64,000 nucleotides of DNA from Woeseia sp. (GTDB lineage: Bacteria; Pseudomonadota; Gammaproteobacteria; Steroidobacterales; Woeseiaceae), in contig JAJFKW010000001.1 of NCBI GenBank assembly GCA_021773015.1, positions 3,021,305 through 3,085,304 of the forward strand. The letters are read 5' to 3'. Position 1 is the stretch's first letter. The number at the start of each line of letters is the position of its first letter. The position numbers were made by a program, and so were the translations under genes. This document shows, piece after piece, positions 1 to 64,000 of this stretch. Below the pieces are notes generated by a model. The model ran no database searches and was not told where the DNA came from. It worked only from the letters and a program-made list of their open reading frames with translations.

Positions 1-419
1 TCGCGACCGTGATCGCCGCGTAAGATCAGTATGCGCTTGTTCTTGACGTGCGACAGCGCTTTATGCGCAAGTAGATGTTCACTGTCGTATCCAGAATCTG
101 AATAAATGTCCACTGTTCGACCACGATTCTGAATAGCTTGCATGGTGGACGGGCCGATGGCCGCAATGGCAACATCTTGGTCGCTAATTAAGTTTATGCC
201 AAATTGTACTGCGTTTCGGCTGACAAATATGGCGATGTCAGGTCGTGGATAAGCGTTGACTTCCGCCGCGAGAACATCCGCTTCGCGGCCGGTTATCTTG
301 ATGACTGGCAGGTGAATAGGCGTGCCACCCACATTTTCGATTTCCTGTGTAACTTCACCGCTTTGCGCTTGCGGACGTGTGACCAGTACGCGCGCGTGCG
401 CGAGGGACTGACTCGTCAC
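1..419 (-). CDS. hemD: Uroporphyrinogen-III synthase, 3' end cut by window edge
   Basis: Cyclises hydroxymethylbilane to uroporphyrinogen III, the step after HemC, in the cytoplasm. The start is a GTG at 419-417 that overlaps the TGA of hemC (CCGTGA), so the two are translationally coupled. About 139 codons are visible. The translation shows the family's early VLVTRP strand, FVSRNAVQFG near residue 75, AIGPST near residue 95 and ILILRGDHGR near the edge, all characteristic of HemD. The C-terminal half lies outside the window. No ATG is in a better position. Part of a leftward algZ-algR-hemC-hemD run. Confidence 0.93.
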   Translation of the reverse strand, partial: MTSQSLAHARVLVTRPQAQSGEVTQEIENVGGTPIHLPVIKITGREADVLAAEVNAYPRPDIAIFVSRNAVQFGINLISDQDVAIAAIGPSTMQAIQNRGRTVDIYSDSGYDSEHLLAHKALSHVKNKRILILRGDHGR

Positions 420-1324
420 GGTTGCAGCAAAGAAGATGCGCCGCGCTTGAGCAATCGGTTAGCAACATCAGCACCTACCTCCGCAGCATCGGAAATATTG
501 GTAGTCGCTTCTTCACGCAATATTTTGCTGCCGTCCACAGATGCCACCAAGGCCTGCAGATGCAGCGCATCGCCATCAATCGTTGCGTAGCTGGCAACTG
601 GGGACTGGCAGGTAGCCTGTAGAGAAAATGCGACGGCGCGCTCGGCAGATGTCGTTACGGATGTTTCATAGTCTTCCAGCTTTTTCAGTAACGTACGTAG
701 TTCACTTTGGTGTTCGAGGCATTCGATACCAATTACGCCCTGTGCCGCCGCCGGAAGCATTTGCTGCGGCAAAAACTCCTGCGCTATATGCCCACCTTTA
801 CCAAGACGCTGCAGTCCCGCGCTAGCCAATATGATGCCGTCGTATTGGCCCAGTTCGAGCCGCCCAAGCCTGGTGTTCACGTTGCCGCGGAGTTCTCTGA
901 TCTCGAGGTCGGGACGCATTGCGCGCAGTTGTGCTTGCCGGCGCAGACTGGAACTGCCAATACAACCGCCTTCGCGGATCGTGTCCAAGTCGCCGTTGTC
1001 GTTCGTAACCAAGGCATCTGTTGGATTGGCCCTTTCAAGGACTGCCGCAATGCAAAATCCGCTCGGCATGTCGGCTGGAACGTCCTTCATGGAATGGACA
1101 GCGATATCGGCCCGATTGGTCTGCATCGCCATCTCCAACTCCTTGATAAAGAGACCTTTGCCGCCAATCTTCTGCAGACTTCGGTCGAGGATCTGGTCAC
1201 CGCGCGTCGTTAATGGCACCAATTCGACACCGCTGACCTCGTCCAATTCGTTGAGCAAGCTAGCGACGTGATTCGCCTGCCACAACGCGAGCTCACTCTT
1301 TCGCGTCGCAATTCTCAATTGCAT
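416..1324 (-). CDS. hemC: Porphobilinogen deaminase (hydroxymethylbilane synthase)
   Basis: Polymerises four porphobilinogens into hydroxymethylbilane for haem synthesis; cytoplasmic. The 302-residue protein has the family's usual length. It begins MQLRIATRKSELALWQA and has VHSMKDVPADMP (the active-site aspartate region), GSSSLRRQAQL, ELRGNVNTRL and the ECL sequence near residue 203; the dipyrromethane cofactor cysteine is most likely in AERAVAFSLQATCQSPVAS near residue 239. It starts 6 bases after algR stops and overlaps hemD by 4 bases, so it is probably cotranscribed with both. Confidence 0.97.
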   Translation of the reverse strand: MQLRIATRKSELALWQANHVASLLNELDEVSGVELVPLTTRGDQILDRSLQKIGGKGLFIKELEMAMQTNRADIAVHSMKDVPADMPSGFCIAAVLERANPTDALVTNDNGDLDTIREGGCIGSSSLRRQAQLRAMRPDLEIRELRGNVNTRLGRLELGQYDGIILASAGLQRLGKGGHIAQEFLPQQMLPAAAQGVIGIECLEHQSELRTLLKKLEDYETSVTTSAERAVAFSLQATCQSPVASYATIDGDALHLQALVASVDGSKILREEATTNISDAAEVGADVANRLLKRGASSLLQP

Positions 1325-1330
1325 TCTGGG

Positions 1331-2074
1331 TCAGGCTCCTTTTAGGCGACGTTTCACATCGGCGAGATGCCGACGGCTGATTATAAGGCCATCGGCTTCG
1401 GATGTAGTACCGCGAAGCACAACGCAGGTTTGGCCGTCCGAAAGTTTGCGCAATGAGTCAATGTAGCCTATCGCAACGAGCGCACCGCGGTGTATTCGTA
1501 CAAACTTGTCGGCGAATTCTCGTTCCAGCATTTTTAGGGAATCGTCGATCAAATATTCGCCTTCGTCGTGAAATACGCGAACGTACTTTTGATCGGCCTG
1601 AAATCGGCAGACTTCGGCTACAGGAATGAGGTGCAGGCTGTCTTGTACGCGCGCACAAACATGACTTCGTTGCTCTTTTGACTGCGTATTGTCGTTGAAT
1701 TGCTCAATCGCCTGGGTGCTGACTCGAGCGGCTTGCAAAAGGGCTTTCGTGAGTCGCTCCTGGCGCACCGGTTTTAAGACGTAGCCTATCGCATTGGCAT
1801 CAAACGCCTCGATTGCGTACTCGTCGTATGCAGTTGTAAATACAACCGCCGGCGGCTGCGGTAGTTTGTTCATATGATGTGCGGCTTCAATCCCACCGAG
1901 ACCTGGCATACGAATATCGAGCAATACGACGTCGGGTTTTAGTTCGGCTGCCGCCTGGACGGCTTGTGTGCCGTCGCTGGCTTCACCGACTACAGTGTGC
2001 TCGGCACTGTCGTCGATGAGTTGCCGCAGACGGTCACGCGCCGGCTGCTCGTCGTCAACAATAAGAATGTTCAC
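1331..2074 (-). CDS. algR: LytTR-family response regulator, AlgR-like
   Basis: A 247-residue DNA-binding response regulator. The receiver domain (1-120) has the acidic pair in IVDDEQ, the likely phosphoacceptor Asp53 in VLLDIRMPG, and the conserved K in YVLKPV. A LytTR DNA-binding domain fills residues about 140-245 (RVQDSLHLIPVAEVCRFQADQKYV, FVRIHRGALVAI). It overlaps the upstream histidine kinase gene by 4 bases and precedes hemC, the same order as fimS/algZ-algR-hemC in Pseudomonas. In Pseudomonas the pair controls alginate and type IV pili; whether that holds here is unknown. Confidence 0.9.
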   Translation of the reverse strand: MNILIVDDEQPARDRLRQLIDDSAEHTVVGEASDGTQAVQAAAELKPDVVLLDIRMPGLGGIEAAHHMNKLPQPPAVVFTTAYDEYAIEAFDANAIGYVLKPVRQERLTKALLQAARVSTQAIEQFNDNTQSKEQRSHVCARVQDSLHLIPVAEVCRFQADQKYVRVFHDEGEYLIDDSLKMLEREFADKFVRIHRGALVAIGYIDSLRKLSDGQTCVVLRGTTSEADGLIISRRHLADVKRRLKGA

Positions 2075-3132
2075 CGATCGTGCTCTTCATGCGGAAAGGT
2101 CAGCGTGACACAAAATTCGTCGACCAGGTCATCAACCACTACTTTAGCCAGTCCATTGTAAGCGAGCTCGTAGCGTTGCTGAATATTGGACATGGCCATT
2201 TTATTGCCATCTCGTTTGCTTCCCGCGCCGCGTGTCACGGGGTTGCGAATTTCAATACGCAGCATGTCACCCTCGCGCGTGCCACGAACTCGAACTTCGC
2301 CACCATTGGGAATCAGCTCAATGCCATGGTAAATCGCGTTCTCCAGCAGCGGTTGAATTGTTAGGCTTGGGATGAGCGCGCGCATCGGCAAATCGCCGAC
2401 ATCCCAGCGTACGTTGAGCCGATCGCCTAGGCGCAACTTCTCTATGCGCTGATAGATCGCAGCAACTTCGAGCTCTTGTTTCAGTGTGGTGCGGTCTTTT
2501 GCGTTGCCGAGGTTCGCGCGCAATAAATCAGCAAGATCTTCGACTGCTTCCTCTGCTTGACGCGGGTCGGTCCGAGTTAGTGCGGCGATAGTATTCATAC
2601 TGTTGAACAAAAAGTGTGGGCGTATTAGTGCCTGCAAGGCAGAGACTCGGGATTGAGCCTCTAATACGATACTTCGGCGCCATTCGCTGGCGACATACAG
2701 GTAGCGCATCGTAAGTGCTACGACAATTGAGCTAATGGCGAACGTCTTGAGAAAAAACATGTTGTGGCTATCATCGATGATCACGGCCAAACCGTAACGG
2801 GATGTCATCTGCCAGGTCGCCTCGGCAAGTACTAAGCACATTAGTTCCAGTAGGACAAAGGCCGTGACAAAAGCACGCGTCCCGCCGATGGACTCAAGCC
2901 AGGGGCGCAGACGACACAGCATTGCCGCACCGAGGAGTCCCAGCCACATAACGTACATCGACATCTTGGCCAGTTCGGTAAGGAAGGTTCCTGGCACGGT
3001 GTGCGCGGCGAGCGTTAGTACAATTGACACCAATGCAGCAACCAAGACGATGACAAATATCGTCGGCGCCGCACAAAAATCGGGCAAGTAGACATCCGAT
3101 TCCGATTTCTGAATATCAGCCGCAGCAGGCAC
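2071..3132 (-). CDS. algZ: Membrane sensor histidine kinase, LytS/AlgZ type
   Basis: A 353-residue sensor kinase. Four or so hydrophobic segments occupy residues about 20-165. The phosphoacceptor region LQALIRPHFLFNSMNTIAALTR (His near residue 191) is diagnostic of the His_kinase (PF06580) family, followed by ATP-binding motifs PLLENAIYHGIE and the C-terminal G-rich region. It partners the downstream AlgR-like regulator through a 4-base overlap. There is no large periplasmic sensor domain, so the signal is probably sensed within or near the membrane. Confidence 0.9.
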   Translation of the reverse strand: MPAAADIQKSESDVYLPDFCAAPTIFVIVLVAALVSIVLTLAAHTVPGTFLTELAKMSMYVMWLGLLGAAMLCRLRPWLESIGGTRAFVTAFVLLELMCLVLAEATWQMTSRYGLAVIIDDSHNMFFLKTFAISSIVVALTMRYLYVASEWRRSIVLEAQSRVSALQALIRPHFLFNSMNTIAALTRTDPRQAEEAVEDLADLLRANLGNAKDRTTLKQELEVAAIYQRIEKLRLGDRLNVRWDVGDLPMRALIPSLTIQPLLENAIYHGIELIPNGGEVRVRGTREGDMLRIEIRNPVTRGAGSKRDGNKMAMSNIQQRYELAYNGLAKVVVDDLVDEFCVTLTFPHEEHDR

Positions 3133-3378
3133 GTGCTTTCTCTACGCATTTCAATCCGCCATTGTAGCGCGCGTAACGGCGCTGGAGCGGCCCTAGGTCT
3201 GGTTTTGCGCAATTTTTGAGTGTCGCAGCAAGCATTGCCTCGCCGCTAATGCCCGCGGGCTGTCAGTTTCGATGCACTCTTAACCAAATTGGCTGGCGGT
3301 CCGGCTGACATGTTGCGCAAAGTCGATGCACCGATTCGAACGAACAGCGATTTCGCTCTCGTGAACTTTTTTATTGGG

Positions 3379-3480
3379 CTACTCGGGTCCGTAGTATTTT
3401 TGCCGGATTATTCAAAACCGCAGTAGTATTTGCCGCACAGAATATTTTTGTCAGGTTATTCGGGCCCGCAGTATTTCTCG
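3379..3480 (-). repeat. Three degenerate copies of the DUF4124 gene tail
   Basis: Read leftward, the last codons of the DUF4124 gene (3480-3456, KYCGPE-stop) recur at 3435-3408 (KYYCGFE-stop) and again at 3406-3379 (KYYGPE-stop). The second copy is in the same frame as the gene, 48 bases on, so readthrough of the TAA would add 15 residues; the third copy is shifted out of that frame. The stretch 3133-3455 holds no other gene that I can support. Confidence 0.75.
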
Positions 3481-3908
3481 ACTTGACCTTGAACTTTCTC
3501 TCGCGCGGCTTGCATTTCGTTTTCATCGAGATAACTTCGTTCGCCATCGTCGTCTTCGCGGTACAAACGTCGTGAGCGAACGAAATTGCTGAGCCGGTCT
3601 TTGTAAGTGTCACACTTCTGACTTCGCTCAGCGGCTGATTCGACGTCCCCGTCCTGGCTGCCATCGGCAGCTTCTTTTTCTGCCTCTGCTTTTTCCGCCT
3701 GTCGATTTAATCGCGATTGAACACGTGCTTGAACTTGAGTGTTATCAGTTCGACGTGATGTGATATTAATTCGTTCTGGCGGGTTGCCTACCGGCTTGTC
3801 GGTGTAATGAACGTTACCGGCTTCGTCAGTCCATTTGTAAATTTCGCCGGCCTGACTCATGGATGCGGCAGCGCATGTCAACATAATGCAGAATGTTAGA
3901 ACTCGCAT
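3456..3908 (-). CDS. DUF4124 domain protein, exported
   Basis: A 150-residue protein of unknown function. It has a signal peptide (residues 1-20, ending SQA) followed by GEIYKWTDEAGNVHYTDKPVG, the hallmark of the DUF4124 family of small periplasmic proteins of proteobacteria. A charged, probably coiled-coil segment (about 65-100) follows, and the protein ends KYCGPE. It stands alone between algZ and amtB. The region just past its stop contains degenerate copies of its own last codons (see the repeat entry). Confidence 0.85.
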   Translation of the reverse strand: MRVLTFCIMLTCAAASMSQAGEIYKWTDEAGNVHYTDKPVGNPPERINITSRRTDNTQVQARVQSRLNRQAEKAEAEKEAADGSQDGDVESAAERSQKCDTYKDRLSNFVRSRRLYREDDDGERSYLDENEMQAAREKVQGQVEKYCGPE

Positions 3909-4110
3909 TTCGGCATTTCCTTGTCGTTATTGCCCGGTCGGGCAACTACCTGAACTCGGCAGGCATTGAACCGTCGTGTATTAGAACATGCCTATTTAAA
4001 CAATGGTGTGACCACTATCACAGCACATTTTGTGCTCTATTTCCTAAACAATTCACCCTGGTTACGCGGTGGATTTGGTTGCTGAGCGCGCTTGCATAGG
4101 ACGCTCGCCT

Positions 4111-4134
4111 GACAGGCGCGTTGCCGCGCCTGTC
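4111..4134. terminator. Perfect 10-bp hairpin downstream of amtB
   Basis: GACAGGCGCG (4111-4120), loop TTGC, then CGCGCCTGTC (4125-4134). It lies 25 bases past the amtB stop, a suitable place to end the nitrogen operon. There is no U-run after it on the minus strand, so it may be an RNA-stabilising hairpin rather than a classical terminator. Confidence 0.4.
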
Positions 4135-4158
4135 ATCTGACCTGTCATGGAGAAACTA

Positions 4159-5442
4159 TTAGTCCGCAGTGGTAAATTCAGGATAGGCCTCTAGACCGCA
4201 TTCGCTGAGATCAACACCTTCGTATTCGTGCTCTTCGCTGACTCGAATGCCCATTGTGTATTTGATAGCTGCCCAAACCAGCAGGCTGGTCAGGAATACC
4301 CAGGCGAATATCGACAACATGCCGATCAGCTGGTATTTGAACGACGCGGCATCGTTGGTGATAGGTACGGCCAACAAACCCCAAATGCCAACCACTCCGT
4401 GCACAGAAATAGCGCCGACTGGATCGTCGATTTTTAGCTTGTCGAGCAAAACAATAGATGAGACAACGAGGATGCCGCCGATGGCGCCGATGAGAGTTGC
4501 AGCAAGCGGTGTTGGTGTCAGCGGTTCTGCAGTAATTGCCACCAATCCTGCCAAGGCACCGTTCAACGCCATGGTCAAATCGGCCTTGCCAAACCAAACA
4601 CGCGATAAGAGTAGCGCAAACACCAGACCGCCTGCGGCCGCCATGTTGGTGTTTACGAAGACGAGTGCAACTGAGTTTGCCTCGCCCACGTCACTGATTT
4701 TCAACTCGGAACCGCCGTTAAATCCAAACCAGCCTAGCCAAAGGATGAGCGTACCTAACGTTGCGAGCGGCAAATTGCAGCCGGGTATCGCGTACACCTC
4801 TCCGGTAGGTCCGTACTTGCCTTTACGCGCACCAAGTAAGACTACGCCTGCGAGCGCGGCGGCGGCGCCGCAAAGATGCACTAGCCCGGATCCTGCGAAG
4901 TCGAGAAAGCCCAATTGTTCTAACCAACCGCCGCCCCACTTCCAAAACCCTTGAACGGGATAGATAAATCCCGTCAATACGATCGCAAATACAAAGAACG
5001 ACCACAGCTTCATGCGTTCAGCTACGGCACCGGAGACAATCGATATCGCTGTCGCGACAAAAACGACTTGAAAGAAAAAGTCGGATAGGTTGGCGTAGTA
5101 AGTTTCTCCGTCGCTTGAGATGACAGCGGCCGCGCTATTGTCGGCACCTGTCAACAGGCCGCTGCCGAATGTACTAATGCTCTGAAAAACGCCGCCTTCG
5201 AAGGTGCCCGGATACATCATCGTATATCCGCACAGCATGTACATGATGCAGGCAATGGAATATAGCCCGACGTTCTTGGTCAAGATTTCTGCAGTATTTT
5301 TGGCTCTCACGAGACCGGACTCCAGCATCGTGAATCCTGCAGCCATCCACATCACCAGTGCGCCCATCATCAAGAAATAGAACGTATCCAGGGCATAACT
5401 CAGTTCTACTATTTGCCCAGACAATTGTGTTACGTCTTCCAT
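4159..5442 (-). CDS. amtB: Ammonium transporter
   Basis: Inner-membrane channel for ammonium uptake; trimeric in the family. The 427-residue protein is hydrophobic throughout with about 11 membrane segments. Both pore histidines are visible (AGSGLVHLCGAAAA near residue 188 and AISVHGVVGIWG near residue 347), as is the conserved FYFLMMGALVMWMAAGF start. It lacks an obvious cleaved signal peptide. It follows glnK by 27 bases, the classical glnK-amtB pairing in which uridylylation-sensitive GlnK plugs the channel. Confidence 0.97.
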   Translation of the reverse strand: MEDVTQLSGQIVELSYALDTFYFLMMGALVMWMAAGFTMLESGLVRAKNTAEILTKNVGLYSIACIMYMLCGYTMMYPGTFEGGVFQSISTFGSGLLTGADNSAAAVISSDGETYYANLSDFFFQVVFVATAISIVSGAVAERMKLWSFFVFAIVLTGFIYPVQGFWKWGGGWLEQLGFLDFAGSGLVHLCGAAAALAGVVLLGARKGKYGPTGEVYAIPGCNLPLATLGTLILWLGWFGFNGGSELKISDVGEANSVALVFVNTNMAAAGGLVFALLLSRVWFGKADLTMALNGALAGLVAITAEPLTPTPLAATLIGAIGGILVVSSIVLLDKLKIDDPVGAISVHGVVGIWGLLAVPITNDAASFKYQLIGMLSIFAWVFLTSLLVWAAIKYTMGIRVSEEHEYEGVDLSECGLEAYPEFTTAD

Positions 5443-5469
5443 TGGAAGCTCCCTATTAGTGTTCTTTGC

Positions 5470-5817
<348 letters not shown>

Positions 5818-5830
5818 TCATATTCCCTTG

Positions 5831-6448
5831 TCATTGCAGGTCAAATGATTTGCCGATAGTGATCACGAGCGCCTCATCAGAATTGCCAACCAAATCGCTA
5901 TCGGAAAATATGGCCGCAACGCTCACATCAAAGTCTTCGATGGAGGTTTCGTAGCCGGCTTCTACATAGTTTCCTTCGAAGTCCTGGCTGAATCCGCCGA
6001 CTTTGCCGTAGAACCCTTCGTGAGCGAGCGTTAAGGAGTAATAGGCGTAGTCCTGCGTTGGGCCGTCGAAATTACCGTATTCGCCGATTGCCACATCGAT
6101 AGTGGCAATGCCGTAACCAGTGTTGAGGTATATTTCCTGATACGTATCGTCAAAGTCGCCGGTGTAGTAATAACCGGTGAAACCGATGCTGTAACTAACA
6201 TCTTCAATCTCGCCGCCGTAACCGAAGTAGCCGTCTATCTCAAGTCCATCGCCGACATCCGCAGCCCAAGTGCCGGCATAGAAGCCGTTGCTTTCGTAGT
6301 CGAGACCGGCGGATGCGGAAGAAGATTTTTGCAAGACGCCGCGATAATAGTATTCGCTGGCCCAACCGACATTGGCAGACCCTTCGGCATGTGCCGTGCC
6401 GCTCGTCAAAACTATTGCCGCAATGATTAGATTCTGTGCCGTAACCAT
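5831..6448 (-). CDS. TorF/Gcw_chp family outer-membrane protein
   Basis: A predicted small beta-barrel porin-like protein. The chosen start (MVTAQNLIIA) is preceded by GGAGGAGC at 6462-6455; an in-frame ATG 13 codons upstream lacks a ribosome site. That gives 205 residues with a signal peptide ending AHA. The mature part is rich in Tyr and Gly with alternating strands (GWASEYYYRGV, GYYYTGDFDD) and ends in a short aromatic-type C-terminus (SFDLQ). This family is often encoded with glnK-amtB, so a role in uptake of a nitrogen compound across the outer membrane is plausible but unproven. Confidence 0.85.
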   Translation of the reverse strand: MVTAQNLIIAAIVLTSGTAHAEGSANVGWASEYYYRGVLQKSSSASAGLDYESNGFYAGTWAADVGDGLEIDGYFGYGGEIEDVSYSIGFTGYYYTGDFDDTYQEIYLNTGYGIATIDVAIGEYGNFDGPTQDYAYYSLTLAHEGFYGKVGGFSQDFEGNYVEAGYETSIEDFDVSVAAIFSDSDLVGNSDEALVITIGKSFDLQ

Positions 6449-6519
6449 CCTCGTGCTCCTCCAATTTGCTAATGAAGCGCACCGCAAAAAGTGCGCCGTT
6501 CGTTGTTGTCTGGACTGGT

Positions 6520-6535
6520 TGCAGCAACCGTGCCA
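6520..6535 (-). promoter_or_regulatory. Sigma-54 promoter of the porin-glnK-amtB operon
   Basis: Read leftward: TGGCACGGTTGCTGCA. The -24 element TGGCAC and the -12 element CTGCA are spaced GG-N10-GC, exactly as needed for RpoN; the only departure from consensus is C for T in the -12 box. It lies about 70 bases before the ATG at 6448. Confidence 0.88.
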
Positions 6536-6589
6536 AATCCAAAAAGCAACAGAAAAACAATCAGTTAGAAGAATTCTCGATCCATGCTC

Positions 6590-6604
6590 GCACCTTGTTG
6601 GTGC
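6590..6604. promoter_or_regulatory. NtrC binding site
   Basis: GCACCTTGTTGGTGC is a perfect GCACC-N5-GGTGC palindrome, the NtrC consensus. It sits about 60 bases upstream of the sigma-54 promoter that reads into the porin-glnK-amtB operon. The upstream activator position fits. Weaker flanking half-sites may exist but I do not call them. Confidence 0.85.
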
Positions 6605-6710
6605 GTGAAATTATGCGGATGCGCTATTTGTGGGAGTTGCGCCAACGAAACTCACAAGGTCGATTAATTTCGCGGCTGGCGTTTTGCAGCGGACTGCGGT
6701 ATCAAAGCGC

Positions 6711-6965
6711 ATGGCAAACGATTCAATTGAAAATTTGGCGAGAAAACTAGTCGATGCGGTGCCGGAAGGCCTGAAGTCGGTGCGCGAAGATCTGGAAAAG
6801 AATTTCCGGTCGGTACTTTCAGCGGGACTTGGCAAGCTAGATCTGGTGAGTCGCGAGGAATTTGAAGTACAACAGGCGGTGTTGTTGCGGACCAGAGAAA
6901 AACTCGATGAGCTAGGTGAGCGCCTCGCCGCGCTGCAAAGCGCTAGCGATGCAGGCGATGATTAG
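6711..6965 (+). CDS. ubiK: Ubiquinone biosynthesis accessory factor UbiK (BMFP family)
   Basis: An 84-residue coiled-coil protein that helps the soluble Ubi complex make ubiquinone. The start MANDSIENLARKLVDAVPEG matches the family start; the open frame extends 27 codons further upstream without family similarity. The segment DLEKNFRSVLSAGLGKLDLVSREEFEVQQAVLLRTREKLDELGERL is the conserved membrane-fusogenic/coiled-coil region. The next gene, comM, follows in the same direction 59 bases later. Confidence 0.9.
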   Translation: MANDSIENLARKLVDAVPEGLKSVREDLEKNFRSVLSAGLGKLDLVSREEFEVQQAVLLRTREKLDELGERLAALQSASDAGDD

Positions 6966-7024
6966 CCAGTTAGTAACATCAGCCGAGGACACTAGACTGT
7001 TTACTGCCAGGGAGGGTGGTTGGC

Positions 7025-8530
7025 ATGAGCGTCGTAATTCTAAAAAGTCGTGCCCAGTTGGGCGTCGATGCGCCACAGGTGACTGTCGAAGTATTTCTTT
7101 CCGGCGGGTTGCCCTCATTCTCCATAGTCGGTTTAGCGGAAGCAGCCGTACGCGAAAGCAAAGATCGCGTGCGCGGCGCGATCATGAGTTGTGGATTCAA
7201 GTTCCCGCAGCAACGCATTACCGTTTGTCTCGGACCGGCGGATATGCGAAAAACCGGCGGCCGTTTTGATCTTGCGATCGCGCTCGGCATCTTGGCAGCG
7301 AGCAAGTTAGTTGATAGCGCGAAGGCTGAATCGATTGAGCTTTACGGTGAGCTTGCGCTGGATGGTACGGTTCGCGGTGTGCCGGGAATATTGCCGGCGG
7401 CGTTACGTGCATGTCAGGACGACACCGCCATGATTGTCCCCGTCGAAAATACCGAAGAAGCGCTGCTAGCCGACGCCACCGTATTTGCCGCTATCTCATT
7501 AACGCAAGTGGCAGCGCTACTCAATGGTATAACCGAGGCAGTACCGCTGCATCCGTCGGAGTCACCGGCAAGTATTTCCGCATATCCGGACATTGCCGAC
7601 GTTCGCGGTCAGCAAGCAGCCAAGCGCGCACTCGAGATCGCTGCGGCTGGCGGCCACAATATGCTGCTGACCGGACCACCAGGTACAGGCAAGAGTATGT
7701 TAGCGGCGCGGTTGCCTGGACTGTTACCGTCACCCACAAAGCAGGAGGCAATCGAAACAGCGGCTGTAAGTTCGATAGTGGGATCCAATGCGGTGCACGT
7801 AGACTGGCAAAAAAGGCCGTTTCGGAGTCCACATCACACCGCGTCGGCTGCCGCATTAGTTGGTGGAGGATCCAATCCTAAGCCTGGTGAGATTTCTCGA
7901 GCGCATAACGGCGTGCTGTTTCTGGACGAACTACCGGAATTCAATCGGCAAGTCCTTGAGGTTTTGCGCGAGCCGATGGAAACTGGTTGTATCACTATAT
8001 CGAGAGCAGAGCGGCAGGCAGACTTTCCAGCGCGCTTTCAACTCATTGCCGCGATGAATCCGTGTCCATGCGGCTACTTAGGCGACTCGAATGGTGAATG
8101 CAATTGCAGCGCACAGCGGGTGATGAAGTATCGATCAAAAATCTCTGGTCCTCTGCTGGACCGCATTGATATTCAAGTTCAGGTAGTGCGGCCGGCGAAA
8201 GAGCTGTTACGGCCTGATGCGCCCCTAGGCGAAGCAAGTTCAGCGATTCGCGAACGCGTATCCGCAGCAAGGAATTTGCAGCTAGCCAGAAACGGTACAT
8301 GCAACGCCTCTCTGGAGGGAAAAAAGTTGCAAGAAGTCTGCGCAGCAACTTCGGCAAGTTGGGATTTGCTCGATAAGGCAATGGACAGGTTCGCGTTGTC
8401 CGCACGCGCGCATCAACGAATATGGCGCGTGTCTCGGACGATTGCCGATCTAACTGGGCAACGAACGATTGACGTGCAGCACGTTGGTGAGGCTATTTCG
8501 TTAAGGGGCTTGTCGTTTGCGGTGTCCTAA
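7025..8530 (+). CDS. comM: YifB-family Mg-chelatase-like AAA ATPase ComM
   Basis: A 501-residue hexameric helicase that aids branch migration during natural transformation in several Gammaproteobacteria. I start at ATG 7025 with GGAGG at 7011-7015; a GTG at 7016 has no room for a ribosome site. An N-terminal Lon-like ChlI domain (GVDAPQVTVEVFLSGGLPSFSIVGL) is followed by Walker A TGPPGTGKSMLA (about residue 218), Walker B GVLFLDELPEF and a cysteine cluster CPCGYLGDSNGECNCS. The C-terminus SAREHQRI-type sequence is present as SARAHQRIWRVSRTIADL. Confidence 0.95.
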   Translation: MSVVILKSRAQLGVDAPQVTVEVFLSGGLPSFSIVGLAEAAVRESKDRVRGAIMSCGFKFPQQRITVCLGPADMRKTGGRFDLAIALGILAASKLVDSAKAESIELYGELALDGTVRGVPGILPAALRACQDDTAMIVPVENTEEALLADATVFAAISLTQVAALLNGITEAVPLHPSESPASISAYPDIADVRGQQAAKRALEIAAAGGHNMLLTGPPGTGKSMLAARLPGLLPSPTKQEAIETAAVSSIVGSNAVHVDWQKRPFRSPHHTASAAALVGGGSNPKPGEISRAHNGVLFLDELPEFNRQVLEVLREPMETGCITISRAERQADFPARFQLIAAMNPCPCGYLGDSNGECNCSAQRVMKYRSKISGPLLDRIDIQVQVVRPAKELLRPDAPLGEASSAIRERVSAARNLQLARNGTCNASLEGKKLQEVCAATSASWDLLDKAMDRFALSARAHQRIWRVSRTIADLTGQRTIDVQHVGEAISLRGLSFAVS

Positions 8531-8552
8531 TGCGTAAGACCTTACAAGCTCG

Positions 8553-9068
8553 CTATTTGCGCAGCTCTTCGACAATGAAATCCACTGCGGATTCAACTTC
8601 AGCGTCCGTTAGTGAGGCGTTGCCGCCCTTGGGCGGCATATACCCTACAGCGCCGGTGAAGCCGTTAACCGCGTGATCCTTCAGCACGTCGACACCTTGA
8701 GACAATCTGTCTTCCCAAGCGGCAGCATCACTCAGCATCGGTGCGTCCGCTATGCCCGCCCCGTGACATATATTGCAGCCTTCGTTGTATACCTGAGGGC
8801 CTGATAGGCTTGCGGCGACGGGTTCTGCCGCCTCGATCGGTGGCACCTGCGGACCATCGGCGGTGAGTTCCTCGCCTGGTAGATACACTTTTCCAAACGG
8901 CCGTAGCCGTTCCTCAACCTCGGCACGATATTCGTCCGTTTGCGTCGTGTATTCGCCCTGAGTCAGGCTGGCAACATTCATTGCAAAGACAAGTATTCCC
9001 ACCGCGAATATTGCGAGCAGTCCGATGACCAAAGTGTACATGTCGAAAAATTTTTGATCGCGCTTCAC
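8553..9068 (-). CDS. Membrane-anchored monohaem cytochrome c (c5-like)
   Basis: A 171-residue protein with an N-terminal membrane anchor (residues 12-32, not cleaved by appearance), a proline-rich linker and a C-terminal cytochrome domain. The haem-binding CNICH is near residue 97 and the axial methionine is probably in GYMPPKGGN, a cytochrome c5 feature. It faces the convergent comM gene 22 bases away. Electron partner unknown. Confidence 0.88.
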   Translation of the reverse strand: MKRDQKFFDMYTLVIGLLAIFAVGILVFAMNVASLTQGEYTTQTDEYRAEVEERLRPFGKVYLPGEELTADGPQVPPIEAAEPVAASLSGPQVYNEGCNICHGAGIADAPMLSDAAAWEDRLSQGVDVLKDHAVNGFTGAVGYMPPKGGNASLTDAEVESAVDFIVEELRK

Positions 9069-9228
9069 GACTTAACTCCGTTACCAATTAAAACAGGTCG
9101 AAGGGGACCCGGCGCGCGAATTATATAACAAGAAACCCAGCGGTTGAGCAACGATAGCGACAGATTGCAATGCCTGAAGCTGCGTGCGAGAGTCGATCGC
9201 AGCCGAAAGTATCCCAAGAGGGAATAAA

Positions 9229-10971
9229 ATGCGTCTCAACTTTTTGTTCGTTTTGGCAATAGCGCTGCTCGCTGCGAGCTGCGGTGGACCGGAAAAGGAG
9301 GAGGTGGCAGCGCCTGCTGTGCGGCCAGCCGATCTGGTGCTGCGTGGTGGCGTGGTGGCCAGCGTCGACCCAACTATTGGCCTAGCCGAGGCCGTTGCTA
9401 TACGCGGTCACGCTATCGTGGCGATAGGTGCTGACGCAGATATTGACCGCTATGTCGGTCCGGAAACGCGACTGGTTGACCTGCAAGGTCGTTTCGCAAT
9501 GCCGGGCTTTATTGAAGGGCACGGACATTTCTTGCCGTACGGCCGTGCGCAGCAGATCTTGGATTTGACGACGGCGAAGAACTGGGACGAAATTGTCGCG
9601 CTCGTTGCGGGCGCAGCGGATAAGGCGAAAGCTGGCGAATGGGTTGTTGGGCGTGGTTGGCATCAGGATAAATGGGATAGCCTGCCTGCGGATGCTGTTG
9701 ACGGCGTGCCGCGCAATGACACGCTAAATCGCGTGGCACCGGACAATCCGGTGTTCCTCGGGCACGCGAGCGGTCACGCGGCGTTCGCCAATGAACGAGC
9801 GTTGCTCGCCGGCGGCATTGACGACGACACCGATGATCCTGCGGGCGGCACGATAGTCCGCACCCAGACGGGTAAGGCCACAGGACTGTTGCGGGAAACG
9901 GCGCAGAAATTGACTGAATCGGCATTGCAACAATACGAAGACGCGTTTCCACCGGAGCGGCGCGAGCAGCTTGAGCGGGAGCGAGTGTATTTGGCCGGCG
10001 AGGCGGCGCTCGCCAACGGTATAACGTCGTTCCACGATGCTGGTGCCAATTTCGAAACGATCGATTTCTTGCGCCTGCTAGAACGAGAAGGCGCATTGCC
10101 GATTCGCCTTTACGTCATGGTTCGCAATGAGTCGAACGAGCGCATGGATGAACTGCTTCCACATTACAAAATGCTCGCCGAAGAAAACGACTTCCTGACA
10201 GTTCGTTCAATTAAACGTCAGGTAGACGGCGCATTGGGTACTCACGGTGCGTGGCTGTTAGAGCCCTACATAGATTTGCCGGAAAGTAGCGGCTTGGTGC
10301 TGGAGCCGTTATTGGACGTGACGCGAACTGCCGAGATAGCCGTGAAGCATGGCTTTCAAGTCAACACACACGCAATAGGCGATCGTGCCAATCGCGAGGT
10401 GTTGGATTTGTACGAAGCAGTTTGGCAGGCCGCTAGCGTTGACGGCAACGATCTGCGGTGGCGTATAGAACATGCTCAGCATGTCGACCCACTTGATGTG
10501 CCACGCTTTTCCGAGTTGGGCGTTATAGCCTCGATTCAAGGCGTGCATTGCACGTCGGATGGGCCGTGGATTCCTTCCCGGCTAGGCGACGCGAGAGCGG
10601 AGGCTACATCCTATTTATGGCGCGATCTCATCGATAGCGGCGCGATTGTCACCAATGGCACAGACGTTCCAGTTGAGGCGATTAATCCAATTGCCTCTTT
10701 TTACGCGAGCGTTACCCGGATGACCGGTAACGGAAAAGCATTTATTCCGGAGCAGGTAATGTCTCGTGAAGAGGCGCTGAGAAGCTATACGCTGAACAAC
10801 GCAATTGCAGCGTTTGAGGAAGATGCTAAAGGTTCGCTGGAGCCGGGGAAACTCGCTGACATCGTCGTTCTTTCACAAAATCTGCTCGATGTGCCGGACG
10901 ATCAAATCCTAGACACCGTTGTGGAGTTGACGGTAGTTGGCGGAAAAATTGTCTACGAACGTAAAGAATAG
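9229..10971 (+). CDS. Amidohydrolase of the YtcJ type, lipoprotein
   Basis: A 580-residue metal-dependent hydrolase (Amidohydro_3). I start at ATG 9229 behind GAGGGAATAAA; the frame is open upstream but non-conserved. The lipobox LLAASCGG near residue 16-19 indicates a membrane-anchored lipoprotein. Visible family signatures are PGFIEGHGH (metal ligands), KRQVDGALGTHGAWLLEPY, NTHAIGDRANREVLD, WRIEHAQHVDP and NGTDVPVEAINP. The substrate cannot be told from sequence; relatives act on exocyclic amides or N-acyl groups. Confidence 0.85.
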   Translation: MRLNFLFVLAIALLAASCGGPEKEEVAAPAVRPADLVLRGGVVASVDPTIGLAEAVAIRGHAIVAIGADADIDRYVGPETRLVDLQGRFAMPGFIEGHGHFLPYGRAQQILDLTTAKNWDEIVALVAGAADKAKAGEWVVGRGWHQDKWDSLPADAVDGVPRNDTLNRVAPDNPVFLGHASGHAAFANERALLAGGIDDDTDDPAGGTIVRTQTGKATGLLRETAQKLTESALQQYEDAFPPERREQLERERVYLAGEAALANGITSFHDAGANFETIDFLRLLEREGALPIRLYVMVRNESNERMDELLPHYKMLAEENDFLTVRSIKRQVDGALGTHGAWLLEPYIDLPESSGLVLEPLLDVTRTAEIAVKHGFQVNTHAIGDRANREVLDLYEAVWQAASVDGNDLRWRIEHAQHVDPLDVPRFSELGVIASIQGVHCTSDGPWIPSRLGDARAEATSYLWRDLIDSGAIVTNGTDVPVEAINPIASFYASVTRMTGNGKAFIPEQVMSREEALRSYTLNNAIAAFEEDAKGSLEPGKLADIVVLSQNLLDVPDDQILDTVVELTVVGGKIVYERKE

Positions 10972-10983
10972 CGGGGTGGGCGC

Positions 10984-11241
10984 GTGACCTACGGACTGCA
11001 TGACCTAGTTGGTAACATTGGGGTGCTAGCAATTTTGATTGGCTACCTGCTTCTTCAACTCGAAAAACTGCCAGCAACCAGTACTGCTTTTTCGTTAATC
11101 AACTCCGTGGGCGCCGGGATGATACTCATCTCGCTGATTCGCGAATTCAATTTGTCAGCTTTCGTAATGGAATTCTTCTGGCTGGCTATGAGCCTGGTCG
11201 GACTGGCTAGGGCGCTGAGCCGCAAGCATTCGCAGTCGTGA
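10984..11241 (+). CDS. Small membrane protein, CBU_0592 family
   Basis: An 85-residue protein with three predicted membrane helices (residues 8-26, 35-52, 58-76). It starts with GTG 12 bases after the amidohydrolase stop and is probably in the same transcript. The opening NIGVLAILIGYLLLQ and NSVGAGMILISLI resemble the CBU_0592 family of unknown function. No catalytic residues are evident. Confidence 0.75.
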   Translation: MTYGLHDLVGNIGVLAILIGYLLLQLEKLPATSTAFSLINSVGAGMILISLIREFNLSAFVMEFFWLAMSLVGLARALSRKHSQS

Positions 11242-11249
11242 TTCTGCGG

Positions 11250-13049
11250 TTATTGCGGCGAGTCTCTTGGAATCGCGGTTCCGAGCATCAATGCGCGGAC
11301 GTATTTCACCGATGGAGAGCCGTAGGACAGCGCCTGGTCGTGGTAGCGGCGTAGTGTAAATTCATCTCCCCAGGCCACCTCTACTGCTTTGCGCATGTCT
11401 AGATGTTCCTGATAGCCGACGAAATAAGTTGAAAGTTGCGTTGACGTTAGCTGGGCACGGACCCACTTTCCGGCCGCTTCGCTTTCTTCCTGAAAGCCAC
11501 CTTCGATCATCAATTTCATCGCGGCATCTCGTGTCATACCGTCAACATGTATCGCTTGATCGATGATCGCATTGGTAATTGTACGCAAATACCATTTGAG
11601 GTTGATGAGTCGCATCAACGGATCATGATTGAGATAGCCTTCGTCGACCATCACCCGTTCTGCATAAACCGCCCAACCCTCCACGAACGGATCCGACCAC
11701 AAGACTGATCTCAGGGCGGAAGGATAACGATTGCTTAGCGCTAACTGTAGATAATGTCCGGGCATTGCTTCATGAATTGTGAGGTCTTGGATCGAAAGCA
11801 GATTATATTCGCGCAAAAATGAATTGACCTGCTCTGGACTCCACTGAGCTGGCAGCGGTGCAACCGCATAAAAGGTTTCTGCGTTCGTCTCCAGTGGGCC
11901 GGCCGGATCGAGATACGCTACCGTCACGCCACGCTGAAATTCCGGCATGACGATTATCTCTAGTGGCTCTTCTGGAACGGTGACAATGTTTTTTTCAATC
12001 ACGAAATCGGTTGCTTGCTGCAAGTACTGTTTTGCAATTTCGATTATTTCGTCACGTGCCGGAAGCTGCGCATAAGCTTGTTCGAGAGCCGCGCGAATTA
12101 TGACTTGCTTAAATGACTCGTCAGCCATGTCGGGAAACGAAGCGTATGGGTGTCGCTTCGCATAAATAGCCTTTGCGGCTTCATACATTTCATTGCGAAC
12201 ACGCACATACTCACTTTCGGCCCGCGCTGAAATTTGTTTTCTTCCCAGTGACGATTCGAGCGTGAATTGAAGTTTTCGATCAAATAGGTTTGTACCAATT
12301 CTGAAGTCGCCAGCCGAGCGTGGTAACAACTCCACTTCCAGCCATTCTTGATGTTGTTGCACTGCTTCCGTGGCAATATTAATCGCCGATCTAATTTCCG
12401 TTTGAACGTTGGGCGCGAGTGACGCGATATGCGGCGCTATCATACTTTCTATGATTGAAAGCACACCGGTGTTTTGCGCGATGGCGGTTTCAGCGTGGAT
12501 CTTCGGCACCCGATCCGGCTGCAATGCTTCTCTGGAGTGTTGCAAAAATCGTGGCAGCATCCGCATGCGAGCAGCGGCGTTAATCAAGCGCGTTTCTAGC
12601 GGCGCAAAGTCTCGCGCCATTAATCCATATAGTGCCGATCCAGAAATGTTGACGTAGTAAACGGGGTTCCAGGCCCATTCCTGTAACGTATCGATATTGA
12701 AAATTCGCTTATCTAGATCATTACCAAGCATCGCCGCATCAATCTGCGCGCCTGGGGAAAGGGCGGACCAATCGATGTCATCCAGGCGCTCTCGAAACTC
12801 GCCAATTTGTTTGCGATATTCGCTACGACCGGCGGTACTGACGTTGTCAATTTGAGCATCCGCGCGATGGTCGCCCATCGCTGTGGCGTTGACGGGGGAT
12901 AGCTTCGGGAGCGAAGCGAGATAGTCATTTGCAAGCTGCTCGAATTCGCCGTCTGAGGCGAAAGTAACGCCCGACGCTAGCGACAATAGGCAGCAGGCAA
13001 GCGAGTTGTAATAGCCCTGCCAGAAGCGAACTGCGATCCCTGTTTTCAC
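11250..13049 (-). CDS. DUF885 family protein, probable exported metallopeptidase
   Basis: A 599-residue protein with a signal peptide (residues 1-30, ending TFA). DUF885 proteins are thought to be zinc peptidases. The motif IHEAMPGHYLQLA contains the HExxxH-like ligands and the downstream FVEGWAVYAERVMVDEG supplies the family's glutamate. It converges on the small CBU_0592-like gene with a gap of 8 bases. Substrate unknown. Confidence 0.85.
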   Translation of the reverse strand: MKTGIAVRFWQGYYNSLACCLLSLASGVTFASDGEFEQLANDYLASLPKLSPVNATAMGDHRADAQIDNVSTAGRSEYRKQIGEFRERLDDIDWSALSPGAQIDAAMLGNDLDKRIFNIDTLQEWAWNPVYYVNISGSALYGLMARDFAPLETRLINAAARMRMLPRFLQHSREALQPDRVPKIHAETAIAQNTGVLSIIESMIAPHIASLAPNVQTEIRSAINIATEAVQQHQEWLEVELLPRSAGDFRIGTNLFDRKLQFTLESSLGRKQISARAESEYVRVRNEMYEAAKAIYAKRHPYASFPDMADESFKQVIIRAALEQAYAQLPARDEIIEIAKQYLQQATDFVIEKNIVTVPEEPLEIIVMPEFQRGVTVAYLDPAGPLETNAETFYAVAPLPAQWSPEQVNSFLREYNLLSIQDLTIHEAMPGHYLQLALSNRYPSALRSVLWSDPFVEGWAVYAERVMVDEGYLNHDPLMRLINLKWYLRTITNAIIDQAIHVDGMTRDAAMKLMIEGGFQEESEAAGKWVRAQLTSTQLSTYFVGYQEHLDMRKAVEVAWGDEFTLRRYHDQALSYGSPSVKYVRALMLGTAIPRDSPQ

Positions 13050-13160
13050 GAACTAATGTCTCAGCAAAATTCCATAATCGTGGACAATAGCATGGCACTG
13101 CCAGCGTCACATCGGTATATTCGGCTGCGGTTTGACTGAGCTTTTCTCTGGATAATTCAA

Positions 13161-14081
13161 ATGTACCGATCATTGATAGTGCTGGCAGCGCTATTCGCCA
13201 ACGCCACTGACATAGATCGCGCGACAGCGTCGGTGCAACTTGACGCCAAACTGCCGGCATGGCTAATCGAGATTCCAGGCAGCGTTGAGAGTGTGCTGAT
13301 TGCGGACGCCGGTAATGCGACGCTGCATCGCTATATGCGATCGCCGCAGGGCGTATGGCAAAGCGACCAACGTTACATGTCCATCGGGCAAAACGGCATA
13401 CGTAAACAAAGAGCCTGGGATAAACGCACGCCGCTCGGAACATACTTTGTAACAGAACGTCTTGATACGCGAAAATTACATGCGAAGTATGGCGTTGCAG
13501 CGTATCCGCTTGACTATCCAAACGCCTGGGATCGAATTAATAGACGTACCGGATATGGCATCTGGTTGCACGGCGTTGATAAAAAAAACCCAAAGCGACC
13601 GCCCTTTGATACCGATGGTTGTCTTGCATTACCGAATAACGAATTGCTAAAAATTGCCAGCAACATTGCACCGGGAATCACGCCGTTAATCGTGGCGAAG
13701 AATATGCGGTGGGCAAAGACATCCGAGGTCGAGGAGATTCGCTTACAATTGAAAATCGCCATCGACCAGTGGCTTAGCAGCATGAATGACGGAGACTTTC
13801 TGACCTACCAGTCATTGTATGACCAGCAGTTTAGTCATCGTGGCATGGATAGAGCGACCTGGTCATCGTTTCGTCTGCAAGTATTTGAAAGCCGCGGCGA
13901 TCAGAATGTGCAGTTGCATGAACTGTTGCTGTTGGCCGACCCCGCCGACGAAGATATTTATCTTAGTCGATTCAGATTTAACCTCGCCGCTGCCGGCGAA
14001 TCGATTGTTACGACAAAAAGGCTCTATTGGCGTCGCTATCCAAACAACGAGTGGAAAATCGTCGCTGAAGATGCGGGTTAA
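13161..14081 (+). CDS. L,D-transpeptidase (YkuD) with C-terminal SnoaL/NTF2-like domain
   Basis: A 306-residue exported enzyme of the murein L,D-transpeptidase group (Cds6/YafK-like). A signal peptide covers residues 1-23. The YkuD domain (about 45-190) contains GIWLHGVDKKNP and the catalytic TDGCLALPN, in which the cysteine (near residue 157) is the nucleophile. Residues about 200-300 (LKIAIDQWLSSMNDGDFLTYQSLY, YWRRYPNNEWKIVAEDAG) resemble an NTF2-like fold. It ends by overlapping the convergent DsbA-like gene by 4 bases. Confidence 0.85.
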   Translation: MYRSLIVLAALFANATDIDRATASVQLDAKLPAWLIEIPGSVESVLIADAGNATLHRYMRSPQGVWQSDQRYMSIGQNGIRKQRAWDKRTPLGTYFVTERLDTRKLHAKYGVAAYPLDYPNAWDRINRRTGYGIWLHGVDKKNPKRPPFDTDGCLALPNNELLKIASNIAPGITPLIVAKNMRWAKTSEVEEIRLQLKIAIDQWLSSMNDGDFLTYQSLYDQQFSHRGMDRATWSSFRLQVFESRGDQNVQLHELLLLADPADEDIYLSRFRFNLAAAGESIVTTKRLYWRRYPNNEWKIVAEDAG

Positions 14082-14929
14082 CGAACCGTTTCGCGCTCGA
14101 TTAATTCATCAACAAGTTCAAGTAGGCGCGGATAGGTTCCCGTCTCTGCCTTACCAGCGCGAAACTTGCCATTGACCACCATGGCGGGTACGCCGGAAAT
14201 GGCATATCGTTTTGCGAGGTCTTGCGCCACGCGCAGTTTTTGAGCAACCTCGAACGAATTCCAGGCACTATCGAAGTCAGCCTCGCTGACACCGCTTCGC
14301 GCGAACACATCCTTTATTGCTGCCATTGATGTCATTCGATTGTTGCGGCGGTGATACTCGTTGAATACTCCCGCACGAAACCCGGCAGCGTCGGCAATCT
14401 TACCGGTCTTGACCAGCGCTTCTTCAGTGTAATAAAGCTGCGCGTGCAGTTTAACGAGAGTGTTCCAAGTGGCTGGAATTCGTACGAACCGTGTATTGGC
14501 CGGCATCGACTCAGTCCAGCGGTCTATGTAGCTTTCGAATTCGAAGCAATGGCCACAGCCATACCAAAATACTTCGGCAACCTCTATCTTGTCAGCGCCA
14601 CCCAGCGTTGGTTGCGTGGGCACCATGCGCTGAAAATGTTGGCCTTCCTTGAATTTCCACTCGCGGGCCGGTGCAGAGTCGGCCTGTGCAAGTATGATGG
14701 GCTTGTCGCCCTCGTCTGCTTCCGGTTCGCCGCCGGACTCTTCCACTGCTTGCGGACGTTGCTGGTCGTCGGCCAGGTCCGTCTCGGTTGCAGTTGCTTG
14801 CGTGTCTTCGACAGCGGCATCAATTGCCGCAGCGTCCTCGGCGGGTGGCGTAGCCGCCTTTTCGTCCGGTCCGCAGCCAATCAAAAATACAAGCGCGACA
14901 GCGCCAAGTGTCAATATTGCTTTCATCAT
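14078..14929 (-). CDS. DsbA-like thiol:disulfide interchange lipoprotein
   Basis: A 283-residue protein. Residues 1-20 form a lipoprotein signal (VFLIGCGPDE). A long acidic, alanine-rich linker (about 20-80) separates the anchor from a thioredoxin-fold DsbA domain with active site CGHC in VFWYGCGHCFEFES and a cis-Pro loop ISGVPAMVVNGKF. Standard DsbA is about 210 residues and soluble, so the lipid anchor and linker are the additions. The next gene downstream in order of chromosomal position is cytochrome c4, a common neighbour of dsbA. Confidence 0.88.
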   Translation of the reverse strand: MMKAILTLGAVALVFLIGCGPDEKAATPPAEDAAAIDAAVEDTQATATETDLADDQQRPQAVEESGGEPEADEGDKPIILAQADSAPAREWKFKEGQHFQRMVPTQPTLGGADKIEVAEVFWYGCGHCFEFESYIDRWTESMPANTRFVRIPATWNTLVKLHAQLYYTEEALVKTGKIADAAGFRAGVFNEYHRRNNRMTSMAAIKDVFARSGVSEADFDSAWNSFEVAQKLRVAQDLAKRYAISGVPAMVVNGKFRAGKAETGTYPRLLELVDELIERETVR

Positions 14930-15019
14930 CGATCCCCAAGCGGCAGATTCAATATGACTGCCGGAACAGAATTTAGTTTAACGATTATGTCGAAACGACG
15001 GCAGACAGCGCCGCGTTTT

Positions 15020-15640
15020 TTAACGCAGTCCCTGAATGTATGAGGTTACGGCAGCAATTTGCTCTTCCGTCATCGTCACCGCGATTTCTCGCATCACCTT
15101 CGTTGGTCCATCTGACTTGCGGGCACCCGACGCGTAATCGCGGAGTTGCGCTGCAGAGTAGGTCGCGTACTGACCGCTAAGCGATGGGTACGATGCAGCC
15201 GGATTGCCTGCGCCATTGGGTCCATGGCAAGCCATGCAGGCGGGCGTACCGCTTTCCTTGTTGCCGCCACGGTAAATCGCCTCGCCGCGGGCTACGCTGC
15301 TTTCATCCGCCACCGCTCTTGGTGCGGCCTTTTGTTCGCTAAAATATACCGCCAGATTTGCCATATCCACGTCGGACAATGCCATGGCCTGGGCGCTCAT
15401 CAACACGTTAGATCGGCTATTGTTCTTGAAGGCACGCAGCTGCTCCACGATGTATGTCGCATGTTGGCCGGCAAGGCTCGGCCACGCGGCATTGACGCTA
15501 TTACCGTCTGCGCCATGGCAGGCACCACAAGAGATGGCGCGTGTTTTCCCCGTAGCGGCGTCACCATCGATCAACCCGTCGGCTAATGCAGGGCTGCCGA
15601 GGAGCATCATTGATAACGCAAGTGCTAGCTTTTGTGTCAT
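15020..15640 (-). CDS. Dihaem cytochrome c4
   Basis: A 206-residue periplasmic cytochrome with a signal peptide (1-20, ALA). Two haem sites, CGACHGADGNS near residue 38 and CMACHGPNGAG near residue 135, and the two-domain repeat (PSLAGQHATYIVEQL, PSLSGQYATYSAAQL) identify cytochrome c4, an electron carrier to terminal oxidases. It precedes dsbA in the leftward direction, with a 90-base gap. Confidence 0.95.
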   Translation of the reverse strand: MTQKLALALSMMLLGSPALADGLIDGDAATGKTRAISCGACHGADGNSVNAAWPSLAGQHATYIVEQLRAFKNNSRSNVLMSAQAMALSDVDMANLAVYFSEQKAAPRAVADESSVARGEAIYRGGNKESGTPACMACHGPNGAGNPAASYPSLSGQYATYSAAQLRDYASGARKSDGPTKVMREIAVTMTEEQIAAVTSYIQGLR

Positions 15641-15898
15641 ATCATCAAACCGTCAGTTTCGGTTGGCAATTACTCGGTTGCCAAATCGTAAGTTTTTGAA
15701 GAATATCGATCAAGAATTGCTAGGGCAGTCATCTCTGGAGGACCTGTCGCTGCGCATCTGAGCGCTTAAGTCCACAAACCAGCGCTCTAACAGAAATCAA
15801 CAGGGCTTTACCCGAACCGCTGAACCCTTCAAGATCCCCTAATTCGGCCCGATCGTCCCAACAGGGCACAAATTATACACATATCCGGCCCGTATCCC

Positions 15899-16486
15899 AT
15901 GTCGCAATACCCTTCAGCAAAGTTTATTACCAGCGCCAACGCGGCCTCACAATTCGTGGCCGACGACGGTCGGGAAGTGGCGGTGGCAGGCCGCTCGAAT
16001 GCGGGTAAGTCCAGCGCAATAAATGTCATTGTCAATCGCCGCCAATTTGCACGCACGAGCAAAACCCCTGGCCGGACTCAGCTAGTGAATTTCTTCGCGC
16101 TTCGTGAGGCACAGCGTTTGGTGGATTTGCCTGGTTACGGTTACGCAAAAGTCACCGATTCGATACGCCGGCATTGGGGTGAGCTGTTGCAGGAGTATTT
16201 CGAGTCGCGGCAGAGCCTAGGCGGCTTGCTGCTGGTCGTAGATATTCGTCGGCAGTTAAAGGAATTCGATCGGCAAATGTTGGAATTTTCGACTGCCGTA
16301 AAAATTCCGACGCACGTACTGTTGACAAAATCTGACAAGTTAAAGCGTGGAAAAGCAGCCACGGCGAAACTTCAGGTGCAAAAGGAGTTGTCAGAGACGG
16401 CGACGGTACAGCTATTCTCTGCGCTTAATAAAACGGGTTGCGACGAAGCAAGAGAGAAACTCGAGACTTTCTTGCAACGAAAATAG
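15899..16486 (+). CDS. yihA: Ribosome biogenesis GTPase YihA/EngB (YsxC)
   Basis: A 195-residue essential GTPase of large-subunit assembly. G1 motif GRSNAGKSS (residues 32-40), G2 TPGRTQ, G3 DLPGYG, G4 TKSD and G5 SALNK are all present. The start MSQYPSAKFITSA is the conventional one; no strong ribosome site is visible. It converges on polA across a 303-base spacer that probably encodes a small RNA. Confidence 0.96.
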   Translation: MSQYPSAKFITSANAASQFVADDGREVAVAGRSNAGKSSAINVIVNRRQFARTSKTPGRTQLVNFFALREAQRLVDLPGYGYAKVTDSIRRHWGELLQEYFESRQSLGGLLLVVDIRRQLKEFDRQMLEFSTAVKIPTHVLLTKSDKLKRGKAATAKLQVQKELSETATVQLFSALNKTGCDEAREKLETFLQRK

Positions 16487-16536
16487 CTCGGTCGATCAAT
16501 ACTGCAAAAACGGACAACGAACTTGTTTCGGGAATT

Positions 16537-16572
16537 AAAAAGCCCCGGACGTCCCAACAGAGCGACCGGGGC
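16537..16572 (-). terminator. Rho-independent terminator after polA / candidate sRNA
   Basis: The arms are GGCCCCGG-side CCGGGGC complement at 16566-16572 and GCCCCGG at 16542-16548, followed leftward by a run of five T (16541-16537 on the minus strand). It lies about 220 bases past the polA stop, which suits a separate small transcript better than polA alone. Confidence 0.85.
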
Positions 16573-16640
16573 CAAGAACGCAACAGGCTTGGGGTAACCT
16601 TATTGCAAGCCCGCTTAGGGAGGTAAGCGGGCAAGTGACT
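16537..16640 (-). ncRNA. Candidate small RNA in the polA-yihA spacer (Spot 42 position)
   Basis: Read leftward from the polA stop, the spacer carries a 9-bp hairpin (16632-16609; arms GCCCGCTTA/TAAGCGGGC) whose loop reads CCTCCC, then an unpaired C-rich stretch (TTACCCCAAGCC), then a strong GCCCCGG/CCGGGGC stem ending in TTTTT. Enterobacterial spf (Spot 42) lies in the same spacer, downstream of polA in the same orientation; sX13 of Xanthomonas and ErsA of Pseudomonas are, from memory, placed similarly. I cannot fix the 5' end. Confidence 0.6.
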
Positions 16641-16789
16641 AGCACTCAGGTAGTAGGAACATATTCCGTGGCGAGAGTTCCCTTTCGTTAGAACTTTTTG
16701 GCATGACGCGAGAGTGTTGATCTTGTGTCGCCAGGTGAGCTAGCGATGAGAATTCAGGCAACGAACTAAGGCTGCCGCTTGGCGAACGC

Positions 16790-19546
16790 TTAGTGCGCCT
16801 CATCCCAGTTCTCGCCACTCCCCGCATCGACCTTAAGCGGCACGCGAAGCACTGCCGCTCCGGACATCAAGCCAACCACTTTACTTGCAACTTCCGCGAT
16901 TGCGCTTCGTTCCACCTCAAACACGAGTTCGTCGTGCACTTGCATAATCATACGAGCCGGCGCGTCGCTAGATGCAAGCCATTGATGTACCGCGATCATG
17001 GCCTTTTTGATGATGTCGGCCGCGGTGCCCTGCATAGGCGCATTGATCGCGCTACGTTCCGCGTATTGGCGGCGTTGTACATTTCTGTCATTGATCTCTG
17101 GCAGGTAAAGTCTGCGACCGAACACCGTTTCAACATAGCCAGTTTGCCGAGCATGTTCGCGGATATTGTCCATAAATATTTTGACGCCGGGATATCGATC
17201 GAAGTAAAGATTGACGTATTCCTGGGCTTCGCCACGCGAAATGCCGAGCTGCTTTGCTAGCCCGAATGCGGACATGCCATACATGAGTCCGAAGTTTATC
17301 GCCTTCGCTGATCGCCGCTGATCCGCAGTAACCTTATCTAATGGCAGCTCAAATACTTCTGCAGCCGTAGCCTGGTGGACATCGCGGTCTTCTGCAAAGG
17401 CATTGAGTAAGCCCTTGTCTTCGGACAAATGCGCCATTATTCGTAACTCAATTTGCGAATAGTCGGCGGCAAGCAGGAGATTGCCTTCAGGTGCTACGAA
17501 CGCCTGCCTGATACGGCGGCCGGCGGCCGTGCGAATGGGAATGTTTTGAAGATTCGGGTCGGTCGACGAAAGTCTGCCAGTGGCTGCGACCGCCTGATGA
17601 TACGATGTATGAATTCGACCCGTGCGCTCGGCAATTTGCAGCGGTAGTTTGTCGGTATACGTGCTCTTGAGTTTGCTGACGCTACGATATTCAAGAATTA
17701 CCGACGGCAATTCGTAATCTGGCGCCAGTTCTTGCAGTACGTCCTCAGCAGTTGATGGCTGCCCCTTTGGGGTCTTGCGAATAACAGGCAACTCAAGATC
17801 AGTAAACAATATTTGCTGCAATTGTTTCGGCGATCCCAAATTGAAGGGCCCGCCCGCGAGCTCATGCGCTTTTCCTTCCAGCTCGAGCATCGTCTTCGCG
17901 AGTTCGCTGCTTTGCGCTTTGAGCATTTCTCGATCAATCAGCACACCAGCTTCTTCCATTTGCAGCAAAACCGGAACCAACGGTTGTTCGACTTCTGTAT
18001 AAATTTTCTTAAGCGACTCGATTTGCTGCAATTTTTCCCAAAGGTGCTGGTGCAGTTTTAGCGTTATGTCGGCATCTTCGGCGGCGTACGGCGCGGCCTG
18101 TTCGAGATCAATCTGATTAAAGGTCAATTGTTTGGCGCCCTTGCCGGCAACGTCCTCAAAGTGAATGGTGTTGAGTCCAAGATAATGGCGAGCGGCCGAA
18201 TCCATATCATGGCGTGTTGCCACGCTGTTAAGCACATACGACTCGAGCATGGAGTCAAATTGCATCCCCTGTAACGCGATTCCGTAACGAGCAAACATGT
18301 GCGCATCAAATTTCAGGTGGTGCCCGACTTTGTGTTTGTTGGCATCTTCCAGAAGGTCTTTCAACTGGGATAACACTGCCTTGCGATCCAGTTGATCGGG
18401 CGCGCCAGGGTAGTCGTGCGCGAGCGGAATATAGGCAGCCTCGCCGGCAGCAACGGAAACAGAAACGCCGACAATCTCTGCTTGCATGTAGTCTATGCCC
18501 GTTGTTTCAGTATCCACGGCGATAAGATCAGCGCGCTCGAGATTGGCTAGCCAACGCTGCAACGTTTTCTCATCCAATACGGTTTCGTACTGTCCGTTTT
18601 GATCCGCTGGCTTTGCTGCCGGCTGCGTAGTTGCAGAGGTGGCGGCGTCGTCTAGTTGACGCAATAGCGTGCGCATTTCCAGTTTCGAATACAGGTCGCG
18701 TAGCACAGCAGAGTCGGCTGGTGACTTTGTCATCGCCTGCGGCGGTTGCTGCAACTCGACGTCTTGTTGAATTGTCGCCAGTTTCTGAGACAACTCGAGC
18801 TGCTGCAGGTTTTCACGAAGGCTTTCGCCGACTTTGCCCTTTATCTCCGTCGCATTCGCGACGATCGTTGCTACGTCGGCGTGTTCGTTCAGCCACTTGG
18901 CCGCAGTCTTTGCGCCGACCTTTGGCACACCGGGAATGTTGTCCGAGCTGTCGCCGACCAGCGCTAGGTAATCGACAATTTGCTCAGGAAACACGTCAAA
19001 CTTCTGCTTTACACCTTCTCGATCAAGCGTGGAGCCGCTCATCGTGTTAACGATCGTAACGCCATCGGTAACAAGTTGTGCCATGTCCTTGTCACCGGTC
19101 GAAATTACCACTTCCATACCCGTCTCGATGCCAATGCGACACAAAGTGCCAATGACATCATCGGCCTCTACGCCGCTAACTCGCAGCATTGGAAATCCCA
19201 TAGCGACCACAACTTTTAATAGTGGCTCAATTTGCTCGCGCAGATCATCCGGCATCGGTGGCCGGTTCGCTTTGTATGCCTCAAACATCTCGTCACGAAA
19301 TGTCTTGCCGGGGGCATCAAATACGACCACGAAATGATCAGTTGACTGCTCTTTGTCGAGTTTGTTGAGCATGTTCAAGACGCCGTGAATCGCACCGGTC
19401 GGTGTGCCATCGGATGCGGTCAGCTTAGGCAGCGCGTGATAGGCTCGATAGAGGTACGACGAACCATCAACCAGCACTAATTTCGGACGCGCGGCTTGGT
19501 CGGAATCGTTCGCAGCGCTTTTCGCGTTGCTATCTTTCCTGTTCAC
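16790..19546 (-). CDS. polA: DNA polymerase I
   Basis: A 918-residue repair and Okazaki-processing polymerase. The 5' nuclease domain (about 20-280) shows LVDGSSYLYRAYHALP and GVEADDVIGTL; the 3'-5' exonuclease domain (about 310-500) keeps VDTETTGID, so proofreading is probably active; the polymerase domain shows LLAADYSQIELRIMAHLS (motif A), RRSAKAINFGLMYG (motif B) and IMQVHDELVFEV (motif C). The length matches E. coli PolA. Not in an operon with the upstream lptM, which is 27 bases away and could nonetheless be cotranscribed. Confidence 0.98.
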   Translation of the reverse strand: MNRKDSNAKSAANDSDQAARPKLVLVDGSSYLYRAYHALPKLTASDGTPTGAIHGVLNMLNKLDKEQSTDHFVVVFDAPGKTFRDEMFEAYKANRPPMPDDLREQIEPLLKVVVAMGFPMLRVSGVEADDVIGTLCRIGIETGMEVVISTGDKDMAQLVTDGVTIVNTMSGSTLDREGVKQKFDVFPEQIVDYLALVGDSSDNIPGVPKVGAKTAAKWLNEHADVATIVANATEIKGKVGESLRENLQQLELSQKLATIQQDVELQQPPQAMTKSPADSAVLRDLYSKLEMRTLLRQLDDAATSATTQPAAKPADQNGQYETVLDEKTLQRWLANLERADLIAVDTETTGIDYMQAEIVGVSVSVAAGEAAYIPLAHDYPGAPDQLDRKAVLSQLKDLLEDANKHKVGHHLKFDAHMFARYGIALQGMQFDSMLESYVLNSVATRHDMDSAARHYLGLNTIHFEDVAGKGAKQLTFNQIDLEQAAPYAAEDADITLKLHQHLWEKLQQIESLKKIYTEVEQPLVPVLLQMEEAGVLIDREMLKAQSSELAKTMLELEGKAHELAGGPFNLGSPKQLQQILFTDLELPVIRKTPKGQPSTAEDVLQELAPDYELPSVILEYRSVSKLKSTYTDKLPLQIAERTGRIHTSYHQAVAATGRLSSTDPNLQNIPIRTAAGRRIRQAFVAPEGNLLLAADYSQIELRIMAHLSEDKGLLNAFAEDRDVHQATAAEVFELPLDKVTADQRRSAKAINFGLMYGMSAFGLAKQLGISRGEAQEYVNLYFDRYPGVKIFMDNIREHARQTGYVETVFGRRLYLPEINDRNVQRRQYAERSAINAPMQGTAADIIKKAMIAVHQWLASSDAPARMIMQVHDELVFEVERSAIAEVASKVVGLMSGAAVLRVPLKVDAGSGENWDEAH

Positions 19547-19573
19547 AGGGCGTAAACACTAGGCCGTGCTGAG

Positions 19574-19777
19574 CTATTCGTTCTCTGGCTTGCTTTCTGG
19601 TTTCTTCGATTCATCTTCGTCATCGTTGTTTTGCTCGTCTGGTGCACTGTCGTTAGGCACGTCGGTCTGCACCGAACTTGGGTCGCCGGGCAAGAAAAGG
19701 GGCCCCTTCTGGCCGCAGCCAGCAAGGATAGAAAGTGCTAGCAGAAGCGCTGGAATGGTCTTGGTGGCATAAGGCAT
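19574..19777 (-). CDS. lptM: LPS translocon maturation lipoprotein LptM (YifL-like)
   Basis: A 67-residue lipoprotein. The signal ends in the lipobox SILAGC, followed by the family's GQKGPLFLPGD. The C-terminal half is highly acidic and disordered (DEQNNDDEDESKK). LptM assists disulfide maturation of the LptD/LptE outer-membrane translocon in E. coli. It sits between argH and polA, 27 bases upstream of polA. Confidence 0.85.
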   Translation of the reverse strand: MPYATKTIPALLLALSILAGCGQKGPLFLPGDPSSVQTDVPNDSAPDEQNNDDEDESKKPESKPENE

Positions 19778-19836
19778 GGCATTGAATCCGTGGTTAAGAA
19801 CCGCGCATTCATTATTGCATGACTATAACGAGTGGA

Positions 19837-21018
19837 CTAGGCGTAGCGTAGGGCGATACGTTTATAGGCTTCGCGAAACGGAATGCCCTCTTCGGTAACG
19901 AGTTTGTTTGCCTGTTCGGCGGCGTCCAAAGACTTGTCCATGTGTATTTGGCTTGCATCAAACTCCAGACTTGAGACGAGGTAAGTCATAATGTCGACGC
20001 TATCGAGTGCCAAATCGATACTTCGGAAAACAGGAAATTTTAATCGTTGCAAGTCTCTTTGATAACCGGATGGAAGCTTTGCTGTGATCATCAAACATTC
20101 GTCCAGACAAGCTTGCGCCGTTGGTGCGGCTGCTCGCACTAACTCCAGAACATCGGGGTTTCTTTTCTGCGGCATAATTGACGAGCCGGTTGTTACGTCG
20201 TCTGCAAGCGAGATAAAGCCGAATTCCTGGGTGTAAAAAAGCAGCAAGTCCGCAGCCAAGCGCGACAAGTCGTTAAGTAATAGCGCGATTTCAAAAAGTA
20301 GTCCGGCTTCAGCTTTGCCGCGCGACAGCTGCACCGTTGTCACTGGGCTTTGCGTAGTCTCGAACCCGAGGCTGGCTGTTGTTTCATCTCGGTCAATTGA
20401 CAATCCAGGTGTGCCATAACCCGCCGCACTACCAAGCGGATTCTGACTAATTCGTTGCCTGTTGGTCTGCAGGCTTTGTATTGCGTCTGCAAACAGTTGT
20501 CGGAAGCCGTCGGCCCAAAGTTCAACTGAAGATGGCATTGCTTGCTGCATATGCGTATAGCCAGGTAGGCCAATGCCGCCTTGTTTTTTGGAGAGGTCTA
20601 ACAGGCTGCCACTAAGTTCGCGGACGCTTTCCTGTAGCGCGTCGCTCGCGTCCAGTAAGTACAATCGAAGTGCACACAAGACTTGATCGTTACGTGATCT
20701 TCCCAAATGTATACGACCGCCCGTCTCGCCGATGAGGTCCGTAAGACGAGATTCAAGCGCGGTATGTGCGTCCTCGTCTTGTAATTCGATTTGCCATAGG
20801 TCGGATGCGAATTGATTGCCGAGTGTCGCAAGTCCATCGCATATTTTAGTGCAGTCTTCGCTACTGAGTAATCCTTGCTTTGCCAGCATTTTCGCGTGAG
20901 CAGTGGATCCTTTTACATCATATTCCACCAATCGCGCGTCGATCTTGTAGTCCTCGCCCGCCGTGTAACGCAATACTCGCTCATCTAGCGCTAATCCCTT
21001 GTCCCAAAGCCGACTCAC
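19837..21018 (-). CDS. argH: Argininosuccinate lyase, C-terminally short form
   Basis: Last step of arginine synthesis, releasing fumarate from argininosuccinate. The family signature TTGSSIMPQKRNPDVLELVRA, the active-site HTALESRLTDLIGETGGRIHLGRSRNDQV and YTHMQQAMPSS are intact. At 393 residues it is about 60 shorter than E. coli ArgH: it stops at GIPFREAYKRIALRYA, losing the terminal helical segment. No frameshifted remainder lies beyond the stop, so it appears a natural short form. Overlaps argB by 4 bases and ends the arginine operon. Confidence 0.92.
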   Translation of the reverse strand: MSRLWDKGLALDERVLRYTAGEDYKIDARLVEYDVKGSTAHAKMLAKQGLLSSEDCTKICDGLATLGNQFASDLWQIELQDEDAHTALESRLTDLIGETGGRIHLGRSRNDQVLCALRLYLLDASDALQESVRELSGSLLDLSKKQGGIGLPGYTHMQQAMPSSVELWADGFRQLFADAIQSLQTNRQRISQNPLGSAAGYGTPGLSIDRDETTASLGFETTQSPVTTVQLSRGKAEAGLLFEIALLLNDLSRLAADLLLFYTQEFGFISLADDVTTGSSIMPQKRNPDVLELVRAAAPTAQACLDECLMITAKLPSGYQRDLQRLKFPVFRSIDLALDSVDIMTYLVSSLEFDASQIHMDKSLDAAEQANKLVTEEGIPFREAYKRIALRYA

Positions 21019-21953
21019 GTGTCAGCTCCGGTAGATGCTTGCTCGGCGGGGGTTAATGCGGCGATATCGTTGACCACCAGGGTGCCCGTGCCTTCGTTGG
21101 TAAATACCTCCAGCAGAATGCTGTCTGCGATGTTGTAAGAAATAACGTGGACACGATTGACGCCGTTGGCAAGTGCTTGCTCTATTGCCATGGCCTTGGG
21201 CAACATGCCGTCGGCAAGTTTGTCATCGTCGCGTAACTTCTTGAGCTCGCGGCGGTCGACATACGAAATGAGAGATTGCGGATCTGCAATGTTTTCCAAG
21301 ATCCCTGGCGTGCCCGTGGCGAGTATTAGTTTTTCCGCGCTGAGCTCAGCGGCGATGGCCGCCGCGACGGTATCCGCATTGATGTTAAGAATGATGCCTG
21401 CTGAGTCACAGGAGAGTGGACTGACGACTGGCATTAGGCCGTTGTCGAGCTGCTTTCGAAGTACGTCGGCGTCGACGGCATCGATGTCACCCACGTAACC
21501 GTAGTCAACGGTTTGGCCATCGGAACTTTCAACCGGGGGTCTGCGGTGGGCGCGAATTAAGCCTGCATCCACTCCGCTGATGCCGACAGCCGGAATTTCA
21601 AGGTCACGGCAAGCGGCAAGTATTCGTGTATTAATCTGGCCGTTCAATACCATAGTCGCAACGTCGAGCGATGACTGATCAGTGACTCGCCGACCGTCCA
21701 CGAAGGTTGTATCAAGCCCCAGCGCGCCCGCGAGTGCGGTTGACTGCGGTCCACCACCGTGCACCAGAACAACGCGAATGCCGACCTGATGCAAAATGCC
21801 GACTTGCTCCATCAGGTTTCGCGTGTCGCCAATGTCTGCAAAAACTTCGCCGCCGACTTTCAATACAAAAACCTTGTTTTTAAAGAGCCGGATATAGGGT
21901 GCTGCATGCTTTAGTGCAGCAACGACAATTGCTCTTTGCTTGATGGCCGTCAC
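21015..21953 (-). CDS. argB: N-acylglutamate kinase
   Basis: Phosphorylates N-acetyl- (or here perhaps N-succinyl-) glutamate. The 312-residue protein has VLKVGGEVFAD (residues about 30-40), LVHGGGPQSTALA and VNINADTVAAAIA-like LNINADTVAAAIAAELSAEKLILATGTPGI, all amino-acid-kinase signatures. It is not fused to an acetyltransferase domain, unlike the ArgA-B fusions of Xanthomonas relatives. It overlaps argF' upstream and argH downstream by 4 bases each. Confidence 0.93.
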   Translation of the reverse strand: MTAIKQRAIVVAALKHAAPYIRLFKNKVFVLKVGGEVFADIGDTRNLMEQVGILHQVGIRVVLVHGGGPQSTALAGALGLDTTFVDGRRVTDQSSLDVATMVLNGQINTRILAACRDLEIPAVGISGVDAGLIRAHRRPPVESSDGQTVDYGYVGDIDAVDADVLRKQLDNGLMPVVSPLSCDSAGIILNINADTVAAAIAAELSAEKLILATGTPGILENIADPQSLISYVDRRELKKLRDDDKLADGMLPKAMAIEQALANGVNRVHVISYNIADSILLEVFTNEGTGTLVVNDIAALTPAEQASTGADT

Positions 21954-22957
21954 TTTTGGATACGCATCATCTGATGCAGTACGGCCATTTGGGCCAACAT
22001 ACGATTCCGCGCTTCAGGGATTACCACGCTTCTAGGGCCGTCTAGAACTGAATCGGCGACCACAACTCCACGTCTCACTGGCAGGCAATGCATAAATCGG
22101 CAATCCTTCCGAGCGTTATCAAACCAAGAATCGTCAACACACCAATCATCAAGTTCGTTACGCAATTCTTGATCGGCGATTTTGTCACCATAATGTGCAG
22201 TCGATGACCAAGATTTCGCATAAATAACATGTGCGTCCTGCATTGCTTCGCGGCGATCGATGGATTCACGGATAGAACCGCCGGCGGCGGCGGCCGCGTC
22301 GCGTGCTTTGTGCATGATTGGCTCTGGCAATTCAAATCCATGCGGACGCAATACCGTGATATCCATTCCGCGTTGGGCTGCCATCTGCAGTGTTGATGCC
22401 GGAACCGCAAGCGGCAGCGCTCTTGGGTGGAAGGCCCAACTCAATACAAACTTCCCGTCGTTACTGGGAATGCCCAGATCATTCATCGTCTTCCAGTCCG
22501 CGAGATTCTGGCAAGGATGGCCCATTGCGGATTCCATATTGATATAAGGCGTATCAATCAACTCTGTAAGACTGGAAAATTCGACCTCATCCAAATCGTG
22601 CTGCAGGTTTTTGCGCTCAGCAAACGCGCGTATGCCAATTGCGTCACCGTAGGAAGCAATCACCGGTACCGCCTCGCGTATGTGTTCTGCAGCGATACCG
22701 TCCATGACGATACCGGGGCGCGATTCCAGGCCATGAATCGACATATCCGGTGAAATTACGAATGAGCCGCCGCCCAAGCGCGTCATGGCTGCTTGGAATG
22801 ACGCCAATGTTCGCAACGATGGGCTGAGAAAAAGCAACGACAGAACTTTGCCTTTCAATGCTTCCGGTTCGGGCGATCGATCAAGGCGAGTTGCGAGCTC
22901 AATCAATGCCGAGATTTCGTCCTTTGAAAAATCCGCTATGTCGTTGAATGCCTGCAT
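21950..22957 (-). CDS. argF': N-acylornithine carbamoyltransferase, probably N-succinylornithine-specific
   Basis: Transfers carbamoyl to an N-acylated ornithine, as in Xanthomonas (acetyl) and Bacteroides (succinyl), rather than to ornithine. The 335-residue protein resembles those enzymes through SPSLRTLASFQAAM, GIVMDGIAAEHI, SMEAMGHPCQNLAD-like ESAMGHPCQNLADW, SWAFHPRALPLAVP, YAKSW and FMHCLPVRRGVVV. Aligned by eye, Ala90 falls at the position of Glu92 in Xanthomonas AOTCase and Pro90 in Bacteroides SOTCase, so the acetyl-specific glutamate is absent. Embedded in the operon by a 4-base overlap with argB. Confidence 0.88.
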   Translation of the reverse strand: MQAFNDIADFSKDEISALIELATRLDRSPEPEALKGKVLSLLFLSPSLRTLASFQAAMTRLGGGSFVISPDMSIHGLESRPGIVMDGIAAEHIREAVPVIASYGDAIGIRAFAERKNLQHDLDEVEFSSLTELIDTPYINMESAMGHPCQNLADWKTMNDLGIPSNDGKFVLSWAFHPRALPLAVPASTLQMAAQRGMDITVLRPHGFELPEPIMHKARDAAAAAGGSIRESIDRREAMQDAHVIYAKSWSSTAHYGDKIADQELRNELDDWCVDDSWFDNARKDCRFMHCLPVRRGVVVADSVLDGPRSVVIPEARNRMLAQMAVLHQMMRIQK

Positions 22958-22973
22958 TTTGGCTCCATTATTT

Positions 22974-24161
22974 TTAAGTTAGTGGCACGATGTTGCCGAG
23001 CGCCTCGGAGAGGCGAGAGACATTCTGCGATTGCAGAACCAAAGGCGGCAATAGTCGCAGTATCTCCGGGTCGGCGCTGGTGCCAGTGAGAATATCGTGA
23101 TCGAGTAGTGCGGCATGGACTTCGGACGCTGGGCGGTCACACTTGAGCCCTAGCAATAGACCCATACCCTGAATAGACGTGATTGGTCCGACAACGCAGT
23201 GCTCACGAATTTCAGCTTCGCGCGCTCGGACATTCTTGAGCAGTTCATCCTCATGTATTGCGTCGATGACCGCGACCGTTGCGGCTGCCGCTAGTGGGCC
23301 ACCGCCGAACGTTGAGCCGAGTTGTCCTTTCTTAATATTCGCCGCTATTCTATCGGTAACTAACAACGCCCCGCAAGGTATGCCGCCAGCGATGGACTTG
23401 GCTGCCGTAATCATGTCCGGTTCAATACCGTAGAATTGCACGGCAAAGAACTGGCCCGATCTACCCATGCCCGATTGCACTTCATCAGCAATCAACAGGC
23501 AGTCACACGCACGCGTTGCTTGGCGCAGTGCATTTACGAATTCGGGCATTAAATCAAACGCCCCAGCAACGCCCTGTATTGGTTCAAAAATGACTGCTGC
23601 AACATCTGCATCAATCATTTCGTGAGCGGCCTCAATATCGTTGCGGGGAATAAACTCGACTTCAAACGGCAACTGTGGAAATCCGTACCAAGTTTCTGAG
23701 TTCCATGTCACTGCTGCGGCTGCCGCAGTTCGTCCATGAAATCCGTGCGTAATCGCCAATATCTTTTGTCGTTGAGTGTTCATGCAGGCGACGCGAAGGG
23801 CGTTTTCGTTCGCCTCAGCGCCGCTATTCACAAAAAATGCTCGTTGAATATTTTCCGGTGCCACCGCAGTTAGTTTTTCCGCGGCGCTGGCACGAATCTC
23901 GAGCGCAACAGCGTTACTTTGAAACAATAGGCGTGCGCTTTGATCGGCAATAGCAGCGGTCAATTTGGGATGGCCGTAGCCCAGTGCTGCAACCGCGTGC
24001 CCTCCATACAAATCAAGAATATGCCGACCGTCGGTAGTGACGATGTCGCACCCGGATGCACGTTTAGGGACAATCGGTAGTTGTGGATAGACTGCGACAG
24101 TAGCCGCCGCCTCGCGCGTTCGCGGGTCGAGCAACCTGTCTTTGACAATTTCGTTGACCAT
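22974..24161 (-). CDS. argD: N-acylornithine aminotransferase
   Basis: PLP-dependent transaminase making N-acylornithine from the semialdehyde. The 395-residue protein shows the PLP site AKSIAGGIPCGALLV (Lys in AAKSIAGG), VNSGAEANENALRVA, HGFHGRTAAAAA and IADEVQSGMGRSG. ArgD enzymes commonly accept succinylated substrates too. Located 16 bases upstream of argF' in the operon. Confidence 0.93.
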   Translation of the reverse strand: MVNEIVKDRLLDPRTREAAATVAVYPQLPIVPKRASGCDIVTTDGRHILDLYGGHAVAALGYGHPKLTAAIADQSARLLFQSNAVALEIRASAAEKLTAVAPENIQRAFFVNSGAEANENALRVACMNTQRQKILAITHGFHGRTAAAAAVTWNSETWYGFPQLPFEVEFIPRNDIEAAHEMIDADVAAVIFEPIQGVAGAFDLMPEFVNALRQATRACDCLLIADEVQSGMGRSGQFFAVQFYGIEPDMITAAKSIAGGIPCGALLVTDRIAANIKKGQLGSTFGGGPLAAAATVAVIDAIHEDELLKNVRAREAEIREHCVVGPITSIQGMGLLLGLKCDRPASEVHAALLDHDILTGTSADPEILRLLPPLVLQSQNVSRLSEALGNIVPLT

Positions 24162-24174
24162 GATCTGCGCCGCG

Positions 24175-25230
24175 TTAGGTCCAGGCCGGTGCCGGTAATC
24201 TCAGGCCATCCGAATCTGCAAGCGACCACAAACGATTCATCCATTGCACTGAGCCGCCTGCGGCACCCTTCACCAGGTTGTCAATAGCGCACATGATTAC
24301 CAGGGAGCCATCTTTGACATCGATGCCAATGTCGGCGTAGTTGCTTGCCACTACATCCTTAAGTATTGGTGCGGCATCTAGGATTCTGACAAACTCACAA
24401 TTTTCGTAGTCATCGCGAAATATACTCAGCAATTTGTCTCTGGTGAGGCCGCGCACACATGACGCCTGAACGGTTGCGTAAATGCCGCGCGCGAAAGGAC
24501 CGGAGTGCGGAACAAAATTGACTCGCGCGTTTGCTCCCGTTGCCGTTTTGATCAGTTGCTGTATCTCCGGCGCATGGCGATGTGCGAGTGGTTTGTATGC
24601 GTATAAATTGCTGTTACGAATCGGGTGATGTGTGCCAATCTGTGGCGTTCGACCTGAGCCAGTGCTGCCGGTCGTTGCCGAGGCAAATATGTCACCATTA
24701 ACGACGCCGTGATTATACAGTGGTACCGTTGCGAGCAGTATAGCCGTCGCAAAACAGCCGGGGTGTCCGGCGTGCTGTCGCGTATTTACCTTTTGGTGTT
24801 CGGGTACTGCGCACACAAAGTCATTAAGGAGTTCGCGGGCACTGTGTTTTCCGCCATATACTGCCTCAAAGTCGTCGGCGTTTGCATAGCGAAAATCTGC
24901 CGAAGCATCGACAACGTGGACTTCCGAATTCAAACTCTTTGCCAAATTCAGCGCATTTCTCACTAGGGTTGCAGACTTGCCATGTGGCGCTGCTGAAAAT
25001 ATTGCCAGTTTGTTGCCAGGCCGAATTTTCTCCGCTAGCTGCTCGAAATTACAAAATCTCTCATCAGGGTAGGTCGAGCGCAAATGTGGAAAAATGTCAG
25101 CGATCAGCTTGCCGCTGTGGCTTCCCGACACAGCCGCAACGAGTTCAAGGTGACTGTGCATGGACAAAAGGCGTAATAATTCACCGCTAACGTATCCGGT
25201 GGCACCAAGTATCACGGTAGCAATTTTCAT
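24175..25230 (-). CDS. argC: N-acyl-gamma-glutamyl-phosphate reductase
   Basis: NADPH-dependent reduction of N-acylglutamyl phosphate. The 351-residue protein starts with the nucleotide-binding ATVILGATGYVSGELLRLL and has the catalytic cysteine in NTRQHAGHPGCFATAILLA. VPHSGPFARGIYATVQA is also characteristic. Its ATG overlaps the stop of the P-loop gene by 4 bases (25227-25230). Confidence 0.94.
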   Translation of the reverse strand: MKIATVILGATGYVSGELLRLLSMHSHLELVAAVSGSHSGKLIADIFPHLRSTYPDERFCNFEQLAEKIRPGNKLAIFSAAPHGKSATLVRNALNLAKSLNSEVHVVDASADFRYANADDFEAVYGGKHSARELLNDFVCAVPEHQKVNTRQHAGHPGCFATAILLATVPLYNHGVVNGDIFASATTGSTGSGRTPQIGTHHPIRNSNLYAYKPLAHRHAPEIQQLIKTATGANARVNFVPHSGPFARGIYATVQASCVRGLTRDKLLSIFRDDYENCEFVRILDAAPILKDVVASNYADIGIDVKDGSLVIMCAIDNLVKGAAGGSVQWMNRLWSLADSDGLRLPAPAWT

Positions 25231-26282
25231 GACGTTGCGCCCCGTACAGCATCAGCGACGACGTCACCTAGTGCAACACCATTGCTCAATGCATTGATTG
25301 CCGGCAATCCCAAGCGCTGCATAATCTGCTCGGTCCCAACTGAGTTGTCGGTTGCCGGACCGGTCACCACGGTTGGCTCTACACCGTATTCATCGCGTAG
25401 AATTTTTGTACCACCCCAAGCGGAAACCGGATCATTCGCGCACAGAACAACGCATGAAAATGCATTACGGATTTCTTCATCAGCAAGAATCGCGTCGACC
25501 CCGTAGGCACCCAAAAGCCCGTCGCCCATTTCCAGAACAATTACGTCGGGTTGTTGTGCGGCAAGGCTTGTCAACAATGTGCGCGTTAGTGCGGGCCCGT
25601 TTTCGGCGGTGGTTGTGACAATGCCTAAATCGGAAAAAATCATCGAGGTGCTGGCGCCAGCATCTTCCATTGCGAGCACGTCCCTACGTAGAGAAACCCC
25701 GGTCGCCTTGCACGCCGCAACCTCGAGACCTTTGTTGCGAAGCCGGCTCACAATCGCGCACGCCGCCGCCGTTTTACCAGAGTCCATGCAGGTGCCAGCT
25801 AGTGCAACCACAGGTACCTTGGCAGTCACTAGTTTCGGTGAGCTGCCCAACGTGCTACTGCCAGCTCTGGCCGGAATTCCGATGCGTTCGCCGAGGTATG
25901 GAAAGGTCAAAACTGTGCCGATTACTTCACAGTCGAAAGGTGCCCCGACGTCGGGATTCGCCGAATCGCAAATCCCGAGTACTCCACCGACGTTGAGAAT
26001 CTGCACTTTGCTGCCGACGTTCAACACGTCAGGCAGATGGCCGGAATAACCACGCAGTGCTTTGCGATGTCCCAGTGCACCGACAACGACATCGCCCTGG
26101 TTTACCGTTGCCATCCGCCCGCTGGTCAATTCCAGCTGGTTGTAACGCGTTTTGTTGTTTAGAACTTTCGCGGCGACCAGCACGCCCTCCTCACAAGGAA
26201 TATCGCTAGAGACGCGCAACTCATGGCCCAAGTTGCTGTGCTGGGCAACGGACGCAACCTTATCGACAAAGATACTTTTCAT
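25227..26282 (-). CDS. P-loop protein of unknown function in the arginine operon (DUF1611/BioD-like fold)
   Basis: A 351-residue protein that I cannot name. I start at ATG 26282, one base after the argG stop; the frame extends 35 codons into argG without sense. The N-terminal half (1-150) looks beta-rich with many valines and glycines (DVVVGALGHRK, VQILNVGGVLGIC). From residue 158 a P-loop domain begins: VVALAGTCMDSGKTAAACAI (Lys170), then CKATG, VIVLEMGDGLLG and VVLCANDPVSAWGG. The P-loop region resembles dethiobiotin synthetase and DUF1611 proteins; DUF1611 includes the D-glutamate N-acyltransferase DgcN. Tight coupling to argG and argC implies a role in arginine synthesis. Confidence 0.75.
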   Translation of the reverse strand: MKSIFVDKVASVAQHSNLGHELRVSSDIPCEEGVLVAAKVLNNKTRYNQLELTSGRMATVNQGDVVVGALGHRKALRGYSGHLPDVLNVGSKVQILNVGGVLGICDSANPDVGAPFDCEVIGTVLTFPYLGERIGIPARAGSSTLGSSPKLVTAKVPVVALAGTCMDSGKTAAACAIVSRLRNKGLEVAACKATGVSLRRDVLAMEDAGASTSMIFSDLGIVTTTAENGPALTRTLLTSLAAQQPDVIVLEMGDGLLGAYGVDAILADEEIRNAFSCVVLCANDPVSAWGGTKILRDEYGVEPTVVTGPATDNSVGTEQIMQRLGLPAINALSNGVALGDVVADAVRGATS

Positions 26283-26283
26283 T

Positions 26284-27495
26284 TCAGGAATCTTGTGCAG
26301 CACGGGTTTGTAACGACCCTGCCAATGACATGATGCGGCTGTAGCCGAGGGCATCTGCGGCACTCCATTCGCCTGCCGCTTCGCCATACACTCCGCTGGT
26401 CGCTGCCAACAGTGAATACGCCGAATCGACGCCGGTGATGAACAGGCTCGCAGGCCTTAGGTCAAATCGGATCTTACCGCTGACTCTCTTTTGCGATGAG
26501 TCGAGAAGTGCTTCGACATCTCGGCAAGCCAAATCAAGTTGTTTGCCTTCGTGAATTAGATCGCCGTATATCGCTGCGACGTTTTCTTTTATTCGTGACT
26601 GTTGTGCGCTGAGCACTAATTTTTCCAATTCTCTATGCGCGACGATTAGTATTTCTGCTGCTGGTGCCTCGAACGCTACGCGACCTTTTGTGCCGAGGAC
26701 CGTGTCACCTAAATGGATTCCTCGACCAATTGCATATTGCCCACCGAGTTTCTCGAGTTTCTCAATAAGTGCCACGGGGCTCATTTGTTCTTCGTCGAGC
26801 GCAACAGGTATGCCGTTTTCAAAAGTGACTGAGTGCGAAGAAAGATCGCGTGGATTGTTCAATGCATCTTTCGACAGTACCCAAGCGGATTCGGGCAGTG
26901 ACTGTTGCGAACTAAGTGTTTCCTGCCCACCAATGGTGATACCCCACAAGCCGCGATTTACCGAATAAGCCGACCCTTGCGCAGGTAAGGGCATAGCGTG
27001 TTTTTTCAGGAAGTCTAGTTGCTCTTCTCGGACCCAACTGTTGTCACGCACCGGTGCAAGAATCTCAAGTTTCGGATTAAGTGTGCGCAAGGCCACCTCG
27101 AAGCGCACCTGATCATTGCCGGCAGCCGTGCAACCATGCGCGACGGTCGATGCCCCAAGCTTATTCGCAAGTCGTGCTAGTTCCGCGGCCTGAATCCCTC
27201 GCTCCGCGCCAACGCAAAGCGGGTATGTTTGGCCGCGCCGAACGTTGCCTGCAATCAGATAGCGGATAACGGATTCGAAATAGTCCCGTTTTGCATCGAG
27301 AATAATATGCTCAATGGCGCCAAGCGCGGCGGATCGACGGGTCAAGTCATCGGCCATTGCGCTGTCTATGCCGCCGGTGTCAACGGTAACTGTAATAACC
27401 GGCCGACCAACGTTGTCCTTCAACCACGGAACGCAAAATGACGTGTCGAGGCCGCCAGAGAACGCAAGAATTATTGGGCTGGTTTTGGTACTCAC
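26284..27495 (-). CDS. argG: Argininosuccinate synthase
   Basis: ATP-dependent joining of citrulline and aspartate. The 403-residue protein has the ATP-binding AFSGGLDTSFCVPWLKD (residues 12-28), AHGCTAAGNDQVRFE and GIHLGDTVLGTKGRVAFEAPAAEILI. Second gene of the operon, between argR and the P-loop gene. In an N-acylated pathway it would act after deacylation of N-acylcitrulline. Confidence 0.96.
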   Translation of the reverse strand: MSTKTSPIILAFSGGLDTSFCVPWLKDNVGRPVITVTVDTGGIDSAMADDLTRRSAALGAIEHIILDAKRDYFESVIRYLIAGNVRRGQTYPLCVGAERGIQAAELARLANKLGASTVAHGCTAAGNDQVRFEVALRTLNPKLEILAPVRDNSWVREEQLDFLKKHAMPLPAQGSAYSVNRGLWGITIGGQETLSSQQSLPESAWVLSKDALNNPRDLSSHSVTFENGIPVALDEEQMSPVALIEKLEKLGGQYAIGRGIHLGDTVLGTKGRVAFEAPAAEILIVAHRELEKLVLSAQQSRIKENVAAIYGDLIHEGKQLDLACRDVEALLDSSQKRVSGKIRFDLRPASLFITGVDSAYSLLAATSGVYGEAAGEWSAADALGYSRIMSLAGSLQTRAAQDS

Positions 27496-27520
27496 GAAAA
27501 CTCCAACACGCGTAAATAGA

Positions 27521-27982
27521 TTAACTGTGAGAAACGGCGCTTTCTATTCGCGCAAGTAAATTTCTTTGGGCTGCGGCGCTGGTGGTGGCCGTAAACACTG
27601 TGTCGTCGCCGCCGACGTTACCAACAATTTCCGGCCAAGCACTTCGATCCAGAGCTAGTGCTACTCGCTGTGCAGCGCCAATCGCAGTTTTGATGACCAA
27701 GAGATTCGGTCCGGCCGGTCGAAGGTCTCTTAGTAAATCCGCAACTTCTGCGATTTCGTTTGCAGCCTCGGAATTTGCAGGTTCAAGCTCGTATCCGGTC
27801 GTAGTTTTGATTGCACCAAGCTCCTTTAAGTCCCGACTGACGCTCGACTGAGTCGCATCGAAACCTTTTTCGAGTAGCGCAGAAACTACGAATTTTTGTG
27901 TGGCTGCCGGGCCACTACGCAACAGCTCACGAATGGCTTCGCGACGATCAGCTTGATTGTCTATGGAGTTTGGCATAAGCAT
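27521..27982 (-). CDS. argR: Arginine repressor
   Basis: A 153-residue hexameric repressor/activator. The N-terminal winged helix contains DATQSSVSRDLKELGAIKT and the C-terminal arginine-binding domain shows GNVGGDDTVFTAT. It is the first gene of the arginine operon, 25 bases before argG, a set-up for autoregulation. The ATG at 27982 or the one two codons later (27976) may be used; no strong ribosome site distinguishes them. Confidence 0.94.
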   Translation of the reverse strand: MLMPNSIDNQADRREAIRELLRSGPAATQKFVVSALLEKGFDATQSSVSRDLKELGAIKTTTGYELEPANSEAANEIAEVADLLRDLRPAGPNLLVIKTAIGAAQRVALALDRSAWPEIVGNVGGDDTVFTATTSAAAQRNLLARIESAVSHS

Positions 27983-28000
27983 TCTGCATAAATATGCGCA
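27983..28000. promoter_or_regulatory. Candidate ARG box at the head of the arginine operon
   Basis: TCTGCATAAATATGCGCA is a palindrome (TGCAT-AAAT-ATGCG) close to the ArgR consensus TGAAT-W4-ATTCA, with one or two mismatches per arm. It directly precedes the argR start. The next candidate half-sites (28011-28028, around GTGCATATTCGG) have poor spacing, so I do not count them. Confidence 0.4.
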
Positions 28001-28157
28001 TAACTAAACCACAATGTGCATATTCGGTCAAGAACTTTTGACTCAGATCGTGAACACTATTCGGCACCATCACGCTATAGCGTGCTCGGAATAGGGTTTA
28101 TAGGGTGGGATTGGTAACATCCGCCGCTCATTGGGACTGGGAGTGGAAGTGGAATTT

Positions 28158-28826
28158 ATGGATACGGTTGAGGTAGCAAGTGGGGACGAGTTCGACGGCT
28201 GCGTTATCTGGCTGCACGGACTTGGCGCCGATGGACACGATTTTGAGCCGATCGTGCCGCAATTGACTTTGCCGGAGGAATTGCGGCTGAGGTTCGTATT
28301 TCCGCACGCGCCAGTGCGTCCGGTCACCATAAACAATGGTGTCGCTATGCGCGCTTGGTATGACATATTTTCACTTGATCGCGATGGACCAGTGGACGAC
28401 AAAGGCATTCGTCAGAGTGCCTCAATATTGGAGGCATTGATTGAACGCGAGCATGCGCGCGGAATTGCTTTCGAAAATATCGTTGTTGCTGGATTTTCCC
28501 AAGGCGGAGCCATTGCTTCACACTGTGCGCTTCGGTTCCGCCATCGCCTCGGTGGGCTGATGGCGTTATCCACTTATTTGCCGTTGCAATCGACTTTGAA
28601 TGCAGAGATCAAGCAGGGCGCGCAATCGGAAAGCAAGGATTTGCCGATATTTGTGGCGCACGGAGAATTCGATCCGGTGTTGCCAATGCAACTTGGACTC
28701 GCATCACGAGACGCGATGATCGCGCTGGGTTTCGCAGTGGAGTGGTTCGTTTACCCGATGCAACATGCGGTGTGTCCACAAGAGATCGACGATATTAGTA
28801 TTTGGCTTCGCAGCTGCTTTCAATAA
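28158..28826 (+). CDS. Alpha/beta-hydrolase, carboxylesterase/acyl-protein thioesterase family
   Basis: A 222-residue esterase of the PF02230 family. I start at ATG 28158 (MDTVEVAS); a TTG 9 codons upstream is possible. Signatures are VIWLHGLGADGHDFEPIVPQL, the nucleophile elbow GFSQGGAIA (Ser near residue 112), VAHGEFDPVLP (Asp) and a C-terminal His in PMQHAVCPQEID. Substrate unknown. It converges on the NRDE gene. Confidence 0.9.
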   Translation: MDTVEVASGDEFDGCVIWLHGLGADGHDFEPIVPQLTLPEELRLRFVFPHAPVRPVTINNGVAMRAWYDIFSLDRDGPVDDKGIRQSASILEALIEREHARGIAFENIVVAGFSQGGAIASHCALRFRHRLGGLMALSTYLPLQSTLNAEIKQGAQSESKDLPIFVAHGEFDPVLPMQLGLASRDAMIALGFAVEWFVYPMQHAVCPQEIDDISIWLRSCFQ

Positions 28827-28836
28827 TCGGGCCAAT

Positions 28837-29583
28837 CTAAAACTCAAATTGAGAGAAGCCATTTTCGCTGCCATTGGCGTCGAAGCGACGTTCGGTAAAC
28901 TCAGTATGACCGTCTTCGCGGCGCAGCAATACGGTAGTACATCGCGTACCGTAATCTGGCGTTACAATAAAAGGGGCCGTCAGAGCGCTCGCCATCTCCT
29001 GCGGCAAGTGCTCAGAATTTACGTCTTCCGCCGCCGTATTGCGATCGCCCATTAGTTCGAGCAAGCTTTGAGCAGAGATTCTATCCGCATCGATAAGATC
29101 GGTCAGGCTTTCCTTGCTCTTGGTAAGTTTGGTCCATGGTGTGTCCAGAGCTGCGTTGCTTAAGCCATACACGCCGCTAGCGAGTTCATCCTCGGAATCT
29201 CCGCGGTTGGAGATGTAGCTAATCGATTTTGAGTCGCCAGACAACAAATTGAAGCCCGCATAGTCTTCCGCATCGATATTGTTGGAGAATAACTTTGGTG
29301 ACTCCGATCCAGATACGAAGTTTGTTACCAGATCGCCACGGGATTTGTAATCCGTGTGCGTGAATGATTGCTCGCGGTAATTTGTTACCGTAGCAAACCG
29401 TCCGCTTCGACTAACTGCAAGCCAACTGCCGCCTGCTTGTAAATCTTTTCCGGCCAGTATGTCAGGCATGTCCTGCCACCAGTTTGCGGCGTCCGCCGGG
29501 CGCCCATGAAATTCGTCCCGATTTGCAGCGAGAATTAACTCGAACTGTGGGTGGGCGCGCCACGCAAATGCAATAAGACACAT
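28837..29583 (-). CDS. NRDE family protein (TANGO2-like)
   Basis: A 248-residue protein whose start MCLIAFAWRAH is chosen because the Ntn-type Cys2 must become N-terminal; the frame opens 13 codons earlier. The name-giving NRDE is in LILAANRDEFHGRPADAANWW. GKDLQAGGSWLAVSRSGRFATVTNYRE is also typical. Bacterial members are uncharacterised; eukaryotic TANGO2 is linked to haem and acyl-CoA handling. It follows nudC in the same direction 13 bases away. Confidence 0.88.
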   Translation of the reverse strand: MCLIAFAWRAHPQFELILAANRDEFHGRPADAANWWQDMPDILAGKDLQAGGSWLAVSRSGRFATVTNYREQSFTHTDYKSRGDLVTNFVSGSESPKLFSNNIDAEDYAGFNLLSGDSKSISYISNRGDSEDELASGVYGLSNAALDTPWTKLTKSKESLTDLIDADRISAQSLLELMGDRNTAAEDVNSEHLPQEMASALTAPFIVTPDYGTRCTTVLLRREDGHTEFTERRFDANGSENGFSQFEF

Positions 29584-29596
29584 AATCGTGTACCGC

Positions 29597-30484
29597 TTAG
29601 CGGTCTTTTTTGCGCCAATCATCGACTAGTCGTCTAGCAATTGACAGTCGATAAGGTAGTCGAGGAAAACCGGAGTTAATCTGCTTCCGTGTAAACCATT
29701 GGGCGTCTTCAAGCTCGCCATCGTTGAGCTGAATCTCATCGCTGGCAGCAATAGCCGTAAAACCCAGCATGAGCGAAGACGGAAATGGCCAAGGCTGCGA
29801 ACTGTGATATCGAATGTCTTGTACGCGGATATTGGTTTCCTCATGTACTTCACGCTTAACCGCGTCTTCCAGGCTTTCGCCTGGTTCGACGAATCCTGCG
29901 ATGGTCGAGTAGCGATTTTCTGGCCACGAAGCCTGCCTCCCCAAAAGGCAACGATCGCGGTCCGCAACCAATACTATGATCGCGGGGTCAACACGCGGGA
30001 ACAGTTGCGCGCCACATCCCTCATTGAGACAAACTTTAATATTGCCGCCCGATTGCACTCTAGTATCGGAGCCACAGCGGCCACAGAATTTTTGGCTTTG
30101 ATGCCACAGTACCAATGCTCGAGCATGCGCAACGATGTTGGCTTCATCAATGGGTAGTAGGCTGCCGAGGTAGCGCAGGTCGTGATACTCACCCTCTGCG
30201 GCAAATGGTATGTCATCTCCATCGCCAACATTCAGCGCAAATGCTGGTCGCTCCCTAAACATACCGAGAAAAATTACATTTTCGTCATCCAGATATTGAC
30301 TGACGACATCGCGCGACAAAAATACCGCGTGCACCGGCTCGCCGCGTGCTAGGCACTTGTCTCGCCAAACCGGGGCAAACAAACACTGCGAGCTCAGCAA
30401 CGCTTCCGCAAGCCAATCTGGGTCCTTTCGTAAGTGTCCAGAACGATCAACGTAGGCGCCCGCGAATACATTTTCACCGTTCAC
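29597..30484 (-). CDS. nudC: NADH pyrophosphatase (NAD-capped RNA hydrolase)
   Basis: Nudix enzyme that cleaves NADH and removes NAD caps from RNA. The 295-residue protein (GTG start at 30484) has a zinc ribbon FCGRCGSDTRVQSGG...CLNEGCG (about residues 121-146), the Nudix box GFVEPGESLEDAVKREVHEETNI and the NudC specificity motif SQPWPFPSSLMLGF. Length and domain order match E. coli NudC. Confidence 0.94.
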   Translation of the reverse strand: MNGENVFAGAYVDRSGHLRKDPDWLAEALLSSQCLFAPVWRDKCLARGEPVHAVFLSRDVVSQYLDDENVIFLGMFRERPAFALNVGDGDDIPFAAEGEYHDLRYLGSLLPIDEANIVAHARALVLWHQSQKFCGRCGSDTRVQSGGNIKVCLNEGCGAQLFPRVDPAIIVLVADRDRCLLGRQASWPENRYSTIAGFVEPGESLEDAVKREVHEETNIRVQDIRYHSSQPWPFPSSLMLGFTAIAASDEIQLNDGELEDAQWFTRKQINSGFPRLPYRLSIARRLVDDWRKKDR

Positions 30485-30616
30485 GTAGCTTCGCCGGTTT
30501 TTCGAATTGAGCGTGTTGACGACTCCGACGACTAGCGCCGGAGATTAATAGATAATCGAGCATTGCAAAATTGTACCGGAAAATCAGCTGGCGAATCGTC
30601 GCAGCGTCAAAAATCC

Positions 30617-31207
30617 CTACCGACTGAAATTACTCACGCTCAATTTTCGGCGCCTCGGATTCGAAATTTCACAACACGGACACAATTGTAGATCGAGTGC
30701 GTAGCTATCCTGAACATAAAAAGTATTGCATTCACGGCACGAAGAGAGATACAGCTCGTCATTCAGAGAAACCGTTTGCAGCAGGCTCCACGCCCATTCA
30801 AAACTCAACAATGCTCCAGCATGAAGTGCCATATAGACTTCGTATGCGTCACAAAGTCGCCTTCCATAGTCAACGCTCGGACGCGGCCAAAGCGCATGTA
30901 AATTGCGTTCGGTGTCAATTCTCAGTAATTGATTACAACAATAGAGTGCGATTAGTGTTGTCGACTCGAGTTGATTCTGCGCGCTCTTGACAAAACGCCC
31001 GATTTGCCGCGGTGATTTGCCGCGATGGCGCTTGATGTTGCCGGCAGCGCCGTGTTGGAAGTAGGTGCCGTACAACTTTCGAATACGATCATCGCTGAGG
31101 CCTGTGCATTCGCGAATCGTGCGAGTTCTAGCTTCGTGGCCAATCATGCGCAATGCCAATTCAAATTGCGCCCGCTCTGTGGCGTAGCGGTCATCTGTTA
31201 GTCTCAT
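30617..31207 (-). CDS. FlhC-like transcriptional regulator, orphan
   Basis: A 196-residue protein resembling flagellar master regulator FlhC: helical N-terminus with GLSDDRIRKLYGTYF (like LSRERLIRLY of FlhC), a central YEVYMALHAGALLSFEWAWSLLQTVS (like the RAWTLVRFV segment) and a C-terminal zinc site CRECNTFYVQDSYALDLQLCPCC. There is no flhD beside it and no flagellar gene in the window. The basic KRHRGKSPRQIGRFV is not in enterobacterial FlhC. Divergent from the next, unknown gene across a very AT-rich 143-base gap. Confidence 0.75.
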   Translation of the reverse strand: MRLTDDRYATERAQFELALRMIGHEARTRTIRECTGLSDDRIRKLYGTYFQHGAAGNIKRHRGKSPRQIGRFVKSAQNQLESTTLIALYCCNQLLRIDTERNLHALWPRPSVDYGRRLCDAYEVYMALHAGALLSFEWAWSLLQTVSLNDELYLSSCRECNTFYVQDSYALDLQLCPCCEISNPRRRKLSVSNFSR

Positions 31208-31287
31208 AACTCCACCTTTCTGCTAAATTAAAACCATATATTGTAATTATTAAGCATAATACAACTATTAATGGTCATACAAGCAAA

Positions 31288-31304
31288 TATATAGTATCTA
31301 TATA
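31288..31304. promoter_or_regulatory. Palindrome in the AT-rich divergent intergenic region
   Basis: TATATAG-TAT-CTATATA is a perfect inverted repeat with 7-bp arms between the FlhC-like gene and the gene at 31351. A looser pair, ACCATATATTGTA (from 31232) against ACAACTATTAATGGT, flanks it. It could be an operator or simply an AT-rich promoter. Confidence 0.35.
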
Positions 31305-31350
31305 AAACGAGAAGAATTTCAGACCAATACGCTCAGGGGACAAAAAAACA

Positions 31351-32001
31351 ATGAACAACTCAGTCCAATCGATATATAGCAACGTATCTGCGTTAAACCG
31401 CGAATTCGTAAGACTGCTTCGTCAGTATCCCGCTCAATTTGGCGTGGCAGATCCCACAAACCGTATAGCTCGGCTCGGTAGACGCCAGCGAGACTGGCTT
31501 GCAGAGGTCCCATTCCTATTATTTTCGCTTGCCGAAGAGGACCATCAGTTGTGGCGGCAATTGATTGAGTCGACCGATAGATTCGATCTGCCTCTGAACT
31601 CAGACGGCAAGTCTCACGAAATTGCGGCATTGGCTCAGGCAGCCATGAGTTTCTTATGGCACCTGGCGAAGCGTGATCCGTTTGCGGCGCGCATCATCAG
31701 CGGTGCTGACCGAAATTGGTGCGACTTGATTGCAGAAGTGGATTGCGTCGCGTTACTTGCGAAGGTCAAGCTCCGCAATGATCTGTTGGAAGCACGGCGT
31801 GCAGATAATGTCGATATTTGGCACAAACTCCTCACCGTTGGTGTCAGTGTCGACAGGGATACCCGAGGTGCAGCGCGAATGTCATCGCTCCAATGTATCC
31901 TGACCTCTACCGCGAGTGCAAAAGGGCGCGAATGGACCGCGGCAGCATGCGTATCTAAATCGCCCGCATATCAAGTTGCTGATCGTACAGACAATAAATA
32001 A
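31351..32001 (+). CDS. Hypothetical protein, divergent from the FlhC-like gene
   Basis: A 216-residue protein I do not recognise. No signal peptide or membrane segment is visible. It looks mostly alpha-helical with a basic, tryptophan-containing middle (RLGRRQRDWLAEVPFLLFSLAEEDHQLWRQL) and a serine/alanine-rich end. A good ribosome site (AGGGGA at 31336-31341) supports the start. Its partner by position is the divergent FlhC-like regulator; an ABC exporter follows 51 bases later. Confidence 0.7.
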   Translation: MNNSVQSIYSNVSALNREFVRLLRQYPAQFGVADPTNRIARLGRRQRDWLAEVPFLLFSLAEEDHQLWRQLIESTDRFDLPLNSDGKSHEIAALAQAAMSFLWHLAKRDPFAARIISGADRNWCDLIAEVDCVALLAKVKLRNDLLEARRADNVDIWHKLLTVGVSVDRDTRGAARMSSLQCILTSTASAKGREWTAAACVSKSPAYQVADRTDNK

Positions 32002-32052
32002 CATCTTTTTGTTTTCAACCGGTCGCGGCGCGTGTATACAATACGCGTCTCA

Positions 32053-32985
32053 ATGCACGCTCTATCAATAAAAAATCTAACCAAGACATACGGAAACGGC
32101 GCTCAAGCGCTCAAAGGCATCAATCTTGAGGTTGAGTCAGGCGATTTCTATGCATTGTTGGGTCCCAATGGTGCCGGTAAGACAACGGCGATAGGCATAG
32201 TCTCTTCGTTAGTCAACAAAACGTCCGGCGATGTATTGGTGTTTGGCCATAGTCTCGATAGCGATCTAGCAGCCGCAAAATCTTGTATCGGGCTTGTGCC
32301 ACAGGAAATAAATTTGAACCTCTTCGATACGGTGCTGAATACGGTAGTCAATTCAGCGGGTTATTACGGAATTGAACGGCGCTTGGCTATGCGCAGGGCA
32401 GAGAAGTACCTGGGACAACTGCGACTCTGGGATAGGAGGTTCGACCCTTCACGGAGTTTGTCCGGCGGAATGAAACGTCGCTTAATGATCGCACGTGCGC
32501 TAGTTCACGAGCCAAAGTTGCTGATTCTTGACGAGCCGACCGCGGGTGTGGATATCGAAATTCGACGTTCGATGTGGGATTTTCTTCAAGAGACCAATGC
32601 CGCAGGTACCACTATTATCCTAACGACGCATTATTTGGAGGAAGCAGAATCGCTGTGCCGGCGCATCGCAATCATTGACGATGGAACTATTATCGAAGAT
32701 GCGCGAATGAGCGACGTGCTGCGAAAATTGAAGGGCGAAGTATTCGTACTGAGTCTGGATGAACCGACAACAGAGTTACCGGTTTTGCCTGGTTTTGAGA
32801 CTCGCGTGCGTGATGACGGGCAAATAGAGGTTAGTGTCAGCGAGGCACACAATATTAATTCACTGTTCGCGGAATTGAATCGTCAAGGCGTCAAAGTCTC
32901 TAGCCTACGAAATAAGGCTAATCGGTTGGAGGAATTGTTCATTCGTCTTGTAGAGTCGAAGCCACGTAATTCTGTCGTAGGTTAG
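32053..32985 (+). CDS. ABC transporter ATP-binding protein (YadG-like)
   Basis: A 310-residue ATPase of an ABC-2 exporter. ATG 32053 (MHALSIKNLTKTYG) is preferred to an upstream GTG. Walker A GPNGAGKTT, Q-loop VPQEINLN, signature LSGGMKRRLMIARAL and Walker B LLILDEPTAGVD are intact. The permease gene follows 6 bases after its stop. The cargo is unknown. Confidence 0.93.
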   Translation: MHALSIKNLTKTYGNGAQALKGINLEVESGDFYALLGPNGAGKTTAIGIVSSLVNKTSGDVLVFGHSLDSDLAAAKSCIGLVPQEINLNLFDTVLNTVVNSAGYYGIERRLAMRRAEKYLGQLRLWDRRFDPSRSLSGGMKRRLMIARALVHEPKLLILDEPTAGVDIEIRRSMWDFLQETNAAGTTIILTTHYLEEAESLCRRIAIIDDGTIIEDARMSDVLRKLKGEVFVLSLDEPTTELPVLPGFETRVRDDGQIEVSVSEAHNINSLFAELNRQGVKVSSLRNKANRLEELFIRLVESKPRNSVVG

Positions 32986-32991
32986 CCACCC

Positions 32992-33765
32992 GTGAATATT
33001 CGTCTAAATTGGGTCGCACTGAAGACTATTGTCACGAAAGAAGTCCTGCGAGTCCTTCGCATTTGGGTGCAAACCATCGTACCTCCGGCAATCACAATGA
33101 CCTTGTATTTCATAATTTTTGGCAACCTGATCGGCCGGCGCATAGGCGAAATGGCCGGCTTCGATTATATGCAATACATTGCGCCTGGTTTGATCATGAT
33201 GTCGGTGATCACCAACTCATACGGAAATGTTGTTTCATCATTTTTCGGCGCTAAGTTCGCCGGGCATGTCGAAGAAATGATCGTATCGCCAATGTCGAAT
33301 GCGACGATCGTAATAGGTCACGTAGCAGGAGGCGTAATACGTGGGATATTGGTTGGCATCGTCGTCACCATTATCGCTTTGTTTTTCACTGACTTAACAA
33401 TTGTCCACCCGCTGATTACCGTATCAATGGTTGTTCTATCATCCACCGTATTTGCCTTGGCCGGGTTCATCAATGCGATTTTCGCGAAAAAGTTTGATGA
33501 CATCTCGATTATCCCGACGTTTGTGCTAACGCCGCTAACTTATTTAGGCGGCGTTTTTTACTCAATAGCACTACTGCCAGAATTGTGGCAAAAAGTATCT
33601 CTTGGTAACCCAATTCTGTACATGGTTAACGCTTTTCGATTTGGAATCTTGGGTGTTTCGGATATCAGCATTTCTTACGCCTATGCAATCGTTGTGTTGT
33701 TTGTTGTGGGATTATTTTCGGCGTGCATGTACTTGCTTAATCGCGGTTACGGAATTCGCGAATAA
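32992..33765 (+). CDS. ABC-2 type permease (YadH-like)
   Basis: A 257-residue inner-membrane protein with six predicted helices and the ABC-2 family feature ALAGFINAIFAKKFDDISIIPTFVLTPLTYLGGVFYS. It starts with GTG at 32992 and partners the ATPase upstream. The next gene begins 17 bases later, so all three may share a transcript. Confidence 0.92.
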   Translation: MNIRLNWVALKTIVTKEVLRVLRIWVQTIVPPAITMTLYFIIFGNLIGRRIGEMAGFDYMQYIAPGLIMMSVITNSYGNVVSSFFGAKFAGHVEEMIVSPMSNATIVIGHVAGGVIRGILVGIVVTIIALFFTDLTIVHPLITVSMVVLSSTVFALAGFINAIFAKKFDDISIIPTFVLTPLTYLGGVFYSIALLPELWQKVSLGNPILYMVNAFRFGILGVSDISISYAYAIVVLFVVGLFSACMYLLNRGYGIRE

Positions 33766-33782
33766 GGGGGCGTAGGTCAACA

Positions 33783-34457
33783 GTGTGTGGACGTTTTGCA
33801 TTCTATTCGCCGGCAGAAGCTACAGCTGCGTTGTTCGCTGTTGAATTGAGGCTTGAAATAGAAGCACGTTTCAACATTGCGCCAACGCAGTACGTGCCGG
33901 TTATTCGAAACGATAACAATGAAGGACGTGAATTCGTCATGCTGCGATGGGGATTAGTCCCTTATTGGGCTAAAGATGCGGCTATCGGGAATCGCATGAT
34001 TAACGCCCGCGCAGAGACTGTTGCCGAAAAGCCCGCCTACCGAGCAGCGTATCGGAAGCGTCGATGCTTGATTGCCGCCAATGGCTTCTACGAATGGCGT
34101 AAAGAGCACGACGGGAAAACTCCATATTTCATTACGACCGCGGACGAATCGACTTTCGCCTTCGCAGGACTTTGGGAGTCCTGGAAAGAACCAAAGTCCG
34201 GCGAAGTTCTGCAAACGACAACGATTATTACTGCCGCGGCAAACGACTTCATGAGCGGTTTATACTACCGAATGCCGGTAATTTGTAGTGGAGAAAGCGG
34301 GACGCATTGGCTAGACGGGCAGGCAGGTTTCCTAGAAAGTCTGCCTGACATCACACCCGATTTGAAAGCATGGCCGGTCAATCGAAAAGTCAACAATGCG
34401 AGGAATGAAGGGCCTGACCTGACAATGCCTGCCGGCGAAGTCAAGTCGCAAAGATGA
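33783..34457 (+). CDS. SRAP (YedK/HMCES) domain protein with His-to-Tyr substitution
   Basis: Family members crosslink covalently to abasic sites in single-stranded DNA. The 224-residue protein starts with GTG, giving Cys2 after methionine removal (MCGRFAFYSP). MINARAETVAEKPAYR supplies the substrate-loop Asn, and GFYEWRKEH the catalytic Glu. The position of E. coli YedK His160 (IHDRRP) is occupied by Tyr in LYYRMPVI. That histidine is involved in ring opening and crosslink reversal in YedK, so chemistry may be altered. It ends 31 bases before the convergent FakA-FakB gene. Confidence 0.88.
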   Translation: MCGRFAFYSPAEATAALFAVELRLEIEARFNIAPTQYVPVIRNDNNEGREFVMLRWGLVPYWAKDAAIGNRMINARAETVAEKPAYRAAYRKRRCLIAANGFYEWRKEHDGKTPYFITTADESTFAFAGLWESWKEPKSGEVLQTTTIITAAANDFMSGLYYRMPVICSGESGTHWLDGQAGFLESLPDITPDLKAWPVNRKVNNARNEGPDLTMPAGEVKSQR

Positions 34458-34488
34458 AATTCAGTTTATGCGGATTGAATTGCAACTA

Positions 34489-36306
34489 TTATTCAATTGG
34501 GTGTACGCCAACTACGATAGTTCCTGGACCGCCATGAACGCCCAGCGCCGAACCTAGTTCGCAGACAGTTGGCGAATCAATATTCGGTAATTCATTTTGC
34601 AAAAACTTGCGTAGTTTTTGCGCTTCTTCCTCGCAAACTGCGTGGCCAATCGACATTTTTAGTCGAGCCGTGTCATCCACTTTCTTGGATATGAATCGCG
34701 CAAATCGAGGTATTGTATTTTCTCGCCCAAGAAGCAGCCCACCCGCTCTGACATTTCCATCTGCGGTTGTCTTCAGTATGGGTGTCAACCGCAATATATC
34801 AGCAGCAGTCTTAACGTATGCCGGTACCCGGCCACCACGGACGGCAAACGTAAGATCTTTCACAAGCGCAAATGTCTGAGTAGTGGCAACCGTCTTGTTT
34901 AGAATCTCTAGTGTCGTTTCAATCGACATGCCCGCTGACGCACACTCCGCGGCGAGAACCGCCAGCAGCCCCTGCCCTGTTGATGCGTTAAGAGAATTGA
35001 CAATATGTATCGATCCGCGAGCATCGACCCGCGATGCCGCGGATTTTGCTGCCTGGAATGTACCGCTCACCGTGCTCGACAAATTGATGGAAATGACGTC
35101 CGAGAAATGACTTGCAAGGAACTGAAATTGACGGCGAAAGTCCGCGGGAGAGGGCTGTGACGATGTTGGTGGATTCGTGCTCTGTTCCAACTTGGCAAAA
35201 AACTCTGTGGGAGAAATGCTGACTTTGTCTAGATAGCCGCGGCTGCCGAACTGAATTCTGAGTGGCACCATATGAATGTCGAGGCGCTCCATGTCCTCTT
35301 CAGATATGTCGGCGGCGGAATCAGTGATCACCGAGAATTTTGTTTTGCCTTGGTGACTGCTGTGTTGTTGCAGCTGCATGTCGTCGACTTTTTCGGCTCG
35401 CACAGCGCCAAAACGTCGTGCAGCATCGAAAACCATATCCGGTTCTTTCACGTGAATGTGAATTTTCGCTTTTCTTTTGCTGCCGGCAATCACCATTGAA
35501 TTGCCGAGTTCGGAGAGGGCCTCGCGAAGTTTCCGGCGATCAATGTCGTCGCCAGTGACAAGGCACTCAGTACAGAAACGAAAACTCAGGTCCAGTTCTT
35601 CGCCAACAGTGAGCACAGGCGCCTGGTCGATTATGTCGGCTGCACTGTCAGGCTGTTCGGTTTCAACTCCACGCAGCAGGAAGTCGCAGACTCCTTCCAG
35701 CATTATCACAAATCCCTTCGCGCCAGCATCTACTACACCGGCCTTCCGCAGAACGTCAAGCTGTGTCTGCGTATTGGTCAAAGCATTTTGGGTTGTTGTG
35801 AGCGACCGCTCTAGAATTGCCTGGAAAGGCCTGCGTTCGTCAGCCATCGCCAACTCTGCGAAACGACCGCAAAATGCGCTGATCACGGAAAGTATCGTGC
35901 CCTCCTTAGGTTCTGAGATTGCGTCGTGTGCGTATCGACCGGCCTTCGAAAGCACTTGCGCAAGCGATCCAATCGTCAGCGAGTTTACTTCAATTGCCGC
36001 ATCGCTAACCCCTTGAAAAAACTGCGCCATGATAGCGCCGGAGTTGCCTCTCGCTCCGTCCAATAGAGAATCCGCAAGGTGCTCAAGAACGTCGTGCGGT
36101 TTCTTGTCAGCACACGACGACAGGATGGGCAGGGCTGCGCCAAGCGATAAACTCAAATTGGTTCCTGTATCGCCATCCGCTACAGGAAACACGTTGATGC
36201 GATTCAGTTCTTCCTGTTCGAGAATAACGCGATGAATTCCAGAGCGAATCGCGGCGGCAAATTGCGCGCCCGATATTGAGTGAACTTCAATTACGGTGTC
36301 GCACAC
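34489..36306 (-). CDS. Fused fatty acid kinase: DhaL (FakA-like) and DegV (FakB-like) domains
   Basis: A 605-residue single protein (GTG start) joining the two halves of the fatty acid kinase system that are separate in Firmicutes. The N-terminal DhaL domain has NVFPVADGDTGTNLSLSL and RGNSGAIMAQFFQG (ATP/Mg2+ binding). A middle segment links to a C-terminal DegV domain starting at VITDSAADISEEDM (about residue 327), with the FakB-like TSQPSPADFRRQF and INLSSTVSGTFQAAKSAA. Probably phosphorylates a fatty acid bound by the DegV part. Upstream of it lies gspB, in the same direction, 11 bases away. Confidence 0.9.
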   Translation of the reverse strand: MCDTVIEVHSISGAQFAAAIRSGIHRVILEQEELNRINVFPVADGDTGTNLSLSLGAALPILSSCADKKPHDVLEHLADSLLDGARGNSGAIMAQFFQGVSDAAIEVNSLTIGSLAQVLSKAGRYAHDAISEPKEGTILSVISAFCGRFAELAMADERRPFQAILERSLTTTQNALTNTQTQLDVLRKAGVVDAGAKGFVIMLEGVCDFLLRGVETEQPDSAADIIDQAPVLTVGEELDLSFRFCTECLVTGDDIDRRKLREALSELGNSMVIAGSKRKAKIHIHVKEPDMVFDAARRFGAVRAEKVDDMQLQQHSSHQGKTKFSVITDSAADISEEDMERLDIHMVPLRIQFGSRGYLDKVSISPTEFFAKLEQSTNPPTSSQPSPADFRRQFQFLASHFSDVISINLSSTVSGTFQAAKSAASRVDARGSIHIVNSLNASTGQGLLAVLAAECASAGMSIETTLEILNKTVATTQTFALVKDLTFAVRGGRVPAYVKTAADILRLTPILKTTADGNVRAGGLLLGRENTIPRFARFISKKVDDTARLKMSIGHAVCEEEAQKLRKFLQNELPNIDSPTVCELGSALGVHGGPGTIVVGVHPIE

Positions 36307-36317
36307 AACGATGGTGG

Positions 36318-36947
36318 TTATTCTCTGGGCAACAGAAAGGGTAGGCCTTGGTACTCTAAAATGACGCCTTCCGGTACTATTTCTCTAACGAAGGGCCCTT
36401 CATTGAGTGTCGATTGTTCTTTATATTTGATCATGTTTACAAACACGAAGCGGTCGTTCGCTATTGCACTGTAAACGTGAATATCTAGATGTAAGTCTGG
36501 AAGCTGCGCATTGCCGGCAACACGAACGTCGTTGAGTGTCTGGTATGCAGTCGTTTTCGTGCTCGGCACCGTTGCTGTGTTGTTGGCACTTTTGTCCTCT
36601 TGCGCGGTCTGCAGTGTATCCGTCGCGGCGGCCACGCTCGTCGGTGCCTCATTGTTCTGCGCCACGGTGCTACGCTTTGCCTCCGCGACGATTTCTTTAA
36701 ACGATGCCATGCCGGCTGCTTCATCTGCCGCTATTGGCGTATCCAATTCACTTACCACTGCCGGCTCCGGTTTCAAGATTACGTAAGCGAGAACAATCGA
36801 ATTAAGCGCAAGTAGTACCCCGAAAATCCAAACCCAACGAGACGACTTACGATTATCACTGCCGGCGGCAACGTACGCGTTTTCCGGGTCGCTGCGTCGT
36901 TGGCGGTCCGCCTCCGATTTTTTGAGCGCATCTAGAATGAATGACAT
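36318..36947 (-). CDS. gspB: General secretion pathway protein GspB
   Basis: A 209-residue bitopic protein: cytoplasmic N-terminus MSFILDALKKSEADRQR, a membrane helix about residues 37-58, a Pro/Ala/Thr-rich periplasmic linker and the GspB C-terminal domain (LHLDIHVYSAIANDRFVFVNMIKYKEQSTLNEGPFVREIVPEGV). With ExeA it helps the type II secretin get through peptidoglycan. It is 18 bases downstream of exeA. Confidence 0.9.
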   Translation of the reverse strand: MSFILDALKKSEADRQRRSDPENAYVAAGSDNRKSSRWVWIFGVLLALNSIVLAYVILKPEPAVVSELDTPIAADEAAGMASFKEIVAEAKRSTVAQNNEAPTSVAAATDTLQTAQEDKSANNTATVPSTKTTAYQTLNDVRVAGNAQLPDLHLDIHVYSAIANDRFVFVNMIKYKEQSTLNEGPFVREIVPEGVILEYQGLPFLLPRE

Positions 36948-36965
36948 TGCGATAACCCGACCTGA

Positions 36966-38588
36966 TTAGGATCCTGACAGCGTCGGCCTGCCATCGAGTC
37001 CTAACTGAGTATTAATAATAATTTGTGTTTGCTCCCCTGCGATTCCATCGGTTTCCAGTCGATTGCGTTGCTGAAATTGCATCAAGTACGAGCGAAGTTC
37101 GTCATCGAATTCGTCTGAATTGGAAATCGTGCCCGAGAAGTCTGGGTCAAGCGCAACGAGGCTTTGCCGCAGCCAGCGGACATTTTGCCCACGTGAGCCT
37201 ACTCGTAATACAGCCGGATCGCCATTTGGGGGCTCCCACAGAAGCGTATATTCTCCGAACCAAAGCGAAGTCACTTCATCAACTGACGCTTGCAGCGGCT
37301 GTTCGCCTAATCGTAAGTGTGCGGTTTTGTCATCGATAGCGACAAGTAACAATTTTCTGGTTTGACCAAGACTATCGGTGAGCGACAGGGCTACCGGTCG
37401 ATTAAGTTGCTGAATCGCTGTCCATGAACCACGCTTCGACAGGCAACGTAGTCCATTGGATGCGGCCTGAGCACACGGCTCGGCCGCGCCGGGATCAGGT
37501 TCGATGCCCCAAATAGTCAGTAGAGCGATAATCGCCGAATTGTTGTCGGCACTTCCAGAATAACTGCGCAATAAACCGTCCAGGCTCGGCTGCGCGACCT
37601 CCCCTGTAACCGTATTCGCCATCACATCCGAGGCCTCGTCGACGGCGAGGGGCACCGAATCCGGCGCATTAATACTGGAATCCTGCATCTCAGCGAGCAT
37701 CCATATTACTGTCGTTACCGCCAAGATCGCGACCGCACCAAACAAGTAAAATAGACGTTTCTGCGGAACAAGCCCCGCCCGTACGCCAGACACCTCGCTT
37801 GCCGCATCGCGGACCATTTGCACTGTCACTTTGCGGATCTCTTGGCTGTATGCGCCGAGCAAGGAGCGATCACAAATGACATTGATAAGTCGTGGGACAC
37901 CCAGTGAATGCCGATACACCTCGCGCTTTGCCTTGTCTTCGAATAGGTCGCCGAGTCCGCCCGCAACTCTGAGGCGATGGTCGATATAGCGTGCTGTATC
38001 TTCTTTTGAAAGTGGTTCAAGGTGATAGCGCCCGGTGACTCTTTGGGCGAGCTGGCGCAAATTGGTCTGCGATAGTTTGTCGCGTAGCTCAGGCTGGGCG
38101 ATCAAAATAATCTGCAACAGTTTCTGTTTTGCCGTTTCTAGATTCGTGAGGAGTCGAACTTCCTCGAGCACCTCGGTTGACAGATTTTGCGCCTCGTCGA
38201 TGATCAAAATGGTGCGACGGCCGTTGGCGTGGCCGGAAAGCAGTCGTTGATTTAACGCGTCAACGACAGTTTTGCTGCTAATCGTCTCCTTTGGTATGTT
38301 GATTTTCAATTCATCGCAGATCGCAGATAGAAATTCAAGCGGCGACAATTGAGGGTTCAATACCAACGCGACATCAACCCCCTTGGGAATGCGGCTGAGC
38401 AAGGTTCTGACAAGCGTGGTTTTGCCGGTGCCCACTTCGCCGGTTAACTGAATAAAGCCGCTGCTATCTTTGACACCATAAACCAGGTGGGCAAGCCCCT
38501 CGCTGTGGCGCTCGCTCATGAACAGATAGCGCGGATCCGGCGTAATAGAAAACGGCTTTTCGTTGAGTCCAAAAAATTTGGTATACAT
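36966..38588 (-). CDS. exeA: ExeA-type AAA ATPase with peptidoglycan-binding domain
   Basis: A 540-residue protein. The AAA domain starts YTKFFGLNEKPFSITPDPRYLF and has Walker A TGEVGTGKT (residues 49-57) and Walker B ILIIDEAQNLS. A membrane helix lies at about 283-303. The periplasmic part ends in a PG-binding-1-like repeat (GSRGQNVRWLRQSLVALDPD and MQFQQRNRLETDGIAGEQT). This order is that of Aeromonas ExeA. The rest of type II secretion is not in the window. Confidence 0.92.
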   Translation of the reverse strand: MYTKFFGLNEKPFSITPDPRYLFMSERHSEGLAHLVYGVKDSSGFIQLTGEVGTGKTTLVRTLLSRIPKGVDVALVLNPQLSPLEFLSAICDELKINIPKETISSKTVVDALNQRLLSGHANGRRTILIIDEAQNLSTEVLEEVRLLTNLETAKQKLLQIILIAQPELRDKLSQTNLRQLAQRVTGRYHLEPLSKEDTARYIDHRLRVAGGLGDLFEDKAKREVYRHSLGVPRLINVICDRSLLGAYSQEIRKVTVQMVRDAASEVSGVRAGLVPQKRLFYLFGAVAILAVTTVIWMLAEMQDSSINAPDSVPLAVDEASDVMANTVTGEVAQPSLDGLLRSYSGSADNNSAIIALLTIWGIEPDPGAAEPCAQAASNGLRCLSKRGSWTAIQQLNRPVALSLTDSLGQTRKLLLVAIDDKTAHLRLGEQPLQASVDEVTSLWFGEYTLLWEPPNGDPAVLRVGSRGQNVRWLRQSLVALDPDFSGTISNSDEFDDELRSYLMQFQQRNRLETDGIAGEQTQIIINTQLGLDGRPTLSGS

Positions 38589-38643
38589 TGTTTCCGGCGC
38601 ACCCTTCAGCGCTAGGCCGATCAGATCACTGATTCTACCTGAA

Positions 38644-39813
38644 TTAGTCGGAATTCAAGCTACGTGCTCGAGCCATCGACGAATCACCGAACCGGTCACG
38701 AATCTGATCCGCCATTTGGTCCAGCGGTGATCCCTCCACGGACGTTTGCGCTGCAAAAAGATCCGCCTGATCGGTCTGGCCTAGGTCGCAACCGCCCACG
38801 CCTAGCAGTCGAATCCGAGTGCCCGGATGTTCGGTCATCCACCGGTTCAGCAATTCTTTGCCTGCTTCGTAGAGCGCATCAGTACTGTTGCTTGGCGGGT
38901 GCATAGGGCGTTGGCGGGTGTAGGTGGTGAAATCTGCCACACGAATTTTTAGTTGAATGGTGCCAGCGGTGATTTGCTTGGCGCGCAGCCTGCGGCTGGT
39001 TCGCTCCGTTAGGCGCAGTAATTCACGATGCATATCGTTGGCATTGACCAGGTCGTCAGAGAATGTCTCTTCAGCGCTGATCGACTTATCAACGCTGGAC
39101 CGCGCAACCGTCCGATCATCAATGCCGCTGGCGCGATCGCGGGTGCGTTGTGCAAATCGCCCAAAAATCGCCTCCAACTTGCGGTTTGGTGCGCAGCGCA
39201 ATTCCGATATGGAATGAATTCCGACGGCATGTAGCCTTTTTAACGTCTCTTTGCCTATCCCAGGCAGGACCCGCACTGGCAGCGGGTCGAGCGTTTGCGC
39301 GACAGTACTCTCGGTAATGACGACCAAGCCGTCCGGTTTGTCCAAATCGGATGCGATTTTGGCGACCAGCTTGTTCTGGGCAACACCGACGGATGCCGTC
39401 AAATTTAGTTCATCGCGAATTCGCCGTTTTATCTCCGTGGCGATGGCGATATCGGTACCGAACAATGCCAAGCTTCCGCTAACGTCTAGGAATGCCTCGT
39501 CGAGCGATAGGCCCTCTATCGTTGGAGTGAAATCACGGAATATATCGAAAACCTGCTCAGAGACCGCCTTATAGTGTGCCATGCGGGGTGCGACTCGAAT
39601 CAGGTCAGGACAACGTCGCAGTGCATCGCGCATCGGCAACGCGGAGCGAACCCCAAATTCTCGGGCCTCGTAACTTGCTGCGGCGACGACGCCTCTATTG
39701 CTACCGCCACCAACGGCCACTGGTTTGTTTCGCAGTTCGGGATTGTCGCGCTGTTCAATAGACGCGTAATAAGCGTCCATGTCGACGTGTAGAATGCTGC
39801 GCTGTGCTGTCAT
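38644..39813 (-). CDS. dinB: DNA polymerase IV (Y family)
   Basis: A 389-residue translesion polymerase. Visible are ILHVDMDAYYASIEQRD (catalytic Asp), GGGSNRGVVAAASYEAREFGVRS, EGLSLDEAFLDVS (second metal site) and ASVGVAQNKLVAKIASDLDKPDG. The clamp-binding sequence is probably QADLF near residue 358. Divergent from mvaD with 126 bases between them. No LexA box is obvious. Confidence 0.95.
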   Translation of the reverse strand: MTAQRSILHVDMDAYYASIEQRDNPELRNKPVAVGGGSNRGVVAAASYEAREFGVRSALPMRDALRRCPDLIRVAPRMAHYKAVSEQVFDIFRDFTPTIEGLSLDEAFLDVSGSLALFGTDIAIATEIKRRIRDELNLTASVGVAQNKLVAKIASDLDKPDGLVVITESTVAQTLDPLPVRVLPGIGKETLKRLHAVGIHSISELRCAPNRKLEAIFGRFAQRTRDRASGIDDRTVARSSVDKSISAEETFSDDLVNANDMHRELLRLTERTSRRLRAKQITAGTIQLKIRVADFTTYTRQRPMHPPSNSTDALYEAGKELLNRWMTEHPGTRIRLLGVGGCDLGQTDQADLFAAQTSVEGSPLDQMADQIRDRFGDSSMARARSLNSD

Positions 39814-39939
39814 TTACTGCATTGCGTCGGAGAAAGGTCTAGCCTACACCGAAATACTGCCGGCCACCGCTAGAATATCGTTGCTTGGACCATTATCCTG
39901 CCCGGTCACAGTAGTGCTGCCCCGATACGGATACGACCC

Positions 39940-40902
39940 ATGCGAGCAACCGCGATTGCGCAACCGAACATTGCTCTCGTCAAGTATTGGGGGAAAGCAG
40001 ATATTTTACGCAATTTGCCGGCGGTCGGTTCGCTATCGATAACGCTTGACGCGCTAACGACAACAATGACGGTTGACTTGCAGGGTGCAGGACGAGCTGA
40101 CGAACTGATTCTCAACGGTCAGATCAACCACAAGATAATGCCACGTGTGTCCGCTTGCCTGGATCGGCTATTGGGTAAGAATCGCGGCCCCGCGGCAATT
40201 CGCAGCGAATGCAATTTTCCTATCGCAGCGGGCTTAGCTTCGTCTGCGGCAGCATTCGCCGCTTTGGTGGTTGCGACCAATGCTGCTGCTGATTTGTCGT
40301 TGGATAAACTTTCGCTGGCCAGAGCAGCGGGCGCGGCTTCAGGCTCAGCCGCGCGTTCGCTGTACGGTGGCTTCGTCGAGCTTAGTGTTACACCGGAAGA
40401 CATTGCTGTTGAAAGTGTGGTGGAAGAAAATGCCTGGCCGCTTGACGTTATCGTCGCCGTAAATGCGCACGGACCGAAGGCAATGAGCTCCGGCGAGGCG
40501 ATGCAACTTAGCGCGCAGACCTCGCCGTTCTATGATCGTTGGGTAAAGTCTCAGGATGTCGATCTAGCTGCCGCTCGTACTGCAGTTTTAGAGCGCGACT
40601 TTTCCAAGCTGGCCGAAGTTTCTGAGCACAGTTGCCTGAAAATGCACTCGGTAATGTGGGGATCGCGGCCGCCTGTCGTATATTGGAATGCGGCCACAAT
40701 CGCTTGTATGGAGTCAGTGCGGCAAATGCAGTGCGACGGGCTGGATGTATTTTTCACCGTTGACGCAGGCCCACAGGTAAAAGTGATCTGTCTTCCTGAA
40801 ATTGCTGATGAGGTTCATAGCATCGTGCGCGGCACAGATGGCGTGCTCTCAACGATGCGTACAGCATTGGGTCAAGGCGCCCGTGTGGTGGGTGACGGAT
40901 GA
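39940..40902 (+). CDS. mvaD: Diphosphomevalonate decarboxylase
   Basis: ATP-dependent decarboxylation giving isopentenyl diphosphate. The 320-residue GHMP-family protein has QPNIALVKYWGKAD, FPIAAGLASSAAAFAALVVA, ASGSAARSLYGGFVEL, MHSVMWGSRPPVVYW and the catalytic-region TVDAGPQVKVI. First gene of the mevalonate operon, overlapping the next by 4 bases. The presence of this pathway in what is otherwise a gammaproteobacterial context suggests acquisition by transfer. Confidence 0.93.
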   Translation: MRATAIAQPNIALVKYWGKADILRNLPAVGSLSITLDALTTTMTVDLQGAGRADELILNGQINHKIMPRVSACLDRLLGKNRGPAAIRSECNFPIAAGLASSAAAFAALVVATNAAADLSLDKLSLARAAGAASGSAARSLYGGFVELSVTPEDIAVESVVEENAWPLDVIVAVNAHGPKAMSSGEAMQLSAQTSPFYDRWVKSQDVDLAAARTAVLERDFSKLAEVSEHSCLKMHSVMWGSRPPVVYWNAATIACMESVRQMQCDGLDVFFTVDAGPQVKVICLPEIADEVHSIVRGTDGVLSTMRTALGQGARVVGDG

Positions 40903-41909
40903 ACGGTGTCCACGTGTCCGCGCCAGGCAAGGTAGTGCTTTGCGGTGAATATGTTGTTCTAGGCGGTGCGCAAGCGCTAAGTTTCGCCGTCAATCGACGC
41001 GCGACCGTACAGATCGTTTCGACGTCGGGCCCGCATAGTCAATTGGTGTGCAGGGGTTTTGTGGATGGAACATACGCATTCAACTTCGATAAGGGAAACG
41101 GTTTTCGATGGCATGTCGATAAAGACAAACTGCCTGATTTCCACTTGTTCGAAACCATCTGGAGTACGCTATGTACAGTTGATAGTGGCGTCGTTGACGT
41201 TGTCCTGGATACGCGGGACTTCGCCGATCCGAAGTCTGGGAAAAAATACGGACTGGGATCTAGCGCGGCGTTGACAGTTGCGCTCTCGTCAGCACTGCAC
41301 GAGCCGCGAAATGCTGATGAGGAATTGAAAACACTGATCAACATCCACAAAGAAACGCAAGGTGGCCAAGGCAGCGGTGTCGATATTGCGACCGCCAAAT
41401 TTGGTGGCATGATTAGTTACCGAGCTCATCCACAGCCGACGGTTGAGAAAATATTTTGGCCGAGTGGATTGTCTTGCGCGCTGTTTTGGAGTGGCCGGTC
41501 AGCGAGTACCTCCGAGAAGCTGCACAAATTCGCGGCCGGTCGAGCGGCTTCGAAAAGTCACCGTAAGCTTGCCTCATCGAGCAATGAAATCGTGGCCAAT
41601 TGGCAAAATTACCAACCGAGAAAACTGCTGCGGGCGTTAGCTGAATATACTTCAAATCTAAGGTCATTCAGCGACGATTACGGTCTCGGCGTATTCGATG
41701 CGGGCCACGATGAAATGGTTAGTGCGGCTGCCGATCACGGTATTGTCTACAAGCCATGCGGTGCGGGCGGCGGGGATATCGGCATCGCGATGGCAGAAAG
41801 TCAAGCAAGCCTTGTTTCGTTTCGAGAGGCGGCTCGTGCTTTTGGATTCGAATATCTGAACGTAGAAATGGAACGTACGGGTGCGCAAACTGAAGGAGCC
41901 CTGTTGTGA
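40899..41909 (+). CDS. Phosphomevalonate kinase (GHMP family)
   Basis: A 336-residue kinase. Signatures are the N-terminal SAPGKVVLCGEYVVLGG, the ATP-loop KYGLGSSAALTVALSSAL and the C-terminal KPCGAGGGDIGIAM. The GQGSGVDIATAKFGG segment matches the phosphomevalonate kinase substrate loop better than mevalonate kinase. Since the following gene contains a mevalonate kinase domain and the preceding one is MvaD, phosphomevalonate kinase is the missing function. Overlaps both neighbours by 4 bases. Confidence 0.87.
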   Translation: MNGVHVSAPGKVVLCGEYVVLGGAQALSFAVNRRATVQIVSTSGPHSQLVCRGFVDGTYAFNFDKGNGFRWHVDKDKLPDFHLFETIWSTLCTVDSGVVDVVLDTRDFADPKSGKKYGLGSSAALTVALSSALHEPRNADEELKTLINIHKETQGGQGSGVDIATAKFGGMISYRAHPQPTVEKIFWPSGLSCALFWSGRSASTSEKLHKFAAGRAASKSHRKLASSSNEIVANWQNYQPRKLLRALAEYTSNLRSFSDDYGLGVFDAGHDEMVSAAADHGIVYKPCGAGGGDIGIAMAESQASLVSFREAARAFGFEYLNVEMERTGAQTEGALL

Positions 41910-44143
41910 GCGACTCCAGAATTCCCGGGTTGTTCAGAAAAACCTGCGCAGAGCGAATTGGTACATTGGTTGAACACGGATTTCTAAGTGTGAACGATGC
42001 AGACGGATTGCGCGATATTACAGGCATGCTTTCACCGAGCGTCGCGGATAAAATGGTCGAAAACGTTATCGGTGTATTCGGCTTGCCGTTCGCGGTTGCT
42101 CCAAATTTCATGATCAATGGTCGGGGCTACGTTGTGCCCATGGTGATCGAGGAGCCTTCCGTCGTGGCGGGAGTTGCCGGCGCTGCTCGCCTGATGCGAA
42201 AGGCTCGAGGTATTTCGGTTGCCTCCGAGGAGTCGCTGCTTTTCGGCCAGGTTCATTTGGTAGGTATCAGCGATCATGAGGATTCGCTGCAGCGTCTTCA
42301 AGCTGCGACTGCAGAAATAATTGCTGAGGCAAACGCGCTGCAGCCGAAGCTCATTAGTCGTGGTGGTGGTGTTAGGGCGGTATCATTCATTCGCCGTGTA
42401 TTGCGCGACGGTCGCGCCGCGATTGTTGCACACTTGGCCGTTGACACTCGTGATGCAATGGGCGCGAACCTTGTCAATACTATATGCGAGGGGATCGCTC
42501 CAAAGATGGAGGTGCTTTCCGGTGGAGTGGCGCACCTCAAAATTCTCAGCAACCTATCGGACCAATCACTCGTCACCGCTTCGATCACAATTCCGACTTC
42601 ACTGCTACGGCTTGCTGAGTATTCCGGGGAAGCGGTTCGCGATGGGATTGTACTGGCGAACGAGCTGGCAATAGTAGATCCGTTCCGCGCGACAACACAC
42701 AACAAAGGCATAATGAATGGGGTCGACTCCGTTGCGATCGCGACAGGCAATGATTGGCGCGCGATCGAGGCGTCGGTACACGCATATGCGAGTCGCGCCG
42801 GACAGTATGCGCCGCTCACGGACTGGCACACGAAGCCAAACGGAGACTTGTACGGCACACTGACCTTGCCATTGAAAGTTGGAATTGTCGGTGGCTCCTT
42901 GGAGTCGAACCCTGCTGCCCGCACAGGACTTAGAATTTTGGCGGTTGAATCGGCAGGTGAGCTGGCGCAAGTTATGTGCGCAGTGGGTCTTGCGCAGAAC
43001 TTCGCTGCGTTGCGAGCTCTAGCGACGAGCGGTATTCAGAAAGGGCACATGAGTTTGCACGCCCGGAGTGTTGCGTCGTCAGCGGATGTGGCGCCAGAAT
43101 TGTTTGATGAGGTTGTTCGGCGCCTCATCGCAAGTGGCGAAATCAAGCAGTGGAAAGCCATTGAGTTGGCCGATGAATTAGCCCAAGAGCTTTCAGTCAA
43201 ACGATGCTACAAGCCAAGCGACGCTACTGCAGCTACGGGGCGCGCTGCGGGCAAGATGATTCTATTCGGTGAGCATGCGGTCGTCTACGGTAAGCACGCT
43301 GTCGCATTTCCGATTTTAGATGCTGTCACCGCTACCTGTGAGGCTTCGGATCAAGGAGTGGAATTGGCAATTCCAGAATGGGGCGTGTGTGTGAAATTCG
43401 AGCTCCACGATGACTCGCTGGAGGGTGTTGCAAAAATATTGCAACTGTTGTTGACGAGGATTGTGTCGGGCAATGCACAGCTACGATTAACAGTTAACAG
43501 CAAGCTGCCGCCCGCAATGGGGCTAGGGTCTTCTGCGGCGCTCGCTACAGCACTTGCGCGAGCGATTGACACCTATTATTCGCTGGGACTCACGGCGCCG
43601 CAGATTGATCGGCATGTATTTGCCTGCGAAAAAATATCACACGGTAATCCATCAGGTATCGATAATACTGTGGCGGTATTTGGACAAGCGATTTCTTATA
43701 GTTTGCAGGCCGATCCACAGTCAACTCCTATAGAGCTGCAGCAGATGCCGCCGTTACTGATTGCGTGCAGTTCGCGCGGTGGAGAGACAATAAAACAGGT
43801 AAGAAACGTGCGTGCACTATTTGAGAGTACGCCAGAACAAGTTGCAGCCATTTTTGAGCAAATCGATCTCTTAAGCCGGGCGGCGGTCGACTTGTTACTT
43901 GCTGGTGATTTGGAAACCTTGGGCGCGTACATGAACTTAAATCATGGTCTGCTCAATGCGATTGGCGTCTCTACACCGGAACTGGAGCGAATGGTTTGCC
44001 TAGCTCGCCACCACGGTGCTATCGGTGCAAAGATCACCGGGGCCGGGGGTGGAGGGTCCATAGTCGCGTTATGCCCGGATAATCTTGATTCTGTTGAGGC
44101 AGCAATGAACGCGGCCGGTTACCGTACGATCAGAATGATTTAA
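41906..44143 (+). CDS. Fusion: class II HMG-CoA reductase and mevalonate kinase
   Basis: A 745-residue bifunctional enzyme turning HMG-CoA into phosphomevalonate precursors in two steps. Residues 1-430 are class II (bacterial) HMG-CoA reductase with the catalytic residues at the same numbers as in Pseudomonas mevalonii: Glu83 (IEEPSVVA), Lys267 (THNKGIMNG), Asp283 (GNDWR) and His381 (KGHMSLHARS). After a short link, residues 446-745 form a GHMP mevalonate kinase: GKMILFGEHAVVYGKHAV, PPAMGLGSSAAL, SGIDNTV and TGAGGGGSIVAL. The frame is continuous through the junction (about 43196-43244), so this is one protein. Confidence 0.93.
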   Translation: MSDSRIPGLFRKTCAERIGTLVEHGFLSVNDADGLRDITGMLSPSVADKMVENVIGVFGLPFAVAPNFMINGRGYVVPMVIEEPSVVAGVAGAARLMRKARGISVASEESLLFGQVHLVGISDHEDSLQRLQAATAEIIAEANALQPKLISRGGGVRAVSFIRRVLRDGRAAIVAHLAVDTRDAMGANLVNTICEGIAPKMEVLSGGVAHLKILSNLSDQSLVTASITIPTSLLRLAEYSGEAVRDGIVLANELAIVDPFRATTHNKGIMNGVDSVAIATGNDWRAIEASVHAYASRAGQYAPLTDWHTKPNGDLYGTLTLPLKVGIVGGSLESNPAARTGLRILAVESAGELAQVMCAVGLAQNFAALRALATSGIQKGHMSLHARSVASSADVAPELFDEVVRRLIASGEIKQWKAIELADELAQELSVKRCYKPSDATAATGRAAGKMILFGEHAVVYGKHAVAFPILDAVTATCEASDQGVELAIPEWGVCVKFELHDDSLEGVAKILQLLLTRIVSGNAQLRLTVNSKLPPAMGLGSSAALATALARAIDTYYSLGLTAPQIDRHVFACEKISHGNPSGIDNTVAVFGQAISYSLQADPQSTPIELQQMPPLLIACSSRGGETIKQVRNVRALFESTPEQVAAIFEQIDLLSRAAVDLLLAGDLETLGAYMNLNHGLLNAIGVSTPELERMVCLARHHGAIGAKITGAGGGGSIVALCPDNLDSVEAAMNAAGYRTIRMI

Positions 44144-44253
44144 CGTGGTGGGTCGCGAGCGAGAAGCCGAAGCGGAGATTACAGTCGCGTAGTTGAGCAT
44201 CGCAAGTCGCAGCGCAACGACGCCTGCGAACAAAAAGGACTTTTCAAGGGCAA

Positions 44254-45726
44254 CTAGCTAACGTAGCGGTAATACTCGATACCAAGATCTTGAAAATGGC
44301 GTTGATCAGTGCCACCAACTTTTTCAATTACAAATTCATCGCGCGCGACGTAGTCCAGTCCTGCAACGCGCCGACCGTCATGCAGATCTTCGTATTGCTT
44401 TTGGGTTAAATCAAAAGAATTGCTCATGGCATCGGCAAACCGTATGGACTGCGCCGCTGTTTTCCAACCGTCGGCAACGAATAGCGGGATAACTTCCGCG
44501 GCATCTCCGCTTCCGTACCCCAAGGTCAAAACTTCTCTTCCTGCCAAGTCGTGATCTTCCTCCGCAGCTTGCTCGAAGCCGGTTGCCATCCATGCGGGCA
44601 AGGCGGCAGTGTACAAGTTACCGAGGTCAAGCATCGTATCGCTGCCCAGGGCAAGTTTGTCGAGGATTTCAAGTCGATAACGCCTCGAGGCGCGAAAAAT
44701 TCGAAATACCGCCATGGTCAGTGGGTAGGCTTCGAAACTCAGTCGTTCTGGGTGGGCCAAATTGGCTATTTCAGGCTTCGATACCATTTCGCTAAGTAAC
44801 GCTTCTGGATCGACACCAGCTTCATAGCAATACGATGCAAGTTCGGCTCGGTCGGCTGCGTTGCCGCTACCTAATGCGAAGAGATAAGAAACGGCGAACC
44901 CCGTTTCCGGCATGCGGCGATATGGCCGGTGCATGAAGACGGTCTTCAGTGAGTGCAAATAGTCTGCAGCTGTAACACCGCGTTTTTCATACATATCGGC
45001 CAATGCATGAAGCGTCTCATCGATGTAGCAAGTGGTGGAATACTTGCCGTTGAATACTGGATAGTCTTGCACTTGATGGCTTTCACTTCGATCTTGGCCG
45101 CAAAATCGTACCATCGGTTTGCGGAAATCCATGATGCGATAATCAGATGCCGAGCCGGAGCGAATTAAGTCGACGTTGGCAAGTTTGGGATTTTCTTCAA
45201 GTAGCATGGCGACGGCGCCAGCACCTTGCGTCGGTTCCCCACTGCTGCCGCGCGCGTATTCGGCGATATCGGCGCAGACGACGATGGCCTGGCCGCCCGC
45301 TCCATCTAGCGCGAGCTGGCGTAATGCGCCCTTCATTCCGTAGACGCCGCCGAGACAGGCGTGCTTAAACTCCGGTACCTCGCAACTCCTGGATAGCGGC
45401 GGTTTACCCTCTGCTACCAATGCGCGGTCTACCATGCCTTTAATAATAATCGCGCCGGCAGAATTGTCCGTGCTCGACTCAGTTCCCAATCCTAGGAACT
45501 TCACCCGCGCAGGGTCGACGTCGTATTGTCGAATGAGTCGCATGACCGCAGTCGCCGCCATCGTGTAGACGCTATGGTTAGGACCTCGCACGCGAAAGCT
45601 CCGCCCTACAACTTCTCGAGTCTTTGGCCAATGACTGCCCGTCCATTCGCACCAATCCTCGAGCCACACGCGATATGGCGGTATATAGGCGGCGAGACCG
45701 CTGATTCCTATGTTTTTGCTGGTCAT
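44254..45726 (-). CDS. mvaS: Hydroxymethylglutaryl-CoA synthase
   Basis: A 490-residue thiolase-fold synthase condensing acetoacetyl-CoA with acetyl-CoA. The nucleophile Cys is in FKHACLGGVYGMKGAL, the general-base Glu in LGTESSTDNSAGA and the His in FMHRPYRRMPETG. It lies on the opposite strand to the other mevalonate genes, converging on the fusion gene across 110 bases. It is longer than bacterial MvaS (about 390), mostly at the C-terminus (LTLGYGSGDAAEVIPLFVADGWKTAAQ). Confidence 0.9.
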   Translation of the reverse strand: MTSKNIGISGLAAYIPPYRVWLEDWCEWTGSHWPKTREVVGRSFRVRGPNHSVYTMAATAVMRLIRQYDVDPARVKFLGLGTESSTDNSAGAIIIKGMVDRALVAEGKPPLSRSCEVPEFKHACLGGVYGMKGALRQLALDGAGGQAIVVCADIAEYARGSSGEPTQGAGAVAMLLEENPKLANVDLIRSGSASDYRIMDFRKPMVRFCGQDRSESHQVQDYPVFNGKYSTTCYIDETLHALADMYEKRGVTAADYLHSLKTVFMHRPYRRMPETGFAVSYLFALGSGNAADRAELASYCYEAGVDPEALLSEMVSKPEIANLAHPERLSFEAYPLTMAVFRIFRASRRYRLEILDKLALGSDTMLDLGNLYTAALPAWMATGFEQAAEEDHDLAGREVLTLGYGSGDAAEVIPLFVADGWKTAAQSIRFADAMSNSFDLTQKQYEDLHDGRRVAGLDYVARDEFVIEKVGGTDQRHFQDLGIEYYRYVS

Positions 45727-45866
45727 TGGTTTATTGCTTTCAAATCCGGTATTCGGCGTGTAGCAGGCGAATACTATGCGTCAAACGGTCTGCGCTCAAG
45801 CGGTTGATTCTACCGCTTCCCCTCAATCAGTCCTATCCTCCTATCCAAGCAGCCACTCTTCTGTGC

Positions 45867-47234
45867 CTAAATGGACAACACGGCGATGAGGACGGTCACA
45901 CCGAATATCAAGATCAAGCCGAAAATATAGGTGCAGTTCAGGATGACAAACTTTGCGGTCGTCGCCCAATGCCCCTGCACGTAGACCCGGCGCATGGCCT
46001 TGTATAGATAGACAGGAGCGTAGAAGGCTGCAGCAACCATGGCTAAAGTCACGACAAGCTCAGGAACACGTAGCAACTCCACAAGTTTGGAAAATACTGT
46101 CATCAATATCAAGAATAGAAAAAAGAAGGCGTGGTAGTGCACGACGAATAGCAAGTGCTCGACATAAAAGCGCCTCGACAATGGGTACAAAATCTTCAGG
46201 ACGAGCGCTATAGCCGGCATTAGAAAAATTAGAGCAGCTGGAATATTGTCGAGAATATTATTGGCAAGTTGTTTACCGTCGTCGACCAATATTCTTTCGC
46301 AAAGTACTTTTAGACGGCTCTCTGTCAAGCGGGATCCAAGCCACGCGGGCATTTCGTCCGCTTCGGTCTCGATTACGCAATTCGTACTAGATTCTTCGGC
46401 ATCGGCGGCCGATTCGTCTTCTTCGACCGTGTCCGACAGTTGATCAAGATTAGGCAATAATTCCGTAGGAATGGTGCCGTCGGCCGCCAGTTCGCCGATT
46501 AGTTCCTCGCGCATCTCGTCTGCAACCATTTGCGCAGCCGATGTATCTGCAACCGAAATCTCCGCTGGGCTAGCAGCTTCCGGATCGAATAGGACGGCAA
46601 AATCACTCTTTGGATCGAATAGAACTACCACGAAAAATATGATGCTTAATACTAGGTAAGTGCGAAACGGAGGCATAAATCGAACACGCCGGCCTTCAAG
46701 GTAATCGCGCGTCAGTTTCCCGGGCTTTGTGAGTAGCGGAGCGAGTGTCCGCCACAGTCGGGAGTCAAGCTCAAACAGGTCTCCGACCGCCTCATTGATC
46801 AATTGCCAGAGGCTGATCAGTCGACTACGTGATCGTTGACCACAGTGACCACAATATTGACCTGACATAACAGTTCCGCAGTTCCGACAGAATTCGACGG
46901 CCGAGATTTGCCCGTCGACGATCTCCGTTTCTCTTAGAACTCTACGATTCGCGCTAAATTTGTCACCGAAGTGTGCAATGCCCGATTGGCGCATCGTCGT
47001 TGCGTAAGTCGAGAAATAGTCTTCTAACGCATCCTCGCTCTCGAGGTGGTAGTGAGTTACCCGGCGGGTCTTATTTGCCTGGTCTTTTTCGATCGTGAAG
47101 ACATTCGCAGACTCAAAGCCCGGGAGCTCGAGCATTTCCTCGACATGTTGCGCAAGCCACGCGTCAAATTCGCTAACAATGTCATCTTCAATCGTTAGTG
47201 TGACTTCATATACGAGACCCGAACTCGTTGCCAT
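45867..47234 (-). CDS. DUF4286-DUF3667 fusion membrane protein
   Basis: A 455-residue protein. Residues 1-105 (YEVTLTIEDDIVSEFDAWLAQHVEEMLELPGFESANVF) match DUF4286, an EthD/ABM-like dimerisation fold. Residues about 113-210 match DUF3667: a zinc ribbon CRNCGTVMSGQYCGHCGQ followed by DLFELDSRLWRTLAPLLTKPGKLTRDYLEGRRVRFMPPFRTYL. An acidic stretch (about 260-310) and four membrane segments (about 335-450) follow. Function unknown. The two DUFs are usually encoded separately. Confidence 0.82.
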   Translation of the reverse strand: MATSSGLVYEVTLTIEDDIVSEFDAWLAQHVEEMLELPGFESANVFTIEKDQANKTRRVTHYHLESEDALEDYFSTYATTMRQSGIAHFGDKFSANRRVLRETEIVDGQISAVEFCRNCGTVMSGQYCGHCGQRSRSRLISLWQLINEAVGDLFELDSRLWRTLAPLLTKPGKLTRDYLEGRRVRFMPPFRTYLVLSIIFFVVVLFDPKSDFAVLFDPEAASPAEISVADTSAAQMVADEMREELIGELAADGTIPTELLPNLDQLSDTVEEDESAADAEESSTNCVIETEADEMPAWLGSRLTESRLKVLCERILVDDGKQLANNILDNIPAALIFLMPAIALVLKILYPLSRRFYVEHLLFVVHYHAFFFLFLILMTVFSKLVELLRVPELVVTLAMVAAAFYAPVYLYKAMRRVYVQGHWATTAKFVILNCTYIFGLILIFGVTVLIAVLSI

Positions 47235-47304
47235 CTGGCACCTCTTCTTCGCCTCACCATGCAGCGGTTCGAGCTTGCGCGGCTAAGAACGTGATTTTCT
47301 ATTT

Positions 47305-49875
47305 TTATTTCTTCGTAGCGGTCTTTTTTTTGGTGGCAGCTTTCTTAGTTGATGTTTTTTTCTTCGCTGCCGATTTTTTCGCGGTCTTCGCGACAGCAGT
47401 CGTGCTTGCGGTGCCCCGACCAATTTCGCTGGTGTCGAAATCATCAACCGACATCAATTCTTGAACTTTCTCATGATATTCGCGTAGGCGATCCGCTTCT
47501 TTCTTGCTGACAATTTCAGCTTTCTCAGCCTGCTCAATTTGATATCCAAGGTAATCGGACCTAATTAGTCCTTCTTTTCCTGCTTGCCGTAGTTTCCGTT
47601 CCAGCGGTGCTAACTCTTCAGATAGCACTAGCGCTTCTTGCAATAATCCTAATGGGTTGCCCGGCTCTAGTGCTGTGTAAGCTTGTTCACTCAATCGCTC
47701 GCGACTTTCACCGGTGCGGGTAATCAGATCGACTACCTGACGACCCAGATCGTCTGCTGGCGATGAATAGGTTCGGCCGCGCGGGAATATGAAACATCGC
47801 AGCATAAATGCGACTGGGCGGTTCGGAAAATTACGCAAAAAACTATGTAGCTGTTCTTGTGCGTGATACATCAATGTTCGCACGGACCATTCAACGAGCG
47901 GTAGATCACTCGCGCGACGTCCTTGGTTTTCAAAGTGTTTGAGGACTGCTGAGGCCAAATACATTGAGCTGAGTACATCGCCGAGGCGGGCTGACAATAG
48001 TTCTTTGATCTTCAGCTTGCCACCCAAGGTAAGCATTGCAAAATCCGATGCAAGGGCGAACGCAGCGCTATACCGATTTATGTTTTGGTAGTATCGTCTA
48101 GTGGGCGTGTTCAGCGGAACGCTACTAAATTTGGCGTGCGTTAACGCGAGAAAAAAAGCTCTCGCGAGATTACTCGCTGCATATCCAATATGCGAAAACA
48201 ATGCATCGTCAAACTCAACTAGTCCTTTGTCTTCATTGATATCTTGAGCCGCTTGTAATTCCCGCAGAACAAATGGGTGGCATCGAATTGCGCCTTGACC
48301 AAAAATAATCAGGCTGCGCGTAAGGATGTTGGCGCCTTCCACAGTAATCGCGATCGGTGTTGCCATATACGGGCGGCCAGCATAGTTCTTAGGGCCCATC
48401 ATCACTGCTTTGCCACCGTGCACATCCATAGTGTCGTTTGCGACTTTTCTACCAAGCTCCGTACAGTGGTATTTGAGAATTGCTGAGGGTACGGCTGGCT
48501 TTTCTCCCTGATCGATAGCCCCCGATGTGATCGATATTGCTGCGTTCATAATATAAGTGTGGCCGGCAATGCGCGCCAGTGCTTCGCCAACGCCGTCAAA
48601 TTTTGCAACCGGCAGACCGAATTGCTTACGGAGCTGAGTGTATGCGCCGCTAGCGTAGGAGGCCGCTTGGCCGCCTCCTGCCGCAGTCGATGGCAGCGTG
48701 ATCGCTCGACCGACAGATAGCAGCTCAACTAGCATTTTCCATCCTTTGCCGGCCATTTCTGCGCCGCCAATAATGTAGTCAAGCGGAACAAAAACGTCCT
48801 TGCCGGAGGTTGGGCCATTCTGAAATGCAATGTTCAGCGGGTAATGGCGTCGGCCCACGGTTACCCCTGGAGTATCCGTGGGAATTAATGCGGCGGTTAT
48901 TCCGTATTCATCTTTGTCGCCAATCAAGTGATCTGGGTCGTACAGCTTGAATGCAAGACCTAGAACAGTCGCAACCGGGGCTAGCGTAATGTATCGCTTA
49001 TTCCAGTTTAGGCGAATGCCGAGTGTCTGCTTACCATTCCACAAACCCTTACAAATTACACCGCTGTCGATAAGGGCTGCCGCATCTGAACCTGCTTGCG
49101 GCGACGTCAATGCAAAGCAGGGAATCTCTTTACCGCTGGCAAGGCCGGGCAAATATCGTTGTTTCTGTTCTTCGGTACCGTAGTGCAATAACAATTCCGC
49201 TGGTCCTAGTGAATTTGGGACGCCGACTGTTGATGATGCAGTTGCATTTCTGCTGGCAAGTTTGGCGATGACCATGGCGTTCGCGTAGGCGGAAAACTCC
49301 AACCCGCCGTACTGCTTAGGGATGATCATCGCGAAAAAACGGTGCTCGATGATAAATGCCCAAGTTTCCTTCGACATATCGCCGCGCTCATGCTCAATTT
49401 CCCAGCTATCAAGCATGCGGCATAACTCTTCGCATGGACCGTCAACGAATGCTTGTTCTTCTGCCGACAACTTGGGCGCCGGAAACGACATCAGCCGACT
49501 CCAATCGGGCATCCCTGAAAATAATTCGCCATCCCACCAGACGCTCCCCGCTTCTAACGCCTCACGTTCAGTGTCCGACATTGTTGGCAGCATTTTTCGA
49601 TATGCGGCCAACGCTGGGCGGGTGATTCGTTCTCTGCGAAAGTCTACGAGGTTGGCGACGATCATTGGCGCAAAAGCCAAAGCGAGGATAACGATCCAAT
49701 ACCACGCGGGGGAGCCAAATATGAAATATGCAAGCAGCGCCGCGCCGGTCGCGATTGTCGAAGTTAGTAGATTGATACGATTGTACGCGAGGTAAATTCC
49801 GCCTCCAGCGAACAACAAGAACCACGATAGTGAAACCAGAAAACTAGACAATTTTACAACCTCTTTATTCGCCAA
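47305..49875 (-). CDS. fadE: Acyl-CoA dehydrogenase FadE, with Lys/Ala-rich tail
   Basis: First step of fatty acid beta-oxidation; membrane-associated. The 856-residue protein has two N-terminal membrane helices (about 10-55), an acyl-CoA dehydrogenase domain (YGGLEFSAYANAMVIAKLASRNATASSTVGVPNSLGPAELLLHYGT) and the FadE-specific DUF1974 C-terminus. It ends in about 35 residues of Lys, Ala, Thr and Ser (KKSAAKKKTSTKKAATKKK-type), absent from E. coli FadE (about 814 residues) and resembling histone-H1-like tails. Confidence 0.93.
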   Translation of the reverse strand: MANKEVVKLSSFLVSLSWFLLFAGGGIYLAYNRINLLTSTIATGAALLAYFIFGSPAWYWIVILALAFAPMIVANLVDFRRERITRPALAAYRKMLPTMSDTEREALEAGSVWWDGELFSGMPDWSRLMSFPAPKLSAEEQAFVDGPCEELCRMLDSWEIEHERGDMSKETWAFIIEHRFFAMIIPKQYGGLEFSAYANAMVIAKLASRNATASSTVGVPNSLGPAELLLHYGTEEQKQRYLPGLASGKEIPCFALTSPQAGSDAAALIDSGVICKGLWNGKQTLGIRLNWNKRYITLAPVATVLGLAFKLYDPDHLIGDKDEYGITAALIPTDTPGVTVGRRHYPLNIAFQNGPTSGKDVFVPLDYIIGGAEMAGKGWKMLVELLSVGRAITLPSTAAGGGQAASYASGAYTQLRKQFGLPVAKFDGVGEALARIAGHTYIMNAAISITSGAIDQGEKPAVPSAILKYHCTELGRKVANDTMDVHGGKAVMMGPKNYAGRPYMATPIAITVEGANILTRSLIIFGQGAIRCHPFVLRELQAAQDINEDKGLVEFDDALFSHIGYAASNLARAFFLALTHAKFSSVPLNTPTRRYYQNINRYSAAFALASDFAMLTLGGKLKIKELLSARLGDVLSSMYLASAVLKHFENQGRRASDLPLVEWSVRTLMYHAQEQLHSFLRNFPNRPVAFMLRCFIFPRGRTYSSPADDLGRQVVDLITRTGESRERLSEQAYTALEPGNPLGLLQEALVLSEELAPLERKLRQAGKEGLIRSDYLGYQIEQAEKAEIVSKKEADRLREYHEKVQELMSVDDFDTSEIGRGTASTTAVAKTAKKSAAKKKTSTKKAATKKKTATKK

Positions 49876-50184
49876 GTACTACGGCATAGCAGGTTTGCTA
49901 AACTTATTAGTGTGATCCGCACGGACGCCAGACACACCGTTGTTGCGTTAGCTGACCCTAGGGAATAGGTATTCATTACACACTATCACCGGCGGACAAT
50001 TCTCGCTATAGGTCGAATCCCAAGTCTCCTCGCGGCCGTGATTTTGACTTGGTCCTGCGGTCAGCTCGGTATCAATGCCGCTGCAATGGTAAATAGATTA
50101 GACGGGTATTTGCGTGATACCACGGATGCGATGTTGCTCGCCGAGAGATCCAGTGCCGGTGCTGCGGCCACGTCGCAATGTGGG
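49876..50184. other. Intergenic region between fadE and mdh
   Basis: Some 309 bases with no convincing gene. A 70-codon plus-strand frame ending at 50192 has no ATG before its last third and no ribosome site. No terminator with a U-run is visible. Confidence 0.5.
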
Positions 50185-51162
50185 CTACAATAAGTGCGCT
50201 ATAGCCGCGCGTTCCTCTCGCAATTCATTCTCAGTATCCGACATTCGAGATCGACTGAAGTCGTTTACGTCCAATCCTTGTACGATCTCGTATTGACCAT
50301 TCTGACAGCGGACAGGATACGAATATATGATGCCTTCCACGATACCGTAACTTCCGTCGGAAGGAACCGCCATGCTAACCCAGTCGTCGCTCGGCGTGCC
50401 GAGAGCCCAATCATGAATATGATCGATGGCGGCTGACGCGGCAGAGGCGGCAGATGACGCGCCTCTTGCCTTAATGATTGCGGCCCCTCTCTGCTGCACA
50501 ACAGGAATGAAGTCTGCCGTTAACCAACTCTCGTCTACCAATCCTGAAGCATCCTTGCCAGCCACCGTCGCGTGATAAATGTCGGGATATTGCGTTGCCG
50601 AGTGATTGCCCCAAATGGTTAGCTTGCGAATATCCGATACATGCGAGCTAGTCTTGGCTGCGAGCTGCGCCATCGCACGATTGTGATCCAAGCGTGTCAT
50701 TGCGGTGAAATTGGCGGGGTTAATGTCCGGGGCGTTGCTCCGAGTTATGAGAGCGTTAGTGTTGGCAGGGTTGCCGACCACCAAGGTTTTGATTTCTCGA
50801 TTCGCGTGCTCGTTGATGGCTTTTCCCTGACCCGAAAATATCTGTGCATTGGCCTCCAGCAAGTCCTTTCTTTCCATTCCTGGTCCGCGCGGTCTAGCGC
50901 CAACCAATAGCGCGTAGTCCGCATCCTTGAAAGCGACATTCGGGTCGTCCGTGGCGACTATGCCTACGGTCGTCGCGAAAGCGCAATCCTCCAACTCCAT
51001 AACAACCCCCTGCAGGGCGGTCAGCGCGGGCGGAATTTCCAATAGCTGCAGAATGACCGGCTGATCTTCGCCGAGCATTTGGCCGGAGGCAATACGAAAC
51101 GCCAATTGGTAGCCTATCTGGCCGGCGGCACCGGTAATCGTAACGCGGACTGGGCTGTTCAT
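50185..51162 (-). CDS. mdh: Malate dehydrogenase
   Basis: NAD-dependent malate/oxaloacetate interconversion in the citric acid cycle. The 325-residue protein begins [21 protein letters not shown] and has [14 protein letters not shown]-like [27 protein letters not shown] (catalytic Asp-His neighbourhood) and [13 protein letters not shown]. It belongs to the 320-residue proteobacterial type rather than the E. coli type (312). Single-gene unit. Confidence 0.96.
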
Positions 51163-51393
51163 ATGTGATTGTCCCGAGAGTGTTGATCGATACGCAAACG
51201 TCGCGTCATATGGCGAGCGATTCTAGCGTAACAATGCGGCTAGATCACGGATCAATAACGCGGCAGCATTGCTCTTTGCTCCTTGGGTGGGATCCATCGG
51301 TGCAGATGCTGATGGAAATCCGAATTTCGGGGCTTTTCATAGAACGCTAAAATTTGCCTCGACTTTAAGTAGATTCAGTCGAATAGCGAGGAA

Positions 51394-51954
51394 TTATCTC
51401 GACATCGTATCGAAGTCAGGGAAATGTTTGCGTAACAATGCATGTTCCCTCTCGGCAGCATCTAGATCGCCTTGTCGCTGAATGTCATTTATGCATTGCA
51501 TCCAAGATGTCGCATTATTGGTCTGAAATATCGGGCATATGCTGGATTTCTTCGTCGATTCAGCTACTGCCTGATCCCGAAAACTGGCCGTATTGGTTGG
51601 TCGTTGATTCGGTGAATTGCTTGCGCGATTCATCTGTTCCATCACGTTTTCAGTGCCGGTTCGAACCGCATCCGAAATTTCGATCGTCGGAGATTGATTT
51701 GAATCTGCTTGTTGAAAATCGTACGACCCAAGTACGATTGCAACGCCCAGCAGCAATGTTGCCGCGAAACTCAGTGGTCCCATCAAGAGCGACGACCACC
51801 AATACTGTTTGCCAACTGTTGCCTCTCTGGCTTGCCGTAATACAGCATCGTTCAAACGATCCGGTACCACTGTGTCCGCCATTTTTCGATACGATTCTGA
51901 AACGGCTCGCGCGTCGTCCCGGCATGCAAACGAATTCTCGTTATCAGTGCTCAT
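51394..51954 (-). CDS. Probable membrane partner (anti-sigma-like) of the ECF sigma factor
   Basis: A 186-residue protein that I do not recognise by family. A cytoplasmic N-terminus (1-55: AVSESYRKMADTVVPDRLNDAVLRQARE) is followed by one membrane helix (about 56-79) and a periplasmic, partly disordered segment with two cysteines (CPIFQTNNATSWMQCINDI). This layout and its position 27 bases after an ECF sigma gene suggest an anti-sigma factor. Start MSTDNENSF has no alternative in conflict. Confidence 0.65.
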   Translation of the reverse strand: MSTDNENSFACRDDARAVSESYRKMADTVVPDRLNDAVLRQAREATVGKQYWWSSLLMGPLSFAATLLLGVAIVLGSYDFQQADSNQSPTIEISDAVRTGTENVMEQMNRASNSPNQRPTNTASFRDQAVAESTKKSSICPIFQTNNATSWMQCINDIQRQGDLDAAEREHALLRKHFPDFDTMSR

Positions 51955-51981
51955 TAAAATATTCCTTTGTCGCCCACAAAC

Positions 51982-52551
51982 TCACGCCGTATCACTGGGT
52001 TTTTCGATGGCAAGACTCAGAGCGGATTTTAGTTTCTTGATTGCATAACGGATTCGACTTTTCGCGGTTTCCCGATTTACGCCCGTTATGTAGGCAATCG
52101 AATCGAGGTCGAGCCCGCCTTCCTCATGCAGAAGAAAAGCGTCTCGTTGATCCTCCGGCAGCGATAGCAAAGCACTTTCGAACATCTGCCGGGCAAGATA
52201 TCTATCGGTTGATTTTTCGGGACCGTCGGCGGAATCGACAATCAATTCTGGATCTGCCAGTCCGCCGCTTAGGTGCCGTTTATTGCGCCTGGTGTGGTCA
52301 ATGAAGCAGTTGTGTCCGATACGAAAGAGAAATGTGGAGAATTTTGCAGTCGGTCGGTAACGTTCCCGAGACATTATGACTTTCGACCAGGACTCTTGAA
52401 AAACATCCTCGGCGGTCGCCGAATTTCGACTTAAACGAAGCAGATACCGGTACAACGAATCGTTGTGACGGTAATACAGCGACTCAAATGCGGTGATATC
52501 GCCGTCTTTGTATCGCATCATCAATGCCGAATCATCAAGATCTACGTTCAT
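51982..52551 (-). CDS. ECF RNA polymerase sigma factor
   Basis: A 189-residue sigma-70 family factor. I start at ATG 52551 (MNVDLDDSALMMRYKDGD), where family similarity begins; the frame continues 54 codons upstream without similarity. Region 2 is FESLYYRHNDSLYRYLLRLSRNSATAEDVFQESWSKVI and region 4 SLPEDQRDAFLLHEEGGLDLDSIAYITGVNRETAKSRIRYAIKKLKSAL. Followed by a membrane protein that probably restrains it. Target genes unknown. Confidence 0.9.
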   Translation of the reverse strand: MNVDLDDSALMMRYKDGDITAFESLYYRHNDSLYRYLLRLSRNSATAEDVFQESWSKVIMSRERYRPTAKFSTFLFRIGHNCFIDHTRRNKRHLSGGLADPELIVDSADGPEKSTDRYLARQMFESALLSLPEDQRDAFLLHEEGGLDLDSIAYITGVNRETAKSRIRYAIKKLKSALSLAIEKPSDTA

Positions 52552-52850
52552 CTCGTCAGGATAGGTGACGCGATTACAGCTTGGAAGGCCGATTTTTCGT
52601 TTGCCAAGGGTTTGTGCAGACACACTCATAGAGGCCGCCGTAGGCAGTATCTCGCCAAATTCGTATTTACGGGTAAGATTGTTTGGCCGTCGAATATAAT
52701 CCCGAGTGGCCAATCCAAAGGCATGCAGAGCATTTTGCTATCACTGTTCAATCAGTTATAAATCTTTGAATAAAATAGAAAAAGGGGTCAAGGGCTTGTA
52801 AATTAAACGCACTCAGGACGTGCTCAGGGTTTCCCGGCAACAAAGAATCG

Positions 52851-52878
52851 TTGCAAATGGCAAATATAGTGTTATAGT
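52851..52878 (+). promoter_or_regulatory. Sigma-70 promoter of the YtrA/ABC operon
   Basis: A -35 TTGCAA (52851-52856), a 16-base spacer and an extended -10, TGT-TATAGT (52873-52878). The operator palindrome overlaps the -10. Confidence 0.75.
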
Positions 52879-52890
52879 TGACTACAACAC
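52869..52890. promoter_or_regulatory. Palindromic operator, likely bound by the GntR/YtrA regulator
   Basis: A 22-bp imperfect palindrome with arms GTGTTATAGT and ACTACAACAC around TG; all but the central pair and one pair per arm match. It covers the -10, the ideal place for repression, and lies just upstream of an operon containing a YtrA-type regulator. Confidence 0.75.
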
Positions 52891-52935
52891 TAAGGCACTT
52901 AAATGGCCAAAACATCGACCTGAAGGGTCCAGAAG

Positions 52936-53172
52936 ATGAGTAAAAGCACATTAAGAACCGCAAACCGTTTCGCCGGGCTGGCGATACTCGTTCTCCTGAC
53001 CACCGCGGTTATTACGGATCAAGCCCGCGGTAGAGGTGAGGAATTGAATACTCAAGGTGTGACCTCTGTTCATCTTGACGTTGGTGTTATCTTGCCGAGC
53101 GAAATCAAAAAGAAAATCAAAAAAGCGCGTAACAACGATTCCGAAGCTCGTCGCCATCCAATTTCGAACTAA
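52936..53172 (+). CDS. Hypothetical small exported or membrane protein
   Basis: A 78-residue protein with a basic N-terminus and one hydrophobic segment (RFAGLAILVLLTTAVI, about residues 11-26), then a basic end (SEIKKKIKKARNN). AGAAGATG gives a plausible ribosome site. First gene of the YtrA/ABC operon, 17 bases before the regulator. I recognise no family; a signal peptide or single anchor are both possible. Confidence 0.55.
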   Translation: MSKSTLRTANRFAGLAILVLLTTAVITDQARGRGEELNTQGVTSVHLDVGVILPSEIKKKIKKARNNDSEARRHPISN

Positions 53173-53188
53173 AGTCGGCGGAACTAAA

Positions 53189-53578
53189 ATGGACCCGAAA
53201 TGGAATGAAGACTTGCCGATTTATCGTCAATTGCGAGATCGCGTTGTTGCGATGATATTGGAAGGGGTTCTCGGCGACGGTGACGCACTGCCGTCAGTCA
53301 GAAATGTCGCGGCGGAGTATCGATTGAACCCCCTCACTGTTCTCAAAGGCTATCAAGAGTTGGTAGATGAGGGGCTAGTCGAGAAAAAACGCGGACGAGG
53401 CATGTTTGTGACTGCGGGCGCACGCACGCAGCTATTGAAGGATGAGCGGCGGCGTTTTCTGGATAAAGAATGGCCAAACGTCGTTGCTTCGATGCGGCGA
53501 CTGGAATTGGATCCGAAGGAATTGCTCGACGGCATTGACGAAGCTAAAGAATCACACGGGGGCGCATCGGATGATTAA
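53189..53578 (+). CDS. GntR-family regulator, YtrA subfamily
   Basis: A 129-residue repressor. I start at ATG 53189 (MDPKWNEDLPIYRQLRDR), preceded by GGCGGAAC. The winged helix shows LPSVRNVAAEYRLNPLTVLKGYQELVDEGLVEKKRGRGMFV, and the short C-terminus (about 45 residues) typifies YtrA members, which control linked ABC-2 exporters. Its last 8 bases overlap the ATPase gene. Confidence 0.92.
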   Translation: MDPKWNEDLPIYRQLRDRVVAMILEGVLGDGDALPSVRNVAAEYRLNPLTVLKGYQELVDEGLVEKKRGRGMFVTAGARTQLLKDERRRFLDKEWPNVVASMRRLELDPKELLDGIDEAKESHGGASDD

Positions 53579-54428
53579 TCTTGTTACAGCCAGAAATGTT
53601 TCCAAATCGTTTGGCAGCGCAAAGGCAGTTGACGATGTGAGTTTCGACATTGCGGCAGGGCGTATTACCGGCCTGATCGGGCCGAACGGCGCGGGCAAAA
53701 CAACATTGCTAAAGGCTGTGCTCGGCTTGACAGATTGTCAGGGCGAGCTTTCCGTAATGGGACTTGATCCGTTTCGGCAACGGAAAGAGCTGATGCGCAA
53801 CATCTGTTTCATTGCGGATGTCGCTGTGTTACCTCGGTGGATAAAAGTTTCTCAACTGCTTGACTATGTTGAGGCTGTTCATCCGCATTTTTCGCGTACT
53901 ACGGCGGAGCAACTCCTAGCGAAAACCAAAGTAGCCAGCACCGCCAAGGTGCGTCAATTGTCCAAAGGTATGGTGACGCAGCTCCACCTGTCGATTATCA
54001 CCGCAATCGATGCAAAGTTACTGGTATTGGACGAACCAACGCTTGGGCTGGATATTATTTTCAGGAAAGAATTTTACGGCAATCTTCTTAATGACTACTT
54101 CGATGGTGAACGCACAATAATTATCACAACTCATCAGGTTGAAGAAATCGAGAATTTGCTTACGGACGTCATGTTTATCAACGAAGGACGTTTGTCGCTC
54201 AACATGGAAATGGAGGCAATTTCCGGCCGCTATGCTGAAGTACTGACTGCTGGCGAGGCCGCCGAAAATGCAAGAAAGCTCGGGCCGATCTACGAGCGCG
54301 AAGTCTTTGGAAAGAAGGTAATGACATTTGAAGACATAGATCGAGACCAACTGAAGGCTTTCGGTGAGGTTCGAACGCCCGATATTGCGGATCTATTCGT
54401 GGCTAAGGTGAGGGGGTTGTCAAAGTGA
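53571..54428 (+). CDS. ABC transporter ATP-binding protein of YtrA operon
   Basis: A 285-residue ATPase. The start ATG 53571 lies within the final codons of the regulator gene. Walker A GPNGAGKTT and Walker B LLVLDEPTLGLD are intact; the signature sequence is LSKGMVTQ instead of LSGGQ, seen in some YtrB-like proteins. Overlaps the permease by 4 bases. Probably a stress-responsive export system; the cargo is unknown. Confidence 0.92.
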   Translation: MINLVTARNVSKSFGSAKAVDDVSFDIAAGRITGLIGPNGAGKTTLLKAVLGLTDCQGELSVMGLDPFRQRKELMRNICFIADVAVLPRWIKVSQLLDYVEAVHPHFSRTTAEQLLAKTKVASTAKVRQLSKGMVTQLHLSIITAIDAKLLVLDEPTLGLDIIFRKEFYGNLLNDYFDGERTIIITTHQVEEIENLLTDVMFINEGRLSLNMEMEAISGRYAEVLTAGEAAENARKLGPIYEREVFGKKVMTFEDIDRDQLKAFGEVRTPDIADLFVAKVRGLSK

Positions 54429-55342
54429 TTGGGAATCAGGTCGCACTAATTCGTCGCGAATTTTGGGAGCATCGATCGCTCTATGTCGTGCCCGGCGTTC
54501 TCGGTTTGGTTATCGTGCTACTCGCTGTGACCGGCCAAGTCGCTGTATCAACTGCGAACAATGAGGTGAACTTAGCTTTGCTCGGCGCCGCTAACATTGG
54601 CGAGAATGAGCGCAGGGGTGCGTTGTCATTGCTGTTACTTGGCCCATCTTGGCTGTTTGCTATGGGCATGTGGATACTCACGATTTTCTACACGTTGGAT
54701 TCACTATACGCCGAGCGAAAAGACAAAAGCATATTGTTTTGGCGCTCGTTGCCGGTGACCGACGCGGAAACGATCATTTCAAAACTGGTTACTGCAACGA
54801 TCATAATACCGTTGATCACTATCGTGTTTATTGCGATTACTCATCTGTTGATTTTAGTAGCGACCAGTATTTGGGTGAGCGCGAAAGGCGCGGATGCGAG
54901 CGTAATTATTTGGCAGTCCGTACCGCTGTTTGATAATTGGAGCGCGACTTTCATCATTATGGTTGCATCCGCAATATGGTTGTCTCCATTTGTCGGTTGG
55001 TTCTTGCTGGTGTCCGCATATACGAAACGTTCTCCAATTTTGATGGCGTTCTTGCCAATATTCATATTGCCAATGCTCGAAAAAATAATTGTCAAGTCAG
55101 CGTATTTAACAGATGCGCTTTTCGTCCGTACAGTTGAGATGCCGATATTTAAGCATATCGATATCGAAGATTTGTTCGACGATGATGCAATGCGTTTTGC
55201 TGGCGAGAATGGATTGCAGTTCCTGTCGATGTTGGATGTAGGAAAGTTTCTAGGCAGCCCGGGAATGTGGACAGGCGTCATTGTCTGTGGTCTGTTAACT
55301 ACGGCAGCAATTTACGTCAGACGCTATAAGGATGAAAGCTAG
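54425..55342 (+). CDS. ABC-2 type permease of YtrA operon
   Basis: A 305-residue protein with about six membrane helices, starting with GTG that overlaps the ATPase stop. The N-terminal VALIRREFWEHRSLYVVPGVLGLVIVLLAV and the segment AERKDKSILFWRSLPVTDAETIISKL typify this YtrA-linked permease family. Converges on pspF. Confidence 0.9.
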   Translation: MIGNQVALIRREFWEHRSLYVVPGVLGLVIVLLAVTGQVAVSTANNEVNLALLGAANIGENERRGALSLLLLGPSWLFAMGMWILTIFYTLDSLYAERKDKSILFWRSLPVTDAETIISKLVTATIIIPLITIVFIAITHLLILVATSIWVSAKGADASVIIWQSVPLFDNWSATFIIMVASAIWLSPFVGWFLLVSAYTKRSPILMAFLPIFILPMLEKIIVKSAYLTDALFVRTVEMPIFKHIDIEDLFDDDAMRFAGENGLQFLSMLDVGKFLGSPGMWTGVIVCGLLTTAAIYVRRYKDES

Positions 55343-55386
55343 AGATATTCAGCGCAATTGATGTTGCTAATTCGGTGAGCGGCTGA

Positions 55387-56400
55387 TCAGCCGATTTCGA
55401 GCGAGTGTTTCTTTATCTTGCCTCTCAGCTGATGATAGCTAAGCCCTAACAATTCAGCTGCAACTTTCTGATTGAATCGCGCTTTTTGTAATGCAGCTTG
55501 CAATAATTCACGTTCCGTATCTAACATTCGGGCTTTCAGGTTTGTCGGCAGCAACGGCACAGCTTCACCCATGGAAGGGGTATCGCCTAGGCTGCTTGAA
55601 GTCGTTGCCGTCTTTACTCGAAACGGCGAGTCAAACGGGTCAAACGCGATTCTGTTGATAGGCATCTCCTCCTCGTTTGATCGATAAACAGAGCGCTCAA
55701 TAGCGTTTTTCAATTCGCGGACGTTTCCCGGCCATTTGTGGCGTAGAAGAGCGGAACTTGCTTTCGGACTAAATCCCGGGAAGAACGGCCGCCGTAATTC
55801 GCTGACCATGTTTACAGCGAATGCATACGACAGTGGCAAAATATCCTCCAGGCGTTCTCGCAGCGGCGGAACCGTAATTACGTCGAACGCAAGTCTGTCC
55901 AATAAGTCCTCCCGAAAACGATTGTCGGCTGCCAATTGCCGCAGATCGGCATTTGTTGAGCCAACAATACGGACATCCACGTGTAGTGTTTCATTGCCAC
56001 CAACGCGCTGCAATTCACCGTATTCAATAACTCGCAGAATTTTTTCCTGCATTCGAAGTGAAATCGTCGCGAGCTCATCAAGCACTAGTGTCCCACCATC
56101 GGCCCTCTCAAAATGGCCGACGTGTGTTTTTGCAGCGCCGGTGAAAGCGCCCGCCTCATGGCCGAATAATTCGGACTCAAGAATACTCTCTGTAAGCGCG
56201 GCGCAGTTCACTTTGACCAGAGGCTGCTCCCAGCGTTGTGACAAGAAATGCAATCTAGCTGAGATCAACTCTTTCCCGGTGCCCCGTTCGCCGACAACTA
56301 ACACAGATTTGCTGAGCGGGGCGGCACGGGAGACGTGTTCCAACATTGCAAGAAATGCTGGCGCTTCTCCAATAATGGGTTGTGTCGGACGTTCAGTCAC
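55387..56400 (-). CDS. pspF: Sigma-54 activator PspF
   Basis: A 337-residue AAA activator of the psp genes. The start is a GTG at 56400 (VTERPTQPIIGEAPAFL); the frame runs 24 codons further upstream with hydrophobic nonsense. ESELFGHEAGAFTGA (the sigma-54 GAFTGA loop), LVVGERGTGKELI (Walker A), GGTLVLDELA (Walker B) and the Fis-type helix NQKVAAELLGLSYHQLRGKIKKH are present. There is no N-terminal regulatory domain, as in E. coli PspF, which PspA represses directly. Divergent from pspA. Confidence 0.94.
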   Translation of the reverse strand: MTERPTQPIIGEAPAFLAMLEHVSRAAPLSKSVLVVGERGTGKELISARLHFLSQRWEQPLVKVNCAALTESILESELFGHEAGAFTGAAKTHVGHFERADGGTLVLDELATISLRMQEKILRVIEYGELQRVGGNETLHVDVRIVGSTNADLRQLAADNRFREDLLDRLAFDVITVPPLRERLEDILPLSYAFAVNMVSELRRPFFPGFSPKASSALLRHKWPGNVRELKNAIERSVYRSNEEEMPINRIAFDPFDSPFRVKTATTSSSLGDTPSMGEAVPLLPTNLKARMLDTERELLQAALQKARFNQKVAAELLGLSYHQLRGKIKKHSLEIG

Positions 56401-56520
56401 TAGTAAAAAATGCCATAAAATAGTGAAAATTACAAAAAGATAGTGAAAAAAACCAAACGCATTGAAACACAAAGAAATAAAACTACTTTAAAAACAATAG
56501 ATTAACTTGTTTCGTTAGGT

Positions 56521-56536
56521 TGGCACGGTTACTGCA
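56521..56536 (+). promoter_or_regulatory. Sigma-54 promoter of the psp operon
   Basis: TGGCACGGTTACTGCA, with GG-N10-GC spacing. It is nearly identical to the promoter before glnK-amtB. It lies 40 bases before the pspA ATG and is divergent from pspF; the AT-rich upstream 56450-56515 probably holds PspF and IHF sites that I cannot define. Confidence 0.9.
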
Positions 56537-56575
56537 TTATTGAGTTGGACATCATTTCAAACAAGAGGACACACC

Positions 56576-57268
56576 ATGGGCATTTTCACGAGATTCAGCG
56601 ACATCGTGAACTCTAATATCAACGCCATCCTTGATAAGGCAGAAGATCCGGAGAAAATCGTCCGCCTTATGATTCAAGAAATGGAAGACACGTTGGTAGA
56701 GGTTCGATCTGCCGCAGCGAGGTCCATTGCCGACAAGAAAGACCTCAATCGAAAATTGGAGCTGCTTGAGCGTGAGACCGCAGAGTGGGAATCCAAGGCG
56801 GAATTGGCGATACGAAAAGGTCGCGAGGATTTAGCAAAGGCAGCTCTGGTCGAAAAATCGAGAGTTTCATCGGCTGCGGATATTATTAAAACCGATTATT
56901 TGGCGATCGACGAGGGGCTAAGTAAGCTCAATGACGATATCGGGCGCTTGGAAAGCAAGTTGCAAGATGCGAAGGCACGGCAAAAGTCATTGTTGGCACG
57001 CCACAAAACGGCAACCAGTCGCCTTGCTGCGCGGAAAAAAATTCACGATTACAAAATTGACGACGCCATGGTTCGATTCGAGCAATACACGCGCAGAATT
57101 GACGACGTCGAAGGGCGAATTGAGGCCTACGACCTCGGGCTACCGAAGGACCTGAATCATGAATTTGCCAGTTTGGAAGCTGAAGAGTCCGTTGCCGAGG
57201 AATTGCGTGATTTGAAACAAAAAGTCGCCGCCGCGGACGCGCCCAAAAGCGCGGTCAACGAATCGTAG
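56576..57268 (+). CDS. pspA: Phage shock protein A
   Basis: A 230-residue ESCRT-III-like membrane-stabilising protein and inhibitor of PspF. The start MGIFTRFSDIVNSNINAILDKAEDPEKIVRLMIQEMEDTL is the family's, behind AGAGGA. It is coiled-coil almost throughout, as expected, and ends in an acidic stretch. First gene of the operon. Confidence 0.97.
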   Translation: MGIFTRFSDIVNSNINAILDKAEDPEKIVRLMIQEMEDTLVEVRSAAARSIADKKDLNRKLELLERETAEWESKAELAIRKGREDLAKAALVEKSRVSSAADIIKTDYLAIDEGLSKLNDDIGRLESKLQDAKARQKSLLARHKTATSRLAARKKIHDYKIDDAMVRFEQYTRRIDDVEGRIEAYDLGLPKDLNHEFASLEAEESVAEELRDLKQKVAAADAPKSAVNES

Positions 57269-57280
57269 AAGATCGCCATT

Positions 57281-57514
57281 ATGGATTTCAGCGAACTCTT
57301 AGTCCTTTTCTTCATCGTCCTGATAGTGATACCAGGACCACTATTCATCGTGCTTTTCTTTATCACCAAGTGGAAGCAGTCAAGAGAAATAACCGCAAGC
57401 GATGAAGAACTGTTGGAAGGCATGTGGCGCCTATCACGCCGTATGGAGGAGCGTCTGGAAGCGCTGGAAACAATATTAGATAGCGAATTACCTGAATGGA
57501 GGAGAAAATTATGA
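57281..57514 (+). CDS. pspB: Phage shock protein B
   Basis: A 77-residue inner-membrane protein: one helix (5-30), then a coiled-coil tail containing ASDEELLEGMWRLSRRMEERLEALETILDSELPEWRRKL. It helps transmit membrane stress with PspC in E. coli. Its stop overlaps the pspC start. Confidence 0.93.
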   Translation: MDFSELLVLFFIVLIVIPGPLFIVLFFITKWKQSREITASDEELLEGMWRLSRRMEERLEALETILDSELPEWRRKL

Positions 57515-57807
57515 GCAGGAGAAGCTGGAATCTGCATGACCGACCGTTTCGCGGCATATATCGAGATACCGAGAACGGTTGGTTCTTCGGTGTCTGCGCG
57601 GGCTTGGCAGAATTTGGCAACCTTCGCACGGGGACGGTTAGGGTAATAACAGCGATCTGTCTGTTTTTCTTTTTCTGGCCCGTTGTCCTCGCGTATGCCG
57701 CAGCAGTATTTCTTCTGCGGGAACGACCGTTAATTTATCGTGGTGGCGACGCAGAAAATCGATTTTGGCGTAGGAGGTCGGACGACGACACTTGGAGTCG
57801 TTCATGA
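57511..57807 (+). CDS. pspC: PspC-domain protein, first of two
   Basis: A 98-residue protein starting at ATG 57511 behind GGAGGAGAAA. PspC signature: GWFFGVCAGLAEFGNLRTGTVRVITAICLFFFFWPVVLAYAAAVFLL (about residues 20-70), one or two membrane helices. It ends in a basic, aromatic tail. Overlaps the next gene by 4 bases. Confidence 0.9.
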   Translation: MSRRSWNLHDRPFRGIYRDTENGWFFGVCAGLAEFGNLRTGTVRVITAICLFFFFWPVVLAYAAAVFLLRERPLIYRGGDAENRFWRRRSDDDTWSRS

Positions 57808-58190
57808 GCGAGCAGGCTGCAATTGGTCGACGGCGATTTGTTAGGAGTGCGGACAGGGCCGTTCTCGGCGGGGTCTGTGCGGGACTTGCAGACCATTTTG
57901 GTTTCAATTTGCGAGCTACCCGAATAATTGCGCTGATCGCCCTATTCATGACGTTCCCAATGGCGTTGATCGGCTACGTTGCCGCTGTAGTATTATTTCC
58001 GTCCCGCCATGATCCAGAACGACAGCCGAACCACGACCCGAAGTTCGAAAAAGCGTTGCGCTCAGCGCCTCGCCAAACGATGGCTGATGTTAGGCGAAGG
58101 TTTCAGGCGCTAGATGGAAGACTCGCCAGGTTAGAGCGCTACGTCACCTCATCGCGATTTAATCTGGATCAAGAATTTAGAAAACTATAA
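57804..58190 (+). CDS. PspC-domain protein, second of two
   Basis: A 128-residue second PspC homologue: AVLGGVCAGLADHFGFNLRATRIIALIALFMTFPMALIGYVAAVVLFP, then a soluble tail ending in a coiled coil RRFQALDGRLARLERYVTSSRFNLDQEFRKL. The tail resembles the C-termini of PspB and of the following small protein. The duplication may split the functions of one E. coli-type PspC. Confidence 0.9.
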   Translation: MSEQAAIGRRRFVRSADRAVLGGVCAGLADHFGFNLRATRIIALIALFMTFPMALIGYVAAVVLFPSRHDPERQPNHDPKFEKALRSAPRQTMADVRRRFQALDGRLARLERYVTSSRFNLDQEFRKL

Positions 58191-58227
58191 TTGGAGGTGC
58201 GTGACGAAGCACCTAAGGGATTAAATA

Positions 58228-58449
58228 ATGAATAATAGCCTCACATTTGCTTTTTGCGTGATCCTGGTCTACTTCACAGCCAAGATCGTAATGACGCATT
58301 TGGAGCAAAGAAACAAAAAGCCGGAGTCGAATCAGGAACTAGACGACGCGCTTAGTAAGATTGATACGATGGAAGAACGTATCAGAGTCCTGGAAAGAAT
58401 TATCACGGAAAATCGATTCGACCTAAAAAAAGAAATAGATTCACTGTGA
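58228..58449 (+). CDS. Small membrane protein with PspB/PspC-like coiled-coil tail
   Basis: A 73-residue protein, one membrane helix (about 5-23) and a coiled coil ending RIRVLERIITENRFDLKKEIDSL. The last residues match the second PspC's end (RLARLERYVTSSRFNLDQEFRKL) in pattern. It is not a recognised PspD or PspE. Probably an additional sensing partner of the Psp complex; last gene before the terminator. Confidence 0.75.
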   Translation: MNNSLTFAFCVILVYFTAKIVMTHLEQRNKKPESNQELDDALSKIDTMEERIRVLERIITENRFDLKKEIDSL

Positions 58450-58510
58450 AACAAGCGACTGGTCAACCGCGGACGGTCGCAATAACCAATCCGCAAGCAC
58501 ACCCCCGGAT

Positions 58511-58558
58511 CAGCAAAAAATCGGTGTCGCCACTTGGCCTAGCATCGATTTTTTGCTG
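58511..58558 (+). terminator. Terminator of the psp operon, usable in both directions
   Basis: CAGCAAAAAATCG (58511-58523) pairs with CGATTTTTTGCTG (58546-58558). The 13-bp stem has A/T runs on both sides, so a bidirectional terminator between the psp operon and the convergent gene at 58630. Confidence 0.8.
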
Positions 58559-58629
58559 TCATTATTGCCGCTGAATTCTCCAGCTGTGCCATTTCAGAAT
58601 TGAGAATATTTTTGTCGCAGCGTTCTTGG

Positions 58630-58986
58630 CTAGTCACGAGCCTTGTAAGCTTGTACCTCAGAATTGAAATCCGCAGCAATTTTTTCCATTTCATCAACGG
58701 CAGCATTGTATTTCTTTGTAAGCATTTCTTCGCGTTGCTGCTCAACTTCCGGAGCTAAATCATCGATGGCAAGTCTAGCTAGTTTCTCTTCTTCAACAAT
58801 GCACTCTAGGTACACTTCCATGTCCGCAACAAACCTTTTGACGCCTTTTTGCCCGTCAATCATGTCTTCCTTGGTGGCACTGTTGCCGCTAGGAACAACA
58901 ATACGATCTGGATAATCACAGGCATATCCAGAATAAGAAATAATCAGCAGTGAAATTGTACTAATGAGTTTTTTGCTTTTGTTCAT
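58630..58986 (-). CDS. Hypothetical exported helical protein
   Basis: A 118-residue protein with a signal peptide (1-22, ending GYA-C) and a mature helical, coiled-coil-like region rich in Glu and Lys (DMEVYLECIVEEEKLARLAIDDLAPEVEQQREEMLTKKYNAAVDEMEKIAADFNSEVQAYKA). Two cysteines at 23 and 62 could pair. I recognise no family. Confidence 0.7.
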   Translation of the reverse strand: MNKSKKLISTISLLIISYSGYACDYPDRIVVPSGNSATKEDMIDGQKGVKRFVADMEVYLECIVEEEKLARLAIDDLAPEVEQQREEMLTKKYNAAVDEMEKIAADFNSEVQAYKARD

Positions 58987-59112
58987 GGTTCCCGCTTCTG
59001 TTGTATATGATTGAGCAGCAAAAGCCGCTGTCTGACTATCGGGTATTAAATCACGTCAAAGTCGCGTAGTGAAGTACTGACTAAAGGCCATGATAAACAA
59101 TACATTACGGCA

Positions 59113-61554
59113 CTACGCAAACAAAGCGCGGTAGGTGTCAGTGCCGTCAGCCTGTGCGAGTAACAAATTCAAGTAGCTATCTGAATTCATGGGTTCACCG
59201 AACAGCAGACCTTGAACGTAAGTACAGTCGAGTGTTTGCAGGAAGTTCAGCTGGGCCTCGTTTTCAACGCCTTCAGCGACCACGTCCATCTTAAGACTGC
59301 GACCCATGTGAATTATGGTGCCTACAATAGTCGCATCATCCGCGTTGACAGCGGCGTCGCGGACAAAGGATTTGTCGATTTTCAAGGTATTGATCGGAAA
59401 CTGTTGCAGAGCACTCAATGATGAATAACCGGTCCCGAAGTCATCAATCGCGAGATATAACCCAAGCGAGTACAGTTCATCGAGTAATTTTATGGTTCGA
59501 ACGGGATCTTCCATTAGCGTTGTTTCGGTAATTTCAAGTTCCAGTGAAGTCGGAGACAACTCATAACTTCGAAGAATCGAGCTTATACGGCTAATGAAGT
59601 TCGGCTGTCTTAGCTGTTTGAGGGACAAGTTAACCGAAATTCTGCCAGGGCTTTCTACGGACCGTTGCCACCGCCTGAAGTCCTCGCAAACACGATCCAG
59701 TACCCACTCGCCGATTTCGATTATTAGATTTGAATCCTCGGCGATAGGAATAAAATCTGACGGTAAGACCAAACCGCGATCAGGCAACTCCCACCGAACC
59801 AGCGCCTCCGCTCCGATAACCTCACCGGTTTTAATGTTGTATTTCGGCTGATAGTGAACAAGGAGCTCGTCGCGTTCAAAAGCACGTTTGAGTTTGCTTT
59901 TGGTCATCAGCCGCTCGACTGCGGCTTCGTTCATTTCTGGGCTGTAGTAGCTGAAAATGTTTCCACCATTCTTTTTTGAATGATACAAAGCGGCATCGGC
60001 ATTGCGAATCAAATCAATTACGTTTGGCGCGTCTTCAGGATACTTACCGATGCCCATGCTTGCAGTCATGAAAACTTCGTGGCCTTGTACGTAGAACGGG
60101 TCTGCCAATCGGTCAAGTACGGCGCGCGAAAGTTTGTCGATGTTACTTCCGTCATCATCAGTATCTAGTTCTTCGACAATTACAGCGAACTCGTCCCCGG
60201 CTAGACGACCAATGACCGTTTTCGCAGGGAGCGCTGCTCGCAGCCGGTCGGCGACTGTCTCCAACGTGGCGTCGCCCGCCAAATGCCCAAACGTGTCATT
60301 AATTTCCTTGAAGTGATCGACATCGATATACATCAGCGCTATTTGTCTTTGCGAGCGTTTTGCCCGCGCAATTGCACGTTGCAGTAAATGCTGAAATTGC
60401 ATTCTATTTGGCACTTTCGTTAGTGCGTCAATGCGTGCGAGATATCGAATCCGTTGCTCTGCTTTTCGTCTCTCAGTAATATTCTGCGCCGCGTAAACGC
60501 GATCATCGTTACCGCCACCGGAGATAACCGAGCCTGTGTAGGAGACGGGGATCGACTCACCGCGATTGGATATTAAAAATGCCTCGAGAGGTGCACCGGG
60601 CGGCGCGTCGATACGCAATTTTTTGCCAGCCTTTTGATCGACGATAAACTCAATCGAGCAACCGATCAATTCGGCCTCTTCGTACCCCAATAATTGCAGC
60701 GTTGCTTGGTTTACTCGGCTAATTATCCCTTCGGCTGTGGTGATCACAATCGCATCATTCATGCTCGCAAGGACTCTGTCGACGTAGTCTCGCGATATCG
60801 TCGTAGCTTGCAGTCGCTCGCGCATCAAATTGAACATAGCCGCAAGTTCGCCCAATTCATCGTCATGCTTTACAGTGAGCGGCTCACCGAAATCAGCATC
60901 ACTAATTCGCTCAGCCTGATACTTAAGTTCACGAATTCTGCGTGTCTGGGCCTTAACGATAAAGCGAATCACCAAACCGCCCAACACAAGAGTTGCAAGA
61001 GTCGTTATAGATATCCAGGTAATACTCGAGCGAAGTTGCACGGATTCTTGTGCATACAGATTGTTGGTGAAGGATTCAGAGTCGCTGCGTACTGTCGCCA
61101 AACTAAAATTGCAGACCAATAGTCCTGGCGAGCTACCTGTTAACGGTAAGTTTGCGCTGAGGTAAAGGTTGTCCGGTGTCCATTGAGCGCCATGAAATAG
61201 TTCTCTATTGCCCACCTGCCCTTCATTTAACTCTATGCCATTTGGGAGTCGCACGTAAATACCGGAGAGTGTTGGGTTATTGGCGACGCTGTCAGCGATA
61301 GTAGACCGTATCAGTTCGGCATTCTCTTGGTCTTCTATGCCTAAAATCGCCTCGCTAATTTGGGTTACTTGCTCCGTCGACTCGCGTTCGAATACATCGG
61401 CGACACTAGCATCATGCTGGCGCGCGCCCGCCTGAACAATGCTGTTAGCCAGCGATTGATACTGAAAGTAGAATATTGACAAAAATATCGACACTGCGAC
61501 AGCGGAGAGCAGCATCGCGAATACGATATTTTTAGGTAAGGTCTTGCTGGCCAT
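59113..61554 (-). CDS. Membrane GGDEF-EAL protein (cyclic-di-GMP metabolism)
   Basis: An 813-residue protein: N-terminal membrane helix (about 12-30), periplasmic sensory part (30-170), second helix (about 178-200), HAMP (about 200-255), PAS (about 260-370), GGDEF domain with RLAGDEFAVIVEE and EAL domain with GAEALVRWELP. The GGDEF core reads AGDEF rather than GG(D/E)EF, which often reduces cyclase activity; the EAL motif reads EALVRW, as active phosphodiesterases do. DDFGTGYSSL is intact. Confidence 0.92.
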   Translation of the reverse strand: MASKTLPKNIVFAMLLSAVAVSIFLSIFYFQYQSLANSIVQAGARQHDASVADVFERESTEQVTQISEAILGIEDQENAELIRSTIADSVANNPTLSGIYVRLPNGIELNEGQVGNRELFHGAQWTPDNLYLSANLPLTGSSPGLLVCNFSLATVRSDSESFTNNLYAQESVQLRSSITWISITTLATLVLGGLVIRFIVKAQTRRIRELKYQAERISDADFGEPLTVKHDDELGELAAMFNLMRERLQATTISRDYVDRVLASMNDAIVITTAEGIISRVNQATLQLLGYEEAELIGCSIEFIVDQKAGKKLRIDAPPGAPLEAFLISNRGESIPVSYTGSVISGGGNDDRVYAAQNITERRKAEQRIRYLARIDALTKVPNRMQFQHLLQRAIARAKRSQRQIALMYIDVDHFKEINDTFGHLAGDATLETVADRLRAALPAKTVIGRLAGDEFAVIVEELDTDDDGSNIDKLSRAVLDRLADPFYVQGHEVFMTASMGIGKYPEDAPNVIDLIRNADAALYHSKKNGGNIFSYYSPEMNEAAVERLMTKSKLKRAFERDELLVHYQPKYNIKTGEVIGAEALVRWELPDRGLVLPSDFIPIAEDSNLIIEIGEWVLDRVCEDFRRWQRSVESPGRISVNLSLKQLRQPNFISRISSILRSYELSPTSLELEITETTLMEDPVRTIKLLDELYSLGLYLAIDDFGTGYSSLSALQQFPINTLKIDKSFVRDAAVNADDATIVGTIIHMGRSLKMDVVAEGVENEAQLNFLQTLDCTYVQGLLFGEPMNSDSYLNLLLAQADGTDTYRALFA

Positions 61555-61923
61555 CGATTTGTTCCGACTCTCCCGTAACAGGGTTTGCAGCGTTTCTGCC
61601 GAGGACGGTCGTTATTATTCTTATGTCTGTGGCTGCATACGGTCAGTGCACAAATTTCCTGGACCCGCACCGCGTTTCCCCGGAGTTTAGCATTCCTTCA
61701 TCAAATGATGGGAAAACCAGCGACAGGCCGTTAGCTGTACAGGTGTCGAAGCGAGTGAACGACAAGAAGAGCAACACAATCAACGGCTTCGCGCTGGCAC
61801 AATATGACGATTATGAGAGTTCGGCGGTTGCATCTACCATGACATAATCAGTAGGGTTGAGGCTTGGGCATAGGCTGGCGTAAATACAGCGGTGATTAGG
61901 TCACTGGAAACCGGGATGACAGT
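61555..61923. other. Intergenic region before the receiver-domain gene
   Basis: A 369-base stretch between the divergent GGDEF-EAL gene and the receiver-domain gene. A 74-codon plus-strand frame (61623-61847) has no recognisable features and no ribosome site, so I do not call it. Promoters for both neighbours must lie here; I cannot single them out. Confidence 0.5.
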
Positions 61924-63243
61924 TTGAGCAAATCCGCACTAATTGTTGATGACTCGAAATCCGCACGCATCGTATTGAAACGGATGCTTGAGGCACACGA
62001 GCTCCAGGTTACTACGGCGGAGTCAGCCGAAGAGGCCTTGGAGCACCTCAACGATCATCGGCCCGATGTGATATTCATGGATCACATGATGCCCGGTATG
62101 GACGGCTTCGAAGCAGTCTCTGCCATCAAGAATAATCCGGCGACAGCTACAATTCCTATAATGATGTACACGTCGCAAAAGGGCGAGTTGTATGTTGGTC
62201 AAGCCCGTGCGCTTGGTGCGGTCGGTGTGTTGCCCAAGGAAGTCGAACCGGTAGAGGTGTCCAAGGTACTTGCGTCGCTGCGGGTCATTGATACAGGCGG
62301 CGAAGTTCATCCCGATCAATTACAGCAGGCCGATAACGCTCACGACGTCGCAAATCCAGAAGTCGAACAGTTGGACAAGAATCTGCAAGCGTTGATCGAA
62401 GATCTGTTTGCGCAACAGCGAAGCGTAATTCGTCAAGAGCTGTTGGACAATTATGAGGTGATTGCAACAAGAGTTGCAGACGAGCTGCAAATTTCTGCAT
62501 CCGCCGACGTTGCGCCAACCTCCGAACAAAGTGAACCAGTGCGATCGCCGCGATACCGATCTGCAGTCTTGGCATTATCGATTTTCGCTTTTATTCTACT
62601 GATACTTTTTGCGGAACTGCATTTTCGATATGCAAATACGAAGGGTCAGTACGCGACTCTGCTAAAGAACATAGAAGTTGAACAAGCTAATCGGACTCAA
62701 GATATAATTGGCACAAATGATCGCATTGCGGGTTATCAACAGTCTGTGAGCGAAGCGACGAGCACTGCGCTGACGGCCATTGAGTGGGGAATCAATGAAT
62801 CATCTTCTTACGAATACGGACAAATCGCGTTAGGAGATTATCGACTACCTGCATTCGAGACTATGCTCGCGCATTTAGAACTACTGAATTTTTCGGGTGA
62901 GATTCGAATCGATGTGCACATTGGCGATTTTTGTTTGAGCCGATCTATTGACGACAACTACTCGTTGGCTATCGCCGATTGGCCGATCGATCGCTGCGAT
63001 CTACTCGGATACGGTTCTGCGGAATCTGTCGAGATGGGTGCTCAGCAATCAGTTGCTTTCGCCAATTTCATCAATACATGGCAGCAGCGGACCGTGGGTC
63101 AGATTCGATTTCAGATAGAATCATTTGGAAACAATGCTCCATTGATCGATTATCCTATTTCCGACGTCGCGACGACAGCGGGAAAGTGGAATCGCGTTGC
63201 TGCCGAAAATAATCGAATCGTTATTTCTTTTCGAACAGATTGA
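61924..63243 (+). CDS. Receiver-domain protein with membrane helix and periplasmic domain
   Basis: A 439-residue protein starting with TTG. Residues 1-122 are a CheY-like receiver (ALIVDDSKSARIVLKRML, Asp53 in FMDHMMPGMDG, TSQKGE, and the K in VLPKEVEP). A linker with coiled-coil character (150-190) leads to one membrane helix (about 213-232) and some 200 periplasmic residues, whose beta-rich C-terminal part (EIRIDVHIGDFCLSR, VGQIRFQIESFG) I do not recognise. A receiver joined to an extracytoplasmic domain is unusual. Next to a GGDEF-EAL gene and a bactofilin. Confidence 0.8.
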   Translation: MSKSALIVDDSKSARIVLKRMLEAHELQVTTAESAEEALEHLNDHRPDVIFMDHMMPGMDGFEAVSAIKNNPATATIPIMMYTSQKGELYVGQARALGAVGVLPKEVEPVEVSKVLASLRVIDTGGEVHPDQLQQADNAHDVANPEVEQLDKNLQALIEDLFAQQRSVIRQELLDNYEVIATRVADELQISASADVAPTSEQSEPVRSPRYRSAVLALSIFAFILLILFAELHFRYANTKGQYATLLKNIEVEQANRTQDIIGTNDRIAGYQQSVSEATSTALTAIEWGINESSSYEYGQIALGDYRLPAFETMLAHLELLNFSGEIRIDVHIGDFCLSRSIDDNYSLAIADWPIDRCDLLGYGSAESVEMGAQQSVAFANFINTWQQRTVGQIRFQIESFGNNAPLIDYPISDVATTAGKWNRVAAENNRIVISFRTD

Positions 63244-63294
63244 CTGCTGATGCCATATTGCCAGTCGGCTTGCGGCCGTCAGGCAACATGTGAG

Positions 63295-63699
63295 CTACGC
63301 GGCGTCGTGATCGCGCTTTTCCTTGAATTCGAGGGGTTTGGCGCGCCCTGTTGTTTTCATCACGCCTTCTACTACCGCGCCCTCCGCAACGGCAATTGCT
63401 TCTGCCGTGACCGTGCCGCTGATCTTCGCGGTGTCGCTGATCTCAACGCGAGCTTTGGCCTCGATGTCTCCATCGACGGTGCCAGCCACAACTACGGAAT
63501 ACGCTCGGATCGTACCTTTCCAATAGCCGGTCTTCGATATTGACACCGAGCCCTCCAGGTCGCACTCGCCGTCAATTTCGCCACTAATCTGAAAATTGCC
63601 AGTGCCGGCGAGAATACCGCTGATTTGGCAACCCTCGCTGATCAACGTGGTGGGTCCTACCGAATGATCTCGCAATCGACGTTTTTTGAATTCGCTCAT
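63295..63699 (-). CDS. Bactofilin
   Basis: A 134-residue cytoskeletal protein. The polymer-forming DUF583 region (about 20-115) reads as a beta-helix: GCQISGILAGTGNFQISGEIDGECDLEGSVSISKTGYWKGTIRAYSVVVAGTVDGDIEAKARVEISDTAKISGTVTAEAIAVAEGAVVEGVM. Convergent with the receiver-domain gene. Confidence 0.92.
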   Translation of the reverse strand: MSEFKKRRLRDHSVGPTTLISEGCQISGILAGTGNFQISGEIDGECDLEGSVSISKTGYWKGTIRAYSVVVAGTVDGDIEAKARVEISDTAKISGTVTAEAIAVAEGAVVEGVMKTTGRAKPLEFKEKRDHDAA

Positions 63700-63808
63700 A
63701 GAGCTGAGTCCCTAGGCATTCTGTTTCGGTTCAACAAACTACGTTTTGTTAGGTGGATCATAGTATTTCTGCGTCGGCCCGAGTGTGAATTGGTTGGCAT
63801 TCGTGCGA

Positions 63809-64000
63809 TCAATCACTTTCTCGATAGCCGTAACCTGCGGTTTCAATATCGGTAAGCCTACCTCCTTCAAATCGCAATCTGCGCATCAACTTACGCGGTC
63901 CGAAATTGTAAAGGGACTCGGTAACCAGGACTTCGGCTCTACCGTAAAAATGATGTGTGTCGAACCTCTTGTGAAGCGGCGACCGACGCTTGCGTGTGTC
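63809..64000 (-). CDS. DUF2845 family protein, 5' end cut by window edge
   Basis: The last 63 codons are visible. LVTESLYNFGPRKLMRRLRFEGGRLTDIETAGYGYRE fits the end of DUF2845 proteins, which are small exported proteins of unknown function with a YNFGP...L.F..G.L..IE..GYG pattern. The stop is at 63811-63809. Bactofilin follows about 109 bases later. Confidence 0.7.
   Translation of the reverse strand, partial: DTRKRRSPLHKRFDTHHFYGRAEVLVTESLYNFGPRKLMRRLRFEGGRLTDIETAGYGYRESD

Follow-up and report, generated by a model that had tools for sequence, protein, structure and literature searches.

The window, a stretch of 64,000 nucleotides, contains a tight operon of eight co-directional genes in the order argR-argG-X-argC-argD-argF'-argB-argH, all on the minus strand, where X denotes an open frame and conserved gene (25227..26282) for a P-loop protein of 351 amino acids. 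It is preceded by genes for the arginine repressor (argR; 27521..27982; PF02863 and PF01316 above cut-off) and argininosuccinate synthase (argG; 26284..27495; TIGR00032, 280.4 bits, above cut-off). Following X are genes for N-acyl-gamma-glutamyl-phosphate reductase (argC; 24175..25230; TIGR01850, 286.7 bits, above cut-off), N-acylornithine aminotransferase (argD; 22974..24161; PF00202 above cut-off, and TIGR00707 at 330.6 bits, below its cut-off), N-acylornithine carbamoyltransferase (argF'; 21950..22957; NF003384, 321 bits, above cut-off), a stand-alone N-acylglutamate kinase lacking a NAT domain (argB; 21015..21953; TIGR00761, 212.7 bits, above cut-off; AA_kinase as its only Pfam domain), and an argininosuccinate lyase of 393 amino acids with a short C-terminus (argH; 19837..21018; TIGR00838, 309.7 bits, above cut-off; ASL_C2 partial). 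The argB gene overlaps both argF' and argH by four bases. A promoter/terminator scan of positions 27400-28200 found none.

The first-pass annotation had placed X in the arginine operon, one base after argG and overlapping argC by four, without naming its strand, and had remarked on the absence of argA, argJ, and argE. These observations agree with the coordinates, in which a single base (26283) separates argG from X and the last four bases of X are shared with argC, and with gene-by-gene family matches, which reveal none of the three missing genes in the operon. The source was judged to be Woeseiaceae-like because the best 80 named relatives, of 426 in all, belong to Woeseiaceae, to Woeseia, and to gammaproteobacterial or proteobacterial MAGs without further classification. 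The ArgH proteins of Woeseiales-type X operons have approximately 393-407 residues; those of the NAGS-kinase operons described below mostly have 431-449 (two frames are overlong), and that of locus L172 has 453.

Motifs, family membership, and predicted fold of X

The motifs AGTCMDSGKT, CKATG, and EMGDGLLG are present in the translation of X, as first noted, and the statement that no standard arginine enzyme has this sequence is upheld, with no curated Pfam or NCBIfam family scoring above its cut-off. In Pfam, MobB reached 21.1 bits (cut-off 26.6) and DUF1611 (PF07755) 15.1 bits (cut-off 25); the four NCBIfam matches all lie far below cut-off, the best being mobB at 26.2 bits. A phmmer search against the PDB gave no match at E≤1. 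No NAT/GNAT domain (PF00583, PF04768, TIGR01890) or ArgJ domain (PF01960) was matched by X, and no BioD family model is among its Pfam and NCBIfam matches, its context being an arginine operon and not biotin genes. Nor was there a match to the DgcN equivalog NF041892 (E≤0.1) or to DUF1611_N (PF17396; E≤1), a domain that scores 89 bits in the DgcN-like protein of the same genome.

The key residues of X are the Walker A motif (G163-T171), K192, D201, and E251. In a wider alignment of 46 rows, from which L064 and L140 were excluded by hand owing to odd frames (47 references are listed), the residues G163, G169, K170, T171, K192, G195, D201, and E251 are invariant, paralogues included; DUF1611 matches at E≤0.01 occur in 22 of the 46 members, row P0001 not being one of these. 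The best match of the 46-row profile among PDB sequences was Mycobacterium tuberculosis BioD (3fgn; E 1e-4), where Walker A (GT...GKT) and the following K..TG are aligned, the BioD P-loop and K..TG lysine thus being present in X. Profile comparison with the DgcN-like protein of the same genome was weak (probability 0.4% with 17 rows; 8.9% over 37 columns with 46 rows).

The AlphaFold model of X based upon the 46-row alignment (pLDDT 95.0, pTM 0.91) supersedes a poor model from 17 similar rows (pLDDT 75.8). It predicts a nearly all-beta N-terminal part (approximately residues 1-150), followed by a BioD/DUF1611-type P-loop domain (approximately 155-350). VIA-align, applied to the Foldseek list and with Z values within 1 taken as ties, scored DUF1611 proteins 2g0t (Z 17.3; 183 aligned, 2.9 Å) and 2obn (16.7), BioD 3of5 (16.4), CTP synthase 1s1m (16.4), and DgcN 7xrj (15.8); by Foldseek E-value, BioD comes first and the SRP GTPases next. 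Structure prediction, proposed in the first-pass annotation as a check, thus recovered a DUF1611/DgcN/BioD-type fold, and on this confident model the P-loop domain is predicted to share the fold of BioD, CTP synthase, and DUF1611 (DgcN). Since the Z values for DUF1611, BioD, and CTP synthase are near ties, the predicted fold does not separate an acyltransferase from an ATP ligase, and it offers no choice between DUF1611 and BioD. The original likening of the P-loop half to BioD and DUF1611 therefore holds at the level of predicted fold (Z 15.8-17.3) and fails by the DUF1611 and DgcN sequence cut-offs.

The same genome encodes, on C4 (L069:7736-9864), a DUF1611 DgcN-like protein (NF041892, 153 bits, below the cut-off of 480) adjoining an enolase-superfamily protein, that is, a DgcN-DgcA-like pair. 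DgcN has been placed in a route from D-glutamate to L-glutamate in the available text of PMC10845958 and PMC12363236; X was ruled out as the DgcN of that route because this separate pair exists. Paralogues approximately 30% identical to X (L052-L066, L175, L230) often follow an M20 peptidase gene, and in many loci a flavin-reductase-like gene lies before them (M20 was identified by Pfam in L066 and L055, flavin reductase by Pfam in L066, and the rest by eye). An ABC exporter gene comes after the paralogue in a second group (L178, L183, L177, L179); it was identified by Pfam in L178 and L183 and by eye in the others. The approximately 30% identical paralogues were ruled out as arginine enzymes: NAGS scores above its cut-off in 12/12 paralogue-only Gammaproteobacteria, these being the members searched among 14 paralogue-type genomes (left out were G182, with 19 bits, and G322, with 35 bits and lying at the end of a contig), and ArgJ is found in 3/3 others.

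Distribution of X and its alternation with the NAGS-kinase fusion

Orthologues of X (at least 439 bits) are found in 37 of 60 related genomes, its own included; the next best matches in these 60 score at most 124 bits and represent separate paralogues. Of 80 loci taken from named contigs, 73 have X between argG and argC, and in 76 argC comes directly after it. The remaining four have argD next (two loci), no annotated neighbor (one), or no X frame picked (one). The overlap with argC is exactly four bases in 59 of the 76 measured loci; distances were taken from longest-frame starts, so that other values partly reflect the choice of start.

Outside the order, more distant forms (43-48% identical) in genomes G098, G291, and G176 also have argG and argC as neighbors. 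The arg genes of G098 and G176 are clustered in a different order, and in G291 the contig carries just three arg genes, argG-X-argC. All three have a kinase-only ArgB and no ArgJ. In a tree of 46 homologues, the 19 arg-linked rows all fall to the same side of one branch (support 97/95); long branches in other parts of the tree prompted a warning from the program. Genome G585, a member of another class, possesses an island argR-X-argC-argB (L229:6089-9739), has no ArgJ match, and carries a canonical OTC (above cut-off) elsewhere, flanked by frames resembling argG and argH. In the tree, the X of G585 clusters with that of G045, a member of the order (99/86), and horizontal transfer is likely. 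The separation of argR-X-argC-argB from the OTC places X with the glutamate-side steps of the pathway, and the canonical nature of that OTC means that X is not bound to a SOTCase. A plasmid search yielded eight records with relatives, all below 31% identity.

Two operon types were recognized among the relatives: the X type, with a stand-alone ArgB of approximately 310 residues, versus a NAGS-kinase type. The ten loci read of the latter contain argF', argG, an M20 argE, a kinase-synthase fusion of approximately 440 residues, argC, and argH; one of these loci is truncated by the contig, argH was not seen in one, and for a few it takes the argE profile to make the argE frame clear. X occupies the place next to argG where the NAGS-kinase operon has its M20 argE. 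A NAGS model search indicated a kinase-only ArgB in 37/37 X genomes and the fusion in 11/60 genomes (ten long frames, plus G054, where it is cut by the contig end beside its argE), none of which has an X orthologue. All 48 genomes in which an ArgB kinase was matched therefore carry either X or the fusion, and none carries both. The cut-off of this model is set for E. coli-type ArgA and is passed in 0/60 genomes; a NAT domain was confirmed in all five fusions scanned out of ten, and is absent from two further X-type ArgBs. With the argE profile, the same 11 fusion genomes score at least 480 bits, whereas none of the 37 X genomes exceeds 158 bits. The other 12 of the 60 genomes (G011, G021, G024, G025, G027, G028, G030, G033, G036, G044, G048, and G057) have no X orthologue, NAGS fusion, or ArgB kinase match, and may be arginine auxotrophs or incomplete MAGs.

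ArgJ was matched in one of the 60 genomes, by 49 residues at a contig end of X genome G014 (G014:C24:20-169), a piece representing contamination or a remnant; the genome under study has no ArgJ match. In this genome the NAGS model matched nothing beyond the ArgB kinase and a single unlinked GNAT of 150 residues (21.8 bits). Weak matches (at most 35 bits) to the NAT part of the model occur in 14 of 37 X genomes, and likewise in G291 (32 bits); the other 23, single-contig G006 among them, have no GNAT match to it. No arg genes were seen by eye within 2-3 kb of the weak GNAT frames in G000, G013, and G003. An unlinked GNAT too distant for the NAGS model might still be the true synthase.

The argC genes of the two operon types are 26-30% identical. 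Because the types differ throughout, they were probably exchanged as entire operons, and the contrast of 37 against 11 would then reflect few independent events; G098, G176, G291, and G585 provide independent support for the role of X. The survey suggested in the first-pass annotation thus revealed that X alternates with the NAGS fusion and is accompanied by SOTCase-type ArgF', with ArgJ in 1/60 genomes. A canonical argA or argJ together with argE elsewhere in the genome, and a family with no link to N-acylornithine pathways, had been named as the outcome that would speak against it; the search turned up no such combination.

Carbamoyltransferase residues and the deacylation step

In the X. 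campestris numbering, AOTCases possess E92, N185, and K302, and SOTCases A/S/P/V/Q, P, and V/I/E at these positions, according to the available text of a review (PMC4581275); GapMind, as far as PMC7311316 could be consulted, likewise cites the residue-92 rule. The numbering was fixed by aligning ArgF' to wild-type and mutant X. campestris AOTCase. ArgF' of the window has A90, P182, and V299, that is A/P/V, the published N-succinylornithine (SOTCase) signature at positions 92, 185, and 302. From 105 loci, 11 without an ArgF match and three duplicates were subtracted, leaving 91 distinct sequences. The 82 from X operons read A/P/V (71), A/P/A (5), V/P/E (2), and P/P/E (1), with three partly read, whereas the nine from NAGS-kinase operons read E/N/K (8) and E/N/Q (1). 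Position 92 is A, P, or V in 82/82 X-operon sequences and E in none, and position 185 is P in 79-80 of the 80 read there; the A at the third position in five X operons lies outside the published V/I/E set. The carbamoyltransferases encoded beside X are accordingly predicted to be SOTCases, and the acyl group is therefore probably succinyl. NCBIfam model NF003384 calls the window ArgF', with all three SOTCase residues, an N-acetylornithine carbamoyltransferase, a label on SOTCase-type proteins that is likely an annotation error of wider reach.

Ten M20 matches were found in the genome, five of them weak and partial (22-27 bits). The five strong ones comprise DapE (NF009557, 547 bits, above cut-off), three proteins with signal-peptide-like N-termini (judged by eye), and one dipeptidase-like protein (sub-threshold). 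The argE profile detected DapE alone, at 64 bits, and no AstE/AspA desuccinylase match was found in this genome. DapE is the best candidate for a desuccinylase of N-succinylcitrulline; this putative role parallels that of BT3549 of Bacteroides, described in the consulted part of PMC7311316 as a distant relative of succinyl-diaminopimelate desuccinylase implicated by fitness data.

Proposed role of X and its alternatives

Since X alternates with NAGS and moves with argC and argB, it most likely supplies N-acylglutamate to ArgB. We consider it probable that X is a non-GNAT, non-homologous replacement of NAGS, which N-acylates L-glutamate, most likely with succinyl, in a succinylated arginine route. 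The idea of a glutamate N-acyltransferase, perhaps for succinyl, put forward in the first-pass annotation, gains support from this alternation, from the travel of X with argC and argB without ArgJ, and from the predicted DUF1611/DgcN/BioD-type fold, while the SOTCase signature of the adjoining carbamoyltransferase favors succinyl. In such a route, X would convert L-glutamate to N-succinylglutamate, using succinyl-CoA, or succinate and ATP, as the acyl donor; ArgB would phosphorylate the product, ArgC would reduce it, and ArgD would aminate the result to N-succinylornithine. ArgF', as a SOTCase rather than an AOTCase, would then form N-succinylcitrulline; a desuccinylase outside the operon, with DapE as best candidate, would remove the succinyl moiety, and arginine would be completed by ArgG and ArgH.

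By analogy, a transferase acting with succinyl-CoA is slightly favored over an ATP ligase, because DgcN, though distantly related, is the characterized relative acting on glutamate; DgcN is reportedly acetyl-CoA-dependent. Succinate plus ATP would instead match the chemistry usual for the BioD/CTP-synthase fold, and the BioD loop and lysine that match Walker A and K..TG of X bind and activate ATP. It is conceivable, if rather doubtful, that X represents the first BioD/CTP-synthase-type P-loop NTPase to serve as an acylglutamate synthase, an ATP-dependent ligase that would phosphorylate free succinate and join it to L-glutamate without acyl-CoA, the DapE of lysine synthesis being reused downstream.

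The nature of the acyl group could be otherwise if X transferred acetyl and the SOTCase-like residues had drifted without a change of substrate. DgcN, the named DUF1611 protein with a structure, is labelled an N-acetyltransferase, the NCBIfam name of ArgF' (above cut-off) is acetyl-specific, and five X operons have the non-listed A at position 302. The discriminating positions nevertheless shift together, with 82/82 sequences in the succinyl set at position 92 through different residues in separate lineages, P at 185 in 79-80/80, and E at 92 in no X operon, and we regard an acetyl-transferring synthase as unlikely. A deacylase, the other function that had been suggested for X, is disfavored still more. 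Were X to act on N-acylcitrulline or N-acylornithine, with an unlinked GNAT making N-acylglutamate, one would understand why X genomes have no high-scoring ArgE-type deacetylase, why X adjoins argG at the site of the M20 argE in the other operon type, and why 14/37 X genomes have weak GNAT matches. X is predicted, however, to be a BioD/DUF1611-type P-loop NTPase, and we know of no hydrolase with this fold; it alternates with the NAT domain and co-travels with argC and argB; the NAGS model detects no GNAT in 23/37 X genomes; and a desuccinylase, DapE, is present in the genome. A deacylase was thus ruled out as the main reading and is very improbable. Equally improbable is an accessory or regulatory NTPase, not acting on glutamate, for instance one that senses a nucleotide or arginine as a partner of ArgC/ArgB. 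The Walker A P-loop, the sub-threshold likeness to MobB, an accessory nucleotide-binding protein, and the close coupling to argC are consistent with it, but the first step would be left without a recognized enzyme in 37/37 genomes, and an accessory protein is not expected to alternate with a NAGS domain.

As a putative glutamate-acylating enzyme, X may be compared with several known systems. It resembles DUF1611 (PF07755) and DgcN, the latter named a D-glutamate N-acetyltransferase (7xrj), in the fold of the P-loop domain (Z 15.8-17.3), and differs in scoring below both cut-offs, in lacking DUF1611_N, in its all-beta N-terminal part, and in sitting with arg genes instead of an enolase-superfamily DgcA-like gene. 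With BioD (dethiobiotin synthetase) it shares the P-loop and K..TG (3fgn, E 1e-4) and the fold (Z 16.4), whereas the sequence alignment spans approximately 50 residues, an extra N-terminal domain is present, and there is no biotin gene context. The combination of a NAGS-kinase fusion with AOTCase and ArgE, an arrangement known from Xanthomonas, serves this first step in related genomes; its kinase is fused to a NAT domain, its carbamoyltransferase residues are of acetyl type, and its operon includes argE, three features missing from the X operons that were read.

The first step of arginine synthesis has been reinvented repeatedly. In the LysW system, an ATP-using ligase acts on glutamate. According to the available text of PMC4490483, this RimK-like ligase gives a precedent for protection of the glutamate amino group by a ligase and not by an acyl-CoA transferase; it works with the carrier protein LysW, whereas X has a predicted BioD-type P-loop fold. 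Stand-alone synthases described in the parts consulted of PMC4490483 and PMC3827942 carry GNAT-related domains, and in the former the glutamate-succinylating enzyme was, in 2015, called unidentified. A later candidate, BT3761 of Bacteroides, comes from the succinylated pathway of Bacteroidetes (BT3761, BT3717, BT3549), which, as portrayed in the accessible text of PMC7311316, likewise combines a succinyl-type carbamoyltransferase with a proposed N-succinylglutamate synthase and has a distant DapE relative as desuccinylase candidate. The available text of PMC5317091 describes Cabys_1732, which BT3761 resembles, as an isoform of ArgA. Among titles and the opening lines of abstracts, subscription papers and preprints lying outside the search, no prior description of the X family was found, and the word "arginine" is absent from two Woeseiales papers searched by word.

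If the proposed role of X is correct, a P-loop enzyme would constitute a new structural solution to a known step, and a succinylated arginine route would exist in Gammaproteobacteria. It would also correct annotations in which the carbamoyltransferase of X operons is called acetyl-specific, and would explain the arginine gap in a lineage that is common in marine sediments (PMC7082342, available text).
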